Source of the DNA: Verrucomicrobium spinosum DSM 4136 = JCM 18804
Lineage (GTDB): Bacteria > Verrucomicrobiota > Verrucomicrobiia > Verrucomicrobiales > Verrucomicrobiaceae
Direction: 5' to 3'
Length of the DNA: 64,000 bases
Assembly (NCBI RefSeq): GCF_000172155.1
Contig: NZ_ABIZ01000001.1
Span: 1,984,001-2,048,000, forward strand
Part shown: in pieces, positions 1-64,000 of the stretch
Numbering within the stretch: position 1 is the first letter of the stretch
How the letters are laid out: every line of letters begins with the position of its first letter
Translations under genes and position numbers: made by a program
Notes under the pieces: generated by a model
Told to the model about the DNA's origin: nothing
The model's database searches: none
Seen by the model: the letters and a program-made list of their open reading frames with translations, nothing else

Positions 1-436
1 CGAAGCCCTGGCCGATGGGAAAGGTATTCAGCACATCGGGCGTGCGGAGGGATCTCGCCAGCCACGCAGCGGCCATAGACTCCGGGATGAGGAGTTCTTC
101 GATCTTCAACAGCTTGAGGAGGCGGGCGTGGAGGGGATTGATGATGCGGCTGATGATGCGCTTGGCCCCCAGTTGCTGGACGTTGGCCGCCACGGAGAGG
201 GCGGACTCAAAGTCTTCACCGATGGCGACGATCACCGCATCGCAGTCTGCCACGGGTATTTCCTCGAACACCTCGATGTCAGAGCAGTCGGCGGTGACGA
301 GGTACTCGATCTCGTCCTTCATGTCATCGGTGTGTTCAGGATTGCTGTCCACGCCGATGACTTCGTGGCCGTCTCTCACCAGCTGCCGGGCGAGGTGGGT
401 GCCGAAACTGCCAAGTCCGATGATGCAGAAGCGCAT
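1..436 (-). CDS. TrkA-N domain potassium uptake regulator (3' part outside window)
   Basis: About 145 codons are visible from the ATG at 436; the frame stays open to the window edge, so the C-terminal part is missing. The product begins MRFCIIGLGSFGTHLARQL, a Rossmann glycine-rich loop, and continues with an acidic residue at the end of the second strand (VIGVDSN) and a C-terminal part of the TrkA-N (RCK) fold (DAVIVAIGEDFES, then KRIISRIINPLHARLL). Family knowledge: such cytosolic proteins bind NAD(H) or ATP/ADP and gate a TrkH/KtrB channel. The adjacent TrkH-like gene, 24 bp upstream on the same strand, is the expected partner, so the two are probably one operon. Whether it is single-domain KtrA or double-domain TrkA cannot be decided because the 3' part is cut off. 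Confidence 0.85.
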   Translation of the reverse strand, partial: MRFCIIGLGSFGTHLARQLVRDGHEVIGVDSNPEHTDDMKDEIEYLVTADCSDIEVFEEIPVADCDAVIVAIGEDFESALSVAANVQQLGAKRIISRIINPLHARLLKLLKIEELLIPESMAAAWLARSLRTPDVLNTFPIGQGF

Positions 437-460
437 GATGAATGGGGAGGGAGGTTGAGG

Positions 461-2236
461 TCAGACGAGAAGGACGTCTTCCTGGGGGTGGGAGTGGAGG
501 GGTTTGCGAGCCAGCGGCATGAAGGTGGTGGCAAGCGTGAACAGGCCGAGACGACCGACGAACATGTTGAGCACAATGACCAGCTTGGCCCCCGTTGTGA
601 GCTCCGGAGATAGATTGAGGCTGAGGCCGACCGTGGCAAAGGCGCTCACCAGCTCAAAGACGAGGGCGGTGTCTGGAGTGCCGGGCTGAAGCTGGCGGAG
701 AACGGCGAAGTTGACAAACAACCATGCCATAACAAGCACCAGGATGCCAAGGGCACGCGCTCCGGTGCCGGAAGGCAGGCGTCGTCTGAAGAGAGCGATG
801 TGGTCGAGCCCGCGCAACTGGTTCCAAAGGTGCAGCGTGGCAACTGCAAAGACGGTGGTGCGGATCCCGCCCGCGGTGCCGCCTGGTGAACCGCCCACCA
901 GCATCAGAAACACCAGGAGATGGATGGTGACCGGGCCAATGCCACCCATGTCAACGGTGTTGAATCCAGCGGTTCGAGCTGTCACCGAGTGGAAGAATGC
1001 AGTCATCCATCGTCCGGCGCTTGAAGCACCGTCGAAGAGCAGAAATTCACTGGCGTAGATGGCCAGGGTGCCGCCGACCACCAGAATCAGTGTGGTGTAC
1101 AATACGAGGCGGGTGTGCACCCGAAGGCGGGGCCGTGCGAGCGTGGGGTCCATCATCCAGGCGAGCCGTCGTTTGAGAAAACGCAGGCCGTCGTATGCTG
1201 GCAGAGTGCCCAGACCACCGAGGATGATGAGAGCACAGACCAGAATTTGCAGCGCTCCGATCTCGTTCACCCATTGATCAGCCAGGTTGTTCGGAAAGGT
1301 GGAAAAGCCGGCGTTGCAAAAGGCGGAGACGGAATGGAAGACGGCATGAAACATCCGCTCGCCCGCGTCGTGATCACCCGGCAGGCTGAAGAAGATGGCC
1401 ACCGCGCCTAGCGCCTCTGCAATGATGGTGAAGATGACGATGAAGCGGAGAGTTTCACCCACGTGAGCCAGCCGCTTCTCCGCAATCATCTCGCCAAGAA
1501 GCAGACGGTCGTGAAGGGAGAGGCCTTGAAAGAGAATGGCCGCGGTGAAAAAGGTCAGGGTCATGATGCCGAGACCACCGATCTGGATGAGGGCCAGGAT
1601 GATGATCTGGCCTGTTGGCGTGAAGAAGGTGGCGGTGTTCACCACCGTGAGGCCGGTGACGCAGACGGCACTGGTGCTGGTGAAGAGGGCGTCCAGCCAG
1701 GTGAGCTCAGCGCCAGGCACGACAGCGCGGGGCATCTTGAGCAGCGCTGTGCCTGCAAGCACGATCAGTGCAAAGCCAGTCAGCAGCAGCCAGCCCGGCC
1801 GGAGGGTGATGGCGGTGAGCCTGGCCTGATGCCTCAACCCCCGGAGGACAAGAATGGCAAGGACCACGCCCTGAACGGCGGAATGGGCGAGCAGCGATAG
1901 CTTTGTGTCATGGCCGCCCATCCAGCCGGCGACAGCAAGGCCGATCATGATGATCAGCACAAACAGGGCTGTTCCGAGCAAGATCGCCTCACGCTTTGCC
2001 CATGCTGAGAGATGCCGTCGTGACAACCAGGTCAACGATTGCTCCACGGCGAACAAAAGCGACAACAAGAGGGTGCCTCGGTGCAACCACGGCGTGACCT
2101 CGCCCACAAACCCAACTTGAAGCACCACCAGGATGAGTGCCGCCAGAGCTGTGATGCTGACGAGGAGCCGGGGCAGCCAGCTTGACGGTGGCAATGGAGG
2201 AGCGAACGACGAGTCTTTGATTGAGGGTGCAGGCAA
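461..2236 (-). CDS. TrkH/KtrB-family potassium channel subunit
   Basis: Multi-spanning membrane protein with four pore-loop repeats of the SKT superfamily. The filter-like segments are CVTGL, CNAGF, RTAGF and ATVGLS, each following a helix with an FHSV-like or TSTSAV start. It probably moves K+ (or Na+/K+) across the inner membrane under control of the downstream TrkA-like protein. It carries two or more extra N-terminal membrane segments compared with short KtrB proteins. The open frame reaches 2353, but that would overlap the upstream MgtC-like gene by 55 bp and translate a 7-bp-periodic repeat (about 2256-2285). I therefore propose the in-frame TTG at 2236; there is no ATG until well inside the protein and the start remains uncertain. 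Confidence 0.85.
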   Translation of the reverse strand: MPAPSIKDSSFAPPLPPSSWLPRLLVSITALAALILVVLQVGFVGEVTPWLHRGTLLLSLLFAVEQSLTWLSRRHLSAWAKREAILLGTALFVLIIMIGLAVAGWMGGHDTKLSLLAHSAVQGVVLAILVLRGLRHQARLTAITLRPGWLLLTGFALIVLAGTALLKMPRAVVPGAELTWLDALFTSTSAVCVTGLTVVNTATFFTPTGQIIILALIQIGGLGIMTLTFFTAAILFQGLSLHDRLLLGEMIAEKRLAHVGETLRFIVIFTIIAEALGAVAIFFSLPGDHDAGERMFHAVFHSVSAFCNAGFSTFPNNLADQWVNEIGALQILVCALIILGGLGTLPAYDGLRFLKRRLAWMMDPTLARPRLRVHTRLVLYTTLILVVGGTLAIYASEFLLFDGASSAGRWMTAFFHSVTARTAGFNTVDMGGIGPVTIHLLVFLMLVGGSPGGTAGGIRTTVFAVATLHLWNQLRGLDHIALFRRRLPSGTGARALGILVLVMAWLFVNFAVLRQLQPGTPDTALVFELVSAFATVGLSLNLSPELTTGAKLVIVLNMFVGRLGLFTLATTFMPLARKPLHSHPQEDVLLV

Positions 2237-2255
2237 GAGACGGATGAAACTTGGG

Positions 2256-2285
2256 AAGTGAAGAGTGGAAAGTGAAAAGTATGGC
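2256..2285. repeat. degenerate heptamer array between KtrB-like and MgtC-like genes
   Basis: Read on the minus strand the segment is four consecutive 7-mers of the type acttttc, actttcc, actcttc, acttccc. The same style of degenerate 7-bp repeat occurs at about 7376-7404 and 20630-20660. It lies where the annotated open frame of the channel gene would otherwise begin. Confidence 0.6.
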
Positions 2286-2298
2286 AAAAGCGCTGGGT

Positions 2299-3537
2299 TC
2301 AGGGCCAGAGCAGGAGGATGGCTCCTCCCGCAAGCAGGCTGGCTCCGAACCACAGGGCAACGTGGGTGAACACTTTGATGCCGCCGAGGGCGGCCACGAC
2401 GCCACCTTTAAAGGCGAGGTTGGACATGGAGGCAATGAGGATCACCCGCCACCCGGTCGCCGCGTCCAGTTTTTGGGCGTCCACCAGCCGGGCGGTGGAG
2501 AGAGTGATGGCATCCATATCCGCCAACCCGGAGACGACACCCACGATGTAGAGACCGCTGTGTCCCAGGTGATCATTGGCAGCGGCCACCGCCAGCTTGA
2601 TGAAGGCATAAATGAGGGCGAAAATGAAGGCGGGACGGAGCTCGGCGGGATTGTGCTGTTCCGGCAGTCGGGCCTCCTGTTCCTTGCGGGTCAGAAGCCA
2701 TGCAATGAAGGTGATGACGATCATCGCGCCAAGCATGGCTACCAAGGGGCCCGCCAGAGAGGGGAGCTTGGTGGCAGCGACGGCACCCACCTCCACCAGC
2801 ACCCTCACCATGGCGATGGTGGAGGCGATCATGATCACAAGGCTGGCCAGTGCAGGGGATAGCCTGCCATCACGCACGCTGCGGGCTGAGCTGACCGAGG
2901 TGGCGGTGCTGGAGATGAGACCTCCCAAGATGCCCGAAAGCAGCACGCCGCCGCGTGCCCCCAGGATCTTGTAGGCCACATATCCTCCCAGGCCCAGCCC
3001 CACAATGAGCACCACCATGAGCCAGATCTCAAAGGGATTGAGCACCGCATACGGCCCGAAGGACTGGTTGGGCAGGATGGGCAGGATCACCATCGAGATG
3101 AGGACAAACCGCATGATGGCATGCATGTCCTGGTCGCCCATGGTCCGGGCAAACTGGTGCAGAGCCTGTTTCCAGTGCAAGAGCAACGCGACCATGCCGC
3201 CGACTGCCACGACCAGAAGGATGGGGCCGACGACCAGATAGGCCCCCAGGGCATAGAGGAGCAGCACCGCCACCTCCGTGGTCATCCCGCTGGCGGTGCC
3301 ATTCTTCACCCGCGGGATGTTGGGGATGAAGAGCAGCAGGCTGAGCGAAAGGAAACCTCCGACCACAACCCAGCCACCGTAATCACGAGCCAGCAGGCCG
3401 CAGATGGTGCCCAGCAGCGTGATGAGAGGGAAAGTCCGAATCCCGCCGATGGCGCTATCACTGCGCTCCCGCTGCAGGCCGATGAGCATGCCCAAACCGA
3501 GGGAAACCATGAGTTGTTGGGCAATGGTCCAGTCCAT
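2299..3537 (-). CDS. MgtC/SapB-type membrane protein with DUF4010 domain
   Basis: About 412 residues from the ATG at 3537 (MDWTIAQQLMVSLGLG). The N-terminal 130 residues match the MgtC/SapB pattern: a membrane helix followed by GLQRERSDSAIGGIRTFPL, with the conserved arginine/acidic motif after the first helix. The rest is a series of hydrophobic helices resembling DUF4010, including GILGGLISSTATS and a late segment GLADMDAITLS. Family knowledge: MgtC-like proteins are linked to magnesium limitation and membrane potential; transport by the DUF4010 part is not established. An upstream extension to 3624 is possible but adds a sequence unlike the family. It lies just upstream of the potassium channel gene on the same strand, so an ion-homeostasis operon is likely. 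Confidence 0.85.
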   Translation of the reverse strand: MDWTIAQQLMVSLGLGMLIGLQRERSDSAIGGIRTFPLITLLGTICGLLARDYGGWVVVGGFLSLSLLLFIPNIPRVKNGTASGMTTEVAVLLLYALGAYLVVGPILLVVAVGGMVALLLHWKQALHQFARTMGDQDMHAIMRFVLISMVILPILPNQSFGPYAVLNPFEIWLMVVLIVGLGLGGYVAYKILGARGGVLLSGILGGLISSTATSVSSARSVRDGRLSPALASLVIMIASTIAMVRVLVEVGAVAATKLPSLAGPLVAMLGAMIVITFIAWLLTRKEQEARLPEQHNPAELRPAFIFALIYAFIKLAVAAANDHLGHSGLYIVGVVSGLADMDAITLSTARLVDAQKLDAATGWRVILIASMSNLAFKGGVVAALGGIKVFTHVALWFGASLLAGGAILLLWP

Positions 3538-3734
3538 AAGAGGTGAGGTTAATTTAGAATCTGGAAATGATAAACCTGTGCGTGGAAATAGTTCGTGCAA
3601 CTTGCAACAACGAAGGTTGCACATCGCCTGTCTAAACCTTGGCAGTGGGTGGGGATGTGTCGCAAGTGGTTCAGAGCAAAGGGGGAAGGAATGCGGGACT
3701 GGCTGGCACGAATCGTGAGTTTTAAGAGAGTGTT

Positions 3735-5606
3735 ATGAAAACGGAATGGTCAGTGGACCAGGGGTGGGGGCTTGTCGGCATGGGAGTGGCGGCGGCGGCG
3801 ACCCTGGCTCTGCTTTTGGCATTCGCCGGCATCATCGCTCCCGTGACCCACCGCAATGACAGCAGGGCATCCGACAGAGCTGACGACGACGAGTTTTCTC
3901 GAATGCTGGCGGAACTGGACAGCGTGCGGCCCAAGGTGAGCTCGCCAGTGCTACAGGTGCCACCGCCAAAACCCCAGACGACGTCATCGAATGATCCCTT
4001 GACCACCGTCCCCGAACCGCAGCCGGTGGCGGCGGTGAAGATTAGCACTCCGCAAAATGACCCTGCGACGCACCCGGCTCCGGTTATCGAGCCCGTTCTC
4101 TTTCCGGCCCTGACTGCGGCAGAGATTGCCGAGGCAGCGGAGGTTCAGCCTGCTCCAGGTCCGGCAGAGGTGAAGCCTCCTGTGGTGTCCCCGGAGACGA
4201 TGCCCGAGCCCATGGCGGATCCGGTGGCGGAAAATGAAGCTGTAGTTGCCATGAACCCTGTGGTCGCCGGCATGCCCCAGGCCGCGCCTGCCGTGGTGAC
4301 ACGGCAGGACCCTCCGCCCGCTCCTCTGCTGGTGGAGGGGGGCAAGCACGGCACGCTGACCGGGGGCGCGGTCCCACAGGATCTGGTGGCGATGATGCCA
4401 AAGGAGTCGCACGAGCCATTGCGCAGTCCTCGAACCCAGATGGCAGATGGACCCCTGGCCCCTGTCGAGGAGGTGGAAGACTGCAACAAGATGTGGTCCG
4501 GGAAACCTGAGGAGCTCGTGTCCATCAGGAAGAAAGCAGGGTTGCACCCGGCGGGATTCAGCATTGCCTTCCGGGGGCTGGTCAATCCCTACCCTCTGAT
4601 GTCCACTCTTTGCATGCCCGGAGAGACGGTGGAGATCAAGGTGGTGGCTCCGCGTGGGAAGGGGGACTTTGTGGTGAAGGCAGAAGGGGGGACGGCATCT
4701 CCCAAGGGAAACGAACTGCTGGTGTGGAACTGGGTAGTTCCTGAAACCCCAGGCCTGTATTGTCTTCAGATCACCAATCGCGACACGGGTGGTATGATGT
4801 GTCTGCATGGGCTGGTGTGCGTGCCCTATCGGGGAGAGGAGAGGCTGGAAGGTTATCAGATCGGCCAGTATCAGAAGACTCCGCTCAACAACAACCTCCG
4901 GTATGCCATGCCGCTTGGGCTGTTCCGCGTGACCCGGGAGATGGAGGACACCTGGCTCACTCCCCACTTTCAGTTGCGGCAGTTCATGTGCAAACAGGTC
5001 TCCACCTACCCCAAGTTTGTGTTGTTGGAATCGAGTTTGCTCCTGAAACTTGAAGCACTCGTGGAAGGGTTGGAAAAGCGGGGCATCAAGGAAGGTAGCA
5101 TCTTTGTGGCCAGTGGTTATCGCACTCCGGCCTACAACAAGGCCCTGGGGAACACGACCGTTTACAGCCGCCATTTGTATGGGGATGCCGCGGACATTCT
5201 GGTCGATCAGGATCGTGATGCGCGCCTGGATGACCTGAACAAAGATGGCAAGGTGGATGCCAAGGACACCGTGTGGCTGACCAAGCTGGTGGCCGAGGTG
5301 AGTTCCAGTTTCCCGGCGGCCTTTGAAGGCGGTCTGGGGCTCTATCCCTTCAAGTCCCCGGCGACCGCTTTTATCCACACAGACACTCGCGGTGAACCGA
5401 CCCGCTGGGGGTTCCCTCAGGCAAACAACCGCCTCCGTCCTGGGCCAAAGCGCCTGCTGCAACCTTGTGATGATGGTTGTGGGCATGAGCACCAGGTGAG
5501 TGTTCTGATGGCAGATCTGTCAGGATGGCGGGTGCCATTGGCAAGACCTGCGGGGGCGGGTTCGATATTCCATCCAGCCAGCGGAGCGTTTGCGATACCT
5601 CACTAA
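3735..5606 (+). CDS. Membrane-anchored M15-type peptidase with proline-rich linker
   Basis: 623 residues. A hydrophobic helix near residues 12-35 (signal anchor) is followed by about 200 residues rich in Pro, Ala and Val, a beta-rich middle domain, and a C-terminal domain of the M15/DUF882 type (D-Ala-D-Ala carboxypeptidase/endopeptidase fold). Predicted zinc ligands are His480 and Asp487 in SRHLYGDAAD and His548 in IHTDTRG; SGYRT precedes them as in the family. Inside the domain is DLNKDGKVDAKD, a 12-residue loop with the calcium spacing of an EF-hand/dockerin. The tail has CDDGCGHEH. The likely role is trimming peptidoglycan stem peptides in the periplasm. The gene stands alone on the plus strand, divergent from the MgtC-like gene. 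Confidence 0.85.
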   Translation: MKTEWSVDQGWGLVGMGVAAAATLALLLAFAGIIAPVTHRNDSRASDRADDDEFSRMLAELDSVRPKVSSPVLQVPPPKPQTTSSNDPLTTVPEPQPVAAVKISTPQNDPATHPAPVIEPVLFPALTAAEIAEAAEVQPAPGPAEVKPPVVSPETMPEPMADPVAENEAVVAMNPVVAGMPQAAPAVVTRQDPPPAPLLVEGGKHGTLTGGAVPQDLVAMMPKESHEPLRSPRTQMADGPLAPVEEVEDCNKMWSGKPEELVSIRKKAGLHPAGFSIAFRGLVNPYPLMSTLCMPGETVEIKVVAPRGKGDFVVKAEGGTASPKGNELLVWNWVVPETPGLYCLQITNRDTGGMMCLHGLVCVPYRGEERLEGYQIGQYQKTPLNNNLRYAMPLGLFRVTREMEDTWLTPHFQLRQFMCKQVSTYPKFVLLESSLLLKLEALVEGLEKRGIKEGSIFVASGYRTPAYNKALGNTTVYSRHLYGDAADILVDQDRDARLDDLNKDGKVDAKDTVWLTKLVAEVSSSFPAAFEGGLGLYPFKSPATAFIHTDTRGEPTRWGFPQANNRLRPGPKRLLQPCDDGCGHEHQVSVLMADLSGWRVPLARPAGAGSIFHPASGAFAIPH

Positions 5607-5627
5607 GTAGAAGGAGATTCAATATTC

Positions 5628-5834
5628 ATGAACCCTGACCCGAAACCCGACGTCCACATCATCACTCAGGATGAAGCCGCCCAACAGAAGATGATGCCCT
5701 ATGATCAGAATCTAGGGAAATTGAAGAAGGGAGAAGAGGCCGGCAATACACCACGACCTGAGCTCACGGATGCACCGATGGACGAAAATCTCGTGGATGA
5801 TGATATCATTGAGGAGGGACGGCACACGACGTAG
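5628..5834 (+). CDS. Small acidic hypothetical protein
   Basis: 68 residues, acidic, with no membrane segment or cysteine. It starts 21 bp after the peptidase stop and has one of the few clear Shine-Dalgarno sites in the window (aaggaga about 12 bp before ATG), which supports real translation. The sequence is polar, rich in Asp, Glu, Pro and Gln, and ends DDDIIEEGRHTT. I do not recognise a family. It is probably co-transcribed with the peptidase gene. A dispersed repeat and then a tandem hairpin array follow directly. Confidence 0.65.
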   Translation: MNPDPKPDVHIITQDEAAQQKMMPYDQNLGKLKKGEEAGNTPRPELTDAPMDENLVDDDIIEEGRHTT

Positions 5835-5950
5835 AAGACAGAAGACGCCAGACATGAGCTGGCGCATGATCGGATGTGCCGGGTGCGCGCATCAGTAAGA
5901 GGAATGAGGGACATTCTTGTCTTGGTTCGATACAAACGTCCCATGAGATG
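5835..5950. repeat. dispersed ~110-bp repeat, copy A
   Basis: Begins with agaagacagaagacgc and shares interrupted blocks with copy B at 19625-19745: agacatgag, ggatgtgc, and ggacattcttgt followed by a ggt(t/c)cgat(a/c)ca-like block. Both copies begin directly after a plus-strand stop codon and lead into a tandem hairpin array. No coding sense was found. Confidence 0.6.
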
Positions 5951-5980
5951 GTCTGTGTCTTCCCACGTCCGAACATCATG

Positions 5981-7325
5981 GGTTGTAGGGCGACCGCCCC
6001 GGTTGCCTCAGTCAGGGGCAGCGCGTGGCAAGCGGAGCGCTTGCCCTACAGCGTCAGGGGCGGCGTTGAACAACCAAGTCCCTTGGATGTTATGTGCACG
6101 AACCCGCATCCAACCACCCTGGGTTGTAGGGCGACCGCCCCGGTTGCCTCAGTCAGGGGCAGCCCGCGGCAAGCGGAGCGCTTGCCCTACAGCGTCAGGG
6201 GCGGCATTGAACGACCCATGGCCCTTGGATGTGCTGTTCCCGAATCCGCATCCAACCACCCTGGGTTGTAGGGCGACCGCCTCGGTTGCCTCAGTCAGGG
6301 GCAGCGCGTGGCAAGCGGAGCGCTTGCCCTACAGCGTCAGGGGCGGCGTTGAACGACCAATGGCCCTTGGATGTGCTGTTTCTGTCCTCGCATCCAACCA
6401 CCCTGGGTTGTAGGGCGACCGCCCCGGCTGCCTCAGTCAGGGGCAGCGCGTGGCAAGCGGAGCGCTTGCCCTACAGCGTCAGGGGCGGCGTTGAACGACC
6501 AATGGCCCTTGGATGTGCTGTTTCTGTCCTCGCATCCCACCACCCTGGGTTGTAGGGGACCGCCCCGGTTGCCTCAGTCAGGGGCGATGCGCGGCAAGCG
6601 GAGCGCTTGCCCTACAGCGTCAGGGGCGGCGTTGAACGACCAATGGCCCTTGGATGTGCTGTTTCTGTCCTCGCATCCCACCACCCTGGGTTGTAGGGGA
6701 CCGCCCCGGTTGCCTCAGTCAGGGGCGATGCGCGGCAAGCGGAGCGCTTGCCCTACAGCGTCAGGGGCGGCGTTGAACGACCAATGGCCCTTGGATGTGC
6801 TGTTCTCGAACCCGCATCCAACCACCCTGGGTTGTAGGGCGACCGCCCCGGTTGCCTCCGTCAGGGGCAGCGCGTGGCAAGCGGAGCGCTTGCCCTACAG
6901 CGTCAGGGGCGGCGTTGAACGACCAATGGCCCTTGGATGTGCTGTTTCTGTCCTCGCATCCAACCACCCTGGGTTGTAGGGCGACCGCCCCGGCTGCCTC
7001 AGTCAGGGGCAGCGCGTGGCAAGCGGAGCGCTTGCCCTACAGCGTCAGGGGCGGCGTTGAACGACCCATGGCCCTTGGATGTTCTGTTCCTGACCTCGCA
7101 TCCAACCACCATGGGTTGTAGGGCGACCGCCCCGGTTGCCTCAGCCAGGGGTAGCGCGCGGCAAGCGGAGCGCTTGCCCTACAACGTCAGGGGCGGCGTT
7201 GAACGACCCATGGCCCTTGGATGTTCTGTTCCTGACCTCGCATCCAACCACCCTGGGTTGTAGGGCGACCGCCTCGGTTGCTTCAGTCAGGGGCGACGCG
7301 TGGCAAGCGGAGCGCTTGCCCTACA
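5981..7325. repeat. tandem array of ten ~142-bp hairpin units
   Basis: The block ggttgtaggg recurs at 5981, 6122, 6264, 6406, 6548, 6689, 6830, 6972, 7114 and 7256, a period of 141-142 bp. The last unit breaks off near 7325. Each unit holds a perfect hairpin, ggcaagcg-gag-cgcttgcc, and an imperfect one, gcgaccg-ccc-cggttgc; in most units the first tgtagggc can also pair with the later gccctaca. Units differ by scattered substitutions and 1-bp indels, so the long open frames across them are not genes. The array lies between convergent genes. Confidence 0.9.
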
Positions 7326-7375
7326 GAGGCTCCACAGGGTCGCGGCCAACCTGCGACTACAGCTCCGCCGCTCCG

Positions 7376-7404
7376 ACTTTTCACCCTCAACTTATCACTT
7401 CACA
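7376..7404. repeat. degenerate heptamer array
   Basis: Consecutive 7-mers cttttca, ccctcaa, cttatca, cttcaca, of the same style as the arrays at 2256 and 20630. Located between the tandem array and a terminator hairpin. Confidence 0.5.
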
Positions 7405-7434
7405 AAAAGGCGTGGAGTTGTCTCCACGCCTTTT
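7405..7434. terminator. bidirectional intrinsic terminator
   Basis: Perfect inverted repeat aaaaggcgtggag-ttgt-ctccacgcctttt: a 9-bp GC-rich stem flanked by an A-tract and a T-tract, so it can end transcription on both strands. It is about 40 bp past the stop of the minus-strand FAD oxidoreductase gene and on the edge of the tandem array. Confidence 0.85.
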
Positions 7435-7475
7435 GACTCATTGAACCTCATTCATGGCGCCAGGCCATTTTTTCA

Positions 7476-9815
7476 TCACTTGGCAGGCAGCACCTGCACA
7501 CTGTCGAGGTGCACGTTGCCGTTGGCTCCGGCGGTGCGGAAGACTACTGCGGCTTCTTCGCCAGCGTTGAACTTGAAGGTGCCAAGCGAGTGGAATCCTT
7601 TCGGCAGTTCCGCAGCCTTGCTCTGATCCACCTTGAAGGTCTTTTCGCCGTCGGCGCTCAGCACGGACACAGGCACCTCCTTGGAGCGGTTTTCGTGGGG
7701 CTGGTATGAGATGCGCACTTCGTATTTGCCAGTTTCCTTGACGCTGAAAGCGAAGCGGGCGGAGGCTCCTGCCTCTGCACCGTAGCGGTAGCCTTCATTG
7801 ACGAAGGGTTTCAGCCCTTCACCCACGGCCCACTTGCCGGTCAACTCGGCGTCATTGTCGTCAATGACAATGCCTTCGAGGGTGTTGATGGCAATGTGGT
7901 CATGCACAATTTCGGGAAGCTTGGCGGCGTCCTTGGGCAGATAGAGGGGGGATTCGATGGCATCGCGGCGCATGGCACCGGGTTGCCGCATGAGGTCCTT
8001 GAGGTTGTCCAGGTACTGCTCATATACACCGCGCGGAGAGGTCTGGTGACGCACGCAGAGGTACGCTGCCTTGCCCACCACTTCACCCATCATGCCGCAG
8101 GTGCGCATCACGCGAGTGGAACCCAGAGCATTGTGGTCCACGGAAATATTGCGGCCCGCCATGAAGAGGTTTTCCACATCCTTGGAGTAGAAGCAGCGGT
8201 AGGGTACCGGGTAGCCGTTGCGGCGGTCCACCCCCTTGCCGAAGGCGGCGCGCGAGATGAACGGATTGTCCCCGTACTTCTTCATGTACTGCTCCTTGGG
8301 ATAGTGGAGGTCCAGGTCCCAGGTGGTGGGCACGCAACCGTCCGGGAATTCCTTTTTGGAGACGATGTCCTCCTGAGTCAGCACAATGTCGCCTTGCAGC
8401 AGGCGTGACTCACGGGTCCCGCCAATGAAGGCCAGCCACTGGAAGCCGTAGTTGGCATACTTCTCCGGGTTGGACTTGCGCATGGCGCTGAAGGCACCGA
8501 AGACAGCGCGGAAGTTCCAGTCGCGCACGAGTTCGAGGTCTTCAATCGGGTGTTTGTCGAAGCCCGATTCCCAGAACCACTCGCCATGGAGCAGGTCGCT
8601 GGGCATGAAGGTGGTGTTCTGGGGGAAGTTCTTGGACTTAAGGGGGCGTGGGGTGGGGAAGTCTTCTTCAGGGGTCAACTCCAGGGCCCAGGGTGTTTCC
8701 GGCCAGCTTTGCGCCGCGTCCTGCTTTGCCACCACCCACATGTTGCTCATGCCCATGTGGCCTTTTTCCAGCATGGTGAAGCTGGCCTTGGCCAGGGCAC
8801 CGAGGTAGCCGTGTCCGGTGCAGTCCACGAAGAATTTGCCCACGAACTTCTTCTCTTCACCGGTCTTGGTGTTGAGGGCCACGGCACCGCGGATCTTCGG
8901 CACGCGGCTCTTGTCCATCTCCACCTTCCAGACGTGGTTGTTGAGAAAGAGGTCGAGGTTCTTTTCCTTGCGAGCGACGCCTTCTTTGAGTTCGTCACCA
9001 TATTCCTCCGGCAGGCCGGGACTGTTGCTGGCGCGGTCAGTGAATTCCTCCACGATCTCCCCCAGATGCGGGTAGAGGCCGCGGCGGGTGCCCCCCTGGG
9101 CCCACACCTGCACTTCGCTGGAGCCGTTGCCACCCAGCACAGGGCGGTTCTGGATCAGAGCCACTTTGAGACCCTGACGGGCACCGCTCAATGCGGCAGC
9201 CGTGCCAGCGTAACCGCCACCCACCACGACGAGGTCATACTCCTTCGTTTCGGGTGGCGTGTCTGGCAGTCCCAGTTCCTTGTGGCGGAAGCTGGCGAGG
9301 GCCTTGGCCTCCACCGGGGGCTTGGCGTCGAGGTCCGTGGTGAGGTAGATCGCATCCACGCGGCCGTTGAAGCCGGTCTTGTCCTGCAGGCCGACTTTGA
9401 GAGGGCCGGCCGCGAGGTCCACGGTGCCGCCATCATCCCACTGCCAGTCCTTGCCAGTGGTGCCGAAGTCCTTGTCCAGTGTCTTGCCGTTCAGGCTGAG
9501 CTGGAATTTGCCAGGAGCGCCTTTGGCGTCCCAGTGGCCCACCCAGTTCTTCGTGCGCACCCAGACGCGGTATTTACCGGCTGGCACGGACTTCTGAACC
9601 GTGGTGGTGGCGTCTTTCACGGGTGTCCCCAAGCCGTGGGCCATGAGGTAGGGGGAGCCTATGATCTCGATGAACTGGGTGTCCAGCACCCAGCCGCCGT
9701 AGATGTCGAATGACTCGGCCTCAATGAAAGCGGAGTTCGCAGCATGGGTCACAGCCGGGGACACAGCCAGTGTCATCGCGGCTGCCAGCAGGGTGGGCAG
9801 ATGGGATCTCATCAT
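7476..9815 (-). CDS. Secreted FAD-dependent oxidoreductase with sugar-binding-like flanking domains
   Basis: About 779 residues from MMRSHL at 9815, beginning with a clear signal peptide (MMRSHLPTLLAAAMTLAV, cleavage after THA). A beta-sandwich region (about 30-165) precedes the FAD domain, which opens with DLVVVGGGYAGTAAALSGARQ, a GxGxxG-type dinucleotide site, followed by NRPVLGGNGSSEV. Later motifs include FVDCTGHGYLG and FMAGRNISVDHNALGSTRVM, as in the FAD_oxidored (PF12831) family. The last 130 residues resemble a golvesin/Xly-type carbohydrate-binding domain. Such enzymes are numerous in Verrucomicrobia and Planctomycetes; the substrate is unknown, with polysaccharide-derived compounds a guess. 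The open frame extends to a GTG at 9851, but the signal peptide favours 9815 or 9812. Confidence 0.88.
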   Translation of the reverse strand: MMRSHLPTLLAAAMTLAVSPAVTHAANSAFIEAESFDIYGGWVLDTQFIEIIGSPYLMAHGLGTPVKDATTTVQKSVPAGKYRVWVRTKNWVGHWDAKGAPGKFQLSLNGKTLDKDFGTTGKDWQWDDGGTVDLAAGPLKVGLQDKTGFNGRVDAIYLTTDLDAKPPVEAKALASFRHKELGLPDTPPETKEYDLVVVGGGYAGTAAALSGARQGLKVALIQNRPVLGGNGSSEVQVWAQGGTRRGLYPHLGEIVEEFTDRASNSPGLPEEYGDELKEGVARKEKNLDLFLNNHVWKVEMDKSRVPKIRGAVALNTKTGEEKKFVGKFFVDCTGHGYLGALAKASFTMLEKGHMGMSNMWVVAKQDAAQSWPETPWALELTPEEDFPTPRPLKSKNFPQNTTFMPSDLLHGEWFWESGFDKHPIEDLELVRDWNFRAVFGAFSAMRKSNPEKYANYGFQWLAFIGGTRESRLLQGDIVLTQEDIVSKKEFPDGCVPTTWDLDLHYPKEQYMKKYGDNPFISRAAFGKGVDRRNGYPVPYRCFYSKDVENLFMAGRNISVDHNALGSTRVMRTCGMMGEVVGKAAYLCVRHQTSPRGVYEQYLDNLKDLMRQPGAMRRDAIESPLYLPKDAAKLPEIVHDHIAINTLEGIVIDDNDAELTGKWAVGEGLKPFVNEGYRYGAEAGASARFAFSVKETGKYEVRISYQPHENRSKEVPVSVLSADGEKTFKVDQSKAAELPKGFHSLGTFKFNAGEEAAVVFRTAGANGNVHLDSVQVLPAK

Positions 9816-10020
9816 GGGTTCAGTAAAAAGAGGAAGGCGCCTCCTCCGCACAGAGGCGCGGTGGGGGCAATAGCGTGAGTCCTGTAAGAGGAGTTTTGGA
9901 CAACAAAGTTGGAGGGCTGTTTCTTTCGGCAGAGAGCGGATGTCCTGACCGGGTAAAGAGTTTTATCTTGCCTGTCGTGGAATCTTCCCGGCAGAATGCG
10001 CGTTCACGCACGTTCCTGCT

Positions 10021-12135
10021 ATGAAACCCTCTTACGTCATTCCTGCGTTGTGGGCCGCTTTTTCGGCGGCTATTGTTCCTGCTCAACAAACGCCCTCGCC
10101 CCCAGTGGGCGTGGCTCAGGCTGCGCAACTGACTGCCGCACCCGACACCTGGAGTACCAAAACCTATCGGTTTCCTTCAGATGATCTGGGGACCGGGTTT
10201 GTCTCCCGGGACAAGGGGCAGCTCAGGGCTCCAAAGATGCCCAAGGCAAATGCAACCGAGGCCGAGGTGGCAGACTTCCTGAAGAAATCCGACGCTATTG
10301 TATCGCTTTACTTGAAGGATCAGGGGATCCCACTGCCTGAGGGCTCTGTAGTGGCGTATGATTCCGCCAATCAAACCCTGGTGATACGCACCTCCGGGAA
10401 GGCGCACGAGCAGATCGGTGCCTGGGCGACCACCTTGATCAACCAGGTGCCTGCCTCCCTGACCTTTGCCACCTATCTGATCGAGGCGGAGGCGACTGAA
10501 GTGCGCAAGCTTGTGAACGAAGCTGGCGGCAAAGGGGATCATTCGGCTCAGTTGGCCAAACTCAAAGCCTTGGTGGGAGAAGGGAAAGGCCGGCAGGTCG
10601 ATCTGCTGCGCCTGGAGACGCGCAGCGGCCAGCGGGCGACCGTGGTGCACGGAGAAGAAAGGGTCAATGGCGTCGAGCTTTCGGGATCGAAGAATGGCTG
10701 GACGGCGCATGCCAATGACACCCGAGAGATTGGGGCGCGCATGGAGTTGGATCCCGTGCTCGGCCCAGATGGGGAGACGCTGGATATCAATATCGCCATT
10801 GATCATGACTATCGCCTGCCGTTGGACCGCTGGGAGCCCGTGGCGCAGACAGGCTCAGGGTTGCGCGCGGACGTTCGAGTGACTGACTACTACCGGGTAA
10901 ACGTCACCACTGCCCAAACGATGCTGAGCGGCACGGCCCGGCTCCTGGGGGTATGGAAGCCTGAAGGCGCGCAAGAACCGGGGCGGGAAAACCGGTTGTT
11001 GGTGGCCATCGTCCGGGCGGATGTCGTGCCGCTGCTGGCAGCACTGGACCGTCAGTTGGAGACGATCTTTGCCGCACACGCAGAGAAACTGCGGCCCACT
11101 CCGACCGCCGCACCAGGGGTCGTGCAGGATCCGTCTCTGCCTGCGGGCATGATTATTCGACGTTTCAAGGTGGTGCCCAGCTTTCTGTCGGCTGCCGCTT
11201 CCAGAGATTCTGCGGCACCTGCCGCTGCCGCTGCGGCTGACCCCTTCGCAGCAGGGTCCATGCCGAATGAGCCCCGCATGACGGTGCGCATCACCGCACT
11301 GGATATCCTCCGAGCCCAGGGGATCGTTTTTCCTCAAGGCGCATCGGCAAATTTCAATGCGGCCACGAGCGAGCTGATCGTTCGAAACACCCCGGAGAAC
11401 ATGGCATTGGTCGAGACGTTCATCGACACCCTCACCTCAGTCCTGCCGATCAATGTTGCGTTTAATACCCAGATCGTGCAGGCGGACGGCACCTTCTTGC
11501 GCAAGCTAGAGGAAGAGTATGCCTCCCGTGCGGACCACGGAAAAATGTGGCAGGCGGTTGAGGAAGCCATCGCCCAAGGGCGAGCCAGCTACGTGCAATC
11601 CCTCTGGATTGGTACCCGGTCCGGGCAGCGGGTCATCACGCAAGTGAGGCGCGAGTATTCCTATGTGAGCGAGGCCGCGACTGAGAAGGAGGAGGCTCCA
11701 AAGAAGGCCGCCGACTCCAAGGCCACGCCACCTGAGCAGGCAGCAACTCCAGCTGCCGATGACGCCCAGAAGGCTGATGGGAGACTAAGCCCCGTCATCG
11801 AAATGCGTCCGGTGGGAACCTCTCTTGAATTGGATCCGGTCATCGATCCAGATGGCCGGACCATCGATGTCAACTACGCGCTGGAGCGTGACTATGCCGC
11901 GCCGACGTTGCGGCTGCCGCTGTCAAGCGATGATCCGAAGGTCATGAAGTTGGATGCCCCTGCCACAAGTTTCCACAGGGCAAGAATGACCACTTCGATC
12001 ACCTACCTGCCAGGGATGATCCGGTTGATCGGTATCTGGAAACCTGAGGGGGCGCCGAATGCCGAAGGAGCGGATGTCATGCAGGCCGCTTTCATGCGAG
12101 CGAACCTTGATCCTGTGGGCCCGACCGACAAGTAG
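10021..12135 (+). CDS. Exported protein with two tandem ~300-residue repeats
   Basis: 704 residues with a signal peptide (cleavage near VPAQQ). The chain contains two related halves. Each has a short alpha/beta motif resembling secretin or TonB short N-domains (QGIPLPEGSVVAYDSANQTL; QGIVFPQGASANFNAATSEL). This is followed by (E/G)TRSGQR, then (M/S)(E/L)LDPV(L/I)xPDGxT(L/I)D(I/V)N, and LxG(I/V)WKPEGA near the end of each half. An Ala-rich linker joins them. The pattern suggests an intragenic duplication and a structural role in the periplasm or at the outer membrane, but the function is unknown. It has no close partner: the upstream gene is divergent and the downstream SDR gene is convergent 28 bp away. 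Confidence 0.75.
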   Translation: MKPSYVIPALWAAFSAAIVPAQQTPSPPVGVAQAAQLTAAPDTWSTKTYRFPSDDLGTGFVSRDKGQLRAPKMPKANATEAEVADFLKKSDAIVSLYLKDQGIPLPEGSVVAYDSANQTLVIRTSGKAHEQIGAWATTLINQVPASLTFATYLIEAEATEVRKLVNEAGGKGDHSAQLAKLKALVGEGKGRQVDLLRLETRSGQRATVVHGEERVNGVELSGSKNGWTAHANDTREIGARMELDPVLGPDGETLDINIAIDHDYRLPLDRWEPVAQTGSGLRADVRVTDYYRVNVTTAQTMLSGTARLLGVWKPEGAQEPGRENRLLVAIVRADVVPLLAALDRQLETIFAAHAEKLRPTPTAAPGVVQDPSLPAGMIIRRFKVVPSFLSAAASRDSAAPAAAAAADPFAAGSMPNEPRMTVRITALDILRAQGIVFPQGASANFNAATSELIVRNTPENMALVETFIDTLTSVLPINVAFNTQIVQADGTFLRKLEEEYASRADHGKMWQAVEEAIAQGRASYVQSLWIGTRSGQRVITQVRREYSYVSEAATEKEEAPKKAADSKATPPEQAATPAADDAQKADGRLSPVIEMRPVGTSLELDPVIDPDGRTIDVNYALERDYAAPTLRLPLSSDDPKVMKLDAPATSFHRARMTTSITYLPGMIRLIGIWKPEGAPNAEGADVMQAAFMRANLDPVGPTDK

Positions 12136-12163
12136 TTGGCCGGGTCCACCGATGGGGGACGGC

Positions 12164-12979
12164 CTATTTCTTGCGGGGCAGCGCGCGTGTTGCCCCGCCG
12201 CTGATGCCGCCGTCCACCAGCAGCGTCTGGCCGGTGACGTAGCGGCTGCCTTCAGAGGCGAGGAAGAGGAGGGGGGACTCGAGATCGTCCATGCTACCGG
12301 GGCGTTTCACTGGGATGCGGTCGGTCAGGTAGTCCACCCAGTCGGCATCCTGGTACATCACGGCGTTCTGTGCGGTCTTGAACCAGCCGGGGGCCAGGAC
12401 GTTGACGGTGATGCCGTCCTTGCCCCAGTCATCGGCCAGGCTCATGGCGAGTTGTTTCACCCCACCGCGGCTCGCGCCATAGGGGGCCAGACCAGCATAA
12501 CCTGCCACGCAGGTGACGGAGCCGATGAGGATGATGCGCCCGTACCGGGCGGGGATCATGAGTTCCTTGGCGGCCTGTTGGGCGAGGAAAAACGAGCCCC
12601 GCAGGTTGGTGTCGAGAATGAGGTTCCAGTCATCCCAGGTGACGTCCACAGAGGGCTTGCGCACGTTGCAGCCCGCGTTGCAGACGAGGATGTCCAGCTT
12701 GCTGTAGTGGGCCTTGGCCTCCTGAACGGAGGCCACAATGCTTTCATAGGACCGCACGTCCAGCTCCAGCGGGAGCGCCCGGCGCCCCAGGTCTTCCACC
12801 CGCTTCACGATGTCGTCCAGGGACTTCAAGGTCCGGCTGGTGAGCACCAAATCCGCGCCGGCCTGGGCCAGAGTCATGGCGAAGCGGTCCCCCAGACCAC
12901 GGGAGGTGCCGGAGACAAATGCGACCTGTCCGGCGAGGGAAGGTGTGGACGGAGAGGGGGGCGAAGCGGGACTGCTCAT
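12164..12979 (-). CDS. Short-chain dehydrogenase/reductase with YxxxR motif
   Basis: 271 residues, classical SDR length. The cofactor loop GTSRGLG is at residues 24-30 and NAG at 101-103; the catalytic Ser is Ser154 in LIGSVT and the catalytic Tyr is Tyr167 in PYGASRGG. The usual lysine four residues after Tyr is arginine here (Arg171; codon CGC read on the minus strand). The C-terminus has FLASEGSRYVTGQTLLVDGG, typical of gluconate 5-dehydrogenase/3-oxoacyl-ACP-reductase-like SDRs. An NAD(P)-dependent oxidation or reduction of a hydroxyl group is expected, with unknown substrate; the Lys-to-Arg change could lower or alter activity. A Pro/Ser-rich N-terminal extension (residues 1-14) precedes the fold. 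Confidence 0.88.
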   Translation of the reverse strand: MSSPASPPSPSTPSLAGQVAFVSGTSRGLGDRFAMTLAQAGADLVLTSRTLKSLDDIVKRVEDLGRRALPLELDVRSYESIVASVQEAKAHYSKLDILVCNAGCNVRKPSVDVTWDDWNLILDTNLRGSFFLAQQAAKELMIPARYGRIILIGSVTCVAGYAGLAPYGASRGGVKQLAMSLADDWGKDGITVNVLAPGWFKTAQNAVMYQDADWVDYLTDRIPVKRPGSMDDLESPLLFLASEGSRYVTGQTLLVDGGISGGATRALPRKK

Positions 12980-13101
12980 GGTATGGGTGAGTGAGAAAAA
13001 GGAGCGGTTATCAAACGCAGGGAGCGGCCCGGTGGCAAGGAGATGTCCTTCGATTTATAGTCGCCCCTTGTCCCCGCGTGGCACTTTCCCGCATCCTAAG
13101 C

Positions 13102-13130
13102 TTGGAAACGCGTTATTTTGGCTATATAAA
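13102..13130 (+). promoter_or_regulatory. sigma70-type promoter for the TolB/LamG-like gene
   Basis: TTGGAA (13102-13107), 17 bp, TATAAA (13125-13130), in an AT-rich pocket of an otherwise GC-rich region. The expected transcription start near 13137 would leave no leader for the ATG at 13139, so it supports the in-frame ATG at 13163 as the start of the gene. Confidence 0.55.
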
Positions 13131-13162
13131 ATATTTGCATGCCAGCAACCTTCCGCTGCCCA

Positions 13163-15244
13163 ATGTACTTCACAGGCCGGGCTCGACCTCTGGGCCTGTG
13201 GTTGACGCTGAGTTTTGTGCTAGGTGGCCCCCTGTTGCGGGCGGCTTCGCCCGCGTCCAGCAAGGCGGCGAAGCCCAAGCCTCCGGCTGCCATCCCGGTG
13301 GCCCAAGTGCCCTCGGTCGTGGAGGGGTTGCAGGCGCTGGGCAGTGGTCCCGCCCGTCTGGTGTGGGTGCTGGGGCGGGATGTGGAGGACCTGTTTGTGC
13401 AGGGGAAGACCGGGCAGCTCTATGTGCTGGACACAGAGGATGGCAAAGGCCAGCGCTGCCTGCTGGAGGAGGTGACCAGCTACGCGAAGCCCATGCTCTC
13501 CCCCGATGGCCGGCAGATTGTCTTCACCAATCTGGACCAGAAGGCGGTCTTCGCGGTGAACTTCGACGGCACCGGGTTGCGCAAGTTGGTGGAGGGGTAT
13601 GCTTCCGATGTCTGGTGGGACCCGGGAACCAGCCACACCTGGGTGTATGTGCGCCAGGGGTATCGGGACACGCGGGGGGGCGTCATTCGCTGCCGGCTGG
13701 ACAATCCAAAGGTGGTCGAAAAGGTCTGGCAGGCTGCGCCGACAGGGCAGCCCTTTATTTCCTATTTCCAGCTCAGCCGGGACGGCAGTGCGGCGGTGGA
13801 TACCTTCCCCTGGCCGCAGGTGGGGCTGGCCAACATCGCGGAAGGCGGCTACTCCGCCTTGGGCAAGGGCTGCTGGCCGGGCATCGCCCCGGATGACAGC
13901 GACCGCTGCTTCTACTTCACCGGCACGCACAACGCGATAGTGCTCTCGGACACCTTTGCCAAGACCACCCGGACGATCTCGATGACGACCATGCCGGGGC
14001 TGAGCTCATCCACGGCGTTCCACCCCCGCTGGAGCAATCACCCCCGCATTCTCACGGTGACCGCCCCGGAGGGAAAGCCGGACACGGAACTGTATGCCGG
14101 CATCTTCGACGTGAACTTCACGAAGATCGAGAAATGGGTGCGAATCACCCACAACCAGCAGGCGGAGTGCTTTGGTGATGCGTGGTTTGCGACCGGCATC
14201 CAGCCCGTGAAGACGGAGTCTTCGTTCGCCAGGAAGCGGGAGACCACGAAGCTCAAGACGGTGAGCCCGGGGCTGGTCTTTCGTTGGGAGAATGAGAAGG
14301 CCACGAATGCCATCTTTGATCCGGATGGTGGAAATAACCGCTTCTGCCGTGCGGTGCTGGAAGGGGATGCGGTGCCCAACGCGTGGTCTGGCGCGGAGTT
14401 GCGGAACGGTGCCCTGGTGGCGGATGAGGAAAGCACGGCCGCGGTCGTGCAGGCCTGCTCTGGGCAGCAGGCATTCAGCCTCGCGTTCAGCGCGCAGGCG
14501 GCCAGGACGGGCAATGATGCGAAAGGCACGCTGGTGGCGATTGGCCGGCAGGGCAAGGTGCCTTCGCTCAGCGTGGATCAGGTGGGGCCCGCGTTGTTTG
14601 TCACCGTGCAGACTGATGATGGCAGGGTGAAGCATCTGGGCATGGGGGCGGTGTCTGACCGTGAACCCACGCAATGGCTGCTGGTGTATGCAGATGGTCT
14701 GCTGGAGTGCTATCGAAATGGCTTGATGGAGCGAAGCAGCAGTGTGCGGCCGGAATTCATGAGCTGGAGCACCTCCAGTCTCCGCTTTGGTTCCCGCTCC
14801 GATGGCACAGAACCCTGGCAGGGGGCGCTCGATGGCATTGAGATTTTCCAGCGTCCTCTGGCACCGCGGGAGGTGGCGGACCTCTACACGCATGAAGCGG
14901 GAAACTGGGCCCAGCGCGCTGCGCCGCCCCGCCTGGTGGTGGAGGCGGAACTGGAGGAACGCAGCGCCCTGCCGGATCCTGCGAAGATTGCGCCGTACAC
15001 CCGCGCGCTTGTGGAGAGCGTGTGGAAGGTGCGCAAGGTGCTGAACGGGACCCTCAAGGAAAAGCGGCTGGTGGTGCTGCACTGGTGCATCCTGGGCAGC
15101 CAGCCGGTGGAGACCCCTGCCAAGCCGGGGACACTGAAGCGCTTGACCGTCGAGCCGCTGGAGGCGCATGCCCAACTACAGGGCGAACTGCGGGCAACCG
15201 ACGTCCTGGACGCCGAACTGCCCGTGTTTTACGAAGTCCGTTGA
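13163..15244 (+). CDS. Secreted TolB-like propeller plus LamG-like lectin domain protein
   Basis: About 693 residues with a signal peptide (GLWLTLSFVLGGPLLRAAS). Residues about 40-360 contain beta-propeller-like repeats such as MLSPDGRQIVFTNLDQKAVF and AFHPRWSNHPRILTVT, resembling TolB/PD40 blades. Residues about 375-580 resemble a concanavalin-like LamG_3 domain (LLVYADGLLECYRNGLM ... GALDGIEIFQRPLAPREV). A final ~100-residue domain is unassigned. Such proteins are common in the secretome of Verrucomicrobia and Planctomycetes and may bind polysaccharide, but the role here is not shown. An alternative start is 13139; 13163 is preferred because of promoter position and signal-peptide shape. 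It is convergent with the next gene. Confidence 0.78.
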   Translation: MYFTGRARPLGLWLTLSFVLGGPLLRAASPASSKAAKPKPPAAIPVAQVPSVVEGLQALGSGPARLVWVLGRDVEDLFVQGKTGQLYVLDTEDGKGQRCLLEEVTSYAKPMLSPDGRQIVFTNLDQKAVFAVNFDGTGLRKLVEGYASDVWWDPGTSHTWVYVRQGYRDTRGGVIRCRLDNPKVVEKVWQAAPTGQPFISYFQLSRDGSAAVDTFPWPQVGLANIAEGGYSALGKGCWPGIAPDDSDRCFYFTGTHNAIVLSDTFAKTTRTISMTTMPGLSSSTAFHPRWSNHPRILTVTAPEGKPDTELYAGIFDVNFTKIEKWVRITHNQQAECFGDAWFATGIQPVKTESSFARKRETTKLKTVSPGLVFRWENEKATNAIFDPDGGNNRFCRAVLEGDAVPNAWSGAELRNGALVADEESTAAVVQACSGQQAFSLAFSAQAARTGNDAKGTLVAIGRQGKVPSLSVDQVGPALFVTVQTDDGRVKHLGMGAVSDREPTQWLLVYADGLLECYRNGLMERSSSVRPEFMSWSTSSLRFGSRSDGTEPWQGALDGIEIFQRPLAPREVADLYTHEAGNWAQRAAPPRLVVEAELEERSALPDPAKIAPYTRALVESVWKVRKVLNGTLKEKRLVVLHWCILGSQPVETPAKPGTLKRLTVEPLEAHAQLQGELRATDVLDAELPVFYEVR

Positions 15245-15254
15245 GAAGGGCCAA

Positions 15255-15902
15255 TTACCGGCGGGTCTTGCCGCGAGCTGCTGGCTTCGCCTTGGCGAGG
15301 GGCTTGCGCTTGGCGCTGACGGGCCGACGCGTCGGAGCGGCCTTCGTGCGGGAGGCTTTGGGGGCGGGCACAGGGTTGCCCTCCGCTTTGCCAGATTGCT
15401 CCTCCAACTGCCCGCGCAGGAGTTTGACTTCCAGCTCCAGCTCTGAAAGCCGACGGGATGTGTTCTGGAGGCGGGAGGCGGTAATGCGGGCGATAAACTC
15501 AAAGAGCGCCGCATAGAAGGCGGGATACTCCTCACGGGGCTTGATGTCCTGCAGGAATTTCTGGTCCACTGCCAGGCAAACGGAAGGCTTGGCGGCCACG
15601 ACGGTGGCGGACCGAGTGTCTTCGTTGACGAGCGCCAGTTCGCCAAAGATTTCGCCGGGGCGGGTGATCGTCACGAGGCTCTTGCCATCCTTGCGGACTT
15701 CCATGGCCCCGCTCAGCAAGATGTAAATGCGGGAATCGACCGCGCCTTCTTGAATGATCGCGTCGCCCACTTCGCACTGAATGTAGCTGCTTGAATTCAG
15801 CACGTCATCCAGCTGCTCCTCGCTGAACGAGCCCAAAAAGGGCACGGACCGGAGCGCTTCGGGCACTTGGCCATGCTCGTGAATAAACGCGAATTCTTTC
15901 AT
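15255..15902 (-). CDS. Cyclic nucleotide-binding domain protein with basic tail
   Basis: 215 residues. Residues about 18-135 form a CRP/cNMP-binding domain: PFLGSFSEEQL, DAIIQEGAVDSRIYILLSG, and the phosphate-binding cassette GEIFGELALVNEDTRSATV, close to the FGE(L/I)AL...R(S/T)A consensus. A predicted coiled coil follows (NTSRRLSELELEVKLLRGQL), then about 40 Lys/Arg/Ala/Pro-rich residues. There is no helix-turn-helix, so it is not a CRP-type regulator of normal architecture; the basic tail might contact nucleic acid or membrane. A signalling role through cAMP or another nucleotide is inference. Its 3' end is 10 bp from that of the convergent upstream gene. Confidence 0.85.
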   Translation of the reverse strand: MKEFAFIHEHGQVPEALRSVPFLGSFSEEQLDDVLNSSSYIQCEVGDAIIQEGAVDSRIYILLSGAMEVRKDGKSLVTITRPGEIFGELALVNEDTRSATVVAAKPSVCLAVDQKFLQDIKPREEYPAFYAALFEFIARITASRLQNTSRRLSELELEVKLLRGQLEEQSGKAEGNPVPAPKASRTKAAPTRRPVSAKRKPLAKAKPAARGKTRR

Positions 15903-16108
15903 GTGGGTGAGATTGTGTCAAAAAATGAGGAAGAAGGAAAGGGTGCAGTCACGGGGAGCAGCAAAAACCAAGCCCGTCGTGTCGCAAGTGACAAGGCTTC
16001 CTCCGGGGCTGTTCATTTTCAATGACAAACTCGTTCATGTTTTTGCGAATCTGCGGGTCAAATCACGTGGTTGCGCAGACGGTGACGCATGATTAAGTTT
16101 TCCGTTCC

Positions 16109-18307
16109 ATGAAAATATCCCCCAGACTGCGTTATCACGCGCTGTTCCTGTCAGCCGGTGTCACCCTGGCGCTGACCCAATGTGACAAGAAAGAAGCCCC
16201 CGGCACGGGTGCCGACTCTGGCGCTGGAGCCCCGCCGAGTGTCGCTCCCGCATCGCCGTCCCCGGCCGCAGTGATCCCGCCGCCCAAGGCACCGTCTCTG
16301 GCAGATCATGCGACGAAGTTGGGTTTCATGGCCAAGCTGCCGGTGGGCACCGAGTTCTACCTGGGCACCACGCAGCTCAAGCAGCATCTGGATGAGTTGA
16401 AGAAGTCTGCCTACTGGAAGGACATGAACGCGCTGGTGCAGGACAAGACCCCGGCACCGACGGCAGGAGACAAGTCTCTCAGCACCTTGCAGGAACTGTG
16501 GGGGGATGATCTCTTCATCGCAGGTGGTGCCGGATTTGCCCAGACGGTGGCGATGCTGCGGGATTTCAACCGCCTCTACAATGAGGTGTACTTCAAGGCC
16601 CTCCTGGCAGGGGGGGCTGCCAGCCTGAAAGGTGAAGAGGTGGGATCCAACCCCATGATCTACCTGCAATCGTTCCTCAGTGATCCCTCATCGATCGAGC
16701 GGCTGGCAGACTTTATTGGCAAGTTCGAGCTCATGCCCCTGGTGGTGGGTGTGAAGACGGCGAAGCCAGAAGAGGCCCTCGCATTCCTGAACAATACCAA
16801 AGAACTGGAGGAGAAGAAGATCTTCCAGATGAGCGACGTGAAGACCCCTGGCGGTCATGACTTCCGCGTGGCCACGATCGATCTCGCCCTGCTGCTCCCC
16901 GAGGAGAATCAGGCCCAGATGCTGGCCATGGTGCCTGAAGGGCTGCCAGAGCAGACGGTCAAGACGATTGAGAAGGCCTATGACGCCGTGCAGGCGAAGA
17001 AGCTCAAGCTCGCCTGGGGTGTGGTGGACAGTCATCTCGTGCTGGCCTGTGGCATGAATCTGGATCACCTGAACCTGGTGGCGGATCCAGCAGCGTCAGT
17101 GCTCTCCAAGCCGGAGATGGCCCGTCTGCTTCCCTACACGGGCAAGAACCTAGTGGGTCTGACCTACGCCAGCTCCGCGACCATGGGTGCTCTCAATGAT
17201 GACCAGCCTTTCGTGCCGATGCTGCGCGGCCTGGTGGATGCCATGAAGCAGAACGAAATGTTCAAGGAAATGGGCAACGTGCTGGACACGCAGCTTAGGG
17301 AACTGGTCCCGCTGGAGAAGGCGGTCTATGGTGCGGAAAGCAGCACGCTGACGGCCGCTGCCTGGTGGGACAAAGGGGTTCACTTCGAATCCTACGGCGG
17401 GATCAAGCCACGCTTCCTGGACCAAGGCAAGCCACTGGACTACGCCAAGCTCATCGACAAGGCAGGTGTGGTCTTCGGCATTGCCTACCACCGGAACGAA
17501 GGCTACGGCAAAGACTTCCGTGCCTGGATGGAAAAGCTGGTGGGCATGCTCTACACCGGTACTCAGGAGCTGGTGAAGGCGGGAATCGCCGGACCGGATG
17601 GCGGCCAGCAGTTCGCCCAGTTTGAATCCACCTTCCTCCCCGTGCTGCTGAAGGCCTATGAGGCGGACAAAAACATGGACGACAACGGCATGGGCAGTGA
17701 ACTGGCCGTGATCCTGGACGTGAACGGCAAGATGCCTGAACTGCCCGGCCTGCCGCCGGAGTCCAAGGGTTCGAAGTTCCCCCGCATCACCACGGTGGGT
17801 GCGGTGAAGGACCGGGAAGTGCTGGGCAAGGGCTGGACGACGATCAGTGACTCCATCAACGGGTTGATCCCGTCGGAGCCCGGCGCCCCCTCGCTCTTCA
17901 AGCTGGGCGATCCCATCACCTCCGAGAAAAACGGTGTCACCACCTACTTCTACGGGCTGCCCTTCCTGAGCGGAGATCTCCTGCCCGTGGCGAGTGTGAA
18001 TGACAAGGTCCTGCTCCTCAGTACCTCGAAAGAGGCGGCGGAGTCCTTTGCGGGCGACCTGAACCAGCCAGCGACAAGGACGGTGGACGGTTGCGTGTGG
18101 AAGCTGGATGTGGGTGCCCTGGCCGACTATCTGGCGGTGGCCTCCACGCTCTCTCCCACCCAGACCCCGGAGAAGGCCAAGGAACTCAAGGAAAACCTCA
18201 AGTGGGTGAAGCCCTTTGGAGCGCTGGACGGCAGGATCTTTGAAGAGAATGGTGTGACCCGGAACTCCCTGCATTGGGCGATTTCCGACGTTGTTTCCTT
18301 CGACTGA
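16109..18307 (+). CDS. Large exported protein of unknown function (possible lipoprotein)
   Basis: 732 residues. The N-terminus is a signal sequence ending ALTQCDKK; a cysteine at residue 25 suggests a lipoprotein, but glutamine before it is unusual for a lipobox. A Pro/Ala/Ser-rich stretch follows (about 30-65), then a long soluble region with blocks such as FMAKLPVGTEFYLGTTQL and FMAKL-like repeats of hydrophobic strands, resembling DUF3352-type proteins only loosely. No catalytic motif was recognised. It starts on the plus strand 30 bp upstream of dgt and may be transcribed with it. Confidence that it is a real gene is high because codon use and the absence of stops are consistent over 2.2 kb; its function is unknown. 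Confidence 0.8.
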   Translation: MKISPRLRYHALFLSAGVTLALTQCDKKEAPGTGADSGAGAPPSVAPASPSPAAVIPPPKAPSLADHATKLGFMAKLPVGTEFYLGTTQLKQHLDELKKSAYWKDMNALVQDKTPAPTAGDKSLSTLQELWGDDLFIAGGAGFAQTVAMLRDFNRLYNEVYFKALLAGGAASLKGEEVGSNPMIYLQSFLSDPSSIERLADFIGKFELMPLVVGVKTAKPEEALAFLNNTKELEEKKIFQMSDVKTPGGHDFRVATIDLALLLPEENQAQMLAMVPEGLPEQTVKTIEKAYDAVQAKKLKLAWGVVDSHLVLACGMNLDHLNLVADPAASVLSKPEMARLLPYTGKNLVGLTYASSATMGALNDDQPFVPMLRGLVDAMKQNEMFKEMGNVLDTQLRELVPLEKAVYGAESSTLTAAAWWDKGVHFESYGGIKPRFLDQGKPLDYAKLIDKAGVVFGIAYHRNEGYGKDFRAWMEKLVGMLYTGTQELVKAGIAGPDGGQQFAQFESTFLPVLLKAYEADKNMDDNGMGSELAVILDVNGKMPELPGLPPESKGSKFPRITTVGAVKDREVLGKGWTTISDSINGLIPSEPGAPSLFKLGDPITSEKNGVTTYFYGLPFLSGDLLPVASVNDKVLLLSTSKEAAESFAGDLNQPATRTVDGCVWKLDVGALADYLAVASTLSPTQTPEKAKELKENLKWVKPFGALDGRIFEENGVTRNSLHWAISDVVSFD

Positions 18308-18337
18308 TCTCTGTTTCTCCCCATCTCAAGCGCCGCA

Positions 18338-19621
18338 ATGTCCGCGAACCGTCTCTACTCGGCCTTTGATACCGAGCATCCCAAGCCCCGGCATACTTCA
18401 GGCCAGGACCACCGGACGCCGTTTCAAATCGACCGGGACCGGATACTGCACAGTTCCGCATTGCGGCGCCTTCAGGGAAAGACCCAGGTGTTTTACTCCT
18501 TTCTGGGTGGGGAGTACGATTTCTACCGCACGCGCCTCACCCACAGCCTGGAGGTGGCCCAGATTGGACGCTCCATCTGTGGCTGGCTCAGCAAGTCGAG
18601 CGACCTGCTGAGAGACGGGGAGAGCGTGGATGCGGACCTCGTGGAGGCTGCCTGCCTGGCGCATGACCTTGGGCATCCGCCCTTTGGCCACACGGGAGAG
18701 CGGGCTCTGCATGATCTCATGGCCCCGTATGGAGGGTTCGAGGGAAATGCCCAAACGCTGCGCCAGCTTACGGTGACCCTCTTTGCCGAGAGCCGCGATG
18801 GCATCAACCCCACCCGGGCGCTGCTGGATGGAGTGCTCAAGTACAAGACCCTGCAGGTGGAGACACCGGAGGCGGCCAATCACTATCTCTACAACGACCA
18901 GGAGACCTATCTGGATTTCGTCCTCGGTTCGCAGGCCTTTCCCGCTGAGCTGACCCCGGGCAAGGAGCGCAATGGATTCCGCTCCCTGGAGTGCCAGATC
19001 ATGGACTGGGCGGATGACACAGCATATTCCATCAATGACCTGGCCGACGCCATCCAGGCGGGATTCATCACGCCGGTCAAACTGGAGGCCTGGGCCACCC
19101 AGGGGGTTCTCTCAGATGCGGAAGCCGCTCATGTGGACTTCCTGCTCAAGGCCATGCGTGACGGCAAGGTGGAGGCGCGTCTGGGGCGGAGCATCGGCGA
19201 GCACATCCGCGCCTGTCGCCTGGAGGAGCGGGGTAATTTCCTCAGTGCCAGCACGCGTCGCTATCATTTTGGTCTGGTGGTGGAGCCTGACATTGCCGCC
19301 CGCGCCCGCGTGAACAAGCGCATCGCCAAGGAACTGGTGTTCGACACTCCGCAGCTTCAGCAGCTGGACTTCAAGGCTGCCAGCGTGATCGAGCGGCTCT
19401 TCAATGCGTTGAGAGATCATTACATCGAACCCGCGCCGGGGCGTCGCTCCCTGCATTTGCTGCCAGAGCCCGTGGCAAAGGCCATCAAGGCCGAGCCGGA
19501 GAAAGAGCAGCGCGCCCGTCTGGTGTGTGACTGGATCGCGAATCTTACAGACCGCAGCGCCTTCCGCGTACACCAGCGCCTGTTTGACACGAGCGCCGGG
19601 GCATTGGAGGATTTGTTGTAG
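18338..19621 (+). CDS. dgt: Deoxyguanosinetriphosphate triphosphohydrolase (dGTPase)
   Basis: 427 residues. The HD-domain metal ligands are in place: His69 in RTRLTHSLEV, His109-Asp110 in CLAHDLGHPPFGHTGE, and a later Asp in DWADDTAYSINDL. GGFEGNAQTLR, which contacts nucleotide in the family, is present, as is the N-terminal FQIDRDRILHSSALRRLQGKTQVF signature in similar form. The enzyme hydrolyses dGTP (or dNTPs) to deoxynucleoside and triphosphate, acting in the cytosol on dNTP pool balance. The length is that of the shorter Dgt type. It is followed immediately by copy B of a dispersed repeat and a tandem array. Confidence 0.92.
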   Translation: MSANRLYSAFDTEHPKPRHTSGQDHRTPFQIDRDRILHSSALRRLQGKTQVFYSFLGGEYDFYRTRLTHSLEVAQIGRSICGWLSKSSDLLRDGESVDADLVEAACLAHDLGHPPFGHTGERALHDLMAPYGGFEGNAQTLRQLTVTLFAESRDGINPTRALLDGVLKYKTLQVETPEAANHYLYNDQETYLDFVLGSQAFPAELTPGKERNGFRSLECQIMDWADDTAYSINDLADAIQAGFITPVKLEAWATQGVLSDAEAAHVDFLLKAMRDGKVEARLGRSIGEHIRACRLEERGNFLSASTRRYHFGLVVEPDIAARARVNKRIAKELVFDTPQLQQLDFKAASVIERLFNALRDHYIEPAPGRRSLHLLPEPVAKAIKAEPEKEQRARLVCDWIANLTDRSAFRVHQRLFDTSAGALEDLL

Positions 19622-19624
19622 AGA

Positions 19625-19745
19625 GACAGAAGACTGGAAGACAGAAGACGCAAGACATGAGTTCACGCACGGCTGGATGTGCTGGGCGGGCTCACCAGAA
19701 GAAGGGGACATTCTTGTTCCGGTCCGATCCAAGTGCCAGGTCGGG
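19625..19745. repeat. dispersed ~110-bp repeat, copy B
   Basis: Starts directly after the dgt stop codon with gacagaagactggaagacagaagacgc and parallels copy A at 5835-5950 through agacatgag, ggatgtgc and ggacattcttgt blocks. It leads into the second tandem hairpin array, as copy A leads into the first. Confidence 0.6.
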
Positions 19746-19771
19746 TGAATTCTCGCGCCCAGTCGAAGCTC

Positions 19772-20575
19772 GTAGCTGCACTTGTGAAAGTGCGGAAGGG
19801 TGGCGCGGCCTTGCGGGGTGAGCGGTGTGTGGTGGGTGGCGAGCGGCCTGATCGCGTTCTTACGAACCCAGCCACGACTGAGCGGCTTCCCGCAGGTAGC
19901 TCGTAGCTGCACTTGTGAAAGTGCGGAAAGGTGGCGCGGCCTTGCGGGGTGAGCTGTGTGTGGTGGGTGGCGAGCGGCCTGATCGCGTTCTCACGAACGC
20001 AACCACGACTGAGGAAGTCCCTGCGCCAAGACGAAGCTCGTAGCTGCACTTGTAAAAGTGCGGAAGGTGGCGCGACCTTGCGGGGTGAGCTGTGTGTGGT
20101 GGGTGGCGAGCGGCCTGATCGCGTTCTCACGAACGCAACCACGACTGAGAAAGTTCCCGCGCACCGTCGAAGCTCGTAGCTGCACTTGTGAAAGTGCGGA
20201 AGGTGGCGCGGCCTTGCGGCGTGAGCGGTGTGTGGTGGGTGGCGAGCGGCCTGATCGCGTTCTCACGAACGCAACCACGACTGAGAAAGTTCCCGCGCAC
20301 CGTCGAAGCTCGTAGCTGCACTTGTGAAAGTGCGGAAGGTGGCGCGGCCTTGCGGGGTGAGCTGTGTGTGTTGGGTGGCGCGCGGCCTGATCGCGTTCTC
20401 ACGAACGCAACCACGACTGAGGAAGTTCCCGCGCACCCTCGAAGCTCGTAGCTGCACTTGTGAAAGTGCGGAAAGGTGGCGCGACCTTGCGGGGTGAGCT
20501 GTGTGTGTTGGGTGGCGCGCGGCCTGATCGCGTTCTCACGAACGCAACCACGACTGAGAAGCTTCCCGCAGGGGT
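19772..20575. repeat. tandem array of six ~136-bp hairpin units
   Basis: The block gtagctgcac recurs at 19772, 19903, 20040, 20176, 20312 and 20448 (spacings 131, 137, 136, 136, 136). Each unit contains hairpins gcactt-gtga-aagtgc and gcgttc-tcac-gaacgc. The sequence is unrelated to the 142-bp array at 5981. Long minus-strand frames across it are repeat artefacts. The array lies between the convergent dgt and methyltransferase genes. Confidence 0.9.
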
Positions 20576-20629
20576 CTTGGGATTCCTCTGTACAATACCC
20601 CACCAGACGCGCCAGCATCGGCAGCCCCA

Positions 20630-20660
20630 CTTTTCACTTATCACTCTCAACTTTTCACTC
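20630..20660. repeat. degenerate heptamer array at the methyltransferase 3' end
   Basis: Consecutive 7-mers ttttcac, ttatcac, tctcaac, ttttcac, then a 9-bp-type repeat (ccttcaccg, ccttcgccg) that encodes the Lys/Ala-rich C-terminus of the methyltransferase. The stop codon of that gene lies inside the heptamer array. Confidence 0.6.
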
Positions 20661-21284
20661 CGCCTTCACCGCCTTCGCCGCCTTCACCGCGATCAGCACC
20701 CGCTCCCGTCCCACCCGGCCCGAATAGCCGGTCGTGGGTACCCACGACTCCTGCACTCTGAACCCCGCCTCTTCCCAGAGCCCGGTCAACTCCTCCGGGG
20801 AGATGCCAAAGGGAGGACCAGTTTCGCCGGGATCCATCTCGGGATCGATGAAGAACACGCCGGCCACATGGCCCTCGACTTTAAGCGCGGCAGCCACGCC
20901 CTGGATATAGGCCTTCCGCAAGGCCGGATCCAGCGCGCACAGGCAGGTGTGCTCCCAGACGAGGTCGAACTTGCCTCTGAGTTCCTCCGGCAGGTCGAAC
21001 AGACTTGCCAGTACATACTGAACGCCCTGGCCTGCGTCCAGTGACCGCGCACGGTCCACGGCCAGCGGGGCAATGTCCACCCCTGTGGTGCGGCAGCCTT
21101 GAGCGGCCAGCCAGCGGGCGTCAGACCCGGTTCCGCAGCCTGGCACCATCACCTCGCCCTGGAAGAGCTGGGGATGACGCTGCTGCACCTCCGCCAGCAC
21201 GGGTGTGGGCAGGCCTTTGTCCCATGGGGTGGCACCCGTTTCGTAGAGTTCGTTCCAGTTGGTAGATGCGATTTCAGGTTTCAA
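20655..21284 (-). CDS. TPMT-like SAM-dependent methyltransferase
   Basis: 209 residues. It starts with NWNELYETGATPWDKGLPTP, as in thiopurine S-methyltransferase-like proteins. The SAM site is VMVPGCGTGSDARWLAAQG (motif I) with the acidic residue in TTGVDIAPLAV; further motifs are FDLVWEHTCLCAL and a substrate-loop FFIDPEMDPGETGPPFGIS. It probably methylates a small thiol, halide or selenium compound in the cytosol; the exact substrate cannot be told. The last ten residues (VKAAKAVKAE) come from a simple repeat that runs into a heptamer array, so the C-terminus looks replaced or extended by repeat DNA. It is convergent with dgt across the tandem array. Confidence 0.88.
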   Translation of the reverse strand: MKPEIASTNWNELYETGATPWDKGLPTPVLAEVQQRHPQLFQGEVMVPGCGTGSDARWLAAQGCRTTGVDIAPLAVDRARSLDAGQGVQYVLASLFDLPEELRGKFDLVWEHTCLCALDPALRKAYIQGVAAALKVEGHVAGVFFIDPEMDPGETGPPFGISPEELTGLWEEAGFRVQESWVPTTGYSGRVGRERVLIAVKAAKAVKAE

Positions 21285-21402
21285 AATGAGGATGAGAAAT
21301 TAAGATGTGTTGATCAGTGTGACCCTGGCCTGCTCATCGATGGAGCCTTCGTGGATTCATCCATCCAATACGACGCCACCCCAACCCACGAGACCAAAGT
21401 TC

Positions 21403-22119
21403 ATGCCGCCCCGCGCCGCCATCAGCAATTTCATCATGACCGTGGTGATCCTGTTCTTCATGTTGATGCTGGGCATGTTGCTGAAGGCCCGCTACCGGCT
21501 GCCATCGGAAGCGAAGGGGGAGTCGGAGGACTCTGTGCCGAAGGCCATCCCCGTAGCCATCCCGGTGGAGGAGACCGTCTATGAAACGCGGGCGTACAAA
21601 GAGGGGGACTGGTGGGTGTTGCCCCACCCGGAGCTGGTGGTGAGCCGTGCCAGTGAGCCAGACACCCTGCGCATCCGCAGTGGACCGAAGGAGGACGTCT
21701 TCACCCTCTACTTCGTGGACGCTGCTGAAACCACGTGGATGCGGCCCCGTCGGTTGCGCGATCAGGCGGAGTTCTTTCGCAAGGCTCCAGATGATCTGGT
21801 GATAGAGGCAGGGACAAAGGCGCTGGGCTGGGTGACGGATCTGCTCTCCAAGCGCCCCTTCACCGTGTACACGAAGTGGGGGCGGGTGCCGGAGACGGAG
21901 CGTTACTACGCCTTCATCAAGGTGGAGGTGGAGCCTGGGAAGTTTGAGGATCTGGGCGAGATGCTGGTTCGCCGGGGCTACGCCTCGCCTGCGGGACAGC
22001 AGACCCGGCCCATGCCAGAGAGCCTGCCCCCCGTGGAGCGCTACATTGCCAGCCTGGGCAAGGCGATGGCACAGGCCAAAGCCGAGCGGACGGGACTGTG
22101 GCATGCCGTCACCCCCTGA
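21403..22119 (+). CDS. Membrane-anchored staphylococcal-nuclease-like protein, catalytic Arg lost
   Basis: About 238 residues from the ATG at 21403. A membrane helix (about 8-28, ISNFIMTVVILFFMLMLGML) anchors a soluble domain resembling thermonuclease. FTLYFVDAAETTW corresponds to the SNase active-site segment (FRLxxVDTPET): the Asp and Glu are kept, but the first catalytic Arg is Thr. RRGYAS and the C-terminal AKAERTGLW also match the fold. Hydrolysis of nucleic acid is therefore doubtful; a binding role is possible. The longer frame from 21307 adds 32 residues that do not resemble a signal. The stop overlaps the stop of the convergent LuxR gene by 11 bp. Confidence 0.75.
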   Translation: MPPRAAISNFIMTVVILFFMLMLGMLLKARYRLPSEAKGESEDSVPKAIPVAIPVEETVYETRAYKEGDWWVLPHPELVVSRASEPDTLRIRSGPKEDVFTLYFVDAAETTWMRPRRLRDQAEFFRKAPDDLVIEAGTKALGWVTDLLSKRPFTVYTKWGRVPETERYYAFIKVEVEPGKFEDLGEMLVRRGYASPAGQQTRPMPESLPPVERYIASLGKAMAQAKAERTGLWHAVTP

Positions 22120-23032
22120 CTGGGGAACGCGCTGGGGCCGGGGCGGGTGCGTCTTCCCCCGGGGAGAGTCCATGAGCATCTGATGCCCGGGCCGTCTGCA
22201 GGGCGGGTGGCCTGGGATTGGCCCCCTCGCTGGGGACAAAGCCAGGAGCAGCCTGCGAAAGAATAAGCGCGGCGGTGGTGCGGTCCTCCGCGCCGATGTG
22301 GTTGAAGATGCTGCGCAGGTGAAATTTCACGCCGGCCTGGGTGACGTTCAGCAGTTGAGCGATGACGGGGTTGGATTTCCCAATGGCCAGCCACACCGCC
22401 ACGTCCAGTTGTCTTGGGGTGAGTTCCGGGTACACAAGCATGAGCCGCTGGCGGAGCCCCATGTTCCGCGCTGCCCGCTGGGAGGCGTGCGTGTACAAGG
22501 TCTCAAAATGCTGGCGCAGCAGGGTCGCGATGGCCCGGTCCTCTTCTTTGAAGGGAACGCTGCTCCGGCGCATGGCTCCAAAGGCGATCACCTTCGTGTC
22601 GCAGGGGAAGTTGAACCCCAGCACATGCTTCACGCCGATGGGGCCGTACACCTGTTGGATGATGGGGTTGGCCGCGAGTTCCGCGGGCGACATGCACTCC
22701 GCCGCAAAGAGCACACGTCCTTGATAGTACTGGGGCAGGGCCTCAAAGAAGGGATGACCCCGTGGTGTCGTGGCGTATCGGTTCAGGGCTTCCCGTACAT
22801 TTGGTGAGTCATCTGTACACATGCCGCGGTTCTGCCAGGTGGTGTGGTCCACCTCTCCATACACGGCAAAATCGGAAATGGTCAGCTCACGGAGCAGCTC
22901 CGCCGTCAGACGGGGGAACTGGGCGAGTTCCGGCTCATTGCCATACAGGTCCACGAGTCGGCTGTTGAGCAGGGATTGGCGGGGGTCTGCGGCGGAATCG
23001 CTGGCGGCTGGGGGTACAGGAGCGTTCGTCAT
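22109..23032 (-). CDS. LuxR-type transcriptional regulator
   Basis: About 307 residues from the ATG at 23032. The C-terminal helix-turn-helix (about 205-270) reads LTPRQLDVAVWLAIGKSNPVIAQLLNVTQAGVKFHLRSIFNHIG, the GerE/LuxR pattern with a divergent recognition helix. The N-terminal 190 residues form a GAF/PAS-like sensory region of unknown ligand (FNFPCDTKVIAFGAMRRSSVPF). A Pro/Ala-rich tail follows the HTH. It is divergent from the MFS transporter gene across about 550 bp, so that gene is a plausible target, but no operator was identified. Confidence 0.85.
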   Translation of the reverse strand: MTNAPVPPAASDSAADPRQSLLNSRLVDLYGNEPELAQFPRLTAELLRELTISDFAVYGEVDHTTWQNRGMCTDDSPNVREALNRYATTPRGHPFFEALPQYYQGRVLFAAECMSPAELAANPIIQQVYGPIGVKHVLGFNFPCDTKVIAFGAMRRSSVPFKEEDRAIATLLRQHFETLYTHASQRAARNMGLRQRLMLVYPELTPRQLDVAVWLAIGKSNPVIAQLLNVTQAGVKFHLRSIFNHIGAEDRTTAALILSQAAPGFVPSEGANPRPPALQTARASDAHGLSPGEDAPAPAPARSPVRG

Positions 23033-23580
23033 GCTGGTAAAAGCGGGAATTCCTGTCGTCAGAGTGGATCCACTTCTGCAACAGCATGTTAAAATACTAT
23101 CCGATGGGTCAGTTGTCCCCAACGAAGTATTTTGGCATGTTGGCTCCAGGTAAAGTTCTGCCTTGGAAGCATCTGTGAAAGGGTGCCTTCAGGCTCTGAG
23201 CTTTGGCTGCACAGTTTCACACTTCCCTTGACGGATTCCAGAAGGCGTTGCCCGTAGGATGCCCTGCTCATACTGGACTCTGCTTCAAGACCCCACACAG
23301 AGCCCCGCCTGAATCTTGAGGCGGGGCTCTGCTGTTTGCAGGGCCAAATTTCAAGAAACCACCTGACGAATGAGGGAACGGATTCGTTGGGGGCAATCTT
23401 AGGGGGGGTGCCATTTTTCCGTCTTTGCAGACGGTTAAAAAACGTCGGGACAGTTTTTGCGCTGAAAGCGTGCAAGAAGTTTTCCCATCGCAACGCCGGG
23501 CAGGCTGGTGGGTAAGCAGACGATTCAGTCCGGTAATTCGGGCTTGCCACATAACGCAGAGGCCTTCACACTCGCGCGCC
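23033..23580. other. intergenic region between LuxR regulator and MFS transporter
   Basis: No gene is supported here. It holds a strong hairpin (23298-23331, listed separately) and is the shared upstream region of two divergent genes, so it should contain their promoters. I could not place a convincing -35/-10 pair. The open frame upstream of 23581 does not resemble the transporter family and is treated as leader. Confidence 0.5.
23298..23331. terminator. strong hairpin upstream of MFS gene
   Basis: cagagccccgcct-gaatcttg-aggcggggctctg is a perfect 13-bp inverted repeat with an 8-base loop. There is no T-tract on either side, so it may be a terminator of a small leader RNA, an attenuator or an RNA stability element rather than a standard intrinsic terminator. 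Confidence 0.5.
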
Positions 23581-24858
23581 ATGTCCCAGACCGTCACCCG
23601 ACTAAGAGATCTGACCAAGCAGCAAAAACGTTCCGGTCTGGCCGCGTGGCTGGGCTGGTTGTTCGACGGACTGGACATGCATCTCTACACGCTGGTGGCG
23701 ACGCCCTTTGTGGCGGCCCTCCTGCTGACGGACACTGGAGATCCGCAGGTGAAGGTGAAGTCCGCCATCATTCAGGGGCTGTTCCTGGTGGGGTGGGCGC
23801 TCGGTGGCGCGTTCTTTGGCCGGGTGGGGGATCTCCTGGGGCGTCGGAAGGCGCTGGTGCTGACCATCCTTACCTATGCGTGCTTTACCGGCCTGTCCGC
23901 CATTGCCCAGACGTGGTGGCAGCTTGGGATCTTCCGCTTCCTGGCCGCCCTGGGCATCGGTGGGGAGTGGGCCGTGGGAGCTTCTCTGTTGGTTGAGACC
24001 TGGCCGAAGAATTGGCGCCCGTGGATCGCGGCGGTGCTCCAGAGTGCCGTGAACTGCGGCATCATGCTGGCGTGCCTGGCCGGATTCATCCTCAAGGAGG
24101 ATGAGAGCAACCGCCTGATCTTCCTGGTGGGCATTCTGCCCGCGCTGATCACCCTCTGGATCCGCAAGGCGGTGCCGGAGACAGAGGAATGGGAGGCGGC
24201 TCAGAACAAGGTGAAGCCTCCGGGGGTGATGGAGCTCTTCAGCCCCCAAGTACGAGGAGTCACCTGGCGGGTGCTGCTGATCTGCGCCGTGTCGCTCACG
24301 GCTCACTGGGCCTTCATGTTCTGGCAGCAGGCGCATGTCCGGGCCCTGCCGGAGTTCGCCAATGTAACGGCCGCTGAAAAGAACAGTGTGGCCGTGACAT
24401 CGCTCTTCTGGGTGATGGTGGGGTCGGTGATCGGGAATTTCGTGGCCGGCGGTCTGGCCAAGATCATGGGCTATCGCAAGGCGATCGTGCTCATGCTGGC
24501 CGCTTACGCTGGCTCGATGTGGTTGTGCTTTCATACGACCTGGAGCTATCAGGCCACGCTGTGGCTCTTCGCTCTCATCGGCCTCTGCCAAGGTGTGTTT
24601 GGCCTCTTCACCATGTGCCTGCCTCCGCTCTTCCCCACGCTGCTCCGCACCACCGGGGCAGGGTTTTGCTACAACTTCGGCCGGATCGTGGCTGCCGCGG
24701 GGACGGTCTATTTTGGCCTCGCCGCCACGGGCAAGGTGGATGACTACCGCATCGCCCTGCTGAATGCCGGCTACCTCTTCATTCCCGCCGCGATCGTCGC
24801 CTTCCTGCTGCCGCAGGAGAAGGATCAGGATGACCAGGTGAATCAGCCTGCGGACTAA
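23581..24858 (+). CDS. MFS transporter (metabolite:H+ symporter type)
   Basis: 425 residues from ATG at 23581, with 12 predicted membrane helices. The start (WLGWLFDGLDMHLYTL) carries the DGxD-like charge motif in helix 1 typical of aromatic-acid/sialate:H+ symporters. MFS motif A is GRVGDLLGRRKALVL between helices 2 and 3. ALGIGGEWAVGASLLVETWP in helix 4 also matches this subfamily. The substrate is probably an organic acid or sugar acid, imported across the inner membrane; the neighbouring Gfo/Idh oxidoreductase makes a sugar-type compound plausible, which is inference. A heptamer array begins 7 bp after the stop. Confidence 0.88.
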   Translation: MSQTVTRLRDLTKQQKRSGLAAWLGWLFDGLDMHLYTLVATPFVAALLLTDTGDPQVKVKSAIIQGLFLVGWALGGAFFGRVGDLLGRRKALVLTILTYACFTGLSAIAQTWWQLGIFRFLAALGIGGEWAVGASLLVETWPKNWRPWIAAVLQSAVNCGIMLACLAGFILKEDESNRLIFLVGILPALITLWIRKAVPETEEWEAAQNKVKPPGVMELFSPQVRGVTWRVLLICAVSLTAHWAFMFWQQAHVRALPEFANVTAAEKNSVAVTSLFWVMVGSVIGNFVAGGLAKIMGYRKAIVLMLAAYAGSMWLCFHTTWSYQATLWLFALIGLCQGVFGLFTMCLPPLFPTLLRTTGAGFCYNFGRIVAAAGTVYFGLAATGKVDDYRIALLNAGYLFIPAAIVAFLLPQEKDQDDQVNQPAD

Positions 24859-24865
24859 GAGGGGG

Positions 24866-24956
24866 ATTATGAATTATGAATTATGAATTATGAATTATGA
24901 ATTATGAATTATGAATTATGAATTAGGAATTAGGAATTAGGAATTAGGAATTAGGA
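24866..24956. repeat. heptanucleotide array, 13 copies (attatga x8, attagga x5)
   Basis: Eight copies of attatga are followed without a break by five copies of attagga. A short inverted piece (caattcctaattcctaattt, about 25000-25019) lies 43 bp downstream and can pair with the second half. The array begins 7 bp after the MFS stop codon. Confidence 0.92.
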
Positions 24957-25078
24957 ATGGGGCCGCGTTCTGCTGGCGAAATACTCGCGTCAGGAGAATT
25001 CAATTCCTAATTCCTAATTTCCCTCCGCTGATGGAAATGGGCGGCATGGAGCGTTGAGTCCATCTTCACGCTCCCTCC

Positions 25079-26470
25079 ATGAACTCCCCGACCTCCCTTC
25101 AGAATACGAATACTCGGCGCGACTTCCTCAAGAACGCCACCCGGGCCACTGCCGGACTTTCCGTGCTCTCCGGCATCAGCATTCCCTATGTGCATGCCCA
25201 GGGGGATGACACGGTGCGGGCTGCGCTGATCGGGTGCGGCGGTCGTGGCGCAGGCGCAGCCAGCAACTCCATGTCGGTGGGGAACGCCTCCATCCGCCTG
25301 GTCGCCATGGCGGATGTGCAGAAGAACCGGCTGGATGCGGCGCATGAGGCGCTCTCCAAGAAACACCCGGACAAGATGTCCGTTTCGGAGGACGCGAAGT
25401 TCATCGGGTTCGATGCCTACAAGCAGGCGGTGGACATGCTCAAGCCTGGAGATGTGGCCATCTTCGCCACGCCCCCCGCCTTCCGCTGGGTGCACTTCAA
25501 GTACGCGATTGAAAAGGGCGTGAACATCTTCATGGAAAAGCCGCTGGCGGTGGATGGCCCCACGGCCAAGCGCATGCTGGAGCTGAATGAAGAGGCAAAG
25601 AAAAAGGGGCTGAAAGTGGCCGTGGGCCTCATGTGCCGCCATTGCAAGATCCGCAAGGAGCTCTACAACCGTGTGCAGGACGGCGCTATTGGGGATCTCA
25701 TTCTGGCACGTGCCTACCGCATGCAGGCCCCCGTGGCCTCCTGCTTCTCCAAGCGCCGCCCGGAGGAGACCCCGGAACTCATCTGGCAGATCCAGCGTTT
25801 CCACTCCTTCCTGTGGGCCAGCGGTGGCTCATACAGTGATTTCTTCATCCACAACATCGATGAAGCGTGCTGGATGAAGAACGACTGGCCCGTCGAGGCG
25901 CAGGCCAGCGGCGGGCGCACGGATCGAGGAGAGTACGTGGACCAGAACTTCGACCACTACTCAGTGGAGTACACCTGGAAGGACGGCTCCAAGTTCTTCT
26001 TTGAAGGGCGCAACATCACCGGCTGCCGCAACGAGTTCTCCACCACCATTCACGGCACCAAGGGCAGCGCCATTGTCTCCACGGCCGGGCATCTGCCGGC
26101 CCGCAGTGCCATCTTCAAAGGGCAGCGCCGCAGCGCAGAAGAGACCGTATGGAAGGGCGAATCCCCGGAGCCCAATCCCTATCAACTGGAGTGGGACGAC
26201 TTCCTTCATGCCATCCGCCACAACGAGACCTACAATGAGATGGAGCGTGGTGTGCAGGCCAGTCTGGTGACCTCCATGGGACGCATGGCGGCGCATACCG
26301 GCCAGATCATCACCTATGATCAAATGCTGAACTGCCCGCATGAGTTCGCGCCGGATGTGGACAAGCTCACGCTGGATTCACCCGCACCGATCCGCGAGGA
26401 CGCCAATGGTCGCTATCCCGTGCCGCTCCCCGGCGTGAACCGGGATCGCGAGTTCGCCGTTCCCGCCTAG
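25079..26470 (+). CDS. Tat-exported Gfo/Idh/MocA-family oxidoreductase
   Basis: 463 residues. A twin-arginine signal (TRRDFLKNATRATAGLSVLSG) precedes the NAD(P)-binding fold, ALIGCGGRGAGAA at about residues 49-61, with FMEKPLAVD (the conserved EKP) near residue 153. The C-terminal alpha/beta domain has YSDFFIHNIDEACWM, containing His/Asp residues at the usual active-site place. Family knowledge: these enzymes oxidise or reduce sugars and inositols, and the Tat-exported forms carry folded cofactor to the periplasm. It precedes a regulator gene by 40 bp, probably in one transcript. Confidence 0.9.
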   Translation: MNSPTSLQNTNTRRDFLKNATRATAGLSVLSGISIPYVHAQGDDTVRAALIGCGGRGAGAASNSMSVGNASIRLVAMADVQKNRLDAAHEALSKKHPDKMSVSEDAKFIGFDAYKQAVDMLKPGDVAIFATPPAFRWVHFKYAIEKGVNIFMEKPLAVDGPTAKRMLELNEEAKKKGLKVAVGLMCRHCKIRKELYNRVQDGAIGDLILARAYRMQAPVASCFSKRRPEETPELIWQIQRFHSFLWASGGSYSDFFIHNIDEACWMKNDWPVEAQASGGRTDRGEYVDQNFDHYSVEYTWKDGSKFFFEGRNITGCRNEFSTTIHGTKGSAIVSTAGHLPARSAIFKGQRRSAEETVWKGESPEPNPYQLEWDDFLHAIRHNETYNEMERGVQASLVTSMGRMAAHTGQIITYDQMLNCPHEFAPDVDKLTLDSPAPIREDANGRYPVPLPGVNRDREFAVPA

Positions 26471-26510
26471 GGCTCAAGGCGGTTGTTGGAAATCACCCAC
26501 ATCTCTTCCC

Positions 26511-27329
26511 ATGGAGTCGGCGGCGATGCCCGGCAGACCTGCGACGGCTTCTGCCAGCTCGTCGTTTGATGACCTGGGCGCCTTGCATGAGCTCTGCCGG
26601 CTGCGCTCCACGCTGGAGGGCTTTGCCGCGGTACGTCTCTGTCAGCATCCCCGTCGGCAGGAGGTGCTGGATGACTTTTCCAGGCGCCTGGAGTCGATGC
26701 ATGCCTGGGCCCGGCAGGGCCGCTTGCTGGAGTTCCGCCAGGAGGATGGGGAGCTCCATCGTCGCCTCGTCGCCTCTTGTGACTCAGAGGCGCTCATGCA
26801 TTGCTGGGAGCATGTGAACGCCAGGCTGGAGGCCTGGATCCAGCATGTGCAGGAGGTGTACTGGCCCAGCCTGATGACGCTCTATCGCGAGCATGAGTTT
26901 CTCATCCAGGCCTGGGCATCGGATGAGCCCTGGGTGGCAGAAGCCGCCACGCATCAGCACCTGGAGGCGGGTTGGTTCCGTGTCGCCGCAGCACGAGGTG
27001 AATCCTCACCCGTGATGGATCCCGTGGAGCGCGCCACATCCTTTCTCTGCACCCACTATGCGAGTGCGGTGGAGGTGGGCTGGCTCGCACAGAATGTCAG
27101 CTTTGTGAGTGCCAGTCATCTCACCCGGTGCTTCCGGCAGAAGCTCGGCGTCTCCCCCTACGCATTCCTCAGACAGGTCCGCATGGAGCGGGCCGCCCAA
27201 CTCTTGAAAACCAGTGCGGATGCCGTGGCGGTGATTGCCCTGAAGACGGGGTACAAGAACGTGTCCCACTTCGTGCGGGACTTCCGGGAGAAATACACCA
27301 TGACGCCCAAGCGCTACCGGGATGGGTGA
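26511..27329 (+). CDS. Hybrid regulator: FCD ligand domain fused to AraC-type HTH
   Basis: 272 residues. Residues about 25-160 look like the FCD domain of FadR-type GntR regulators: RLRSTLEGFAAVRL, then Asp79 and His83 in EDGELHRRLVASCDSE, His128 in REHEFLIQAW and His150 in THQHLEAGW, matching the Asp-x3-His ... His ... His metal/ligand site. Residues about 172-270 are a double AraC helix-turn-helix (CFRQKLGVSPYAFLRQVRMERAAQLL, then the second HTH GYKNVSHFVRDFREKYTMTPKRYR). The usual N-terminal GntR winged helix is absent. The gene follows the Gfo/Idh gene by 40 bp and may control it in response to a carboxylate or sugar acid. Confidence 0.85.
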   Translation: MESAAMPGRPATASASSSFDDLGALHELCRLRSTLEGFAAVRLCQHPRRQEVLDDFSRRLESMHAWARQGRLLEFRQEDGELHRRLVASCDSEALMHCWEHVNARLEAWIQHVQEVYWPSLMTLYREHEFLIQAWASDEPWVAEAATHQHLEAGWFRVAAARGESSPVMDPVERATSFLCTHYASAVEVGWLAQNVSFVSASHLTRCFRQKLGVSPYAFLRQVRMERAAQLLKTSADAVAVIALKTGYKNVSHFVRDFREKYTMTPKRYRDG

Positions 27330-27709
27330 GTGAGGGGGAGTTGGCTCCTATTGCTCAGCACGTGGCGACGGGAGTAGTCCGACGGTCCCCGTCGGTTGGT
27401 GAGCGGGCGTGACCTCTGCCTACTCGGCAACGCCGCGAAAAGCATTCTCCGACGCCAAGGGCGTCATACAAAATAGACGCCCAGGGTCAGGCGAGGCGCG
27501 AGCCGCCACCCTGGGTCGGTGGAAAGATCAATTGGAAATCCGAAGTGAGTTCTACAGACTGTCCCCATCACCTGATACGACCGCCTTGCATGCAATGAAC
27601 ACCTCGGGGGCGCTATGACGGTTTGTAGAACTCCCTTGGAGTTCCTGCTCTATCCCATCAATACCCGGGGTGGCGACCGCTTCGCGGCCTGACCCCGGGC
27701 TGTTTTGTA
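27330..27709. other. intergenic region between convergent AraC-type and PEP-CTERM genes
   Basis: No gene is supported. It is filled mostly by the two arms of a large imperfect inverted repeat (27451-27724) and shorter hairpins such as ggcaacgcc. Small open frames here follow the repeat and have no recognisable product. Confidence 0.6.
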
Positions 27710-27724
27710 TCACGCCGTTGGCGT
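27451..27724. repeat. large imperfect inverted repeat (arms 27451-27516 and 27663-27724)
   Basis: The left arm (gacgccaagggcgtcatac ... ccaccctgggt) is the reverse complement, with about a dozen mismatches, of the right arm (acccggggtggcgacc ... atcacgccgttggcgt). Each arm also contains smaller palindromes (gacgcc-aag-ggcgtc). The right arm enters the end of the PEP-CTERM gene and supplies its last codons. Confidence 0.8.
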
Positions 27725-28588
27725 AGAGTTTCCACGGCCGGATGGAGGCCCTCGCCGACGCCTCATGACCACCCCTGCGAGTCCGCAGACCAGCAACCAT
27801 GCACGCCCCGGCTCCGGCGTCTGGGCCAGACTTGCCCAGTCCGTCGCGATCCGCACTTCGTCAAAACTCGCCATCGTCGTGGTCTGACTGCTGGTGGCGA
27901 AGCCGGAACCCATCCGGATGCCATTCAATCCGTTGGCGAAGTAGTCCCCGGTTGAGGTGAAATAACCTGACGTGGGCTCTTCGCCAGACAGGTCCGGATT
28001 CACGAACAACGTGGCGCGGTCATTGAGGCCGCTCTGGTCAAACTCCACCTTCAGCACCAGTTGGGTCATCCCGGATACCGGTGGGCGGGAGGCGGTGCTG
28101 GAGTTGAGATTCAGCGCCCCAAACGCTCCCCACACGGAGCCCGCACCTGATTGTCCGAGATAGGCCTTCTCTGAGCCGCCGTCCATGAGCGAGAAGGCGA
28201 TGAACCGCGAGCCATCATTGTCATTGTCCACCAGGAAACTGAAGTAAACGGTACCGGTGTTGATCCGGTCAAACGAACGCGCCCCATAGATCCCATTTCC
28301 TGCCGTGGCATTGGACGGATGATTGGGAGTGGAGGTGATGCCGCTGGTGGACACCAGTACCGTGCCATTGCCACCACTGGTTGTCTGCTGAATGCTCCAG
28401 GCCGAGGAGAACCCGGCTCCGCCATTCAGCGTGGCCAGACTGGAGCCGACCGTGTAGTCAAAGGAGTCATAGGCCACCAGGATGGCCGAGGCCGACGACG
28501 CCATGGCGTGCAACATCAATCCGGTGAGGACCGTCCACCCTGCCTTGGGGAAAAGAGCGGGGAGGTGAGAGATGAATGAGAAGCGCAT
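27710..28588 (-). CDS. PEP-CTERM sorting domain protein
   Basis: 292 residues. Signal peptide at the start (cleavage near ASSASA), a beta-rich body of concanavalin-like type (SFDYTVGSSLATLNGGAGFSSAW, a common opening for Verrucomicrobia/Planctomycete secreted proteins), and the C-terminal sorting tail TPEPGRAWLLVCGLAGVVMRRRR: a PEP motif, a hydrophobic helix and a basic cluster. Family knowledge: exosortase recognises this tail and handles export to the envelope or biofilm matrix. The final residues after RRRR (GPPSGRGNSTPTA) are encoded by an inverted-repeat arm and look like an accidental extension. The gene stands alone. Confidence 0.85.
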   Translation of the reverse strand: MRFSFISHLPALFPKAGWTVLTGLMLHAMASSASAILVAYDSFDYTVGSSLATLNGGAGFSSAWSIQQTTSGGNGTVLVSTSGITSTPNHPSNATAGNGIYGARSFDRINTGTVYFSFLVDNDNDGSRFIAFSLMDGGSEKAYLGQSGAGSVWGAFGALNLNSSTASRPPVSGMTQLVLKVEFDQSGLNDRATLFVNPDLSGEEPTSGYFTSTGDYFANGLNGIRMGSGFATSSQTTTMASFDEVRIATDWASLAQTPEPGRAWLLVCGLAGVVMRRRRGPPSGRGNSTPTA

Positions 28589-29014
28589 GGCCCATTCCTG
28601 AGGGACACGCTTGGGTCTGCCAAGGCTGGAAGCTGCCGGGAAGAGGGAATGGCCGTATCCGCGTAGCGCGATGATCGGAATAGAACATTTTCACGTGGGC
28701 GAAGCGCTCCGCCAGGGAGTGTTGCGGAGCGATTCGAGCAAGGCGGATATCGCTCAAATGCAATTCAGGAACCGCGCCGGGGTTGGAGTACCGCGTTTAC
28801 GCGGCTCAGGAGGATTGGAACTGTCGCCATCGTGGCAAGAACTTGTCTGGTGGCACTATCTCGTGGAGCCACCACGAGCAGGCAGGCTTTTGCAAAATGG
28901 CAAGTTTGAGGCGAGGTCTGCGATTGATGTCGCAGACACCCCCGCTCTTGCAAGTTTGGTGACTTCATGGTAACAACTTGCCTCCGTCAAAAACTCTTCC
29001 ATCCCAAAGCCCCC
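28589..29014. other. intergenic region with several small hairpins
   Basis: No convincing gene. Inverted repeats include ctcgtgg-agcca-ccacgag (near 28860) and gtctgcga-ttgatg-tcgcagac (near 28916). It separates two divergent genes and should hold both promoters, which I could not locate. Confidence 0.45.
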
Positions 29015-29542
29015 ATGAAATTCACCCCCGCACTTTTCGCCCTGTTCCTTGGTTTCGGCGGACTTCGCGCTCAAGAAACGGAAAAAATCCCTCTGAATGA
29101 GCGTCGAACAACCGTGACGATCTGGAATCAGCACAATGGAGGGTTCAATGACCGCGGCTCCAAGGTCTTGAACGTCGTGCTGATCACCAAAGGCAAAGAA
29201 GTGTTCCGAAAAGACGGGGTGGCGATTCCCTGGGAGCGCGGTACAGATACGTTCGTCTCGGTGGTCGTTCCCTCGGTGCCTACTGACACCGTCCGGGTGG
29301 AGGTGGTCGAAAGCATCAACGAACGGCCTGGTCTCGCTGAAATTCAGTTTGTGCGGAAGGGTAAGAATCTCGCCAAAAAGAAAACGGTGCGTGTCAACGG
29401 CGTCTGGGAAAGCCACCCGGGGGTAACGGGGGACACCCTCACCGATGACATCACCACTTCGTCAAAACATCAACACGGCTACTGGTGCTCTCCGGACAAA
29501 GAAAAGGCCTGGGCCGAGGTTGATGTGAAGACTCGTGATTGA
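29015..29542 (+). pseudogene. Secreted beta-sandwich protein, probably 3'-truncated
   Basis: 175 residues from ATG at 29015, with a signal peptide (FTPALFALFLGFGGLRAQ). The first domain (about 28-110) resembles a galactose-binding/F5-8 type C fold and ends VRVEVVESINERPGLAEIQF. A second domain of the same kind begins GKNLAKKKTVRVNGVWES and reaches HGYWCSPDKEKAWAEVDVKT, which is where the family normally continues with the ligand-binding strands, but the frame stops three residues later. The missing half, and the Rhs-associated repeat 140 bp downstream, suggest truncation by rearrangement. It may still be expressed. Confidence 0.55.
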
Positions 29543-29684
29543 TGCGGTATTCTTTGGTAGCTGATGCCGGGAGCAGGGAAGCTGAAACGCGGGTCAGCCT
29601 GCTCTCGGATTCACCGGCCTTGTCAAGTATACGGTTTCCCAGGGGCGCCAGGATAGTGATTCTCAAATACCTACTCTTAAAACG

Positions 29685-29960
29685 TGACAACCCATAGCAG
29701 CCCGTGCCAACAGGCTGCTTTCGACAAATTTGGACTCCAAAACAAGCGTCTCGTGAGCAGGGGCTTTATGGGCATGCTCTCTTACCGTCCGAACGCATCA
29801 ACACACGGTCCCGCCACCATCCAGTGTTCGTTCCCGGCAACCGTTGGGGAGGGTTAAGCGGTGTTTTTCAACCTGCCTCTTGCACACGAACCGGGTTAGA
29901 TGCGCGACTTGTCTGGCTATGTAAGGTTCCGAATTGATTCCGCGCGGCCGCGTTGTCAAG
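29685..29960. repeat. Rhs-cassette downstream repeat, copy R1
   Basis: 276 bp beginning tgacaacccatagcag and ending gcggccgcgttgtcaag. It is nearly identical to R2 (32438-32785) and to the first ~237 bp as R3 (37594-37830). R2 and R3 each begin at the stop codon of an immunity gene. R1 has no intact immunity gene before it, so it may mark the end of a lost or rearranged cassette; it leads directly into the first Rhs core. Confidence 0.9.
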
Positions 29961-29999
29961 CCGCCGCCCGCTCACCTTCACAGTGAATGAGGCGGGCCG

Positions 30000-32027
30000 G
30001 TGACCTTTGCCTCCAACGGGGTGGATCAGGTGACGGGGCGGGAGCTGGCCTATCGGGGTTATGGCGTGCACGGGGCCGTGGCCCCGGGCAGCACGGTGCG
30101 GGTGTTTCATCCGCAGGCCGGGGTGGATGGCGAGGAAATCTATGTGAATCCGGAGACCGGTGCCTACGGTGCCTACTGGACCGTGTCGGGGAGTTGGGCG
30201 GGCACAGGGGTGACCCGGGTGGAGCTGCTGGTGCGTGGTTCCAAGGCAGGGGCGGGAATCGGCGGGACGCCTGCCGTGGCGGACAAACAGATGTGGGTGG
30301 TGCTACCGCCCAGCCAGGAAACCTACGAGTATGACGGTGCGGGCCGCATGGTGGGGGACGCCACCTGGGCTTACACGTGGAATGGCATGGGTTGTCTGGT
30401 GAAGATGGAGCGCAAGGCCGACACCGGTGCGGATCCCAACCTCGCCAGTGAGGTGATCACCTTCAAGTACGATGCCGACCGGCGTCGGATCAAGAAGGAG
30501 CGGACCTTGACCTACTCTGACAGCACGCCTACGCGGGTGGAGACCAGCAAGATGATTTGGAGTGGCTGGCTCCCCGCCTGTGAGGAGTTGTCAGTGAACG
30601 GCGGCACGGCCAGTAGGCGCTGGTTCATCTGGGGCCGGGACGTCAGCGGGACCTGGGATGGTGCGGGTGGCATTGGCGGGTTGGTGGCCATTGAAGAGGA
30701 AGGCGGCCGCCGCCTTCTGGTCGTGGATGACGGACTGGGCAACATCACGGCGCTGATCAACCAGGTGAATGGGGAAACGGTGGCGAAGTTCGACTACACC
30801 CCCTATGGCGAGCTGAAGGTCTCATCGGGTGACGTGAACGCCTGCCCGTTCCGTTATCAGAGCAAGTACTACGATGCGGAGACGGGGCTGAGCTACTTCG
30901 GGTTCAGGTATTACAGCGCGAAGCTGGGGCGCTGGATCAGCCGTGATCCGCTGGGGGAAGCGGGTGGGTTCAACCTGTACGGGTATTGCGGGAATGATCC
31001 GGTGAACCGGTGGGATTATTTGGGGATGGATAGCGGAATTTGGGACAAGGTCGTTGCCACCGATGACTTTATGGATGGCTTGCTGTGGGCGACCGTTCAG
31101 TTTTGGACTCGCGGCGATATGTTTGGCGGGCAAATGCCGTTGTATCAGTCGCCAAAAAGTAGCTACGAGTATGGCTATAACACAAACATGACTGGATACA
31201 ATGTGGCCTCACATTGTATCGGAAGAACGGCCCGAGAACTGGGCATGCTTGTGTCAATGATAGACACCGAGTTGAGAGACCGTGGTTTTTGTTTAGAAGC
31301 GCTACCTGTAACTCGGATGGCGGCACCTGTGCGAGGACTGCGCAATCTCCAAGTGGCCAATCAGGTCGTTAGAACTGAAAACATTGTTGCCGAAACACTA
31401 CCCAGTCTACCTAGAGTTGTGGAATCGGGGAAAGTTGTTGCCTCTGTAGATGCAATAGGTGTGCAGTTGGGAAACCAAGTGCAGCTTGGCTCCCAACAGC
31501 TTCAGTTCCTTGAAAGCCTGCGATCTCGCTACCCATCGATACCTCACGTTGTTGGCATGGCAAGCGATTCAAGTGTAGTGGGAGCCACGGTGGTGCAAAA
31601 AGTGACGCCGCTGTTAAGCTCGCAGTTTTCTAGAAATGCACTTGAATATTTGAGGGTCATCGAAAAGCATACAGGGTTTCGAATCCCAGAAGTTCAAAGA
31701 ATCCAATTGGCTGCCGATCTAAGCATCACCAAATACACGCGGTTGACTCCTCAAGCGGGCCGGCTCCATCGCGCTAAGTTCACCAAAACACTGAAAGATT
31801 CCCAGATAGCCGAATGGGAAAGACAAACAGGCCAAGTATGGCCTAAATATCAAGCGGGATCTACTCCGCGAGGCCGGAATCCAGGCGACTACTTCGATGC
31901 ACATCACATTATTGAAAATGTTTATGGAGGGCCGCATGAATGGTGGAACCTCACACCTGCGCGCTTTCCCAGCGCACACCAAAGCGGCCTTCATTTGGAG
32001 GATGTAATGGAAACACTTTTCCCGTAG
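30000..32027 (+). CDS. Rhs core fragment with HNH-type toxin tip (module 1)
   Basis: 675 codons from a GTG at 30000. Only the C-terminal part of an Rhs shell is present: YD-like repeats (YEYDGAGRMVGDATWAYTWN, YDADRRRIKK), then the Rhs core end FRYQSKYYDAETGLSYFGF, SRDPLGEAGGFNLYGY and the boundary motif NDPVNRWDYLGM (near residue 343). No signal or N-terminal shell exists; a TGA lies four codons upstream and there is no ribosome site, so this is likely an orphan/silent module. The tip (about 344-675) is more AT-rich and ends in an HNH-like nuclease domain, with Asp633, His635 and His636 in DAHHIIENVYGGP. The following gene encodes its likely immunity protein. Confidence 0.82.
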   Translation: MTFASNGVDQVTGRELAYRGYGVHGAVAPGSTVRVFHPQAGVDGEEIYVNPETGAYGAYWTVSGSWAGTGVTRVELLVRGSKAGAGIGGTPAVADKQMWVVLPPSQETYEYDGAGRMVGDATWAYTWNGMGCLVKMERKADTGADPNLASEVITFKYDADRRRIKKERTLTYSDSTPTRVETSKMIWSGWLPACEELSVNGGTASRRWFIWGRDVSGTWDGAGGIGGLVAIEEEGGRRLLVVDDGLGNITALINQVNGETVAKFDYTPYGELKVSSGDVNACPFRYQSKYYDAETGLSYFGFRYYSAKLGRWISRDPLGEAGGFNLYGYCGNDPVNRWDYLGMDSGIWDKVVATDDFMDGLLWATVQFWTRGDMFGGQMPLYQSPKSSYEYGYNTNMTGYNVASHCIGRTARELGMLVSMIDTELRDRGFCLEALPVTRMAAPVRGLRNLQVANQVVRTENIVAETLPSLPRVVESGKVVASVDAIGVQLGNQVQLGSQQLQFLESLRSRYPSIPHVVGMASDSSVVGATVVQKVTPLLSSQFSRNALEYLRVIEKHTGFRIPEVQRIQLAADLSITKYTRLTPQAGRLHRAKFTKTLKDSQIAEWERQTGQVWPKYQAGSTPRGRNPGDYFDAHHIIENVYGGPHEWWNLTPARFPSAHQSGLHLEDVMETLFP

Positions 32028-32038
32028 AATCTACGACT

Positions 32039-32440
32039 ATGAGTAAATTTGACTACCTTAGGCCACAGATGGTTGGAGTGGAAAACCTGACGGCTTTGTC
32101 TGAGCAGGCGGTTCAGGAGTTGAAGGCTAAATATCCCGGGATTGCAGAAGACTATCTAGACTTCCTCAAGCAGATTGGGTGGGGGAATTTCGGGACGGTT
32201 ATGATATATGCAGAACCAATAGATCCAGAGGAGATATACTCTGCCGAAAGGGGGCTGGCATTGCAGGGCATTGCAGTCTTCGGCGATGATATGCAGGGGT
32301 TCTGCTATGGATTCGATAAGGATGAACACTATAGAGTGGTGGAAATAGATCCTAGAGGCAAAGTGGATCGCACAATCCATGAAGATTTCAGCGAGTTCAT
32401 AAGATCGTTCATACATGAGCCTGAAGAACGTGAGACGTGA
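32039..32440 (+). CDS. SUKH (SMI1/KNR4) family immunity protein
   Basis: 133 residues from ATG 32039, 11 bp after the toxin-tip stop. It has the SMI1/KNR4 pattern: EQAVQELKAKYPGIAEDYLDFLKQIGWGNFG, then alternating strands with GIAVFGDDMQGFCYGFD and a C-terminal amphipathic helix (HEDFSEFIRSFI). SUKH proteins commonly neutralise nuclease toxins carried by polymorphic toxin systems, which fits the HNH tip just upstream. Base composition is lower in GC than the flanking Rhs core, as usual for exchanged tip/immunity pairs. Its TGA stop is exactly the first bases of repeat R2. Confidence 0.85.
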   Translation: MSKFDYLRPQMVGVENLTALSEQAVQELKAKYPGIAEDYLDFLKQIGWGNFGTVMIYAEPIDPEEIYSAERGLALQGIAVFGDDMQGFCYGFDKDEHYRVVEIDPRGKVDRTIHEDFSEFIRSFIHEPEERET

Positions 32441-32785
32441 CAACCCATAGCAGGCCGTGCCAACAGGCTGCTTTCGACAAATTTGGACTCCAAAACAAGC
32501 GTCACGTGAGCAGGGGCTTTGTGGGCGTGCTCTCTTACCATCCGAACGCATCAACACACGGTCCCGCCACCATCAAGTGGTTGCCATCGCTTCGCTCAGG
32601 CTGTGCGGCGTCCGGCTTCGCCGTTCATCGATGCCGCTTTCGCGGCATGGCGCTGTTCCCGGCAACCGTTGGGGAGGGTTAAGCGGTGTTTTTCAACCTG
32701 CCTCTTGTACACGAACCGGGTTAGATGCGCGACTTGTCTGGCTATGTAAGGTTCCGAATTGATTCCGCGCGGCCGCGTTGTCAAG
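32438..32785. repeat. Rhs-cassette downstream repeat, copy R2 with ~80-bp insertion
   Basis: Same as R1 except for an inserted segment at about 32576-32655, which contains the palindrome atgccgc-tttc-gcggcat. The first three bases are the stop codon of the SUKH gene. The right end (ttgtcaag) is cut by an IS66-type element whose target duplication covers tgtcaagc. Confidence 0.9.
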
Positions 32786-32827
32786 CGTAAGCGAGTAACC
32801 AAGCCCCGTGGGTGCAGGGCTTGACTT

Positions 32828-34339
32828 TTACTGGTCGGCACGCCGTGCCATCCACGCCCGGGGCGTGATTTCCTTCATCTGTTGATTGGTCATCGCTGGC
32901 AGCTTCGTGAACAGGTCCTTGAGATACTCGTAGGCATCCGCCCCAGCCCGCTTCGCATTGTCCAACAGCGTGTAAAACGTCGCCGCACGCACTCCCGCCT
33001 GCGCGTCGCCCACGAACAACCAGTTCTTCTTGCCGATGGCACTGGGCCGGATCGTGTTCTCCACCAGGTTGTTGTCCACCTCCACGCGTCCGTCCTCAAG
33101 GAACACTTCAAGGCTCGCACGCTGGTTGAGGGCATAGCGTATCGCAGCCCCTGTCGGACTCTTGGGCAGGTGTTTGCGTTGCTGCTGCCATTGCTCCAGC
33201 TTCTCATAGACCTGCCCCATCACAAGGCGGCTTCGGGCTTCTCGGGCCGCCTGTCTTTGCTCCGGTCCAGCCCGGATCTCGCGCAACTCTTCCTCCACGG
33301 CATAAAGCTCCCGGATCTGCACCAGCACCCACAGGGCATCCTGGCAGTAGGTGCTGGCCTCAAAAAACTTCCGCCGGGCATGCGCCCAGCAGCCCGCCAG
33401 CCGGATCGTGCCCGCACGTTCCCGGCTCTGGGCAAAAGACGCGTAAGCGGCATACCCATCGCACTGGATGATGCCCTCGAACCCGGCAGGCACCAGGCTC
33501 TCCAGACAAAAGGCCGCCCGTCCGGTGTGCCACTGGAAGAACGTCTCCTGGGTCAGCGGCGAGTGCGCCACCCACAGGTAACCCGTTTTGGTCTGGCCAT
33601 GACCGGGGCTCAAGTACTCAATGGGTGTCTCATCAAGCTGGACATACCCGCTGGCAAACACGCTCTGATGGATCTCGCGCATGAGCAGCCCGCAGGCCTC
33701 TGCGGTCATCCCGCTCCAGTTGGCCAGCGTCTGGCGCGAGATCTCCACGCCCAGCCCGGCGTAGATGCCCTCCAGCCGGTGCCAGGGCAGATGGTCCCGG
33801 TAACGTGAGACCATGCTGTGGGCCAGCAGCGAGGGCGCTGCCACGCAGCGCTCCTGCAGGCAGGGCTGCAACGGAGCCACCACCGGAGGCAGATGCCGCT
33901 GGTCCTTGCGCACATACTTGCGCCGGATGATGCGCAAGCGCTCGAAGCTTGCCGGGGTGTACTCAAGCTGCTCGGTGACCTCTTCGCCGATGTGCACCCA
34001 GTCCTCAGGACAGGCCTTGACCTCTTCGGGGTCGATGAACACTTCTTTAACCGGCAGGTGCTCCGGGATGCGGGGCTTGCGCTCCCGGGCTGGCTCCGGG
34101 GTGGACGGCTCCCTGCCCGGCCGGGTCTGACGGGCCGACTCTTCGGCCAGCGTAAGCTCCTCGATCCCGTCGAGCAGCAGCTGCATCTGCTCTGCATCCA
34201 GCTTCTCGCTGCTTTTGCCGAACATCCGGCGCGAGAGGGCATCGAGCTTGAGGCGCAGCAGCTTGTTTTCCAGACGCACCGCCGCAAGCTCCCCACGAAG
34301 CTCTGCGATCAAAGTGGCGGCGTCAGGTTCAGGAGTCAC
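32828..34339 (-). CDS. tnpC: IS66 transposase TnpC
   Basis: 503 residues from a GTG. An N-terminal leucine-rich coiled coil (AVRLENKLLRLKLDALSRRMFGKSSEKL) is followed by a zinc-finger-like region and the DDE domain. Catalytic candidates are Asp in VQLDETPIEYL, Asp in GIIQCDGYAAYASF and Glu in VDNNLVENTIRPSAIGKKNW. RLAGCWAHARRKFFEA is also typical. Full length, with no frameshift, so the element may be active. It is transcribed with the two upstream small genes. Confidence 0.95.
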   Translation of the reverse strand: MTPEPDAATLIAELRGELAAVRLENKLLRLKLDALSRRMFGKSSEKLDAEQMQLLLDGIEELTLAEESARQTRPGREPSTPEPARERKPRIPEHLPVKEVFIDPEEVKACPEDWVHIGEEVTEQLEYTPASFERLRIIRRKYVRKDQRHLPPVVAPLQPCLQERCVAAPSLLAHSMVSRYRDHLPWHRLEGIYAGLGVEISRQTLANWSGMTAEACGLLMREIHQSVFASGYVQLDETPIEYLSPGHGQTKTGYLWVAHSPLTQETFFQWHTGRAAFCLESLVPAGFEGIIQCDGYAAYASFAQSRERAGTIRLAGCWAHARRKFFEASTYCQDALWVLVQIRELYAVEEELREIRAGPEQRQAAREARSRLVMGQVYEKLEQWQQQRKHLPKSPTGAAIRYALNQRASLEVFLEDGRVEVDNNLVENTIRPSAIGKKNWLFVGDAQAGVRAATFYTLLDNAKRAGADAYEYLKDLFTKLPAMTNQQMKEITPRAWMARRADQ

Positions 34340-34401
34340 GAGGCTCGTGATGTGGCCTCAAGCCGCGCCCTTGTCCAGCTTCAGATGCAGGAAGCAGGAA
34401 A

Positions 34402-34761
34402 CTATCCCGTCTCACGTTCATACCAGGGGCGCATCTTCGCGCCCCGCAGATCAATGCCGTCGGTGAGCATGGCCAGGGCCTGCGGGGCCAGGGCCAGCTT
34501 GGTCTGTGCAGGATCGGCGACAGCCGGCCAGCTGAAGGTGCCTTGTTCGAGCCGTTTGGCCAGCAGCCACCAGCCCGAACCGTCCCAGTAGAGGATCTTG
34601 AGCACCGAGTGGCGCCTGTTGCTGAAGACAAAGAGCGAGCCGCTGCGGGGATCGTCCTGCAACTGCGCACTGACCATGCCCTGAAGGGTGCCCACCCCGG
34701 CCCTCATGTCACAGGGTTGAAGGGCGATGAAGACCTTGAGGCTGCCTGAGAAGCTCAGCAT
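34402..34761 (-). CDS. tnpB: IS66 accessory protein TnpB
   Basis: 119 residues. It has the IS66 Orf2 signature: VFIALQPCDMRAGVGTLQGMV, then GSLFVFSNRRHSVLKILYWDGSGWWLLAKRLE. It is required with TnpC for IS66 transposition in known members, though its biochemical role is unclear. The start overlaps the end of tnpA by 7 bp, which indicates coupled translation. Confidence 0.93.
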   Translation of the reverse strand: MLSFSGSLKVFIALQPCDMRAGVGTLQGMVSAQLQDDPRSGSLFVFSNRRHSVLKILYWDGSGWWLLAKRLEQGTFSWPAVADPAQTKLALAPQALAMLTDGIDLRGAKMRPWYERETG

Positions 34762-35162
34762 GAGTGGAGGTCCGGGGAATGCTTGAGTTCGAGTTGACGC
34801 AGCAGCGCTGCAACCAGGGGCATCTGCGAGGAGCAGGACAGGTGCAGGCGGGCGGTGCCGGGCAGCAGAAGATCCAGGCGTGTCGAAGGCAGCGGGGAGA
34901 TGGGGACGGCCTCCAGAAACGCCACGATGGGAGGGGAGGCAGCCTGAGTGGCAATGCAGGTGGAGATTTTGGCCTGCCTGCGCCAGGAGACCAGCGTTTG
35001 GTACTTGATGCCAGCAGATCTGGCGAACTGGGGCCCGCTCAGGCCTGAGCGGGCATAGGCCTCCAGCGCGGCGTGTCGTTGTGCCGGGGTGCTGCGCACC
35101 CTGGACCTGACATCACGCTTGAGTGGAGCTGACGCTATGGAAGAAGGATCACTATGAGTCAT
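34755..35162 (-). CDS. tnpA: IS66 accessory protein TnpA
   Basis: 135 residues with a helix-turn-helix near the start: AQRHAALEAYARSGLSGPQFARSAGIKYQTLVSWRRQ, the IS66 Orf1 pattern. It is probably a DNA-binding partner of the transposition complex. First gene of the three-gene IS66 operon, 70 bp inside the right end of the element. Confidence 0.9.
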   Translation of the reverse strand: MTHSDPSSIASAPLKRDVRSRVRSTPAQRHAALEAYARSGLSGPQFARSAGIKYQTLVSWRRQAKISTCIATQAASPPIVAFLEAVPISPLPSTRLDLLLPGTARLHLSCSSQMPLVAALLRQLELKHSPDLHSC

Positions 35163-35278
35163 ACCCCTCAGCTATGACTGATGGTGATAACGCTTCATAG
35201 CGACATCAGACGGGGATCGGCTTGACGCTTACTGTCAAGCTCCCGCCCGGTCACCTTCCCAGTGAATGAGGCGGGCCG

Positions 35279-37276
35279 GTGACCTTCACCGCCAATGGGG
35301 TGGATCAGGTGACGGGGCGGGAGCTGGCCTATCGGGGTTATGGCGTGCACGGGGCCGTGGCCCCGGGCAGCACGGTGCGGGTGTTTCATCCGCAGGCCGG
35401 GGTGGATGGCGAGGAAATCTATGTGAATCCGGAGACCGGTGCCTACGGTGCCTACTGGACCGTGTCGGGGAGTTGGGCGGGCACAGGGGTGACCCGGGTG
35501 GAGCTGCTGGTGCGTGGTTCCAAGGCAGGGGCGGGAATCGGCGGGACGCCTGCCGTGGCGGACAAACAGATGTGGGTGGTGCTACCGCCCAGCCAGGAAA
35601 CCTACGAGTATGACGGTGCGGGCCGCATGGTGGGGGACGCCACCTGGGCTTACACGTGGAATGGCATGGGTTGTCTGGTGAAGATGGAGCGCAAGGCCGA
35701 CACCGGTGCGGATCCCAACCTCGCCAGTGAGGTGATCACCTTCAAGTACGATGCCGACCGGCGTCGGATCAAGAAGGAGCGGACCTTGACCTACTCTGAC
35801 AGCACGCCTACGCGGGTGGAGACCAGCAAGATGATTTGGAGTGGCTGGCTCCCCGCCTGTGAGGAGTTGTCAGTGAACGGCGGCACGGCCAGTAGGCGCT
35901 GGTTCATCTGGGGCCGGGACGTCAGCGGGACCTGGGATGGTGCGGGTGGCATTGGCGGGTTGGTGGCCATTGAAGAGGAAGGCGGCCGCCGCCTTCTGGT
36001 CGTGGATGACGGACTGGGCAACATCACGGCGCTGATCAACCAGGTGAATGGGGAAACGGTGGCGAAGTTCGACTACACCCCCTATGGCGAGCTGAAGGTC
36101 TCATCGGGTGACGTGAACGCCTGCCCGTTCCGTTATCAGAGCAAGTACTACGATGCGGAGACGGGGCTGAGCTACTTCGGGTTCAGGTATTACAGCGCGA
36201 AGCTGGGGCGCTGGATCAGCCGTGATCCGCTGGGGGAAGCGGGTGGGTTCAACCTGTACGGGTATTGCGGGAATGATCCGGTGAACCGGTGGGATTATTT
36301 GGGGATGTATGAGATTTTGGGGGAAATGCCTGGAGAGTTCGATGTGCGACGAAATGAAGATGGATCCGTTGCTGTGTCTGTTGGGAGACCGATCATCGCC
36401 ATAAGTGATGAATGGAGGATTCCTTATAAAGTTCAGCCCTCAGAATCCGAAGTCGCGCTATATAATTTCGTGGTGACGAGAAATGAGCGATTCCTTAATC
36501 ACCCTTTGTTGTGGGATGCATTTAATAGAGGTAGTTTGGATCACGTAGTTTTGGGGCTATACGACCCGGCACTATTGACGCTTATGTGTGGAATCCAAGT
36601 TATTCCAACTGGCAGTAGACCTGAATATGTCGTTCCTATTACGGAGACTCGGAACATGGGCTCAATTAGATACTCCTTTGGGGCGAAGAGTCTGCCCAAA
36701 GGAGGGGCTGCAGCTAACAAAATAGAGAAAGTAATGCGTGACTTTTCGTCGGGGCAAATAGCGCCCGGTGACGGACATCGGGGCAGGCCTGGACCAATAC
36801 TGGCTCCCATGGGTGAATTCGGCAATGTCGGGGCCTATCCGCGTCCTCCTATGGCAGATCCCCTAGCCAATTCTCGGACAAAATTGTTGAAAATTCTTGA
36901 GCAGCGCAGATTGGGGAGCAGTTTTGAGCAGGGTGGGAAGTTCAATCCTCTCGAAGGGATGGGCGGAAATCGAATTCAAGAGGCATTCGGAGTAAAGATT
37001 GATCCTGCCACTCAACTAGGTGTTGACTATGTAGGGCCCGGAAGACTTGGAAACATTCAGCTAAAGGGGCCGTTCTTGAATCGTTCTACTCTGCAACCTC
37101 TCCCTGAGTCGGCTCAACAAGACGCAATGAGGAGCATTCTGCGTAGACTTCAGGATAATACTGCGCCTGACAGTTTTGTTGTTGATACTCTTGGGCTCTC
37201 ATCCGAGAATGCTGCCGCACTAAGGTTGGCTGTAGAGAGTTTGAAATTGTGTAAACCTGTCCACTTCCTCGAATAA
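35279..37276 (+). CDS. Rhs core fragment with a different, unrecognised toxin tip (module 2)
   Basis: 665 codons from a GTG at 35279. Residues 1 to about 343 are the same as in module 1 apart from the first few, and the DNA is practically identical to 30021-31027, so the copy is recent or kept uniform by recombination. After DYLGM the tip diverges completely and becomes AT-rich. I do not recognise a family. Its last ~100 residues (GNRIQEAFGVKIDP, then Asp583 in GVDYVGPG and Gln594-x-Lys596 in NIQLKGPF) resemble the D...(E/Q)xK core of PD-(D/E)XK nucleases, only as a motif-level guess. As with module 1 there is no N-terminal shell or ribosome site. The next gene overlaps the stop codon by one base. 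Confidence 0.78.
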   Translation: MTFTANGVDQVTGRELAYRGYGVHGAVAPGSTVRVFHPQAGVDGEEIYVNPETGAYGAYWTVSGSWAGTGVTRVELLVRGSKAGAGIGGTPAVADKQMWVVLPPSQETYEYDGAGRMVGDATWAYTWNGMGCLVKMERKADTGADPNLASEVITFKYDADRRRIKKERTLTYSDSTPTRVETSKMIWSGWLPACEELSVNGGTASRRWFIWGRDVSGTWDGAGGIGGLVAIEEEGGRRLLVVDDGLGNITALINQVNGETVAKFDYTPYGELKVSSGDVNACPFRYQSKYYDAETGLSYFGFRYYSAKLGRWISRDPLGEAGGFNLYGYCGNDPVNRWDYLGMYEILGEMPGEFDVRRNEDGSVAVSVGRPIIAISDEWRIPYKVQPSESEVALYNFVVTRNERFLNHPLLWDAFNRGSLDHVVLGLYDPALLTLMCGIQVIPTGSRPEYVVPITETRNMGSIRYSFGAKSLPKGGAAANKIEKVMRDFSSGQIAPGDGHRGRPGPILAPMGEFGNVGAYPRPPMADPLANSRTKLLKILEQRRLGSSFEQGGKFNPLEGMGGNRIQEAFGVKIDPATQLGVDYVGPGRLGNIQLKGPFLNRSTLQPLPESAQQDAMRSILRRLQDNTAPDSFVVDTLGLSSENAAALRLAVESLKLCKPVHFLE

Positions 37277-37596
37277 TGGCGCATAGCTACATACACGGTC
37301 GACGTCTGGAATTCGAAGTTAGAGACTCGGCTTGCGAGGCTGTTTTGGAACGATTAATAGACGAATTGTCGAGACCAGGTGGAAATAGGTCAGCTGCGGG
37401 GATCGTGAAGAACTGGTATACTTACTGGTATTCAATGCCTCCTGGAACGAAGGATATGAACATTGAATGTTCAGTGCCGGAGGTTCGTGATGCTGTCCTT
37501 GTAGCGTTGACTGTGGTAGTGAAGACGCTGGATCTCGATGGGGAAATGACATTGGTGGCAAGGCGTATGATGGATATATTGTCGGAAAAAGAATGA
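37276..37596 (+). CDS. Candidate immunity protein for toxin tip 2
   Basis: 106 residues of unknown family. ATG at 37276 overlaps the toxin stop (TAATG), implying translational coupling, and the TGA stop coincides with the first bases of repeat R3, as the SUKH stop does with R2. The product is small, soluble and mixed alpha/beta (ACEAVLERLIDELSRPGG; NWYTYWYSMPPGTKDM). Position and base composition are the only evidence for an immunity role, but they are consistent with the layout of module 1. Confidence 0.72.
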   Translation: MAHSYIHGRRLEFEVRDSACEAVLERLIDELSRPGGNRSAAGIVKNWYTYWYSMPPGTKDMNIECSVPEVRDAVLVALTVVVKTLDLDGEMTLVARRMMDILSEKE

Positions 37597-37830
37597 CAAC
37601 CCATAGCAGGCCGTGCCAACGGGCTGCTTTCGACAAATTGGAACTCCAAAACAAGCGTCTCGTGAGCAGGGGCTTTGTGGGCGTGCTCTCTTACCGTCAG
37701 AACGCATCAACACACGGTCCCGCCACCATCCAGTGTTCGTTCCCGGCAACCGTTGGGGAGGGTGAGCGGTGTCTTTCAACCTGCCTCTTGCACACGAACC
37801 GGGTTAGATGCGCGACTTGTCTGGCTATGT
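37594..37830. repeat. Rhs-cassette downstream repeat, copy R3
   Basis: Matches R1 from tgacaaccc to ctggctatgt, then diverges; the right ~39 bp present in R1 and R2 are missing. It lacks the R2 insertion. It marks the end of module 2 and of the array. Confidence 0.88.
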
Positions 37831-38536
37831 CACCTTGGTAATAGCCTGTCTCGTCGCACTTCAGTAGCCGGTACGCTGGCCGGATTGAGAACGGCGAGCC
37901 AGGCTTGAGCGATCCTGCGATCGGTCGGGGGATGGGTGGCGAGGAGCCAAAGGTGGCGTGACAGCGTGGTTCGAGGAGTGCGTCGTGGGGGTGGAGGGGA
38001 TGATGAGTGGAAGTGCGCGGCTACGGCCTCCCCACCTGACCGGATCCGCCCCGGGTACCCAAGGTAGGCTCGCTGGAAGCTCGCCAACCGTGGGCTGTGG
38101 TACATATCCCTTTCAGGGATAGCGGGAGTTGGAGCGGATTGCAGGCGGTGCGTGTGGGAGGCGACGCGCCGGGTTGGAGCTGTTGCATCGTGAGTGGCAT
38201 CCAAGTGTGTATTAAGATCCGCCCCAGAGAAGGTAGAAGAGCCGTCCCGGCTCTTGGGCGTGCGGAGGGAAGAGGTTGGGTGTGGGAGGGATAATGTCTG
38301 AGACGGTGGGATGCGACGAACGGGTCCTTGTGGGCATCGCGACGTCGGGCTGGAGGCTTGGGAGGTCTTCCCTGTCGCGATCCTGAGTCTTCTGCAAGAT
38401 GCAGAAGACGGGACACGCTGGAAGCGTGCGCTCCCCAGCATCGCTGAGTTATCTCTACGAGGAACGTCACCCAGCGTGGTGCAACTTCGAGTGCTCGACT
38501 TGCTGAGGCCTAGCGGTGGCTCACCACCCGACGATG
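37831..38536. other. non-coding region after the Rhs array
   Basis: No gene is supported; the open frames here are arginine/proline-rich and lack family features. It holds small palindromes such as tatccct-ttc-agggata (near 38107) and agagccg-tcc-cggctct (38238-38254). The latter motif recurs at 62113-62129. Confidence 0.5.
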
Positions 38537-40204
38537 CTACAACGACACCCCGCGCTTCCAAGGAATAAAATCATCCTGCCCCAGTGACACGGCCTTGGGC
38601 ACGGTAATGCCGCTGGCGGTGTCGAGGGTCAAGGCCAACAACTCCTCGCCCATGGTGAGGACGCTCTTCTCGCCGCGGATGATGGGGCCGGTGTCGAAGT
38701 CGATGACGTCACCCATGCGCTGGGCGAGCTCGGTGTTGGTGGCGATCTTGAGGGTGGGGCAGATGGGATTGCCCGTGGGGGTGCCGAGGCCGGTGGAGAA
38801 GAGGATGACGGTGCAACCGGCCCCGGCGATGGCGGTGGTGGATTCCACATCGTTGCCCGGGGTGCAGACGAGGGAGAGCCCGGGCTTCGTGATGGGCTCG
38901 GCGTAGTCCAGCACATCGGTGATCGGGGAGGTGCCACCCTTCTTCGCGGCACCGGCGGACTTGATGGCATCGGTGATGAGGCCATCCCGGATGTTGCCAG
39001 GGGATGGGTTGGCGTCGAAGCCGCTGCCGCAGGCCTGGGCGGCACGCTCATAGGTGCGCATGAGGTGGACAAAGCGGTCGGCCAGAGCGGCATTCACGCA
39101 GCGGTCGCTCAGCTCCTGCTCGATGCCGCAGAGTTCCGGGAACTCGGAGAGGGCCACGGAGGCACCGAGAGCCACGAGAAGGTCGGCGGTGTGGCCGATC
39201 GCGGGGTTCGCGGAAATGCCGGAGAATCCGTCGCTGCCGCCACACTCCACGCCCACCACCAGATCGCTCACCGGGCAGGGTTCGCGGCGGAGTTCATTGG
39301 CATCCCGCATGCCCAGAAACGTGGTCTTGATGGCGCGGGCCATCATGTCCTGCTCGGAGAGGGCCTTCTGCTGCTCGAAGATGTGCAGGGGCCGGGAGTA
39401 TCCGGGATGGAACTTCTCCAGTGCCTGCTCCAGCAGGCTGACCTGGGCGTGCTGACAGCCGAGACTGAGCACCGTGGCTCCTGCGACATTCGGGTGGGCG
39501 ACGTAGCCGGCCAGGAGGTTGCAAAGCGCCTCCGCATCCAGCCGGGTGCCGCCGCAGCCCATGTCGTGCTCCAGGAACTTCACCCCATCCAGGTGAGGAA
39601 AGAGAGGCACGGGAGTATGGGGGCGGGTGCCAAGGGCAAGGGTTGATTCCTCGATCTCCTGACGGGCGGCGCCGCGCTGATGCAGGCCGACGAGTTCACG
39701 AGCATAATGTTCATATGGGCCAGTGCGGCCATAGCCCAGGGCTTTCTGCAGGGCCTCCTTCATGAAGGCGAGGTTTCGGTTCTCACAGAAGACGAGGGGG
39801 ATGACCAGCCAGCAGTTGGCGGTGCCGGCGCGGGTCCCGGGGCGCTTGTACCCGTTGAAGGTGGTGCGACTCCAGTTCGACAGGGTGGGAGGCGTCCAGG
39901 CCGTGTCGCGTTGTTTCCCAGAAAAGCCGGCCGTGGCGTGCTGGAGGTTGTGCGTGTGGACCAGTTCCCCTGCAGCGATGGCGACCTTGGCCCGGCCCAC
40001 GGTCACGCCGTACAGGGTGACCAGGGCGTCTTTGGCAAAATCCCGGGCGGCGAACTTGTGCTTGGCCCCCACCTTGTGGCGGAGGATCCAGCTTTGCCCA
40101 TCCAGGGAGACCTGCTCACCCGCCTGCAGGGGGCGGAGAGCCACGATGAGGTCGTCGGCAGGGTGGATGCGGAGGATGCTGGGAGCGGTAGCGGCGGTGG
40201 TCAC
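38537..40204 (-). CDS. uxaA: Altronate dehydratase (UxaA/GarD family)
   Basis: About 555 residues from a GTG at 40204, preceded by a gggggat ribosome site. The N-terminal SAF domain (about 1-100: ILRIHPADDLIVALRPLQAGEQV ... AAGELVHTHNL) is joined to the dehydratase domain with FLEHDMGCGGTRLDAEAL, VGVECGGSDGFSGISANPAIG and TVILFSTGLGTPTGNPICPTLKIATN. The enzyme dehydrates D-altronate (or a related aldarate) to 2-keto-3-deoxygluconate in hexuronate catabolism, using a divalent metal held by the conserved Cys/His residues. The frame extends upstream to 40483 but that part overlaps a hairpin and the FTR1 gene. No other uronate genes are adjacent. Confidence 0.88.
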   Translation of the reverse strand: MTTAATAPSILRIHPADDLIVALRPLQAGEQVSLDGQSWILRHKVGAKHKFAARDFAKDALVTLYGVTVGRAKVAIAAGELVHTHNLQHATAGFSGKQRDTAWTPPTLSNWSRTTFNGYKRPGTRAGTANCWLVIPLVFCENRNLAFMKEALQKALGYGRTGPYEHYARELVGLHQRGAARQEIEESTLALGTRPHTPVPLFPHLDGVKFLEHDMGCGGTRLDAEALCNLLAGYVAHPNVAGATVLSLGCQHAQVSLLEQALEKFHPGYSRPLHIFEQQKALSEQDMMARAIKTTFLGMRDANELRREPCPVSDLVVGVECGGSDGFSGISANPAIGHTADLLVALGASVALSEFPELCGIEQELSDRCVNAALADRFVHLMRTYERAAQACGSGFDANPSPGNIRDGLITDAIKSAGAAKKGGTSPITDVLDYAEPITKPGLSLVCTPGNDVESTTAIAGAGCTVILFSTGLGTPTGNPICPTLKIATNTELAQRMGDVIDFDTGPIIRGEKSVLTMGEELLALTLDTASGITVPKAVSLGQDDFIPWKRGVSL

Positions 40205-40222
40205 GATCCCCCAAGATGAAAT

Positions 40223-40262
40223 GAAGGGAGGGAAAATGCCAAGGCATTGTTTCCCTCCCTTC
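40223..40262 (-). terminator. terminator-like hairpin after the FTR1 gene
   Basis: gaagggagggaaa pairs with tttccctcccttc, with an inner aatgcc/ggcatt stem. It lies 31 bp beyond the FTR1 stop codon on the minus strand and just upstream of the altronate dehydratase start. There is no clear T-tract, so termination is likely but not certain. Confidence 0.55.
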
Positions 40263-40293
40263 GACGAGGAGCAGCGAGGGGCTGAGGCCGACG

Positions 40294-42624
40294 CTATGGG
40301 GTTGCGGCGGTCGCTGGGTGGTTGAGAGTGCGGGCCAGGGCCGCTTGAGTGCGGGCGCTGCGCCACTTCACCCAGAGCCAGGCACCGCCCACATAGACCA
40401 AGCCCAGCGGCGGGATCAGCATGCCCTCCCAGGAGGGGTAGAGGCCCAGCCAGGTACCCATCCAGGTGGGGATGTCCAGCCACGTAATGGGGTGAATGGG
40501 CAGCCAGCCGACCGTCTGGAAGAGCCGGACGGTGGACCCCAGGAAGGTGACGAGCACCGTGATGACCAGGACGCCGGTGATGACCAGCAGGCGGCGGTAG
40601 GGGAGCTTGGCCCCGATGTAGAAGACGCCCAGCCCCATGCCGCTGACGATGGCCAGACCGATGCTCAGGCCGATGAGCACGGGGCGGAGGCCGGCCTCCA
40701 GCAGGAGGGACTGGAGAAACAACACGGTCTCAAAGCCCTCGCGATAGATGGTGAGGAAGCCCACGCCGATCATGGCCATGTTGGCGCTGGCCGTCTCGCC
40801 ACCCGTGTTCACGGCGCGGGTCAGGCTGCGGAGCTTGGCGTTCCATTCCACCCAGTACATCTTGTGGAAGACCCAGTTCGTGACGATGAGCAGCACGATG
40901 ACCGCAAGCACGGAGACCACCGCCTCCAGCGATTCACCATGCCGGCTCAGCGACTTGATGATGAGGCGGGACACGATGAAGGTGGCCACAGACGCCACTA
41001 ATGCGGCAAAGACGCCGATGCCGATGTTGCGACGGATGCGGCGGTTCTCACCCCCACGCAGACCCGCGATGAGTGCGGCAAGAATGACCACGGCCTCCAG
41101 GCCCTCACGCGTGACCACAGAGATGGTCGTGTAAATGGCCGTGAGAGGGGAGATGGACATCTGCAGCAGCGCGCCGCATTCGTTCATGCCGGCGAGGGCC
41201 GCCTCATAAGCGCCCGCCAGGGCGGGGCCGCTCGCGCGGGCGTCCAGAGCGGCCTTGATGCCAGGCTGGGTCTTCGTACCATCGAGGAAGAGCTTCTCCG
41301 TGCGCAGGGCAAGATCGGGATCGCGCGGCATCGTGCGGGACTCGATCTCCAGGTCAAAGGTGGTGTAGGCCTCCAGCCGCAGAGATTCGGCGTCGGCCCA
41401 CTTGCCTGCGCGCGCGGCAGCGTGCGACTCCGAGAGGAGGGTGCGCACATCCAGCAGCGTCTCCGCGATGACCTCGGACGCCTTGCCCTGGCGACGCAGA
41501 CTGATGGCAAACTGGTCGGCCAGAATTTCCACCGCCTTGGCAGCCTCACGTTCCACAACCGAAGAGTCCGTCTTGGCCTGGATGGCTGCCTCCAGCTTCT
41601 CGATGGAGGAGCGCAGAGCCGGCTCATACTGGGTGAAGACATCGCCACGCTGACGCTCCCAGGGGGCGCGCAGTTCATCCAGGATCTGGCGGCTCTGAAT
41701 GGTGAAAGTCTCCGCCTCGCGATACTCAATCGGGATGACGATCTCACCATCTCGCACACCAGCGGAGTACTCCACGGGAACCAGCTTGAGGAGCTTGATC
41801 AGCAGCCGCTCGCGGCGGGTGATGTCCTCTGCGGTGAGAAGGTTCGGGAGATCTCGGCGAATCTGGGCGGACCATTTCTCGAATGCCAGGGGGAAGTTTG
41901 TTTCATCAGAAGCCATGAGCACCTGCCAGGAAGCAAGATCCGGCACCGGGGGGGGGGTGTCTGGGAGCACGAGGGTGAGCAGGGGAGCGGGGAAGACCGC
42001 CAGGGTCTGGATCTCACCGCTGCGGGTGGCGATCATCTCCGGCGTGCTGCGCTTCTGCTGGATGAGCCGTTGCAGCGCATCCGTCTTCTCACGGATCAGC
42101 GTGGTCTGCCACACCAGGTACTCGCGCGCCAGCAGTTGGGACACGGCATCCCGCTGGGCTCCTTTGCCATGCTGGAGGGCCAGCACGCCCTGCACGGCGT
42201 CTGCATATTTCGGCAGCTGGATCAGTGCGCGCCACTCGCGGGCGGGCTCCAGTTGCTCCTTCTGCTGGCGGTCCAGCATCTCCAGTGCGTACACATGCTG
42301 AAGCAGCGCCTGCCTCTGTCCCAACAAATGGCCGGCAGCCGTGGTGGCGGGAGCCGCCTCCGGAAGCGTGGCCTCCGCCCAGAGTTTCCTGGCGGTGTCG
42401 GACTCCAGGTTGGAGGAGAAACTCTGCACCACCTGCCGGGTGCTGGTCCAGGTTTCAGGAGTCACTTCACCGCCGTAGAGCTCGACGATGGCGGACTCAA
42501 TGCCGCGCTGCACCTCGGCCGCGGCATCCAGGACATCGGCGTGCAGCCGGGTGATGGCCATGGCCACAGCGGCCATGGCGGGGAGGAACCGGCGCGTCAG
42601 TCCGGGAGTAGAGAGGAGCTTCAT
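40294..42624 (-). CDS. FTR1-type iron permease with long periplasmic N-terminal part
   Basis: 776 residues. A signal sequence is followed by about 470 residues of helical, soluble sequence, then seven membrane helices. The two FTR1 iron-binding signatures are present: REGLEAVVI at the start of the membrane domain and REGFETVLF in the fourth helix region. It probably moves ferric or oxidised iron across the inner membrane as part of an EfeUO-like system. The upstream imelysin-like gene is 21 bp away on the same strand, and the divergent feoAB genes make this an iron-uptake locus. The N-terminal part resembles those of FtrC/EfeU-associated fusion proteins; its precise role is unknown. Confidence 0.88.
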   Translation of the reverse strand: MKLLSTPGLTRRFLPAMAAVAMAITRLHADVLDAAAEVQRGIESAIVELYGGEVTPETWTSTRQVVQSFSSNLESDTARKLWAEATLPEAAPATTAAGHLLGQRQALLQHVYALEMLDRQQKEQLEPAREWRALIQLPKYADAVQGVLALQHGKGAQRDAVSQLLAREYLVWQTTLIREKTDALQRLIQQKRSTPEMIATRSGEIQTLAVFPAPLLTLVLPDTPPPVPDLASWQVLMASDETNFPLAFEKWSAQIRRDLPNLLTAEDITRRERLLIKLLKLVPVEYSAGVRDGEIVIPIEYREAETFTIQSRQILDELRAPWERQRGDVFTQYEPALRSSIEKLEAAIQAKTDSSVVEREAAKAVEILADQFAISLRRQGKASEVIAETLLDVRTLLSESHAAARAGKWADAESLRLEAYTTFDLEIESRTMPRDPDLALRTEKLFLDGTKTQPGIKAALDARASGPALAGAYEAALAGMNECGALLQMSISPLTAIYTTISVVTREGLEAVVILAALIAGLRGGENRRIRRNIGIGVFAALVASVATFIVSRLIIKSLSRHGESLEAVVSVLAVIVLLIVTNWVFHKMYWVEWNAKLRSLTRAVNTGGETASANMAMIGVGFLTIYREGFETVLFLQSLLLEAGLRPVLIGLSIGLAIVSGMGLGVFYIGAKLPYRRLLVITGVLVITVLVTFLGSTVRLFQTVGWLPIHPITWLDIPTWMGTWLGLYPSWEGMLIPPLGLVYVGGAWLWVKWRSARTQAALARTLNHPATAATP

Positions 42625-42645
42625 GGATGCGCGATCCGAAAAAAA

Positions 42646-43680
42646 TTAACCTGCCACCTGCACACCCACGAGCGCCGCCGCCTGCTTGATCTGGGGCACC
42701 AGCTTGTCGGTCTTGGCCTTGGCCTGGGCGGCCAGTTCATCGATCTGCGCGGTTTTGAAGACCGCCTTCTTCTCCTCGCGCTTCTCCAGCGCATCCAGGA
42801 AGGCAAAAATGTCCTTGAACCCGGAATCCACCGCCTTGCCCAGAGCCTTGTCCTTGGCGGTCACCCCGCTCTGGACGGCCTGGTACATGACTGCGCAGCT
42901 CTTCATGATGCCCTGCATGTCTGAGATGCGGCTTACGGCGAAGAACCGACCGGAGGACTCCTCGCTGTAACGGGACTCCTTCCAGTCCTCAAAGTAGTCG
43001 GAGAGCGTGGGCGTCATCGCCACCATGGCCTGGTAGCAATCCTCTACCGTCGGCACCCAGGAGCGCGCATCGGCCAGCAGTTCACCGATCTTCGCATTGG
43101 TATCCACCGCCACGGCGGTGAGAACCTCAGGCCGGGGCAGGGATTCCCGGGGGGCGATCCTGCCGTCTCCATCCAGGTCCAGGGCCACCACCCACTTCTT
43201 GCTGCCGCCCCAGAGAGCGGGTTCGATAACATAAGTGAACCCGGCACCTTCACGGTCGATCACCTCCCCCGTGCTCAGCGTCAGTTTCAGCGGGGAGATC
43301 TCCTCCGGCTGGCCTTCGTCCTTGGGCAGGCCCGCATCAAGGTACACGTCGTAGTGGGCAAACTTGTCCACGCCGGCGACGATGCCTTCCACCGTCTCAT
43401 AGCCGAAGCTGTCCATCGCTTTGTAGTTCTCCTGCATCTTCGTCACCAGCGCGGCCACTTCCGGCTTCCTGGTGGCCCAGGCTTTCTCAGGACCGCCGGC
43501 AGCGCTGAGGATGGCGGCGTACTCGTTGGAGTTCTTCACGAAGTCCTCGGATGCGGCCTTCACCTTCACCAGAGTGTCCACGAGGTAGGATTTCACCTCT
43601 CCCACCTCGGCCCCAGGGGAGAAAGAGGGGATGAGCACAGAAGAAGCGGCCAGAATGACATAAGCGGCGTAGCGGTTCAT
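42646..43680 (-). CDS. EfeO/imelysin-like periplasmic protein with EF-hand loop
   Basis: About 344 residues from ATG 43680, with a signal peptide (YAAYVILAASSVLIPSF). The body is helical, with GPEKAWATRKPEVAALVTKMQENYKAM and FGYETVEGIVAGVDKFAHYDVYLDAGLP, as in imelysin/EfeO (M75-like) proteins that bind iron in the periplasm. In the middle is DLDGDGRIAPRE (Asp168, Asp170, Asp172, Glu179), a canonical 12-residue EF-hand calcium loop, which is unusual in this family. The classical HxxE imelysin motif was not seen. It is probably the first gene of a two-gene operon with the FTR1 permease and may deliver iron to it. Confidence 0.8.
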   Translation of the reverse strand: MNRYAAYVILAASSVLIPSFSPGAEVGEVKSYLVDTLVKVKAASEDFVKNSNEYAAILSAAGGPEKAWATRKPEVAALVTKMQENYKAMDSFGYETVEGIVAGVDKFAHYDVYLDAGLPKDEGQPEEISPLKLTLSTGEVIDREGAGFTYVIEPALWGGSKKWVVALDLDGDGRIAPRESLPRPEVLTAVAVDTNAKIGELLADARSWVPTVEDCYQAMVAMTPTLSDYFEDWKESRYSEESSGRFFAVSRISDMQGIMKSCAVMYQAVQSGVTAKDKALGKAVDSGFKDIFAFLDALEKREEKKAVFKTAQIDELAAQAKAKTDKLVPQIKQAAALVGVQVAG

Positions 43681-43861
43681 GGGGGAATAAATGAGATTGA
43701 GTATCAAATGCATAACCTCTGCGGCGTCTCTCTGCAAGCTCAAGAACTGACCTTCCCCTCGTTCAGATGGAATTCTGTAGATTCGATTTGCCGATGCGTT
43801 TCAGTCTCAAGTAAGAGTAGCAACCCCGAACAAAACTTGTCCCTTTCCTCTCCTCCTGCCC

Positions 43862-44104
43862 ATGCAAGCGATCCCGCTCACCCAGCTCAAGGATGGCTCG
43901 TCTGCCATCATCAAGGACATCCCGGTAGGGCATGACGAGCACATCACCCGGCTGCGGGAACTGGGACTGGTGCCGGGCACGAAGATCCGCGTGGTGAGGC
44001 GTGCGCCTTTGGGCGACCCTATTGAAGTGGCCGTACGGGGCTCCCGGATCGCCATGCGCCGCAGCGAGGCCCGCCACATCGAAATCCTTCCTGTTCAGGA
44101 ATAG
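43862..44104 (+). CDS. feoA: Ferrous iron transport protein A (FeoA)
   Basis: 80 residues with the SH3-like FeoA fold: IPLTQLKDGSSAIIKDIP, then HITRLRELGLVPGTKIRVVRRAPLGDPIEVAVRGSRIAMRRSEA, the family pattern. It is cytosolic and helps FeoB. It lies 17 bp before feoB, and is divergent from the imelysin/FTR1 operon with 181 bp between starts. I looked for a Fur-type palindrome there and found only weak candidates. Confidence 0.93.
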   Translation: MQAIPLTQLKDGSSAIIKDIPVGHDEHITRLRELGLVPGTKIRVVRRAPLGDPIEVAVRGSRIAMRRSEARHIEILPVQE

Positions 44105-44121
44105 TCCGCCGCCATCTTTCC

Positions 44122-46230
44122 ATGTCCGTTTCATCTGCCGCCCTGCCTGAGGCAGCGCCCACCTCCGCCACCCGTGAGCCCGTGATTGCCATTGTGGGCA
44201 ATCCAAACTGCGGGAAGTCCACCATTTTCAATGCCCTGACTGGGTTGAAGCAAAAGGTCGCGAACTACCCTGGCGTGACCGTGGAAAAGCGCGAAGGCTC
44301 CTGTTTCTCCCAACATGGGAAGCGTCTGCGCCTGCTGGACCTGCCAGGCGCCTACAGTCTCAATGCACGCTCTCCGGACGAGGCCGTGGTGCGGGACGTG
44401 CTGATGGGACGCCGCAAAGACACGCCGCGGCCGGATGCCGTGGTGCTGGTGGCGGACGCCTCCAACCTGGAGCGCAATCTGTATCTCACCACCCAGGTCC
44501 TGGAACTCGGCCTGCCCGCCATGCTGGTGCTGAACATGATGGATGTGGCGGAGGCGAAGAAGTGGCGCATCGACCTCAAAGAGCTGGAACTGCGTCTCGG
44601 CGTGCCCGTGGTGCCCATGCAGGCCACGAGTGGCAAGGGCCTGGTGGAGCTGAAGGCGGCGATGAGCCGGCAGTTGCCCGCGCCCAAGCACACGCCACCG
44701 ATGCCGACGGAAATCTCCGCCGCGCTGGATGACATTCGCCTGGATCTGACCAAGGGGGGAGTGCTCCACGACACGGCCTCCCTGCTCGAGTCGCTCTATC
44801 TTATCTCTGATCACGATCCTCAGCACTACGGCATCGCGGACGCTCACATGAGCCGGATCTCGGCCTGTCATGATGACCTGGAAAAGAAGTTCCCCGGCTG
44901 GGAGGACCGTCTCGCGGGAGCCCGGTATGAGACGGTGGAATCCATCCTGAAAGACGTGCTGCGTCGCCCGGAGAAGGACGAGGCGACTTTTTCTGACCGT
45001 ATCGATGCCGTGCTGCTGAACCCCGTCTTCGGCTTCGGGATCATGCTGTCTGCGATGGTGCTGCTGCTCTACACCATCTTTGCCTTGTCTGAGGCACCGA
45101 TGGGCTGGATCGAAGGTGCCTTTGGCTGGGCGGGAGACTGGGTGAAAGGCCACATGGCCGAAGGGGATCTGCGTGATCTGCTGGTGGATGGCGTCATCGC
45201 CGGGGTCGGTGGGGTGGTCATCTTCCTGCCGCAGATCATGATCCTGTTCTTCTTTATCGGTCTGATGGAGGACACGGGCTACATGGCACGCGTGGCCTTC
45301 ATGATGGACCGGATCATGGGCTGGGCGGGTTTGAACGGAAAGGCCTTTGTGCCCTTCCTCAGCGCCTATGCCTGTGCGGTGCCGGGCATCATGGCCACCC
45401 GTACCATCGCGAGCTTGAAGGATCGCATTGTGACCATTCTGGTGACCCCGCTGGCCAGCTGCTCAGCGCGTCTCCCGGTGTACATGCTGATGATTGCGGC
45501 CATGTTCCCGGCCGGGCAGGTGGCGGCTTGGCAGAAGGCGCTGGTCCTGGTCTCCATGTACGCACTCGGTACCTTGGGCGCGTTTTGCTTCGGCTGGCTG
45601 TTTAACCGTACCATCATGCGTGGGGAGACCAGCCTCATGGTGCTGGAAATGCCGAGCTACAAGAGTCCTTCGCTGAAGCATCTGGTGATCTACGTGCTGG
45701 AGCGTGCGCGCATTTTCATCCGTCGTGCGGGTACCGTGATCCTGGGCCTCACCATCATCCTCTGGGCCGCCATGAACTACCCGAAGACGGAAGGAGATCC
45801 CTCCTCCCAGGTGGCGCACAGCGTCGCGGGTATGGCCGGACATGCCATCGAGCCCGTCATCAAGCCGCTGGGTTTCGACTGGAAGATTGGTATTGGTTTG
45901 ATCGCCAGCTTCGCCGCGCGTGAAGTTTTCAACAGCACCATGGGCGTCATCTATGCCGTGGAAAACTCCGATGATGAAGACATTACTCCACTGCGTGAGC
46001 ACATGCAGGCGGAGACCTGGCCGGATGGCGCGCCGGTGTACACCCCGCTGGTGTGCGTGAGCGTCATGGTCTTCTTCGTCTTTGCCATGCAGTGCCTGAG
46101 CACCGTGGCGGTGGTGAAGCGTGAGACCAACGGCTGGAAGTGGCCGCTGTTCCAGATCGCCTACATGACCGCTGCGGCCTACTTTGCCAGTTTGATCGTG
46201 TACCAGGGGGGGCGACTGCTGGGGTTCTAG
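44122..46230 (+). CDS. feoB: Ferrous iron transporter FeoB
   Basis: 702 residues. The GTPase domain has GNPNCGKSTIFNALTG (G1, residues 26-41), the switch segment NYPGVTVEKREG (G2), DLPGAYSLNARSPDE (G3) and LNMMD (G4). A GDI-like helical linker follows, then the membrane part with two Gate domains (DTGYMARVAFMMDRIMGWAGLNGKAFVPF; SCSARLPVYMLMIAAMFP) and FAAREVFNSTMGVIYAVE. It imports Fe2+ through the inner membrane, driven or gated by nucleotide. It is translated from the same transcript as feoA and the small cysteine-rich gene that follows. Confidence 0.96.
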   Translation: MSVSSAALPEAAPTSATREPVIAIVGNPNCGKSTIFNALTGLKQKVANYPGVTVEKREGSCFSQHGKRLRLLDLPGAYSLNARSPDEAVVRDVLMGRRKDTPRPDAVVLVADASNLERNLYLTTQVLELGLPAMLVLNMMDVAEAKKWRIDLKELELRLGVPVVPMQATSGKGLVELKAAMSRQLPAPKHTPPMPTEISAALDDIRLDLTKGGVLHDTASLLESLYLISDHDPQHYGIADAHMSRISACHDDLEKKFPGWEDRLAGARYETVESILKDVLRRPEKDEATFSDRIDAVLLNPVFGFGIMLSAMVLLLYTIFALSEAPMGWIEGAFGWAGDWVKGHMAEGDLRDLLVDGVIAGVGGVVIFLPQIMILFFFIGLMEDTGYMARVAFMMDRIMGWAGLNGKAFVPFLSAYACAVPGIMATRTIASLKDRIVTILVTPLASCSARLPVYMLMIAAMFPAGQVAAWQKALVLVSMYALGTLGAFCFGWLFNRTIMRGETSLMVLEMPSYKSPSLKHLVIYVLERARIFIRRAGTVILGLTIILWAAMNYPKTEGDPSSQVAHSVAGMAGHAIEPVIKPLGFDWKIGIGLIASFAAREVFNSTMGVIYAVENSDDEDITPLREHMQAETWPDGAPVYTPLVCVSVMVFFVFAMQCLSTVAVVKRETNGWKWPLFQIAYMTAAAYFASLIVYQGGRLLGF

Positions 46231-46283
46231 AGCTTTGAAATTGACGCCACCGCGACCTCGGCTGCGTATTGCAAACACAGACC

Positions 46284-46451
46284 ATGAATGCAGAACTCCA
46301 ATCCTGGGCGGCCGGGGCGATTGTCCTGGCCACGGTGGCGATCTTTCTGACGCGTGCCCTGAAGGGGCGCAAGCGGAAGGCGGCGGGGAGCTGCGGGAGC
46401 AGTTGTGGATGCAGCGCCAGCCCCGCCAAGAGCAAAGTGGCCAAAGGGTAG
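46284..46451 (+). CDS. FeoB-associated Cys-rich membrane protein
   Basis: 55 residues from ATG 46284 (a TTG at 46269 is an alternative). A single membrane helix (about 8-26) is followed by a basic stretch and a short cysteine motif CGSSCGCSAS. Small proteins of this type are often encoded after feoB and are thought to take FeoC's place, by inference from position. It lies 53 bp after feoB. Confidence 0.8.
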   Translation: MNAELQSWAAGAIVLATVAIFLTRALKGRKRKAAGSCGSSCGCSASPAKSKVAKG

Positions 46452-46657
46452 CCCAGTTGCGGCAGCCGCTTCTTGGAGGGAGGCGTGATTGTCTAAGAGG
46501 AGATGGCAAAAAGACCCCCATTCGCGAGCTTCCAGCGAGCCTGCGTCGGGTGGGGGGGATTGAGACACCTGCTCCGAAGGAGTTGGGGCGGTCACGATCT
46601 AGTGCAGAGCGTTGGCAGACCAATAGGCTCTTCAACCTTTGGTCATGCAGCGACTGA

Positions 46658-46697
46658 GCCGATTGCCAATCGGCGGCACAGCAGACTGCCAGTCTGC
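46658..46697. repeat. twin palindromes before the thiG 3' end
   Basis: gccgattg-c-caatcggc (46658-46674) and gcagactg-c-cagtctgc (46681-46697), two perfect hairpins 6 bp apart. They lie between the convergent feo operon and thiG in a 261-bp region with no gene, and may act as a terminator or REP-like element. Confidence 0.7.
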
Positions 46698-46712
46698 ACT
46701 ACGGTCGCTTCA

Positions 46713-47510
46713 TCAGCCCGCTGTGCCCAAGAACGCTGCCAGCGGGCTCGTGGCTGAGGCGTTCTCGGTGGCATTGGCGATGCCAATCTCATAGGCGGCG
46801 CGGCCGGCTTCCACGGCGGCGTGGAAGGCCAGGCCCATGCGGACGGGATCAGCGGCGACGGCGATGGCGGTGTTCACCAGGACGGCGTCGGCACCCATTT
46901 CCATGGCTTCGGCAGCGTGGCTGGGCACGCCGATGCCGGCGTCCACCACCACCGGGACGGTGGCCTGCTCGATGATGATCTCGATCTGGCGGCGGGTGGT
47001 GATGCCCTGATGAGAGCCGATGGGGGAGCCCAAGGGCATCACGGTGGCGGTGCCGATGTCCTGCAGGCGCTTGGCCAGGACGGGGTCAGCATTGATGTAG
47101 GGCAGGACGGTGAAGCCTTCTTTGACGAGGATCTCTGCGGCCTTGAAGGTCTCCACGGGATCTGGCAGGAGGTAGCGGGGATCGGGATGGATCTCCAGCT
47201 TCACCCAGTTGGGCAGGCCGGCGGCGACGGCGAGGCGGGCCAGGCGCACGGCCTCCTCTGCGTTCATGGCACCGCTGGTGTTGGGTAGCAGGAGATAACG
47301 ATCCTGGGGAATGTAGTCCAGGATGTTGGCAAAGGGGTCCTTCTTTCCCGTCAGGTCCGCACGACGCAGGGCCACGGTGACGATCTCACACCCGCTGGAG
47401 GCCAGGGCATCCCGCATGAGTTCGCCAGAGGAGAACTTGCCGGTGCCAAGCATGAGCCGGGAGCGGAAGGTGCGGCCGGCAATGGTGAGAGAGGTCGTGG
47501 TGAGGCTCAT
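46713..47510 (-). CDS. thiG: Thiazole synthase ThiG
   Basis: 265 residues. A TIM-barrel with [47 protein letters not shown], the Schiff-base lysine Lys104 in [10 protein letters not shown], and [32 protein letters not shown] (phosphate site). It makes the thiazole phosphate carboxylate moiety of thiamin from deoxyxylulose phosphate, glycine-imine and ThiS-thiocarboxylate. No other thi gene is adjacent and no TPP riboswitch was seen in the 66-bp upstream gap. Near the 3' end the sequence folds as agcccgctg ... cagcgggct, a possible terminator inside the last codons. Confidence 0.95.
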
Positions 47511-47577
47511 TGAATCGTGCGGATACTGAGGGGAGGAGACGGAAGGCTGATGAGAAGGGAGAACGGAAGAGATCCGA

Positions 47578-48474
47578 TCAGGCGAGCTGGACGCGGCGCA
47601 GGAGCTCGTCCAGAGGCAGTTGCATGCCGATGTAGAAGTCCCCGAACTCGGCGTACTTGGAGCTTACCTCATCGAACCGCATCTGATAGACGATGCCCTT
47701 GATGTGGTAGGTGTCGTGAGCCAGCAGCGTGACGCCCCACTCCATGAGATCCAGACCGGTGGAGCCAGTGATGAGCTGGCGCACCTTGCCATGCCACTGG
47801 CGGCCGATGCGGGCGTGGCCCAGCATGAGCTCCTTGCGCGCGTCGCTGGAGAGGTCGTACCAGTTGTTCACGTCGTTGCGGCGCTTGCTCATGGGGTAGA
47901 AACAGACCACCGGCCAGTCGGCCATGTTCGGGTAGAGGCGGTCCTCGTTGTACTTGGCCATGCGGGCGCGCCATTCCGCCAGGCGGAGGTCGAGGGTGTT
48001 GGTGCTGTCCAGGTCATTGGGGTTCAGCACCATCTCTGTGCCGTGTTCCTGTTGGGACTGGAGTTCCTTCACGAGCTGCTGCTTGTACTCCTCCTCTGAG
48101 GTGGCGTACTCGCTCAGTTCCGTCATGGAAAGGTAGCTGTAGGTCGGCTGGAGGACATCGGCACCCAGAGACAGTGTGAGTTCTTTCTCGAAGCGGTTTG
48201 CGTCCTGAAGGTCCGGCGTGAGCAGCATGAACCCGAGGTCAGCCTTGGGCGTGGCGACGCTGAAGGTGAGGAGCTGTGTGCGGGGATGGGAGCGGATGGT
48301 CTGGATCAGCTCTGTGAAGCGGGTCTTGGCTTCGCGCTGCTCGTCATCGCTCATCATGCGCCAGAGGCCGTGATCAATCGTGTAGAACAGGTGCACCACG
48401 TGGAGGCCCTCCACGGGAACGAGGGGCTTTACTACGGAGGCAGGGGGGGCGGCGGGAAAGGGTGTGGTGGACAT
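47578..48474 (-). CDS. hemQ: HemQ-type coproheme decarboxylase (chlorite dismutase family)
   Basis: 298 residues from ATG 48474. The C-terminal heme-binding domain contains Tyr193 in FYPMSKRRN, matching the catalytic tyrosine of HemQ/ChdC, and [18 protein letters not shown] with His220 at the usual proximal heme-ligand place, followed by [20 protein letters not shown] and [21 protein letters not shown]. Family knowledge: it decarboxylates coproheme III to heme b with peroxide, the last step of the coproporphyrin-dependent route. It is longer than typical HemQ by an inserted or divergent segment near residues 125-185. Upstream frames from 48576 are not family-like. It may share a transcript with thiG (67-bp gap). 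Confidence 0.85.
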
Positions 48475-48612
48475 GATGTGGGGTAAGGGAAGTCTGGAAG
48501 ACAGAACGTTCCGGGGGTGCAACAAAGCGCGGTTTGCCCTGATTTTCAAAAAAAGGTTTGAAAGGGGGGCGGGCAACGGTATTTTGCGGCCGACTTAAAC
48601 TTCTCATCAAAC

Positions 48613-48846
48613 ATGGCAGACGTTGGCAACAAGTATCCGCAGAACACCACGGGCAAATACTACGTGGATGACCAGTGCATTGACTGCGATCTGTGCCGTG
48701 AAACGGCCCCTGCCAACTTCACCCGTGATGACGACGGTGGCCACAGCTTCGTGCACAAGCAGCCCGAGAGCGAGGAAGAGCTTCGCCTCTGTGAAGAAGC
48801 GATGGCGGGCTGCCCGGTGGAGGCCATCGGCGACGACGGCGAATAA
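48613..48846 (+). CDS. Small [4Fe-4S] ferredoxin
   Basis: 77 residues. CIDCDLCRETAP gives the CxxCxxC ligands and MAGCPVEAIG the distal CP motif, so one [4Fe-4S] cluster is likely; the fourth ligand pattern fits the single-cluster Fer4-type family. It is a cytosolic electron carrier and divergent from hemQ by 138 bp. A clear terminator follows at 48896. Confidence 0.9.
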   Translation: MADVGNKYPQNTTGKYYVDDQCIDCDLCRETAPANFTRDDDGGHSFVHKQPESEEELRLCEEAMAGCPVEAIGDDGE

Positions 48847-48895
48847 GCTTTCATCGCCTGCAGGCAGTCTCTTTGCCTCAGATTGATTTTTTCCC

Positions 48896-48928
48896 ATCAC
48901 GCCTTCGAAAAGGGGGCGTGATTTTTTA
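48896..48928 (+). terminator. intrinsic terminator of the ferredoxin gene
   Basis: atcacgcc ... ggcgtgat, an 8-bp stem with an 11-base loop, followed by a run of six T. It lies 50 bp after the ferredoxin stop. Confidence 0.88.
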
Positions 48929-48964
48929 TTGCGCAAAAGGCTCGGTCTGCGGGTATGGTCTGCC

Positions 48965-49336
48965 ATGCGCTACGCGACGCGACAGCAGCGGCTCCGACAC
49001 GACCTCATCACGAAGTGGCGGGGACTCGAAGGGGAGCCGTTGAATGAACTCCCCACCGTGGATGTGGGGCAGCTCATCCCGTCCATCCTGAAAGAGTGGA
49101 AGCTGGACGAACAGCTCCGTGAAGATGATGTGGCGGCCGCCTGGCAGGAGATTGTGGGAGAGTTTATCTCCCGGCACACGGCCCCTGATGGCATCAAGCG
49201 CGGCGTTTTGACGCTGCGGGTGCTGCAGCCGGCCATTCACCACACGCTCATGATGGAAAAAGGGGGACTGTTGCGGAAATTGCAGGAAAGGTTTGGCAGC
49301 GGGACCATCCGGGACATCCGATTCCGGCATGGTTGA
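48965..49336 (+). CDS. DUF721/DciA-like protein
   Basis: About 123 residues from ATG 48965. The core VGQLIPSILKEWKLDEQLREDDVAAAWQEIVGEFISRHTAP and LTLRVLQPAIHHTLMMEKGGLLRKLQERFG matches DUF721, whose best-known members (DciA) load the replicative helicase DnaB. The role here is inferred from the family; the usual C-terminal DNA-binding tail is short. It is followed by the DUF2868 gene after 39 bp. Confidence 0.82.
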   Translation: MRYATRQQRLRHDLITKWRGLEGEPLNELPTVDVGQLIPSILKEWKLDEQLREDDVAAAWQEIVGEFISRHTAPDGIKRGVLTLRVLQPAIHHTLMMEKGGLLRKLQERFGSGTIRDIRFRHG

Positions 49337-49375
49337 GCGTTGGAATGCTGCATTGGGGGTGATCGCCAAATAAAC

Positions 49376-50749
49376 ATGACCTGGAAAGAGTTTGTTCAAG
49401 TTGCCCGGGTGCGGGCCGTCGAAGAGACGGATCGCGACGGGCAGATCTGGAGTGATGATGCGCTGCGGGCGGTCACCCAGGAAGTGGTCCGAAAAGGGGA
49501 TGTGAGCGTAGGCCAGCTGTTGGTGCGCCGTGCGAAGCTCCTGGCTGGGCGGGCACTCCAGCCGGGCTGGGGATCGCGGTTGACCCCGCCCTCCCTGCCG
49601 CGCTGGCTCGTGACCACGGGCTGGATCATTGCCTTCCTCGTGGGTTGGTGGCTTGCTGCGCTCGGGCAGGAGAGCGAGATCAACCTGCTCTCACTCCCGC
49701 TGATCGGCATCATCGTGTGGAACCTTGTCGTGGTGGTGCTCAGTCTGCTGCCGGTGTCGAAGGGGGCGGCCCCAGCCTGGACGCAGAAGCTGGTCTCCAA
49801 GATCGACCGTCTGCCGGTGGAGGCGGATCCCGCCAGCACCCCGGCGGGCATAGGGTTGCAGCGCTTCATGGCATTAACCTCTGCGCCAGCGTTACGGCGT
49901 TTTTACCTGCGCTTCCGGGCGTGGTTTCACATCGGTGCGGCGCTGCTGGCGCTGGGCAGTGTGTCCGGGATGTATGCCCGCGGCTGGTCCAAAGAATACC
50001 GGGCGGTGTGGGAGAGCACCCTGCTGAACGAGCGAGGGGCGCAGAAGTTCTTTTCCATCCTTTTTGCTCCGGCCGCCGCGGTGACGGGGAATGCGATACC
50101 TCTGGAACAGCTTCCCCAGATGCATCGTCGGGCGGATGCCGCTGCCCCGGCCCCGGGTGAGGCCCTGCCATGGATCCATCTCTATGCGGCGACCCTGGGG
50201 CTGCTCGTGATTGTTCCCCGCGCTCTGCTGGTGTTGCTGGAGAGATTCCGCGTCACGCGCATTTCGGATGCGGAAGTCAACTCCTCCGACTGGCAGGCCT
50301 ACGCCCACCGTCTGCGATCGGTGGTGCCAGGGGTGGGGGATGGGGCAATGGTATTGACCCATGGGCTGGCCCACGACGGAGCGGCGCGCAATCGCTGGCG
50401 GCAGCTGGCTCATCAGCAGTGGCGGGACGTTGGGGAGATTGACTACCACAGTGTTCCCGTGGGGGCGGAGGCGGATTTTGTTGCCACCCTGCCCCCCACC
50501 GGGGCACGATGCCTGCTTGTCTTCAACATGGCGTCCGTCCCGGAGGAGGAAGTGCAGCGCTGGCTCGTGGAGGCGCTCCTGAATCGCATGAAGAACGACA
50601 AATCATCCCCGGTGTTTCTCTCCGTCGCCCTGGATGACGCCGATCTGAGGAAGCGCTGGTCCGGATTTGCAGATGGAGAAAAGCGTCTCGCGGACAAAGC
50701 CCAGTCCTGGCGGGCCGTGATGCAGGGCCTCAATGTGAACTGGGTTTGA
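49376..50749 (+). CDS. DUF2868 membrane protein
   Basis: 457 residues from ATG 49376. An N-terminal cytosolic part (EETDRDGQIWSDDALRAVTQEVV) is followed by two membrane helices (WLVTTGWIIAFLVGWWLAAL; LPLIGIIVWNLVVVVLSLLP), a middle soluble part with two more helices, and a C-terminal soluble domain ending GLNVNWV. The family is known only as DUF2868 and is usually next to a DUF3482 GTPase. Here the stop overlaps the ATG of that GTPase gene (TGATG), so the two are translationally coupled and probably act together at the membrane. Confidence 0.82.
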   Translation: MTWKEFVQVARVRAVEETDRDGQIWSDDALRAVTQEVVRKGDVSVGQLLVRRAKLLAGRALQPGWGSRLTPPSLPRWLVTTGWIIAFLVGWWLAALGQESEINLLSLPLIGIIVWNLVVVVLSLLPVSKGAAPAWTQKLVSKIDRLPVEADPASTPAGIGLQRFMALTSAPALRRFYLRFRAWFHIGAALLALGSVSGMYARGWSKEYRAVWESTLLNERGAQKFFSILFAPAAAVTGNAIPLEQLPQMHRRADAAAPAPGEALPWIHLYAATLGLLVIVPRALLVLLERFRVTRISDAEVNSSDWQAYAHRLRSVVPGVGDGAMVLTHGLAHDGAARNRWRQLAHQQWRDVGEIDYHSVPVGAEADFVATLPPTGARCLLVFNMASVPEEEVQRWLVEALLNRMKNDKSSPVFLSVALDDADLRKRWSGFADGEKRLADKAQSWRAVMQGLNVNWV

Positions 50750-52236
50750 TGAATCCCCTTGCAGCAGCCAGAATTCCGACTTTGGACAAAGACACAAGCG
50801 CCGTGCCGAAGACCATCACCCTCAGCCTTATCTCTCACACCAACGCCGGCAAGACGACGCTGGCGCGCACCCTCCTGCGTCGGGATGTGGGGGAGGTGCG
50901 GGACGCTGCCCACGTCACGCTCTACAATACCTCCTACACCCTCATGGAGGCGGACGACGCGACGCTTGTCCTTTGGGACACGCCTGGATTTGGCGATTCG
51001 TCCCGGCTTCTCAAGCGGCTCCAGCGCATGGAGCGGCCTTTGGCGTGGTTTTTCACCCAGATGTGGGACCGCTTCACGGACATGCCGCTCTGGTGCAGCC
51101 AGCAGGCCTTGCGCAACGTGCGTGAGGATGCCGACGTGGTGCTGTATCTGGTGAATGCGAGCGAGAGCCTCGCTGGCGGCACCTTCGTGGAGCCAGAGAT
51201 GGAGATTCTGGGCTGGCTGGACAAGCCGGTTCTGGTGCTCCTCAACCAGACGGGGGCCCCGCGCCCTTCAGAAGAAGAGGCTGCAGAGGAGAAGGTGTGG
51301 AAGTCCCACCTGGAGAAATTCCCGATCGTGAAAGCGGTTCTGAACATGGACGCCTTTTCCCGATGCTGGGTGCAGGAGGGGGAGCTTCTGGACACTCTGG
51401 CCGAGGTCTTGCCGGAAGAGAGGCAGGAGACCTTTGCCGAGATCGAGAGGGCCTGGTCCCGCCGCAACCAGGAGGTCTTCCGCCGCTCGATGCGGGCTCT
51501 GGCGCATCAGTTGACAGCGAACGCTTTGGACGGTGTCAGCGTCAAGCCGGAGAGCTTTTTGCAGAAACTTGGCTTTCAGCGGGGGCAAATCGAATCCGAA
51601 TGGAGCGAAGCCCGCCAGAAGCTCAGCCAGTCCCTCGCCGCCCGGGCGGAACAGACCATGAACGAACTCATCGCCCTCCACGACCTGGAAGGTGCGGATG
51701 GGGAAGGTGAGATGATCAAGGCCGCCCGGCAGGATTTTTCCACCCCACAGCATGTGGAGGCGGCGGTTTGGGGAGCGCTGAGCGGTATCGCCTCTGGAGC
51801 CCTTGCGGGGCTCGTGGTGGACCTCAAGGCAGGCGGGCTGACCTTTGGCGGTGGTGCCTTGATCGGCGGCATCAGCGGAGGTCTGGGAGCGTACGCGCTG
51901 ATTAAAAGCTACCACCTCGTCCGTGGAGATGACAACAAGCTGCATTGGTCCAAGGAACATTTCCGGGAGCAGGTGAAGCTGGCTCTGCTCAGCTACCTGG
52001 CGGTGGCCCACTTCGGGAGGGGGCGCGGGGCCTGGAAGCGCGATCCTCGCCCTGCGCACTGGCAGCAGGAAGTGTCGGTCATCGTCGAGGCGCTCAAAGA
52101 CAAGGTGGACGCCGTTTGGATGCGCTCCTCCAAGCGCGACGTGGGGGTGAGCAGCCTGAATGAAGAGATGGAGACCTTGGTCGTGGAGCTGGGGACAGTG
52201 ATCCTGGCGCACCTGTACCCCAAGGCAACGTTGTGA
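50749..52236 (+). CDS. DUF3482 GTPase-like protein
   Basis: 495 residues. An Era/YfjP-type GTPase domain occupies the first ~200 residues: SLISHTNAGKTTLARTLL (P-loop, G1), LVLWDTPGFGDSSRL (G3) and LLNQTG where NKxD would be (G4, altered). A helical domain follows, then SGIASGALAGLVVDLKAGGLTFGGGALIGGISGGLGAYALI, a glycine-rich hydrophobic hairpin that may enter the membrane, and a C-terminal part unique to DUF3482. It starts inside the stop of the DUF2868 gene. Function is unknown; membrane-linked stress or envelope roles have been suggested for relatives, which I cannot verify here. Confidence 0.85.
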   Translation: MNPLAAARIPTLDKDTSAVPKTITLSLISHTNAGKTTLARTLLRRDVGEVRDAAHVTLYNTSYTLMEADDATLVLWDTPGFGDSSRLLKRLQRMERPLAWFFTQMWDRFTDMPLWCSQQALRNVREDADVVLYLVNASESLAGGTFVEPEMEILGWLDKPVLVLLNQTGAPRPSEEEAAEEKVWKSHLEKFPIVKAVLNMDAFSRCWVQEGELLDTLAEVLPEERQETFAEIERAWSRRNQEVFRRSMRALAHQLTANALDGVSVKPESFLQKLGFQRGQIESEWSEARQKLSQSLAARAEQTMNELIALHDLEGADGEGEMIKAARQDFSTPQHVEAAVWGALSGIASGALAGLVVDLKAGGLTFGGGALIGGISGGLGAYALIKSYHLVRGDDNKLHWSKEHFREQVKLALLSYLAVAHFGRGRGAWKRDPRPAHWQQEVSVIVEALKDKVDAVWMRSSKRDVGVSSLNEEMETLVVELGTVILAHLYPKATL

Positions 52237-52962
52237 GCCTGGGATGATTGATGCTGCTCCTCGCGGTCAGCAAGCCCACCTCGGGGTGCGGTCGAGCCCA
52301 AAGGGGGCCGAGCCTCTCCACGTGGGTGAGCTTTCGGCGAGTTTACGTTGAGTGGCGGCTGAGAACCAGGGCGGTCACCCTACGATGCCGGGGGTCAGAT
52401 TTTTCCGGCCTCCCAGGCCAGAAAAAAGAGAGGCTCTCCGGCCTTTCGACCGGAGAGCCAGCGATCCAGCAACCAATACGAGGATCGGAACGAAAGGAAA
52501 CAGCAAACCAGGCTGCGCCCAATCGGCCTGCCAAACTTGGAGTCCGCAGAACAAGGGAATCTTAAAATCTTTTGAGGGGGCGTCAATCCTAACAGGTCAC
52601 TTTTTCAAAAACAGGTTCGCTTTATCATTTATGCGAACCGAGAGTCGGCGATGGAGGGAGTATATTTTATTATTTTTCCGATTGACATAGATGCATGCCA
52701 TCTTTGGCAGATAAGGGAAACCTAATGTTTCCGTCCAAAAAGTGTCCAAACTGACCGATGGAGACGGTGTGAACGCACGGATTTCCAAGGCTCACTTTGG
52801 CACTGACTGCCAAGTCTCTGCCTGATAGATTTCAGCTCTGGGAGGCGTTCCATCGCCCCGCCCGTGCTGGCATCATCGTGCAGGAGACAGGTACTTCGTC
52901 CCGACTTGCAGTCTGTAGAAAGTCCCCCGTCGATTCGCCCTCTGCCCATCCCACAACTTCCC
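52237..52962. other. intergenic region before the PQQ-propeller genes
   Basis: 726 bp without a supported gene. It contains a hairpin facing the minus strand (52422-52459), a 7-bp inverted repeat ggttcgc ... gcgaacc (52614-52639) in an AT-rich stretch that could be an operator, and a TTGACA at 52682 without a good -10. The AT-rich part (about 52580-52730) is the best place for the promoter of the following operon. Confidence 0.5.
52422..52459 (-). terminator. terminator-like hairpin facing the minus strand
   Basis: ggctctccgg-cctttcga-ccggagagcc preceded by six A on the plus strand, so read on the minus strand it is a 10-bp stem followed by cttttttc after a short spacer. No minus-strand gene reads into it in this window; it may block antisense transcription into the DUF3482 operon. 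Confidence 0.55.
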
Positions 52963-55248
52963 ATGCTTACTCTCACACGCCTTTACGGTCTGCTGGCCGT
53001 TGCAGCTTTGATACCCGGAGGCACCTCCCCGGCTGCCGAAACGAAGGAGGCCCATCAGTGGGCCGTTTGGCGGGGTCCGCTGCAAACCGGTGTTTCCCTG
53101 GAGCACTACAAGCAGGGCAAACTGAACACGACGCCTCTCTGGGTGCATGATTCCAACGGTCGCGGTGCCCCGGTGATCGCGGACGGGAAGGTCTTTTCCT
53201 GGGGTTACAAGGGCAAGGACAAGGAGTTGGTGGAGACCCTCACCTGCATGGATGCCAAGACGGGCAAGGCTCTCTGGGAGCATGAGTTCAAGGATTTCCT
53301 GAGTGACACGGTTTATGACCGCTATTCCATCGGAGCCCCTGCGGTGGATCCTGTGACCAAGCGGGTTTACCTCATTACCCATTATGGCATTTTTGTGTGC
53401 TTTGATTTTGAGGGGAAGGAGCAGTGGCGGATCTCCACCATGGAGGACTATGGCCGATTGAGCTTTCCCAACTCCCGTGTGGGGACTCCGGTCATCGAAG
53501 GGGATCTGGTCATTATTCACGGCATCACCTCCAACTGGGGTGCGGACGGTCCCGCTGCAGACCGCTTTTACGCCTATGACAAGCTCACGGGGGAACTCGT
53601 GTGGTGGAGCACTCCTGGCGTAATCCCGCCGGTGGACAGTTCGTTTTCCACCCCGGTGTTTGAGACGAGGGATGGCAAGCGGGTGTTCTACAGCGGCACG
53701 GGTTGCGGCAACATTGTGTGTGTCAACGCCCGCAACGGCAAACCACTCTGGCGCTGGCAGGCGTGCAAGAACGGAGTGAATGCCTCGGTGCTGCTCTACA
53801 AGGGCAACCTCATCTCCGTGCATGGGGATGAAAACGTGGACTCTACGGAGAAGGGGCGCCTCGCCTCCATCAAGCTTCCTGAAACCCTGGCCCCTGCGGC
53901 CCCGGGTGCTGAAACCACCGTGCTGGAGACGGCCAAAATAGAAAATTGGCGCAACCACATTGGCAGCAGCAATGGCTCACCCATCATCGTGGGCAATCAG
54001 GTGTATCAGATGGATGATACTGGCGTGCTCAACGCCGTGAACGCCGATACCGGCGAGATCGAGTGGACCAAGAAGATGTCCACCGCCAACGTGCATGCCT
54101 CACTTTCCTACGCCAATGGCTGGATTTTCGCAGCCCTCCTTGATGGTCGTCTCGTGGTGCTCAAGCCCGGTGAGAAGGATGCGGAAATCGTCTCGGAGGT
54201 GAAGCTGGAAGGCCAGTGCCTCGGTACGCCAGTCGTGTTTGACGGTCAGGTGTATGTCCACACCACAGCCAAGTTCTATTGCTTCCAGATTGAGAACAAG
54301 GGCATCACCTGGGACAAGACCCCGGTGGCTGAGGTGCCGAAGGCCGGTCCTGCCAAAGCCTTGCAAATCATTCCAGCCGAAGTGGTGCTCACTCCGGGGC
54401 ACAAGCAGACCTTCCGTGTCCGCAGTACGGATGCCAACGGCTTCGTAGTGGGTGAGGTGAAGAACGCCAAGTGGGAGAGCTTCATCCCCCCGACCGCGAA
54501 GGTTAAAAGCTCCATGGACGCCACCTTCAATGAAGCGGGTGAACTGGTGGCCGCTCCTGAGGCAAAGCTCTCGGCTGGTGCTTTCAAGGCCACAGGTGAA
54601 GGCGGCATCTTCGGCACCATCCGTGGTCGGGTGCTCCAGGGCCTGCCCATCAACATGACCTTCAACGAAGTGGATCTGCACGAAGAGCAGCCCACCGAGC
54701 ACATCAAGTTCTCGTACCCGCCGCTCCCCTGGATCGGAGCCCGCTTCAAGTTTGACGTGCGTGAGCTGAATGGTGAGAAGGTTTTTGCGAAGACCTTTGA
54801 CCGCATCCTCTTCCAGCGCGCCACGACGTTCATCGCGCCCAGCAACCTTTCCAACTACACGCTACAGGCCGATGTGCTCACGGACGGCAGCGCCCGCGTG
54901 AAGTCGGACATTGGTCTGATCAACCAGCGCTACTCCATCGTGCTGCGCGGCAACGCCGGCCAGTTGGAAGTGAGCTCCAACCTGGAGCGCCTGAAGGAAG
55001 TGGTGCCGTACAAGATCATCGCCAACAAGTGGTACACGCTGAAGACACGCGTGGATTCCAACGCTGATGGGAGTGGTGTGGTCAAAGCCAAGGCCTGGGA
55101 AAAAGGCCAGCCGGAGCCCGAAGCCTGGTCGATCGAAGTGCCGGTCTCCATGGTGCACAAGCAAGGTGCCCCTGGGATCTTCAGCTTCACTCCGCTCAAC
55201 CAGAAGCGCGCCTATCTGGACAACATCTCCGTCATCTCCAACAAATAA
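52963..55248 (+). CDS. Secreted PQQ-like beta-propeller protein
   Basis: About 761 residues from ATG 52963 with a signal peptide (cleavage near TSPAAE). Blades of the PQQ/quinoprotein type recur: WAVWRGPLQTGVSL at the start, TCMDAKTGKALWEHEF, YAYDKLTGELVWWSTPG, CVNARNGKPLWRWQ, NAVNADTGEIEWTKKM. The last ~250 residues form a separate beta-rich domain, perhaps lectin-like (ERLKEVVPYKIIANKWYTLKTRVDSNADG). No enzyme-specific residues were identified; in Verrucomicrobia and Planctomycetes such proteins are abundant in the secretome with unknown ligands. The next gene follows by 47 bp and encodes a second propeller. Confidence 0.85.
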   Translation: MLTLTRLYGLLAVAALIPGGTSPAAETKEAHQWAVWRGPLQTGVSLEHYKQGKLNTTPLWVHDSNGRGAPVIADGKVFSWGYKGKDKELVETLTCMDAKTGKALWEHEFKDFLSDTVYDRYSIGAPAVDPVTKRVYLITHYGIFVCFDFEGKEQWRISTMEDYGRLSFPNSRVGTPVIEGDLVIIHGITSNWGADGPAADRFYAYDKLTGELVWWSTPGVIPPVDSSFSTPVFETRDGKRVFYSGTGCGNIVCVNARNGKPLWRWQACKNGVNASVLLYKGNLISVHGDENVDSTEKGRLASIKLPETLAPAAPGAETTVLETAKIENWRNHIGSSNGSPIIVGNQVYQMDDTGVLNAVNADTGEIEWTKKMSTANVHASLSYANGWIFAALLDGRLVVLKPGEKDAEIVSEVKLEGQCLGTPVVFDGQVYVHTTAKFYCFQIENKGITWDKTPVAEVPKAGPAKALQIIPAEVVLTPGHKQTFRVRSTDANGFVVGEVKNAKWESFIPPTAKVKSSMDATFNEAGELVAAPEAKLSAGAFKATGEGGIFGTIRGRVLQGLPINMTFNEVDLHEEQPTEHIKFSYPPLPWIGARFKFDVRELNGEKVFAKTFDRILFQRATTFIAPSNLSNYTLQADVLTDGSARVKSDIGLINQRYSIVLRGNAGQLEVSSNLERLKEVVPYKIIANKWYTLKTRVDSNADGSGVVKAKAWEKGQPEPEAWSIEVPVSMVHKQGAPGIFSFTPLNQKRAYLDNISVISNK

Positions 55249-55295
55249 CTCCGGGCCGTACGCCGGACGTTGATCCAACGTAATTTAGCCTACCT

Positions 55296-56924
55296 ATGAA
55301 GAAGCAAACTCTGACCCTCCTTACCGCTGCCTTTGCAGTGGCGGGGCTGCACGCTGCTGACTGGCCCCAGTGGGGCGGTGTGAACTCGCGAAACATGGTG
55401 TCCCCCGAAACCGGCCTGCCGGTGGAGATGGCACCCGGGAAGAAGCTGGGTCCAAAGGCGGCACCCAAGATTGCCGGGCGTCTGCGTCCCGATGCCCAGG
55501 AGGCCAACACGGCCCCTGGAGCGGAGGACATTGACATCAGCACCACCAAGAACTGTCTCTGGGTGGCCAAGCTGGGCTCCCAGACCTACGGCACGCCGGT
55601 CATTGCCGACGGCAAAGTCTTCGTGGGCACGAACAACGAGAGTCCCCGCAATCCGGCGCACATCGGAGACAGGGGCATTGTGATGGTCTTCGAAGAAAAG
55701 ACGGGCAAGTTCCTCTACCAGATGGTCAGCCCGAAGATGGGCACCGGCAAGGTGAACGACTGGGAGTACTTGGGCGTCTGCGCTTCGCCCACCATCGTGG
55801 GCAAGAAGGGCTACGTCCCCGGCAACCGCTGCCAGATCATCTGCTTCGATGTGGATGGGATGGCCAACGGCAACCAGGGCATGCAGGACGAAGCCGCGTT
55901 CATGGCTTCTCCGGGGCCTGACGGGAAGCCCGTAGAAGTGGCTCCCGGGGCCAAGGACATGGATATCCTCTGGGTGTATGACATGTACAAGGAACTGGGC
56001 GTGTTCCAGCACAACGCCACCTCCGGTTACCCGCTCGTTGTGGGGGACAAGGTGTTCGTCGCCACCTGCAATGGGGTGGACTGGACCCACACGAACATCC
56101 CGGCTCCGAATGCGCCGAGCTTCATCATGCTGGACGCCAACACGGGTGAACTGCTTGGGGAACAGAGCGCAGAGACGAGTGCCCGTGTGCTTCACGCTTC
56201 CTGGTCCTCCGCCATTGAGGCCAATGTCAAAGGTCAGCAGCAGATCGTCTTCGCCGCGGGTGATGGCTGGATCTACGGTCTGGCTCCTGAGACCAAGGCC
56301 AATGAAGAAGGGCTGAACCTGCTCAAGGAATACTGGCGCTATGACGCCAACCCGCCGGAGTACCGCAAAGACGAAAGCGGCAAACCCCGCAAGTACGCGG
56401 AGTTTGACGGCCCCAGCGAGATCATCTCCACCCCGGTGTACTATGATGGTCTGGTCTATGTGCCCATTGGCCAGGACCCGGAGCACGGCGAGGGCCTGGG
56501 CATGTTCAGCTGCATTGACCCGACCCAGACCGGTGACATCTCCGGCAAGGCCGTGTGGACCTTCAAGGGCATCGAGCGCTCCATCAGCACCCCGGCCATC
56601 AAGGACGGCCTCATCTATGTGGGTGATTACACCGGCCGCCTCTTCTGCCTAGATGCCAAAACCGGCAAGGAGTACTGGAAGTTCGACACCAAAGGCCACA
56701 TCTGGGGCAGCCCCCTCGTGGCAGACGGCAAGGTGTACATTGGCAATGAAGAGGGTGAACTCTTCATCCTTGCCGAGGGCAAGGAGATGAAAGAACTCGG
56801 CTCCGTCGAATTCCCGTCCCCGGTGATGGGCACACCAGTGGCCGCCAATGGCGTCCTCTACGTGACCACTCATACACACCTCTACGCCTTCAAAGAAGGC
56901 GCCCAGGGTATGGCCAAGAACTAA
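55296..56924 (+). CDS. Second secreted PQQ-like beta-propeller protein
   Basis: 542 residues with a signal peptide (LLTAAFAVAGLHAADWPQWGG). Propeller blades include GTPVIADGKVFVGTNN, FMASPGPDGKPVEVAPG, MLDANTGELLGEQ, FCLDAKTGKEYWKFDTKGHIWGSPLVADGKVYIGNEEGEL and the closing YVTTHTHLYAFK. It opens with DWPQWGG, a common start of Planctomycete/Verrucomicrobia outer-membrane propellers. It is the second gene of a pair with the previous propeller and ends at a strong terminator. Confidence 0.87.
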   Translation: MKKQTLTLLTAAFAVAGLHAADWPQWGGVNSRNMVSPETGLPVEMAPGKKLGPKAAPKIAGRLRPDAQEANTAPGAEDIDISTTKNCLWVAKLGSQTYGTPVIADGKVFVGTNNESPRNPAHIGDRGIVMVFEEKTGKFLYQMVSPKMGTGKVNDWEYLGVCASPTIVGKKGYVPGNRCQIICFDVDGMANGNQGMQDEAAFMASPGPDGKPVEVAPGAKDMDILWVYDMYKELGVFQHNATSGYPLVVGDKVFVATCNGVDWTHTNIPAPNAPSFIMLDANTGELLGEQSAETSARVLHASWSSAIEANVKGQQQIVFAAGDGWIYGLAPETKANEEGLNLLKEYWRYDANPPEYRKDESGKPRKYAEFDGPSEIISTPVYYDGLVYVPIGQDPEHGEGLGMFSCIDPTQTGDISGKAVWTFKGIERSISTPAIKDGLIYVGDYTGRLFCLDAKTGKEYWKFDTKGHIWGSPLVADGKVYIGNEEGELFILAEGKEMKELGSVEFPSPVMGTPVAANGVLYVTTHTHLYAFKEGAQGMAKN

Positions 56925-56948
56925 CACTGCACCTGTCAGGCTCTCACG

Positions 56949-56984
56949 CGGACAGGCTGGCATCCCCCGGCCTGTCCGTTTTTT
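56949..56984 (+). terminator. intrinsic terminator after the PQQ-propeller pair
   Basis: cggacaggc ... gcctgtccg with a loop of 12 bases and six T after the stem. Ends the two-gene propeller transcript and separates it from the adenylating-enzyme cluster. Confidence 0.9.
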
Positions 56985-57029
56985 GGTTTGCGCGCCCTGA
57001 CCGATCCTCCATTCTCAGACAGACCGACC

Positions 57030-58079
57030 ATGACCGCTCAAGAACGACTCGACTCCCACCTCCGCGAAATCATCCAGTGGCACTTTTCTCCCGAGACCGG
57101 CTGCCCGTTTTGGCTGGAGTGGGCCTCCAAGAACTTCGACCCCCGCCAGGAGATCCAGACCATCGGGGACATGAAGAAGTTCCCGCACTTCCAGGATGAA
57201 TGGCTCCGTGACCTGCAGCCGGAAGTCTGGGTGCCCGCCGCCTACAAAGGCCGCCCCTTCAACATCTTTGAGACGGGTGGCACCACGGGCATGCCCAAGC
57301 AGCGCATCGGCTGGGAGGACTACAAGACGGACTACAGCGAGTTCTCGGAGAAGATCAGCGATGAGCACTTCCCCCGTGGCGGAGCCTGGCTCATGATGGG
57401 CCCCACCGGCCCCCGACGTCTGCGGCTCGCGATTGAACATCTCGCCAACGTGCGCGGTTCCTCCTGCTATTTCATCGATCTCGACCCCCGCTTCGTGAAG
57501 AAGCTCATCTCGAACAAGCAGTTCGACGTGGCCCGCCAGTACATGGACCACGTGGTGGACCAGGCGGCGACGATCCTCAAGCACCGCAAGGTGAGTGGTC
57601 TCTTCACCACGCCGAAACTGCTCGAAGCCCTGGCGGAGAAAGTGGACATCTTCGCCGCTGGCATCCGCGGCGTCTTCTGCGGCGGCACCACCATGCTGCC
57701 CCAGTACGTGCGTTTCATCGTGGAAGAAGTGCTGGAAAACCGCGTCGGATTCTACCCCACCTATGGGAACACGCTTATGGGACTGGCGGCCAGCGTGCCG
57801 CTGCTGCCGGAAGACAAGTTCTCCATCACGTACTATGCGCCGCAGCCACGCGCCGTGCTGCGCGTGGTGAACCCCACCAATACGGATGAAACCGTGGAGT
57901 ATGACACCTGGGGGCGTGTGGAGCTCACCACGCTGACGAAGGAGTTCTTCATGCCGCGCTTCCTGGAGCGTGATGAGGCCCTCCGTCGCAAGCCACGTGC
58001 GCCCTATGAATGGGATGGGGTGGCTGAAGTGCGCCCCTTCGGTGCCATGGAAAACAAGATCGTGGAGGGCGTGTACTAA
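57030..58079 (+). CDS. Compact adenylate-forming enzyme (EhpF/LuxE-like)
   Basis: 349 residues from ATG 57030. The ANL-superfamily phosphate-binding loop is FETGGTTGMPKQR (residues 80-92), with GGTTM at about 230 and VGFYPTYGNTLMG corresponding to the adenine/substrate motifs. The chain is far shorter than a full acyl-CoA ligase because the C-terminal lysine-bearing domain is missing, as in EhpF (phenazine biosynthesis) and in LuxE-type acyl-protein synthetases. It probably activates a carboxylic acid as acyl-adenylate. It begins a cluster with an aldehyde dehydrogenase 8 bp downstream and an iron alcohol dehydrogenase, which suggests that the activated acid is reduced. The substrate is unknown. 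Confidence 0.78.
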   Translation: MTAQERLDSHLREIIQWHFSPETGCPFWLEWASKNFDPRQEIQTIGDMKKFPHFQDEWLRDLQPEVWVPAAYKGRPFNIFETGGTTGMPKQRIGWEDYKTDYSEFSEKISDEHFPRGGAWLMMGPTGPRRLRLAIEHLANVRGSSCYFIDLDPRFVKKLISNKQFDVARQYMDHVVDQAATILKHRKVSGLFTTPKLLEALAEKVDIFAAGIRGVFCGGTTMLPQYVRFIVEEVLENRVGFYPTYGNTLMGLAASVPLLPEDKFSITYYAPQPRAVLRVVNPTNTDETVEYDTWGRVELTTLTKEFFMPRFLERDEALRRKPRAPYEWDGVAEVRPFGAMENKIVEGVY

Positions 58080-58087
58080 TCCTTCAG

Positions 58088-59518
58088 ATGAGCATTCCCC
58101 ATCTTCCCGCCCTGCGCAAAGGCGCGCCTTACGAGAGTCTGGAAAAAGTGGAGGTCAAGGACCACCGCACGGGTGAAGTCCTGGCCACCGTGAGCCAGGT
58201 GAACGCTGGTATCCTGCGTCGTGATCTCAACCGCATCGGTGAGGCCCGCGAATCGTTGCGCAAATTCACTGTGGATGAGCTGATCGCCATCTGCGCCAAG
58301 GCTGCTGATCTTTTCCTGAATGGCGAGCTGCCGCTGGGCGACCAGGGGCACACGCAGACGCCGCAGCAGTACATGGAGACGCTCAGCCGTACCAGCGGCC
58401 TGCCCCATGTGATGGTGAAACGAAACATGGCCAAGGTGGCCGATTCCCTCACGAACATGCGGACGGTGCTGAACGGCCTGACCCGCGGTCTCGACACGAA
58501 GGTGATCGACGTGGGCTATGGTGAGCAGGCAGGCTGCCCCGTCAGCTATTATCCGACCACGAACGCGCTGGGGCTGGTCATGCCCAGCAACTCCCCGGCG
58601 GTGAATTCCCTGTGGCTGCCCGCCATCGCGCTGAAGACTCCGGTCATCATCAAGCCGGGCCGCGAGGAACCCTGGACGCCCTATCGGCTCATTCAGGCCT
58701 TCATCGCCGCCGGTGCTCCTGCGCTGGCCTTTGGCTTCTATCCCACGGACCACGAAGGTTCGGGGGAGGTGATGAAACTCTGCGGACGCGCGCTCATCTT
58801 TGGTGACGCCAATACGGTCGCCCAGTACAAGGACAATCCAAAGTTCGAATGCCACGGTCCGGGCTTCAGCAAGATCCTCATCGGTGAAGATGAGATCGAG
58901 CGCTGGCCGGAGTTCCTGGACGTCATTGCCAGCTCCATCTCCGAGAACGGGGGCCGCTCCTGCATCAACGCCTCTGCGGTGGTGGTGCCCAAGTATGCGG
59001 CTGAAATCGCGGATGCCCTTGCTCAGAAACTGGGGCCGGTGGCCCCGCTGGCGTCTGATGATCCCAACGCCCGGCTCTCCGGCTTCGCCAACCCCAAGAT
59101 GGCGGAGTTCATTGACGCTGCCATTGAGCAGGGGCTCAAGGAGCCCGGTGCGGAGGACGTCACGGCGAAGTATCGGAACGGTCCGCGCAAGGCCGAGTTC
59201 AATGGCGGGGTGTACATGCGTCCCACCATCGTGCACTGCAATTCCTTCCAGCACCCCTTGAGCAACCGGGAGTACATGTGTCCCTTTGCCAGCGTCGTGC
59301 AGGTGCCCCAGGCGGACATGCTCGCCCAGATCGGACCCTCGCTGGTGGTCACCGCCATCACGAAGGATCCGCAGTTCAAGGAACAACTTCTTGATTCGCC
59401 GCTTATCGAACGCCTCAACATCGGCCCCATTTCCACGATGAGAATTTCATGGAACCAGCCGCATGAAGGGAACATGTTCGAGTTCCTCTACAAGCGCCGT
59501 TCCATTGAGGTGGCCTGA
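58088..59518 (+). CDS. Aldehyde dehydrogenase-superfamily protein
   Basis: 476 residues. ALDH landmarks: PSNSPAVNSLW near 166-176, Lys189 in VIIKPGREEPWTP, Glu254 in FECHGPGFSK and the catalytic Cys292 in ENGGRSCINAS. The general-base glutamate and the nucleophilic cysteine are both present, so either oxidation of an aldehyde or reduction of an acyl thioester is chemically possible. The start is 8 bp after the adenylating enzyme's stop, implying coupled expression. Its divergence from ordinary ALDH motifs (NSP for NFP, CHGPG for LGGK) suggests a distinct subfamily, perhaps an acyl reductase acting on the adenylating enzyme's product. Confidence 0.85.
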   Translation: MSIPHLPALRKGAPYESLEKVEVKDHRTGEVLATVSQVNAGILRRDLNRIGEARESLRKFTVDELIAICAKAADLFLNGELPLGDQGHTQTPQQYMETLSRTSGLPHVMVKRNMAKVADSLTNMRTVLNGLTRGLDTKVIDVGYGEQAGCPVSYYPTTNALGLVMPSNSPAVNSLWLPAIALKTPVIIKPGREEPWTPYRLIQAFIAAGAPALAFGFYPTDHEGSGEVMKLCGRALIFGDANTVAQYKDNPKFECHGPGFSKILIGEDEIERWPEFLDVIASSISENGGRSCINASAVVVPKYAAEIADALAQKLGPVAPLASDDPNARLSGFANPKMAEFIDAAIEQGLKEPGAEDVTAKYRNGPRKAEFNGGVYMRPTIVHCNSFQHPLSNREYMCPFASVVQVPQADMLAQIGPSLVVTAITKDPQFKEQLLDSPLIERLNIGPISTMRISWNQPHEGNMFEFLYKRRSIEVA

Positions 59519-59637
59519 ACCCGGCCGCGATTGAGAGAATTGACCGAATAGAGCCGTCCACCCTCCTCATGGGGGTGGACGCAGGCTCCGGCCTGCCCGC
59601 GTGACCTTGCAAATCCCAAGCATAAAACCAACCCGCC

Positions 59638-60756
59638 GTGACCGATTTGAACGCGTTTGATCATCATCCCCGCACCCGTCTGGTGTTTGGTGCGGGCACC
59701 CTGGAGAAGCTCGGTGCCCTGGCCTCAGATCTGGGAGGGAGCCGGGTGCTGGTGGTTTCTGATTCCGGCATTGTGAAGGCGGGCCACGCCGCACGGGCCA
59801 TGCAGTCGCTGCAGGCGGCCGGACTGGAGACGCAGCTCTTTGACCAGGTGCATGAAAACCCCTCGACGCGGGATGTGGATGAGTGTGTGGCCGTGGCGCG
59901 GGACTTCCGGGCCGACATTCTGGTGGGGCTGGGTGGAGGCAGCAGCATGGACACCGCCAAGGGCTGCAACTTCATCTTCACCAATGGAGGGCGCATGCAG
60001 GACTACTGGGGCGTGGGCAAGGCCACCCAGCCGATGCTGCCTTTGATCGCGATTCCCACCACCTCCGGCACCGGCAGTGAGTGCCAGAGTTTCGCGTTGA
60101 TCTCGGACGAGGAAACGCACGTCAAGATGGCCTGTGGCGATCCCAAGGCTGCGGCCCGGGTGGCCATCCTTGATCCGGAACTCACGATTTCACAACCGCA
60201 CAAGGTCACGGCCGTCACAGGCATCGATGCCATTGCGCATGCCCTGGAAACGGCGGTGACCACCAAGCGCAACCCGGTCTCGGCGCTGTATTCTCTCGAA
60301 TCCTTCCGCTATCTGCGGGCGGGATTTGACCGCGTGCTGGAATCTCCCACCGATCAGGAGGCTCGTTCATTTATGTTGTTGGGTGCAGCCTTTGCCGGCA
60401 CAGCCATTGAGAACTCCATGCTTGGCGCGGCGCATTCCTGTGCCAATCCCCTGACCGCCAAGTTCGGCACCGTGCACGGTCAGGCGGTGGGGCTTATGCT
60501 TCCGCACGTCATCCGTTTTAATTCGGAGCGTTCTGAGATCGCGAGCATCTACGCCGCCTACGGCGAGCATTTGCCAGAGCAGGTGCAGCACTGGCTGCGT
60601 GCCGCAGGCCTCAGTGTCCGGCTTGCTGAACTGGGAGTGACCGAGGCGGATGTTCCAGGCCTGGCGGCAGGTGCGGCCAAGCAGTGGACGGCCAATTTCA
60701 ATCCCCGTCCCGTGACCGAGGCGGACTTTGCCGCGATCTACCGTGCGGCGCTGTAG
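59638..60756 (+). CDS. Iron-containing alcohol dehydrogenase
   Basis: 372 residues from a GTG. Group III (iron) ADH features: VGLGGGSSMDTAKGC (nucleotide site), PTTSGTGSECQSFALI, and metal ligands Asp197, His201 in GIDAIAHALE and His266, His280 in GAAHSCANPLTAKFGTVHGQ. It probably interconverts an aldehyde and an alcohol with NAD(P)H. It is 119 bp after the ALDH gene on the same strand, and the order adenylation, aldehyde step, alcohol step fits a reduction pathway from acid to alcohol or the reverse. Confidence 0.9.
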   Translation: MTDLNAFDHHPRTRLVFGAGTLEKLGALASDLGGSRVLVVSDSGIVKAGHAARAMQSLQAAGLETQLFDQVHENPSTRDVDECVAVARDFRADILVGLGGGSSMDTAKGCNFIFTNGGRMQDYWGVGKATQPMLPLIAIPTTSGTGSECQSFALISDEETHVKMACGDPKAAARVAILDPELTISQPHKVTAVTGIDAIAHALETAVTTKRNPVSALYSLESFRYLRAGFDRVLESPTDQEARSFMLLGAAFAGTAIENSMLGAAHSCANPLTAKFGTVHGQAVGLMLPHVIRFNSERSEIASIYAAYGEHLPEQVQHWLRAAGLSVRLAELGVTEADVPGLAAGAAKQWTANFNPRPVTEADFAAIYRAAL

Positions 60757-60786
60757 TCAGTTCATCATCCTTGTTGTTTCCTTGCC

Positions 60787-61674
60787 ATGAAACTCGCCCT
60801 CGTCGCCTTTCTCGCTCTGGCCGCAGCCTCGGCTGCCTATTCGCAAACCGACACGAAACCCAGGTGGAAGAAGGTGTCGCCTGCATTGCCAGAGACCCTG
60901 GCGCTGCATGAGAAGGTCGAGTGTTCCAAACCGGGAGGTTATCCCGTGCTGCTGGACATCTATGTCCCCAAGGCAGATGGCAAGTATCCGACTATTCTCC
61001 TGATCCATGGCGGGGGCTGGCAGAAACGCCAGGTGGAGGCGGACAAGCCTCTGGCCGAGCGCCTCGCGGCGCGTGGTTATGTGGTGGCTCAGGTGGCTTA
61101 CCGCCTGTCCACGGATGCGCCGTACCCGGCCGCACTGCATGACTGCAAAGCGGCTCTGCGATTTCTGCGGGCCCATGCGGCGGAGTACAAGATTGATCCT
61201 GCGCGTATCGGCTGTGCAGGCGGCTCGGCAGGCGGGCACCTGAGCGGGTTGGTGGGGATGACGGGTGAAGTGAATGCGTTGGAAGGCACGGGTGGGAATC
61301 CGGAGCAGTCCACCGCCATCAAGGCCTGCGTGGTCATGGCGGCCACCATGGATCTGGTTGAGGCGAACAAGGAAAAGAATGCGGAGAGTGCCGTCCTTTT
61401 CTTTGGGCCGTTCGTCGAAAAGAAGGCCACTTATGTGGAGGCGTCGCCGATCACCCATGCGGGCAAAGGCAGTCCGCCGACCTTGTACATTGAAGGGGAG
61501 AAGGACACGCTGAAGGTGGGTCGTGCGGAAATGCAGGAAAAGCTGCGTGCGGCTGGCGTGCCCACCGAGCTTGTGACCTTGAAGGAAGCTCCGCATCCCT
61601 TCTGGATGAGCCAGCCATGGCTTGATGAGACCGCCAGGGCGATTGGGGACTGGTTTGACAAGTATTTGAAGTAG
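60787..61674 (+). CDS. Secreted alpha/beta hydrolase (BD-FAE/esterase type)
   Basis: 295 residues with a signal peptide (cleavage near AAYSQ). Oxyanion-hole motif LIHGGGW, nucleophile serine in AGGSAGGHLSG, acid in GEKDTLKVGRAEM and His in APHPFWM, the order of the alpha/beta-hydrolase fold (BD-FAE-like). It probably removes acyl or feruloyl groups from polysaccharide or other esters outside the cytosol. It lies 30 bp after the alcohol dehydrogenase gene and may share its transcript, supplying acid or alcohol. The stop codon is the first part of a heptamer array. Confidence 0.87.
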   Translation: MKLALVAFLALAAASAAYSQTDTKPRWKKVSPALPETLALHEKVECSKPGGYPVLLDIYVPKADGKYPTILLIHGGGWQKRQVEADKPLAERLAARGYVVAQVAYRLSTDAPYPAALHDCKAALRFLRAHAAEYKIDPARIGCAGGSAGGHLSGLVGMTGEVNALEGTGGNPEQSTAIKACVVMAATMDLVEANKEKNAESAVLFFGPFVEKKATYVEASPITHAGKGSPPTLYIEGEKDTLKVGRAEMQEKLRAAGVPTELVTLKEAPHPFWMSQPWLDETARAIGDWFDKYLK

Positions 61675-61764
61675 GTGCTTGGTGCTTGGTGCTTGGTGCT
61701 TGGTGCTTGGTGCTTGGTGCTTGGTGCTTGGTGCTTGGTGCTTGGTGCTTGGTGCTTGGTGCTT
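61674..61764. repeat. heptanucleotide array ggtgctt, 13 copies
   Basis: Thirteen perfect copies of ggtgctt (91 bp). The last G of the esterase stop codon is the first base. It has the same copy number as the attatga/attagga array at 24866 but a different sequence. Confidence 0.94.
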
Positions 61765-61779
61765 TTGCGCGTTATCTCA

Positions 61780-62047
61780 TGAACCCGGAGGGTTCGCCAT
61801 GAATAGCCATGGGTCGGCCGAGCGGAGCGAGGACTACCCATGGTGTGGCGGTTGGGAATTCTACCGCGGAGCGGTAGGCCAATGGGGTCCAGATGACTGA
61901 TGGCGCGAATCACGCGATGGTCTTCCGGGGGCGGCAATGCGATGGGCCTACCGCTCCGCGGTAGAGCGCCGGGGGCGATGCAACCACAGGTAGCCCTCGC
62001 TACGCTCGGTCGACCTGTGGCTATTCATGGTGAACCCTCCGGGTTCG
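61780..62047. repeat. large imperfect inverted repeat, ~100-bp arms
   Basis: Left arm: gaacccggagggttc, catgaatagcca, gaccgagcg-like and ctaccgcggagcggtag (61861-61877). Right arm: reverse complements in the mirrored order, ctaccgctccgcggtag at about 61949-61965, ctcgctacgctcggtcg and tggctattcatgg, then gaaccctccgggttc ending near 62047. Small palindromes are nested in each arm. It lies between the esterase and a convergent transposase gene. No gene is supported in the rest of 61765-62261, which also holds agagccg-tcc-cggctct at 62113-62129. Confidence 0.8.
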
Positions 62048-62261
62048 GGAAATATGGGTATGCTGAGTGATTATGCCATCGGGCAAGGGGCGGACGTGTT
62101 CAGAAATGTGGTAGAGCCGTCCCGGCTCTTGGCGGCGCAGCGTCTAGCCCGACTTGGCGGATTGCCGGGGTTGATGATCCTCCAGCCCTTGATTTTGCGA
62201 CATTGGGTTCAAAAAGTCTTCACTACATCTTCCGCCATTTCGCGACCTTCCGGGGTCTGCT

Positions 62262-64000
62262 TCAACCAGTGATTTTGGGCGGGGCCTGTTCAGGCAGCGT
62301 GATCTTGAGCTGGTCCAGCAGCAGTTGCAGATCCTTTGAAGGCTGCGTGTGGCGGCTCATCACCACCTCCCTTCCATCAGTTGTGGGCAGATGCACATCG
62401 AGCATCTGCACCGTCGCGAACTTCTCCAGCACACTTCGCGGTGTCAGCCCGCTGGCCGTCAGCCTCAAGCGCGCCTTGAGCGTCACCTGCAGGCAGTACG
62501 CCAGGAACGACACGAAGAGGTGCGCTTCAATGCGATGGTCCAACTGGTGGTGCACCGGCCGGATCCCCAGATCGTGTTTGAGCTCCTTGAACGCCTGCTC
62601 CACCTCCACCAGTTGCAGGTAATACTCCCAGAGCTTCGCGGGATCGGTCTCCGTCAAATTGGTGCGCAGCAGGTAACGCCCCTCCCGCCGCCATCCTTCA
62701 CGCAACAGCTTGCGGTCCAGCTCCCAGCTCAGAGTCGCCCGCTGCCGGCCCTTGCCCTTGCTCTTGCTCTTGCTCTGGTCTTTGCCTGTTGCTGGCTGCA
62801 ACTGCACGCTGACCTTGACAAAGCGCGCATCCCGCCCCGCCTCCTTTTTGGCGGCACCCAACGCTTCGTACATCGCATCACGGTGCAGGGGGCGCTTGCG
62901 CTTGCGCAACCCTTCCAGGGCATCCAGATACTTGCGCAGCCGGCGCCGACGCATCGAGCGTTCCTTGGCCACACGGTCCTGGCTTTGGGCCAGTACATAA
63001 GTCTCCCCTTCATGCGGCAGCAGTTTGACGCGCACCTGGGGGCGGGCCTGCTGCCAGGGTTGCCGGGCCAGTGACTCCTCCAGCTTGCTCAAGCGTCCTT
63101 TGGGCGTGCCCACCAGATAGCTCACCGGCGGAGTGCTCTGCCGCATCTGTTCAAGGGTCTCTTCAGTCGGGATGCCCCGGTCCATGACCCAGATGCGTTG
63201 GGCCTTGCCGTACTGGTCTTCGATCCTGGCCAGGAAGCTCTTGAGGGTGCTCTTGTCGGTGGTGTTGCCCGGCAGCACCTCATAGGCCAGCGGGAAGCCT
63301 TCGGGGGTGACGATGAGGGCAATGACCACCTGCACGCAGTCGCTGCGCTTGTCGCGGCTGTAACCAAAGCGGCGCAGACCGGTGGGGTTGTCCGGCGGGT
63401 TGCTTTCAAAGTAGGTGCTGGTCAGATCATACAGCAGCACCTCATAACGGGCTCCAAACAGGTCGCGCCAGCGCTCGGTGAGATGATCAAACAAGGCACG
63501 CTTGTGGGCCAGGATCTTGTCATGGCATTCGTAGAGACGGTGGATCTCGGCCAGGGCGAAGTCCGCGCCCAGCAGGTCGGCAATGGCCGTCTGGTCAAAC
63601 CAGTGGCGGTGCAGCCGCCATTCGCTGCCCGGTTCGATGAGCCGGTAGAGCACCAGGGTCTGGAGCACCAGATCCCAGCGGGTGCCCTCACGACTGGGCG
63701 GCAGACGTGGTCGCCAGAAGTCAGCCAGGAGCAACTGCTCCCAGAGCAGGCAGGCCAGCCAGCAGGCCCCCCATTGCCGGGGCCGTTCCAGCCGCATGGC
63801 CGCAAGGCGCAGACGCACAATGGGCAACTCATCAACACCGACCTGCTCGGGAGCATGATCTTCGGCAAAGAGGGCCACCTGTTGAGGAGCGCTCTGGTCT
63901 TTGCCGAAGAGTTCAACCGTCTTGCGCCAGGAGGCTTCCTGACGACCATTGAGTTCACCCAGATAAAGGACGTGCCGCTGGACCACCTGCCGGGAACTGA
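62262..64000 (-). CDS. IS1634-type transposase, 5' part beyond the window
   Basis: The frame is open to the right edge; visible residues begin near RQVVQRHVLYLGELNGRQEASWRK, a segment that in IS1634 transposases follows about 40 N-terminal residues, so the start is outside. DDE candidates are Asp in VLLYDLTSTYFES, Asp in IWVMDRGIPTEETL and Glu in YYLQLVEVEQAFKELKHDLGIRPV. A Lys/Ser-rich segment (DQSKSKSKGKGRQR) is an unusual insertion before the last third. The 3' end is intact. The element's terminal repeats could not be matched because the other end lies outside the window. Confidence 0.9.
   Translation of the reverse strand, partial: SSRQVVQRHVLYLGELNGRQEASWRKTVELFGKDQSAPQQVALFAEDHAPEQVGVDELPIVRLRLAAMRLERPRQWGACWLACLLWEQLLLADFWRPRLPPSREGTRWDLVLQTLVLYRLIEPGSEWRLHRHWFDQTAIADLLGADFALAEIHRLYECHDKILAHKRALFDHLTERWRDLFGARYEVLLYDLTSTYFESNPPDNPTGLRRFGYSRDKRSDCVQVVIALIVTPEGFPLAYEVLPGNTTDKSTLKSFLARIEDQYGKAQRIWVMDRGIPTEETLEQMRQSTPPVSYLVGTPKGRLSKLEESLARQPWQQARPQVRVKLLPHEGETYVLAQSQDRVAKERSMRRRRLRKYLDALEGLRKRKRPLHRDAMYEALGAAKKEAGRDARFVKVSVQLQPATGKDQSKSKSKGKGRQRATLSWELDRKLLREGWRREGRYLLRTNLTETDPAKLWEYYLQLVEVEQAFKELKHDLGIRPVHHQLDHRIEAHLFVSFLAYCLQVTLKARLRLTASGLTPRSVLEKFATVQMLDVHLPTTDGREVVMSRHTQPSKDLQLLLDQLKITLPEQAPPKITG

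Follow-up and report, generated by a model that had tools for sequence, protein, structure and literature searches.

An FCD domain joined to an AraC-type DNA-binding domain in a predicted one-component regulator of Verrucomicrobium spinosum

Regulators of the FadR subfamily, such as NanR, DgoR and TM0439 (and, by fold, DhdR and LldR), carry an N-terminal GntR winged helix along with an FCD domain. The accessible part of PMC8012715 gives Asp172, His176, His222 and His244 as the Zn2+ ligands of NanR, together with Neu5Ac, and an extract of PMC7674646 reports that galactonate binding by DgoR requires a divalent metal. The operator of the GntR/FadR subfamily is described as a TKGT/ACMA palindrome in the portion of PMC4494728 available to us. 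Members of the AraC/XylS family (AraC, XylR, Rns, ToxT, YesN) have a C-terminal DNA-binding domain of about 100 residues with two helix-turn-helix (HTH) motifs, and an N-terminal effector domain that is a cupin or another domain, the cupin not being universal.

The regulator described here is encoded in a 64-kb window (the whole stretch of Verrucomicrobium DNA that was analysed). It has the FCD fold of the FadR subfamily, and organic-acid sensing is likely to be common to both, but it lacks the GntR winged helix and its FCD domain is N-terminal. Since this winged helix is the defining feature of the GntR family, the regulator is, as judged from its domains, not a GntR member; by its DNA-binding domain it belongs to the AraC/XylS family. 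The two-HTH C-terminal domain and the N-terminal effector layout are those of that family, and half-sites about two helical turns apart were seen in five of eight predicted sites, but the effector is an all-helical FCD. AraR, which combines a GntR winged helix with a LacI/GalR ligand domain (same portion of PMC4494728), provides a precedent, as it is also a natural chimera of DNA-binding and ligand domains from two families. AraR, however, joins a different pair of families and keeps the GntR half that is missing here.

The gene was called as an open reading frame at 26511..27329 on the plus strand, with an ATG start and 272 residues. Pfam placed FCD (PF07729) on residues 27-152 (26589..26966, plus strand), with an E of 5.7e-13 and 49.8 bits against a cut-off of 24.3. 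The C-terminal AraC DNA-binding domain occupies about residues 178-272 (27042..27326, plus strand), where HTH_AraC matched two stretches (the best being 179-220, E 3.1e-15) and HTH_18 matched residues 198-271 (E 6.9e-23), so that the two AraC HTHs noted in the first-pass annotation are indeed present. Four Pfam families matched at E<=1, and neither the GntR family (PF00392 winged helix) nor a cupin family was among them; the absence of the winged helix, claimed earlier, therefore holds at this threshold. We also searched the rest of the Verrucomicrobium genome, which holds nine FCD matches with the regulator included. The other eight all match PF00392 above cut-off, and the regulator's FCD scores lowest of the nine (51.6 bits in this search vs 69-92).

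An AlphaFold2 model built with 12 aligned sequences had a mean pLDDT of 89.4 and a pTM of 0.83. In this model, residues 17-168 superpose by VIA on the FCD domains of McbR (Z 16.0), DhdR (Z 15.2), TM0439 (Z 14.8), DgoR (Z 13.8) and NanR (Z 12.4), while residues 168-272 superpose on the DNA-binding domains of Rns, ToxT and YesN (Z about 11). Structure prediction thus gives the N-terminal part an FCD fold, not that of a cupin or another domain, and an N-terminal cupin was ruled out by this comparison. When a profile of the FCD half was compared with solved structures, the galactonate sensor DgoR was the best match (E 2.2e-7), followed lower down by TM0439 (E 2e-5) and NanR (E 3e-4). Pfam, fold and the conserved fusion agree that FCD and C-terminal AraC HTHs lie in one protein, and the swap of domains between two regulator families is real and conserved across the aligned relatives. 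A chance, assembly or frameshift artefact was ruled out, since the whole architecture is conserved in 24 relatives.

Asp79, His83, His128 and His150, which had been picked out as metal/ligand residues, lie exactly at those positions. They were present without exception in the 20 aligned proteins of a first set and in the 25 of an enlarged set (both counts include the window protein itself, and the larger set omits the frameshifted L012 and L013 and the L111 copy with its internal TGA). Arg32, Trp99, Trp155 and Arg157 were likewise invariant in the 25 proteins. The other 24 are 27-93% identical to the window protein. The D/H/H/H pattern is that of NanR at near-identical spacing, 4/45/22 in the regulator vs 4/46/22 in NanR (from the residues given in the accessible part of PMC8012715). 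From residue conservation, spacing and fold, we infer that the FCD domain would bind a divalent metal and a carboxylate ligand. By analogy with NanR and DgoR, the ligand would most likely be a sugar acid or a 2-keto-3-deoxy acid.

The FCD-AraC family is sparsely distributed yet conserved and, going by record titles, most of its members are Verrucomicrobiota. Of 96 genomes examined as relatives, the one with the window among them, 12 held a full-length relative, as did at least 5 of 387 genomes sampled across the phylum (six candidates scored per genome), and at least 4 of 294 genomes of a second phylum, Planctomycetota by record title (that of G470; nine candidates per genome). A pattern scan across a collection of 84,980 species, able to recover only close relatives, yielded 13 loci, of which 11 are intact. 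Most of the records named there are Verrucomicrobiota; one carries a Planctomycetota title and one a Klebsiella title. The latter, a bin titled Klebsiella pneumoniae among those of L012 and L013, is probably contaminated; an identical frameshifted FCD-AraC stretch is found in these two metagenome bins. Another copy (L111 at locus L114, genome G541) is broken by one TGA and has a close intact relative in G520. Spread by plasmids was considered and rejected, as tblastn matches occurred in 994 records and none covered 80% of the query.

In a tree of FCD domains, a branch with support 100/99 (long branches flagged) separated all 25 FCD halves from the eight GntR-FCDs of the Verrucomicrobium genome, which were the only comparison FCDs. 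This topology fits an FCD half that arose once. For the DNA-binding half, the tree showed two groups, A (with the window protein) and B, whose relation it does not resolve, so it gives no support to a single origin of the whole fusion. One AraC-only row lies inside each group (L071 in A, L042 in B). The latter (genome G056) lacks a readable FCD frame adjoining the HTH and is perhaps a decayed FCD-AraC copy. We found no description of an FCD-AraC protein, or of an FCD effector in the AraC family, in the open-access articles searched; the architecture may well be listed in some protein database.

We propose, with a probability of roughly 0.66, that the protein is a one-component regulator in which an FCD sensor of metal and organic acid replaces the AraC effector domain, acting at a predicted site in response to a sugar-acid-type ligand. 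Both domains, the D/H/H/H site, the conserved fusion and a DNA motif common to the carrier loci were all computed directly. As the FCD domain occupies the position of the AraC effector domain, it would be expected to dimerise and to bind a divalent metal and a sugar acid. Ligand binding may then alter how the AraC domain engages the predicted site, and in the FCD dimer two AraC domains would face half-sites spaced by about two helical turns. In other lineages, the predicted site stands before sialidase-like, SBF or kinase genes adjoining the regulator, and in Verrucomicrobium before a gene for a PEP-CTERM surface-type protein.

The regulator would activate the downstream promoter, although this is a guess as to sign. 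Activation is the common mode in the AraC family, and regulators with an N-terminal effector and a C-terminal double HTH, the layout seen here, are mostly activators, which speaks against a repressor that is released by its ligand. We consider a repressor of this kind rather unlikely, even though the FCD domain supplies the sensing and both DgoR and NanR are called repressors (accessible parts of PMC7674646 and PMC8012715). An FCD sensor leaves the sign unsettled, since CitO is an FCD protein that activates (an extract of PMC4746285).

A candidate operator could be located. Intergenic stretches were read at ten group-A loci outside the genus. Seven of these loci (L006, L007, L010, L074, L075, L094 and L099) showed an element consisting of AAATGTTCT, an A/T-rich stretch, and CGATCAT or similar; none was seen at L008, L011 and L098. 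A position weight matrix (PWM) was built from these seven loci. In leave-one-out scoring, the omitted site ranked first in its locus in six of the seven cases and second in one, ranks that overstate the motif because the seven anchors were chosen visually and include two close relatives (L006 and L075). The window sequence was not used in building the matrix and is therefore an independent test. Over the 64 kb, the stretch 28658..28691 on the minus strand scored 35.8, and the next best 9.3. This predicted operator, with its 20-bp core AAATGTTCTATTCCGATCAT at 28671-28690, lies upstream of a convergent gene at 27710..28588 (minus strand) for a PEP-CTERM-type protein (by eye) of 292 residues, which had no Pfam match at E<=0.01. 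From the site and the co-occurrence described below, we consider this gene the predicted target. The first-pass annotation had pointed to an operator upstream of 25079; there was no motif match there, and the only strong match in the window is the one at 28658-28691. A search of 26400-28800 for sigma-70 promoters gave no match.

We further searched whole genomes for the 20-bp pattern. At up to three mismatches, it occurred once each in the window's genome (G000) and in two congeneric genomes (G001 and G003), always with 0 mismatches, and three times in G008 (2, 3 and 3 mismatches), where the first copy is beside the regulator. G332, a group-A carrier whose variant site was used in the matrix, had no match at this threshold, and the reversed pattern matched none of these five genomes. 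At up to two mismatches, the pattern was present in 4 of 96 genomes (the same G000, G001, G003 and G008), all of them group-A FCD-AraC carriers, and its reversed control in none of the 96; the fifth group-A carrier among them (G029), whose variant site was also used in the matrix, had no match. In G000, G001 and G003, the site core begins exactly 102 nt before the start codon of the PEP-CTERM-type gene. In G003, a distance of at least about 130 kb separates this gene from the regulator, which lies on a different contig, and retention of the site by so distant a gene points to regulation in trans. Homologues of the PEP-CTERM-type protein (E<=1e-12) occurred in 4 of the 96 genomes, the same four that have the site, and the one in G008 is embedded in the SBF, APH, HpcH and BNR genes that adjoin the regulator. 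This co-occurrence is confined to one small clade, and shared ancestry accounts for part of it.

In five of the eight sites, the half-site recurs 22 bp on and matches at 5 or 6 of its 7 positions, and an offset of 22 gave the best mean among offsets of 8-45 on either side (4.38 vs 3.0 for the next). The window's own direct repeat at this spacing is weak (2/7 positions). Group-B proteins have different HTH residues, and a different motif, GATTTSGCMTA, lies beside the regulator in eight of nine group-B loci (a descriptive count, the pattern having been drawn from the same nine), the only match of L095 being elsewhere. That distinct HTH residues go with a distinct motif supports the predicted pairing of protein with motif. 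Neither AAATGTTCTATTYCGATCAT nor GATTTSGCMTA, whose assignment to these proteins we infer, contains by eye the TKGT/ACMA palindrome as it appears in the available portion of PMC4494728.

The regulator is preceded by a gene for an MFS transporter at 23581..24858 (plus strand; assigned by Pfam and NCBIfam, searched from 23587) and one for a Gfo/Idh/MocA oxidoreductase at 25079..26470 (plus strand; Pfam), which has an RRDFLK N-terminus (Tat-like, by eye) and ends 40 bp upstream of the regulator gene. The order MFS, Gfo/Idh/MocA, regulator is the same in the near-complete genomes G001 and G003. This kept adjacency, and the fact that both genes are codirectional and just upstream, would favour a regulator that controls only these two neighbours, with the site at 28671-28690 belonging to some other regulator. 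We find this unlikely, as no PWM site precedes the regulator, MFS or Gfo/Idh genes in the window, only other FCD-AraC loci were used to build the motif, and the four of 96 genomes with the site are all carriers.

We also compared the neighbourhoods of 25 loci, including those of G001 and G003 and excluding the window (L012 and L013 were dropped from an initial 27, and L114 was kept). The fetched flanks were unequal in length, and G471 supplied two loci (L010 and L096). At least one of BNR_2, SBF, a pyruvate-type aldolase (HpcH/DHDPS) or APH kinase was present near the regulator in 22 of the 25, the exceptions being the two congeneric genomes and L098. A BNR_2-type (sialidase-like) relative was present within the fetched stretch in 20 loci, a pyruvate-type aldolase in 14 (5 HpcH, 9 DHDPS family), an SBF transporter in 13 and an APH-type kinase in 7; L076, L081, L094 and L095 supplied the neighbour queries and so match themselves in these counts. 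Family names come from Pfam and NCBIfam searches of representatives (16 neighbours were scanned, of which 13 match BNR_2). BNR_2 alone is a weak marker, since such proteins are common in these genomes (nine matches in G000). Group-A loci alone showed APH and HpcH, DHDPS was confined to group-B or deeper loci, and three loci (L076, L077 and L081) had dihydroxyacetone kinase subunits. Such a neighbourhood could form a locus for freeing and importing a 2-keto-3-deoxy sugar acid and splitting it into pyruvate and an aldehyde, and it suggests that the regulator controls the use of such acids.

Sialic acid as the specific ligand was rejected as unsupported: the aldolases, SBF and MFS proteins scored below NCBIfam cut-offs (the best match of the window's MFS protein, a sialate:H+ symport family, was far below), and the BNR protein matched solved sialidases only at E 8e-4. 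That the FCD half is a dimerisation scaffold in a constitutive AraC-type regulator that senses no ligand would agree with its FCD score being the weakest of the genome's nine, but it is improbable, a mere scaffold being unexpected when all 25 proteins, with identity down to 27%, keep the four metal residues and R32, and the metabolic neighbourhoods suggest an inducible sugar-acid system.

In the genus Verrucomicrobium, the BNR_2-SBF-APH-HpcH gene run sits elsewhere in G000, G001 and G003, with no adjoining FCD-AraC gene. In G000, it is on contig C1 at about 5.474-5.480 Mb (L128:9442-15264), 3.46 Mb from the regulator. Control of this run in trans was rejected for the window's genome, where the run has no group-A motif site. 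A GTGTTAGCATAACAC-type palindrome was observed upstream of the run in all three genomes (with one base changed in G003), and in G201 a LacI gene and a BNR gene flank a comparable palindrome; the LacI of G201 is 69% identical to the LacI about 7.5 kb from the BNR gene of the window's genome. A LacI-type regulator has probably taken over the run in this genus. The ligand suggested by other lineages may thus not hold here, since the catabolic run lies 3.46 Mb away, has no site and is probably served by LacI. The APH protein was matched at E<=1e-40 in 18 of 377 genomes, four of which carry FCD-AraC. A GntR-FCD regulator at the same run was looked for and rejected: six of the genome's own GntR-FCD queries were unmatched there in 8 of the 14 non-carrier genomes (51-57% identity), and FCD-AraC was also unmatched at the run in those eight. 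G002, a fourth Verrucomicrobium genome that is 76% complete, had no full-length relative of the regulator.

A broader reading, which we hold tentatively and with rather more doubt than confidence, is that an FCD sensor of single origin joined to an AraC domain makes up an undescribed family that would control ulosonic-acid scavenging through half-sites 22 bp apart. The family would range over Verrucomicrobiota and, by record title, Planctomycetota, and in Verrucomicrobium it would have been rewired to a surface protein, with a LacI-type regulator on the catabolic genes. The architecture suggests that FCD sensing is portable, as the metal/acid pocket found behind a GntR winged helix is also found before an AraC double HTH, and it offers a natural experiment in which one ligand domain may drive two DNA-binding folds. 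To our knowledge, few regulators have been characterised in this phylum, and with a site and a target predicted, this one can be tested directly in Verrucomicrobium. An FCD-AraC gene may also mark sugar-acid loci in metagenomes.

Two repeats were also observed in the window. A 136-bp tandem repeat in about six copies (92% matches) occupies 19750-20569, and a repeated peptide appears in the translations of chance open reading frames that cross it. At 24866-24958, in the stretch that separates the MFS gene from the Gfo/Idh gene, there are thirteen copies of the 7-bp repeat ATTATGA, which could possibly vary promoter spacing.
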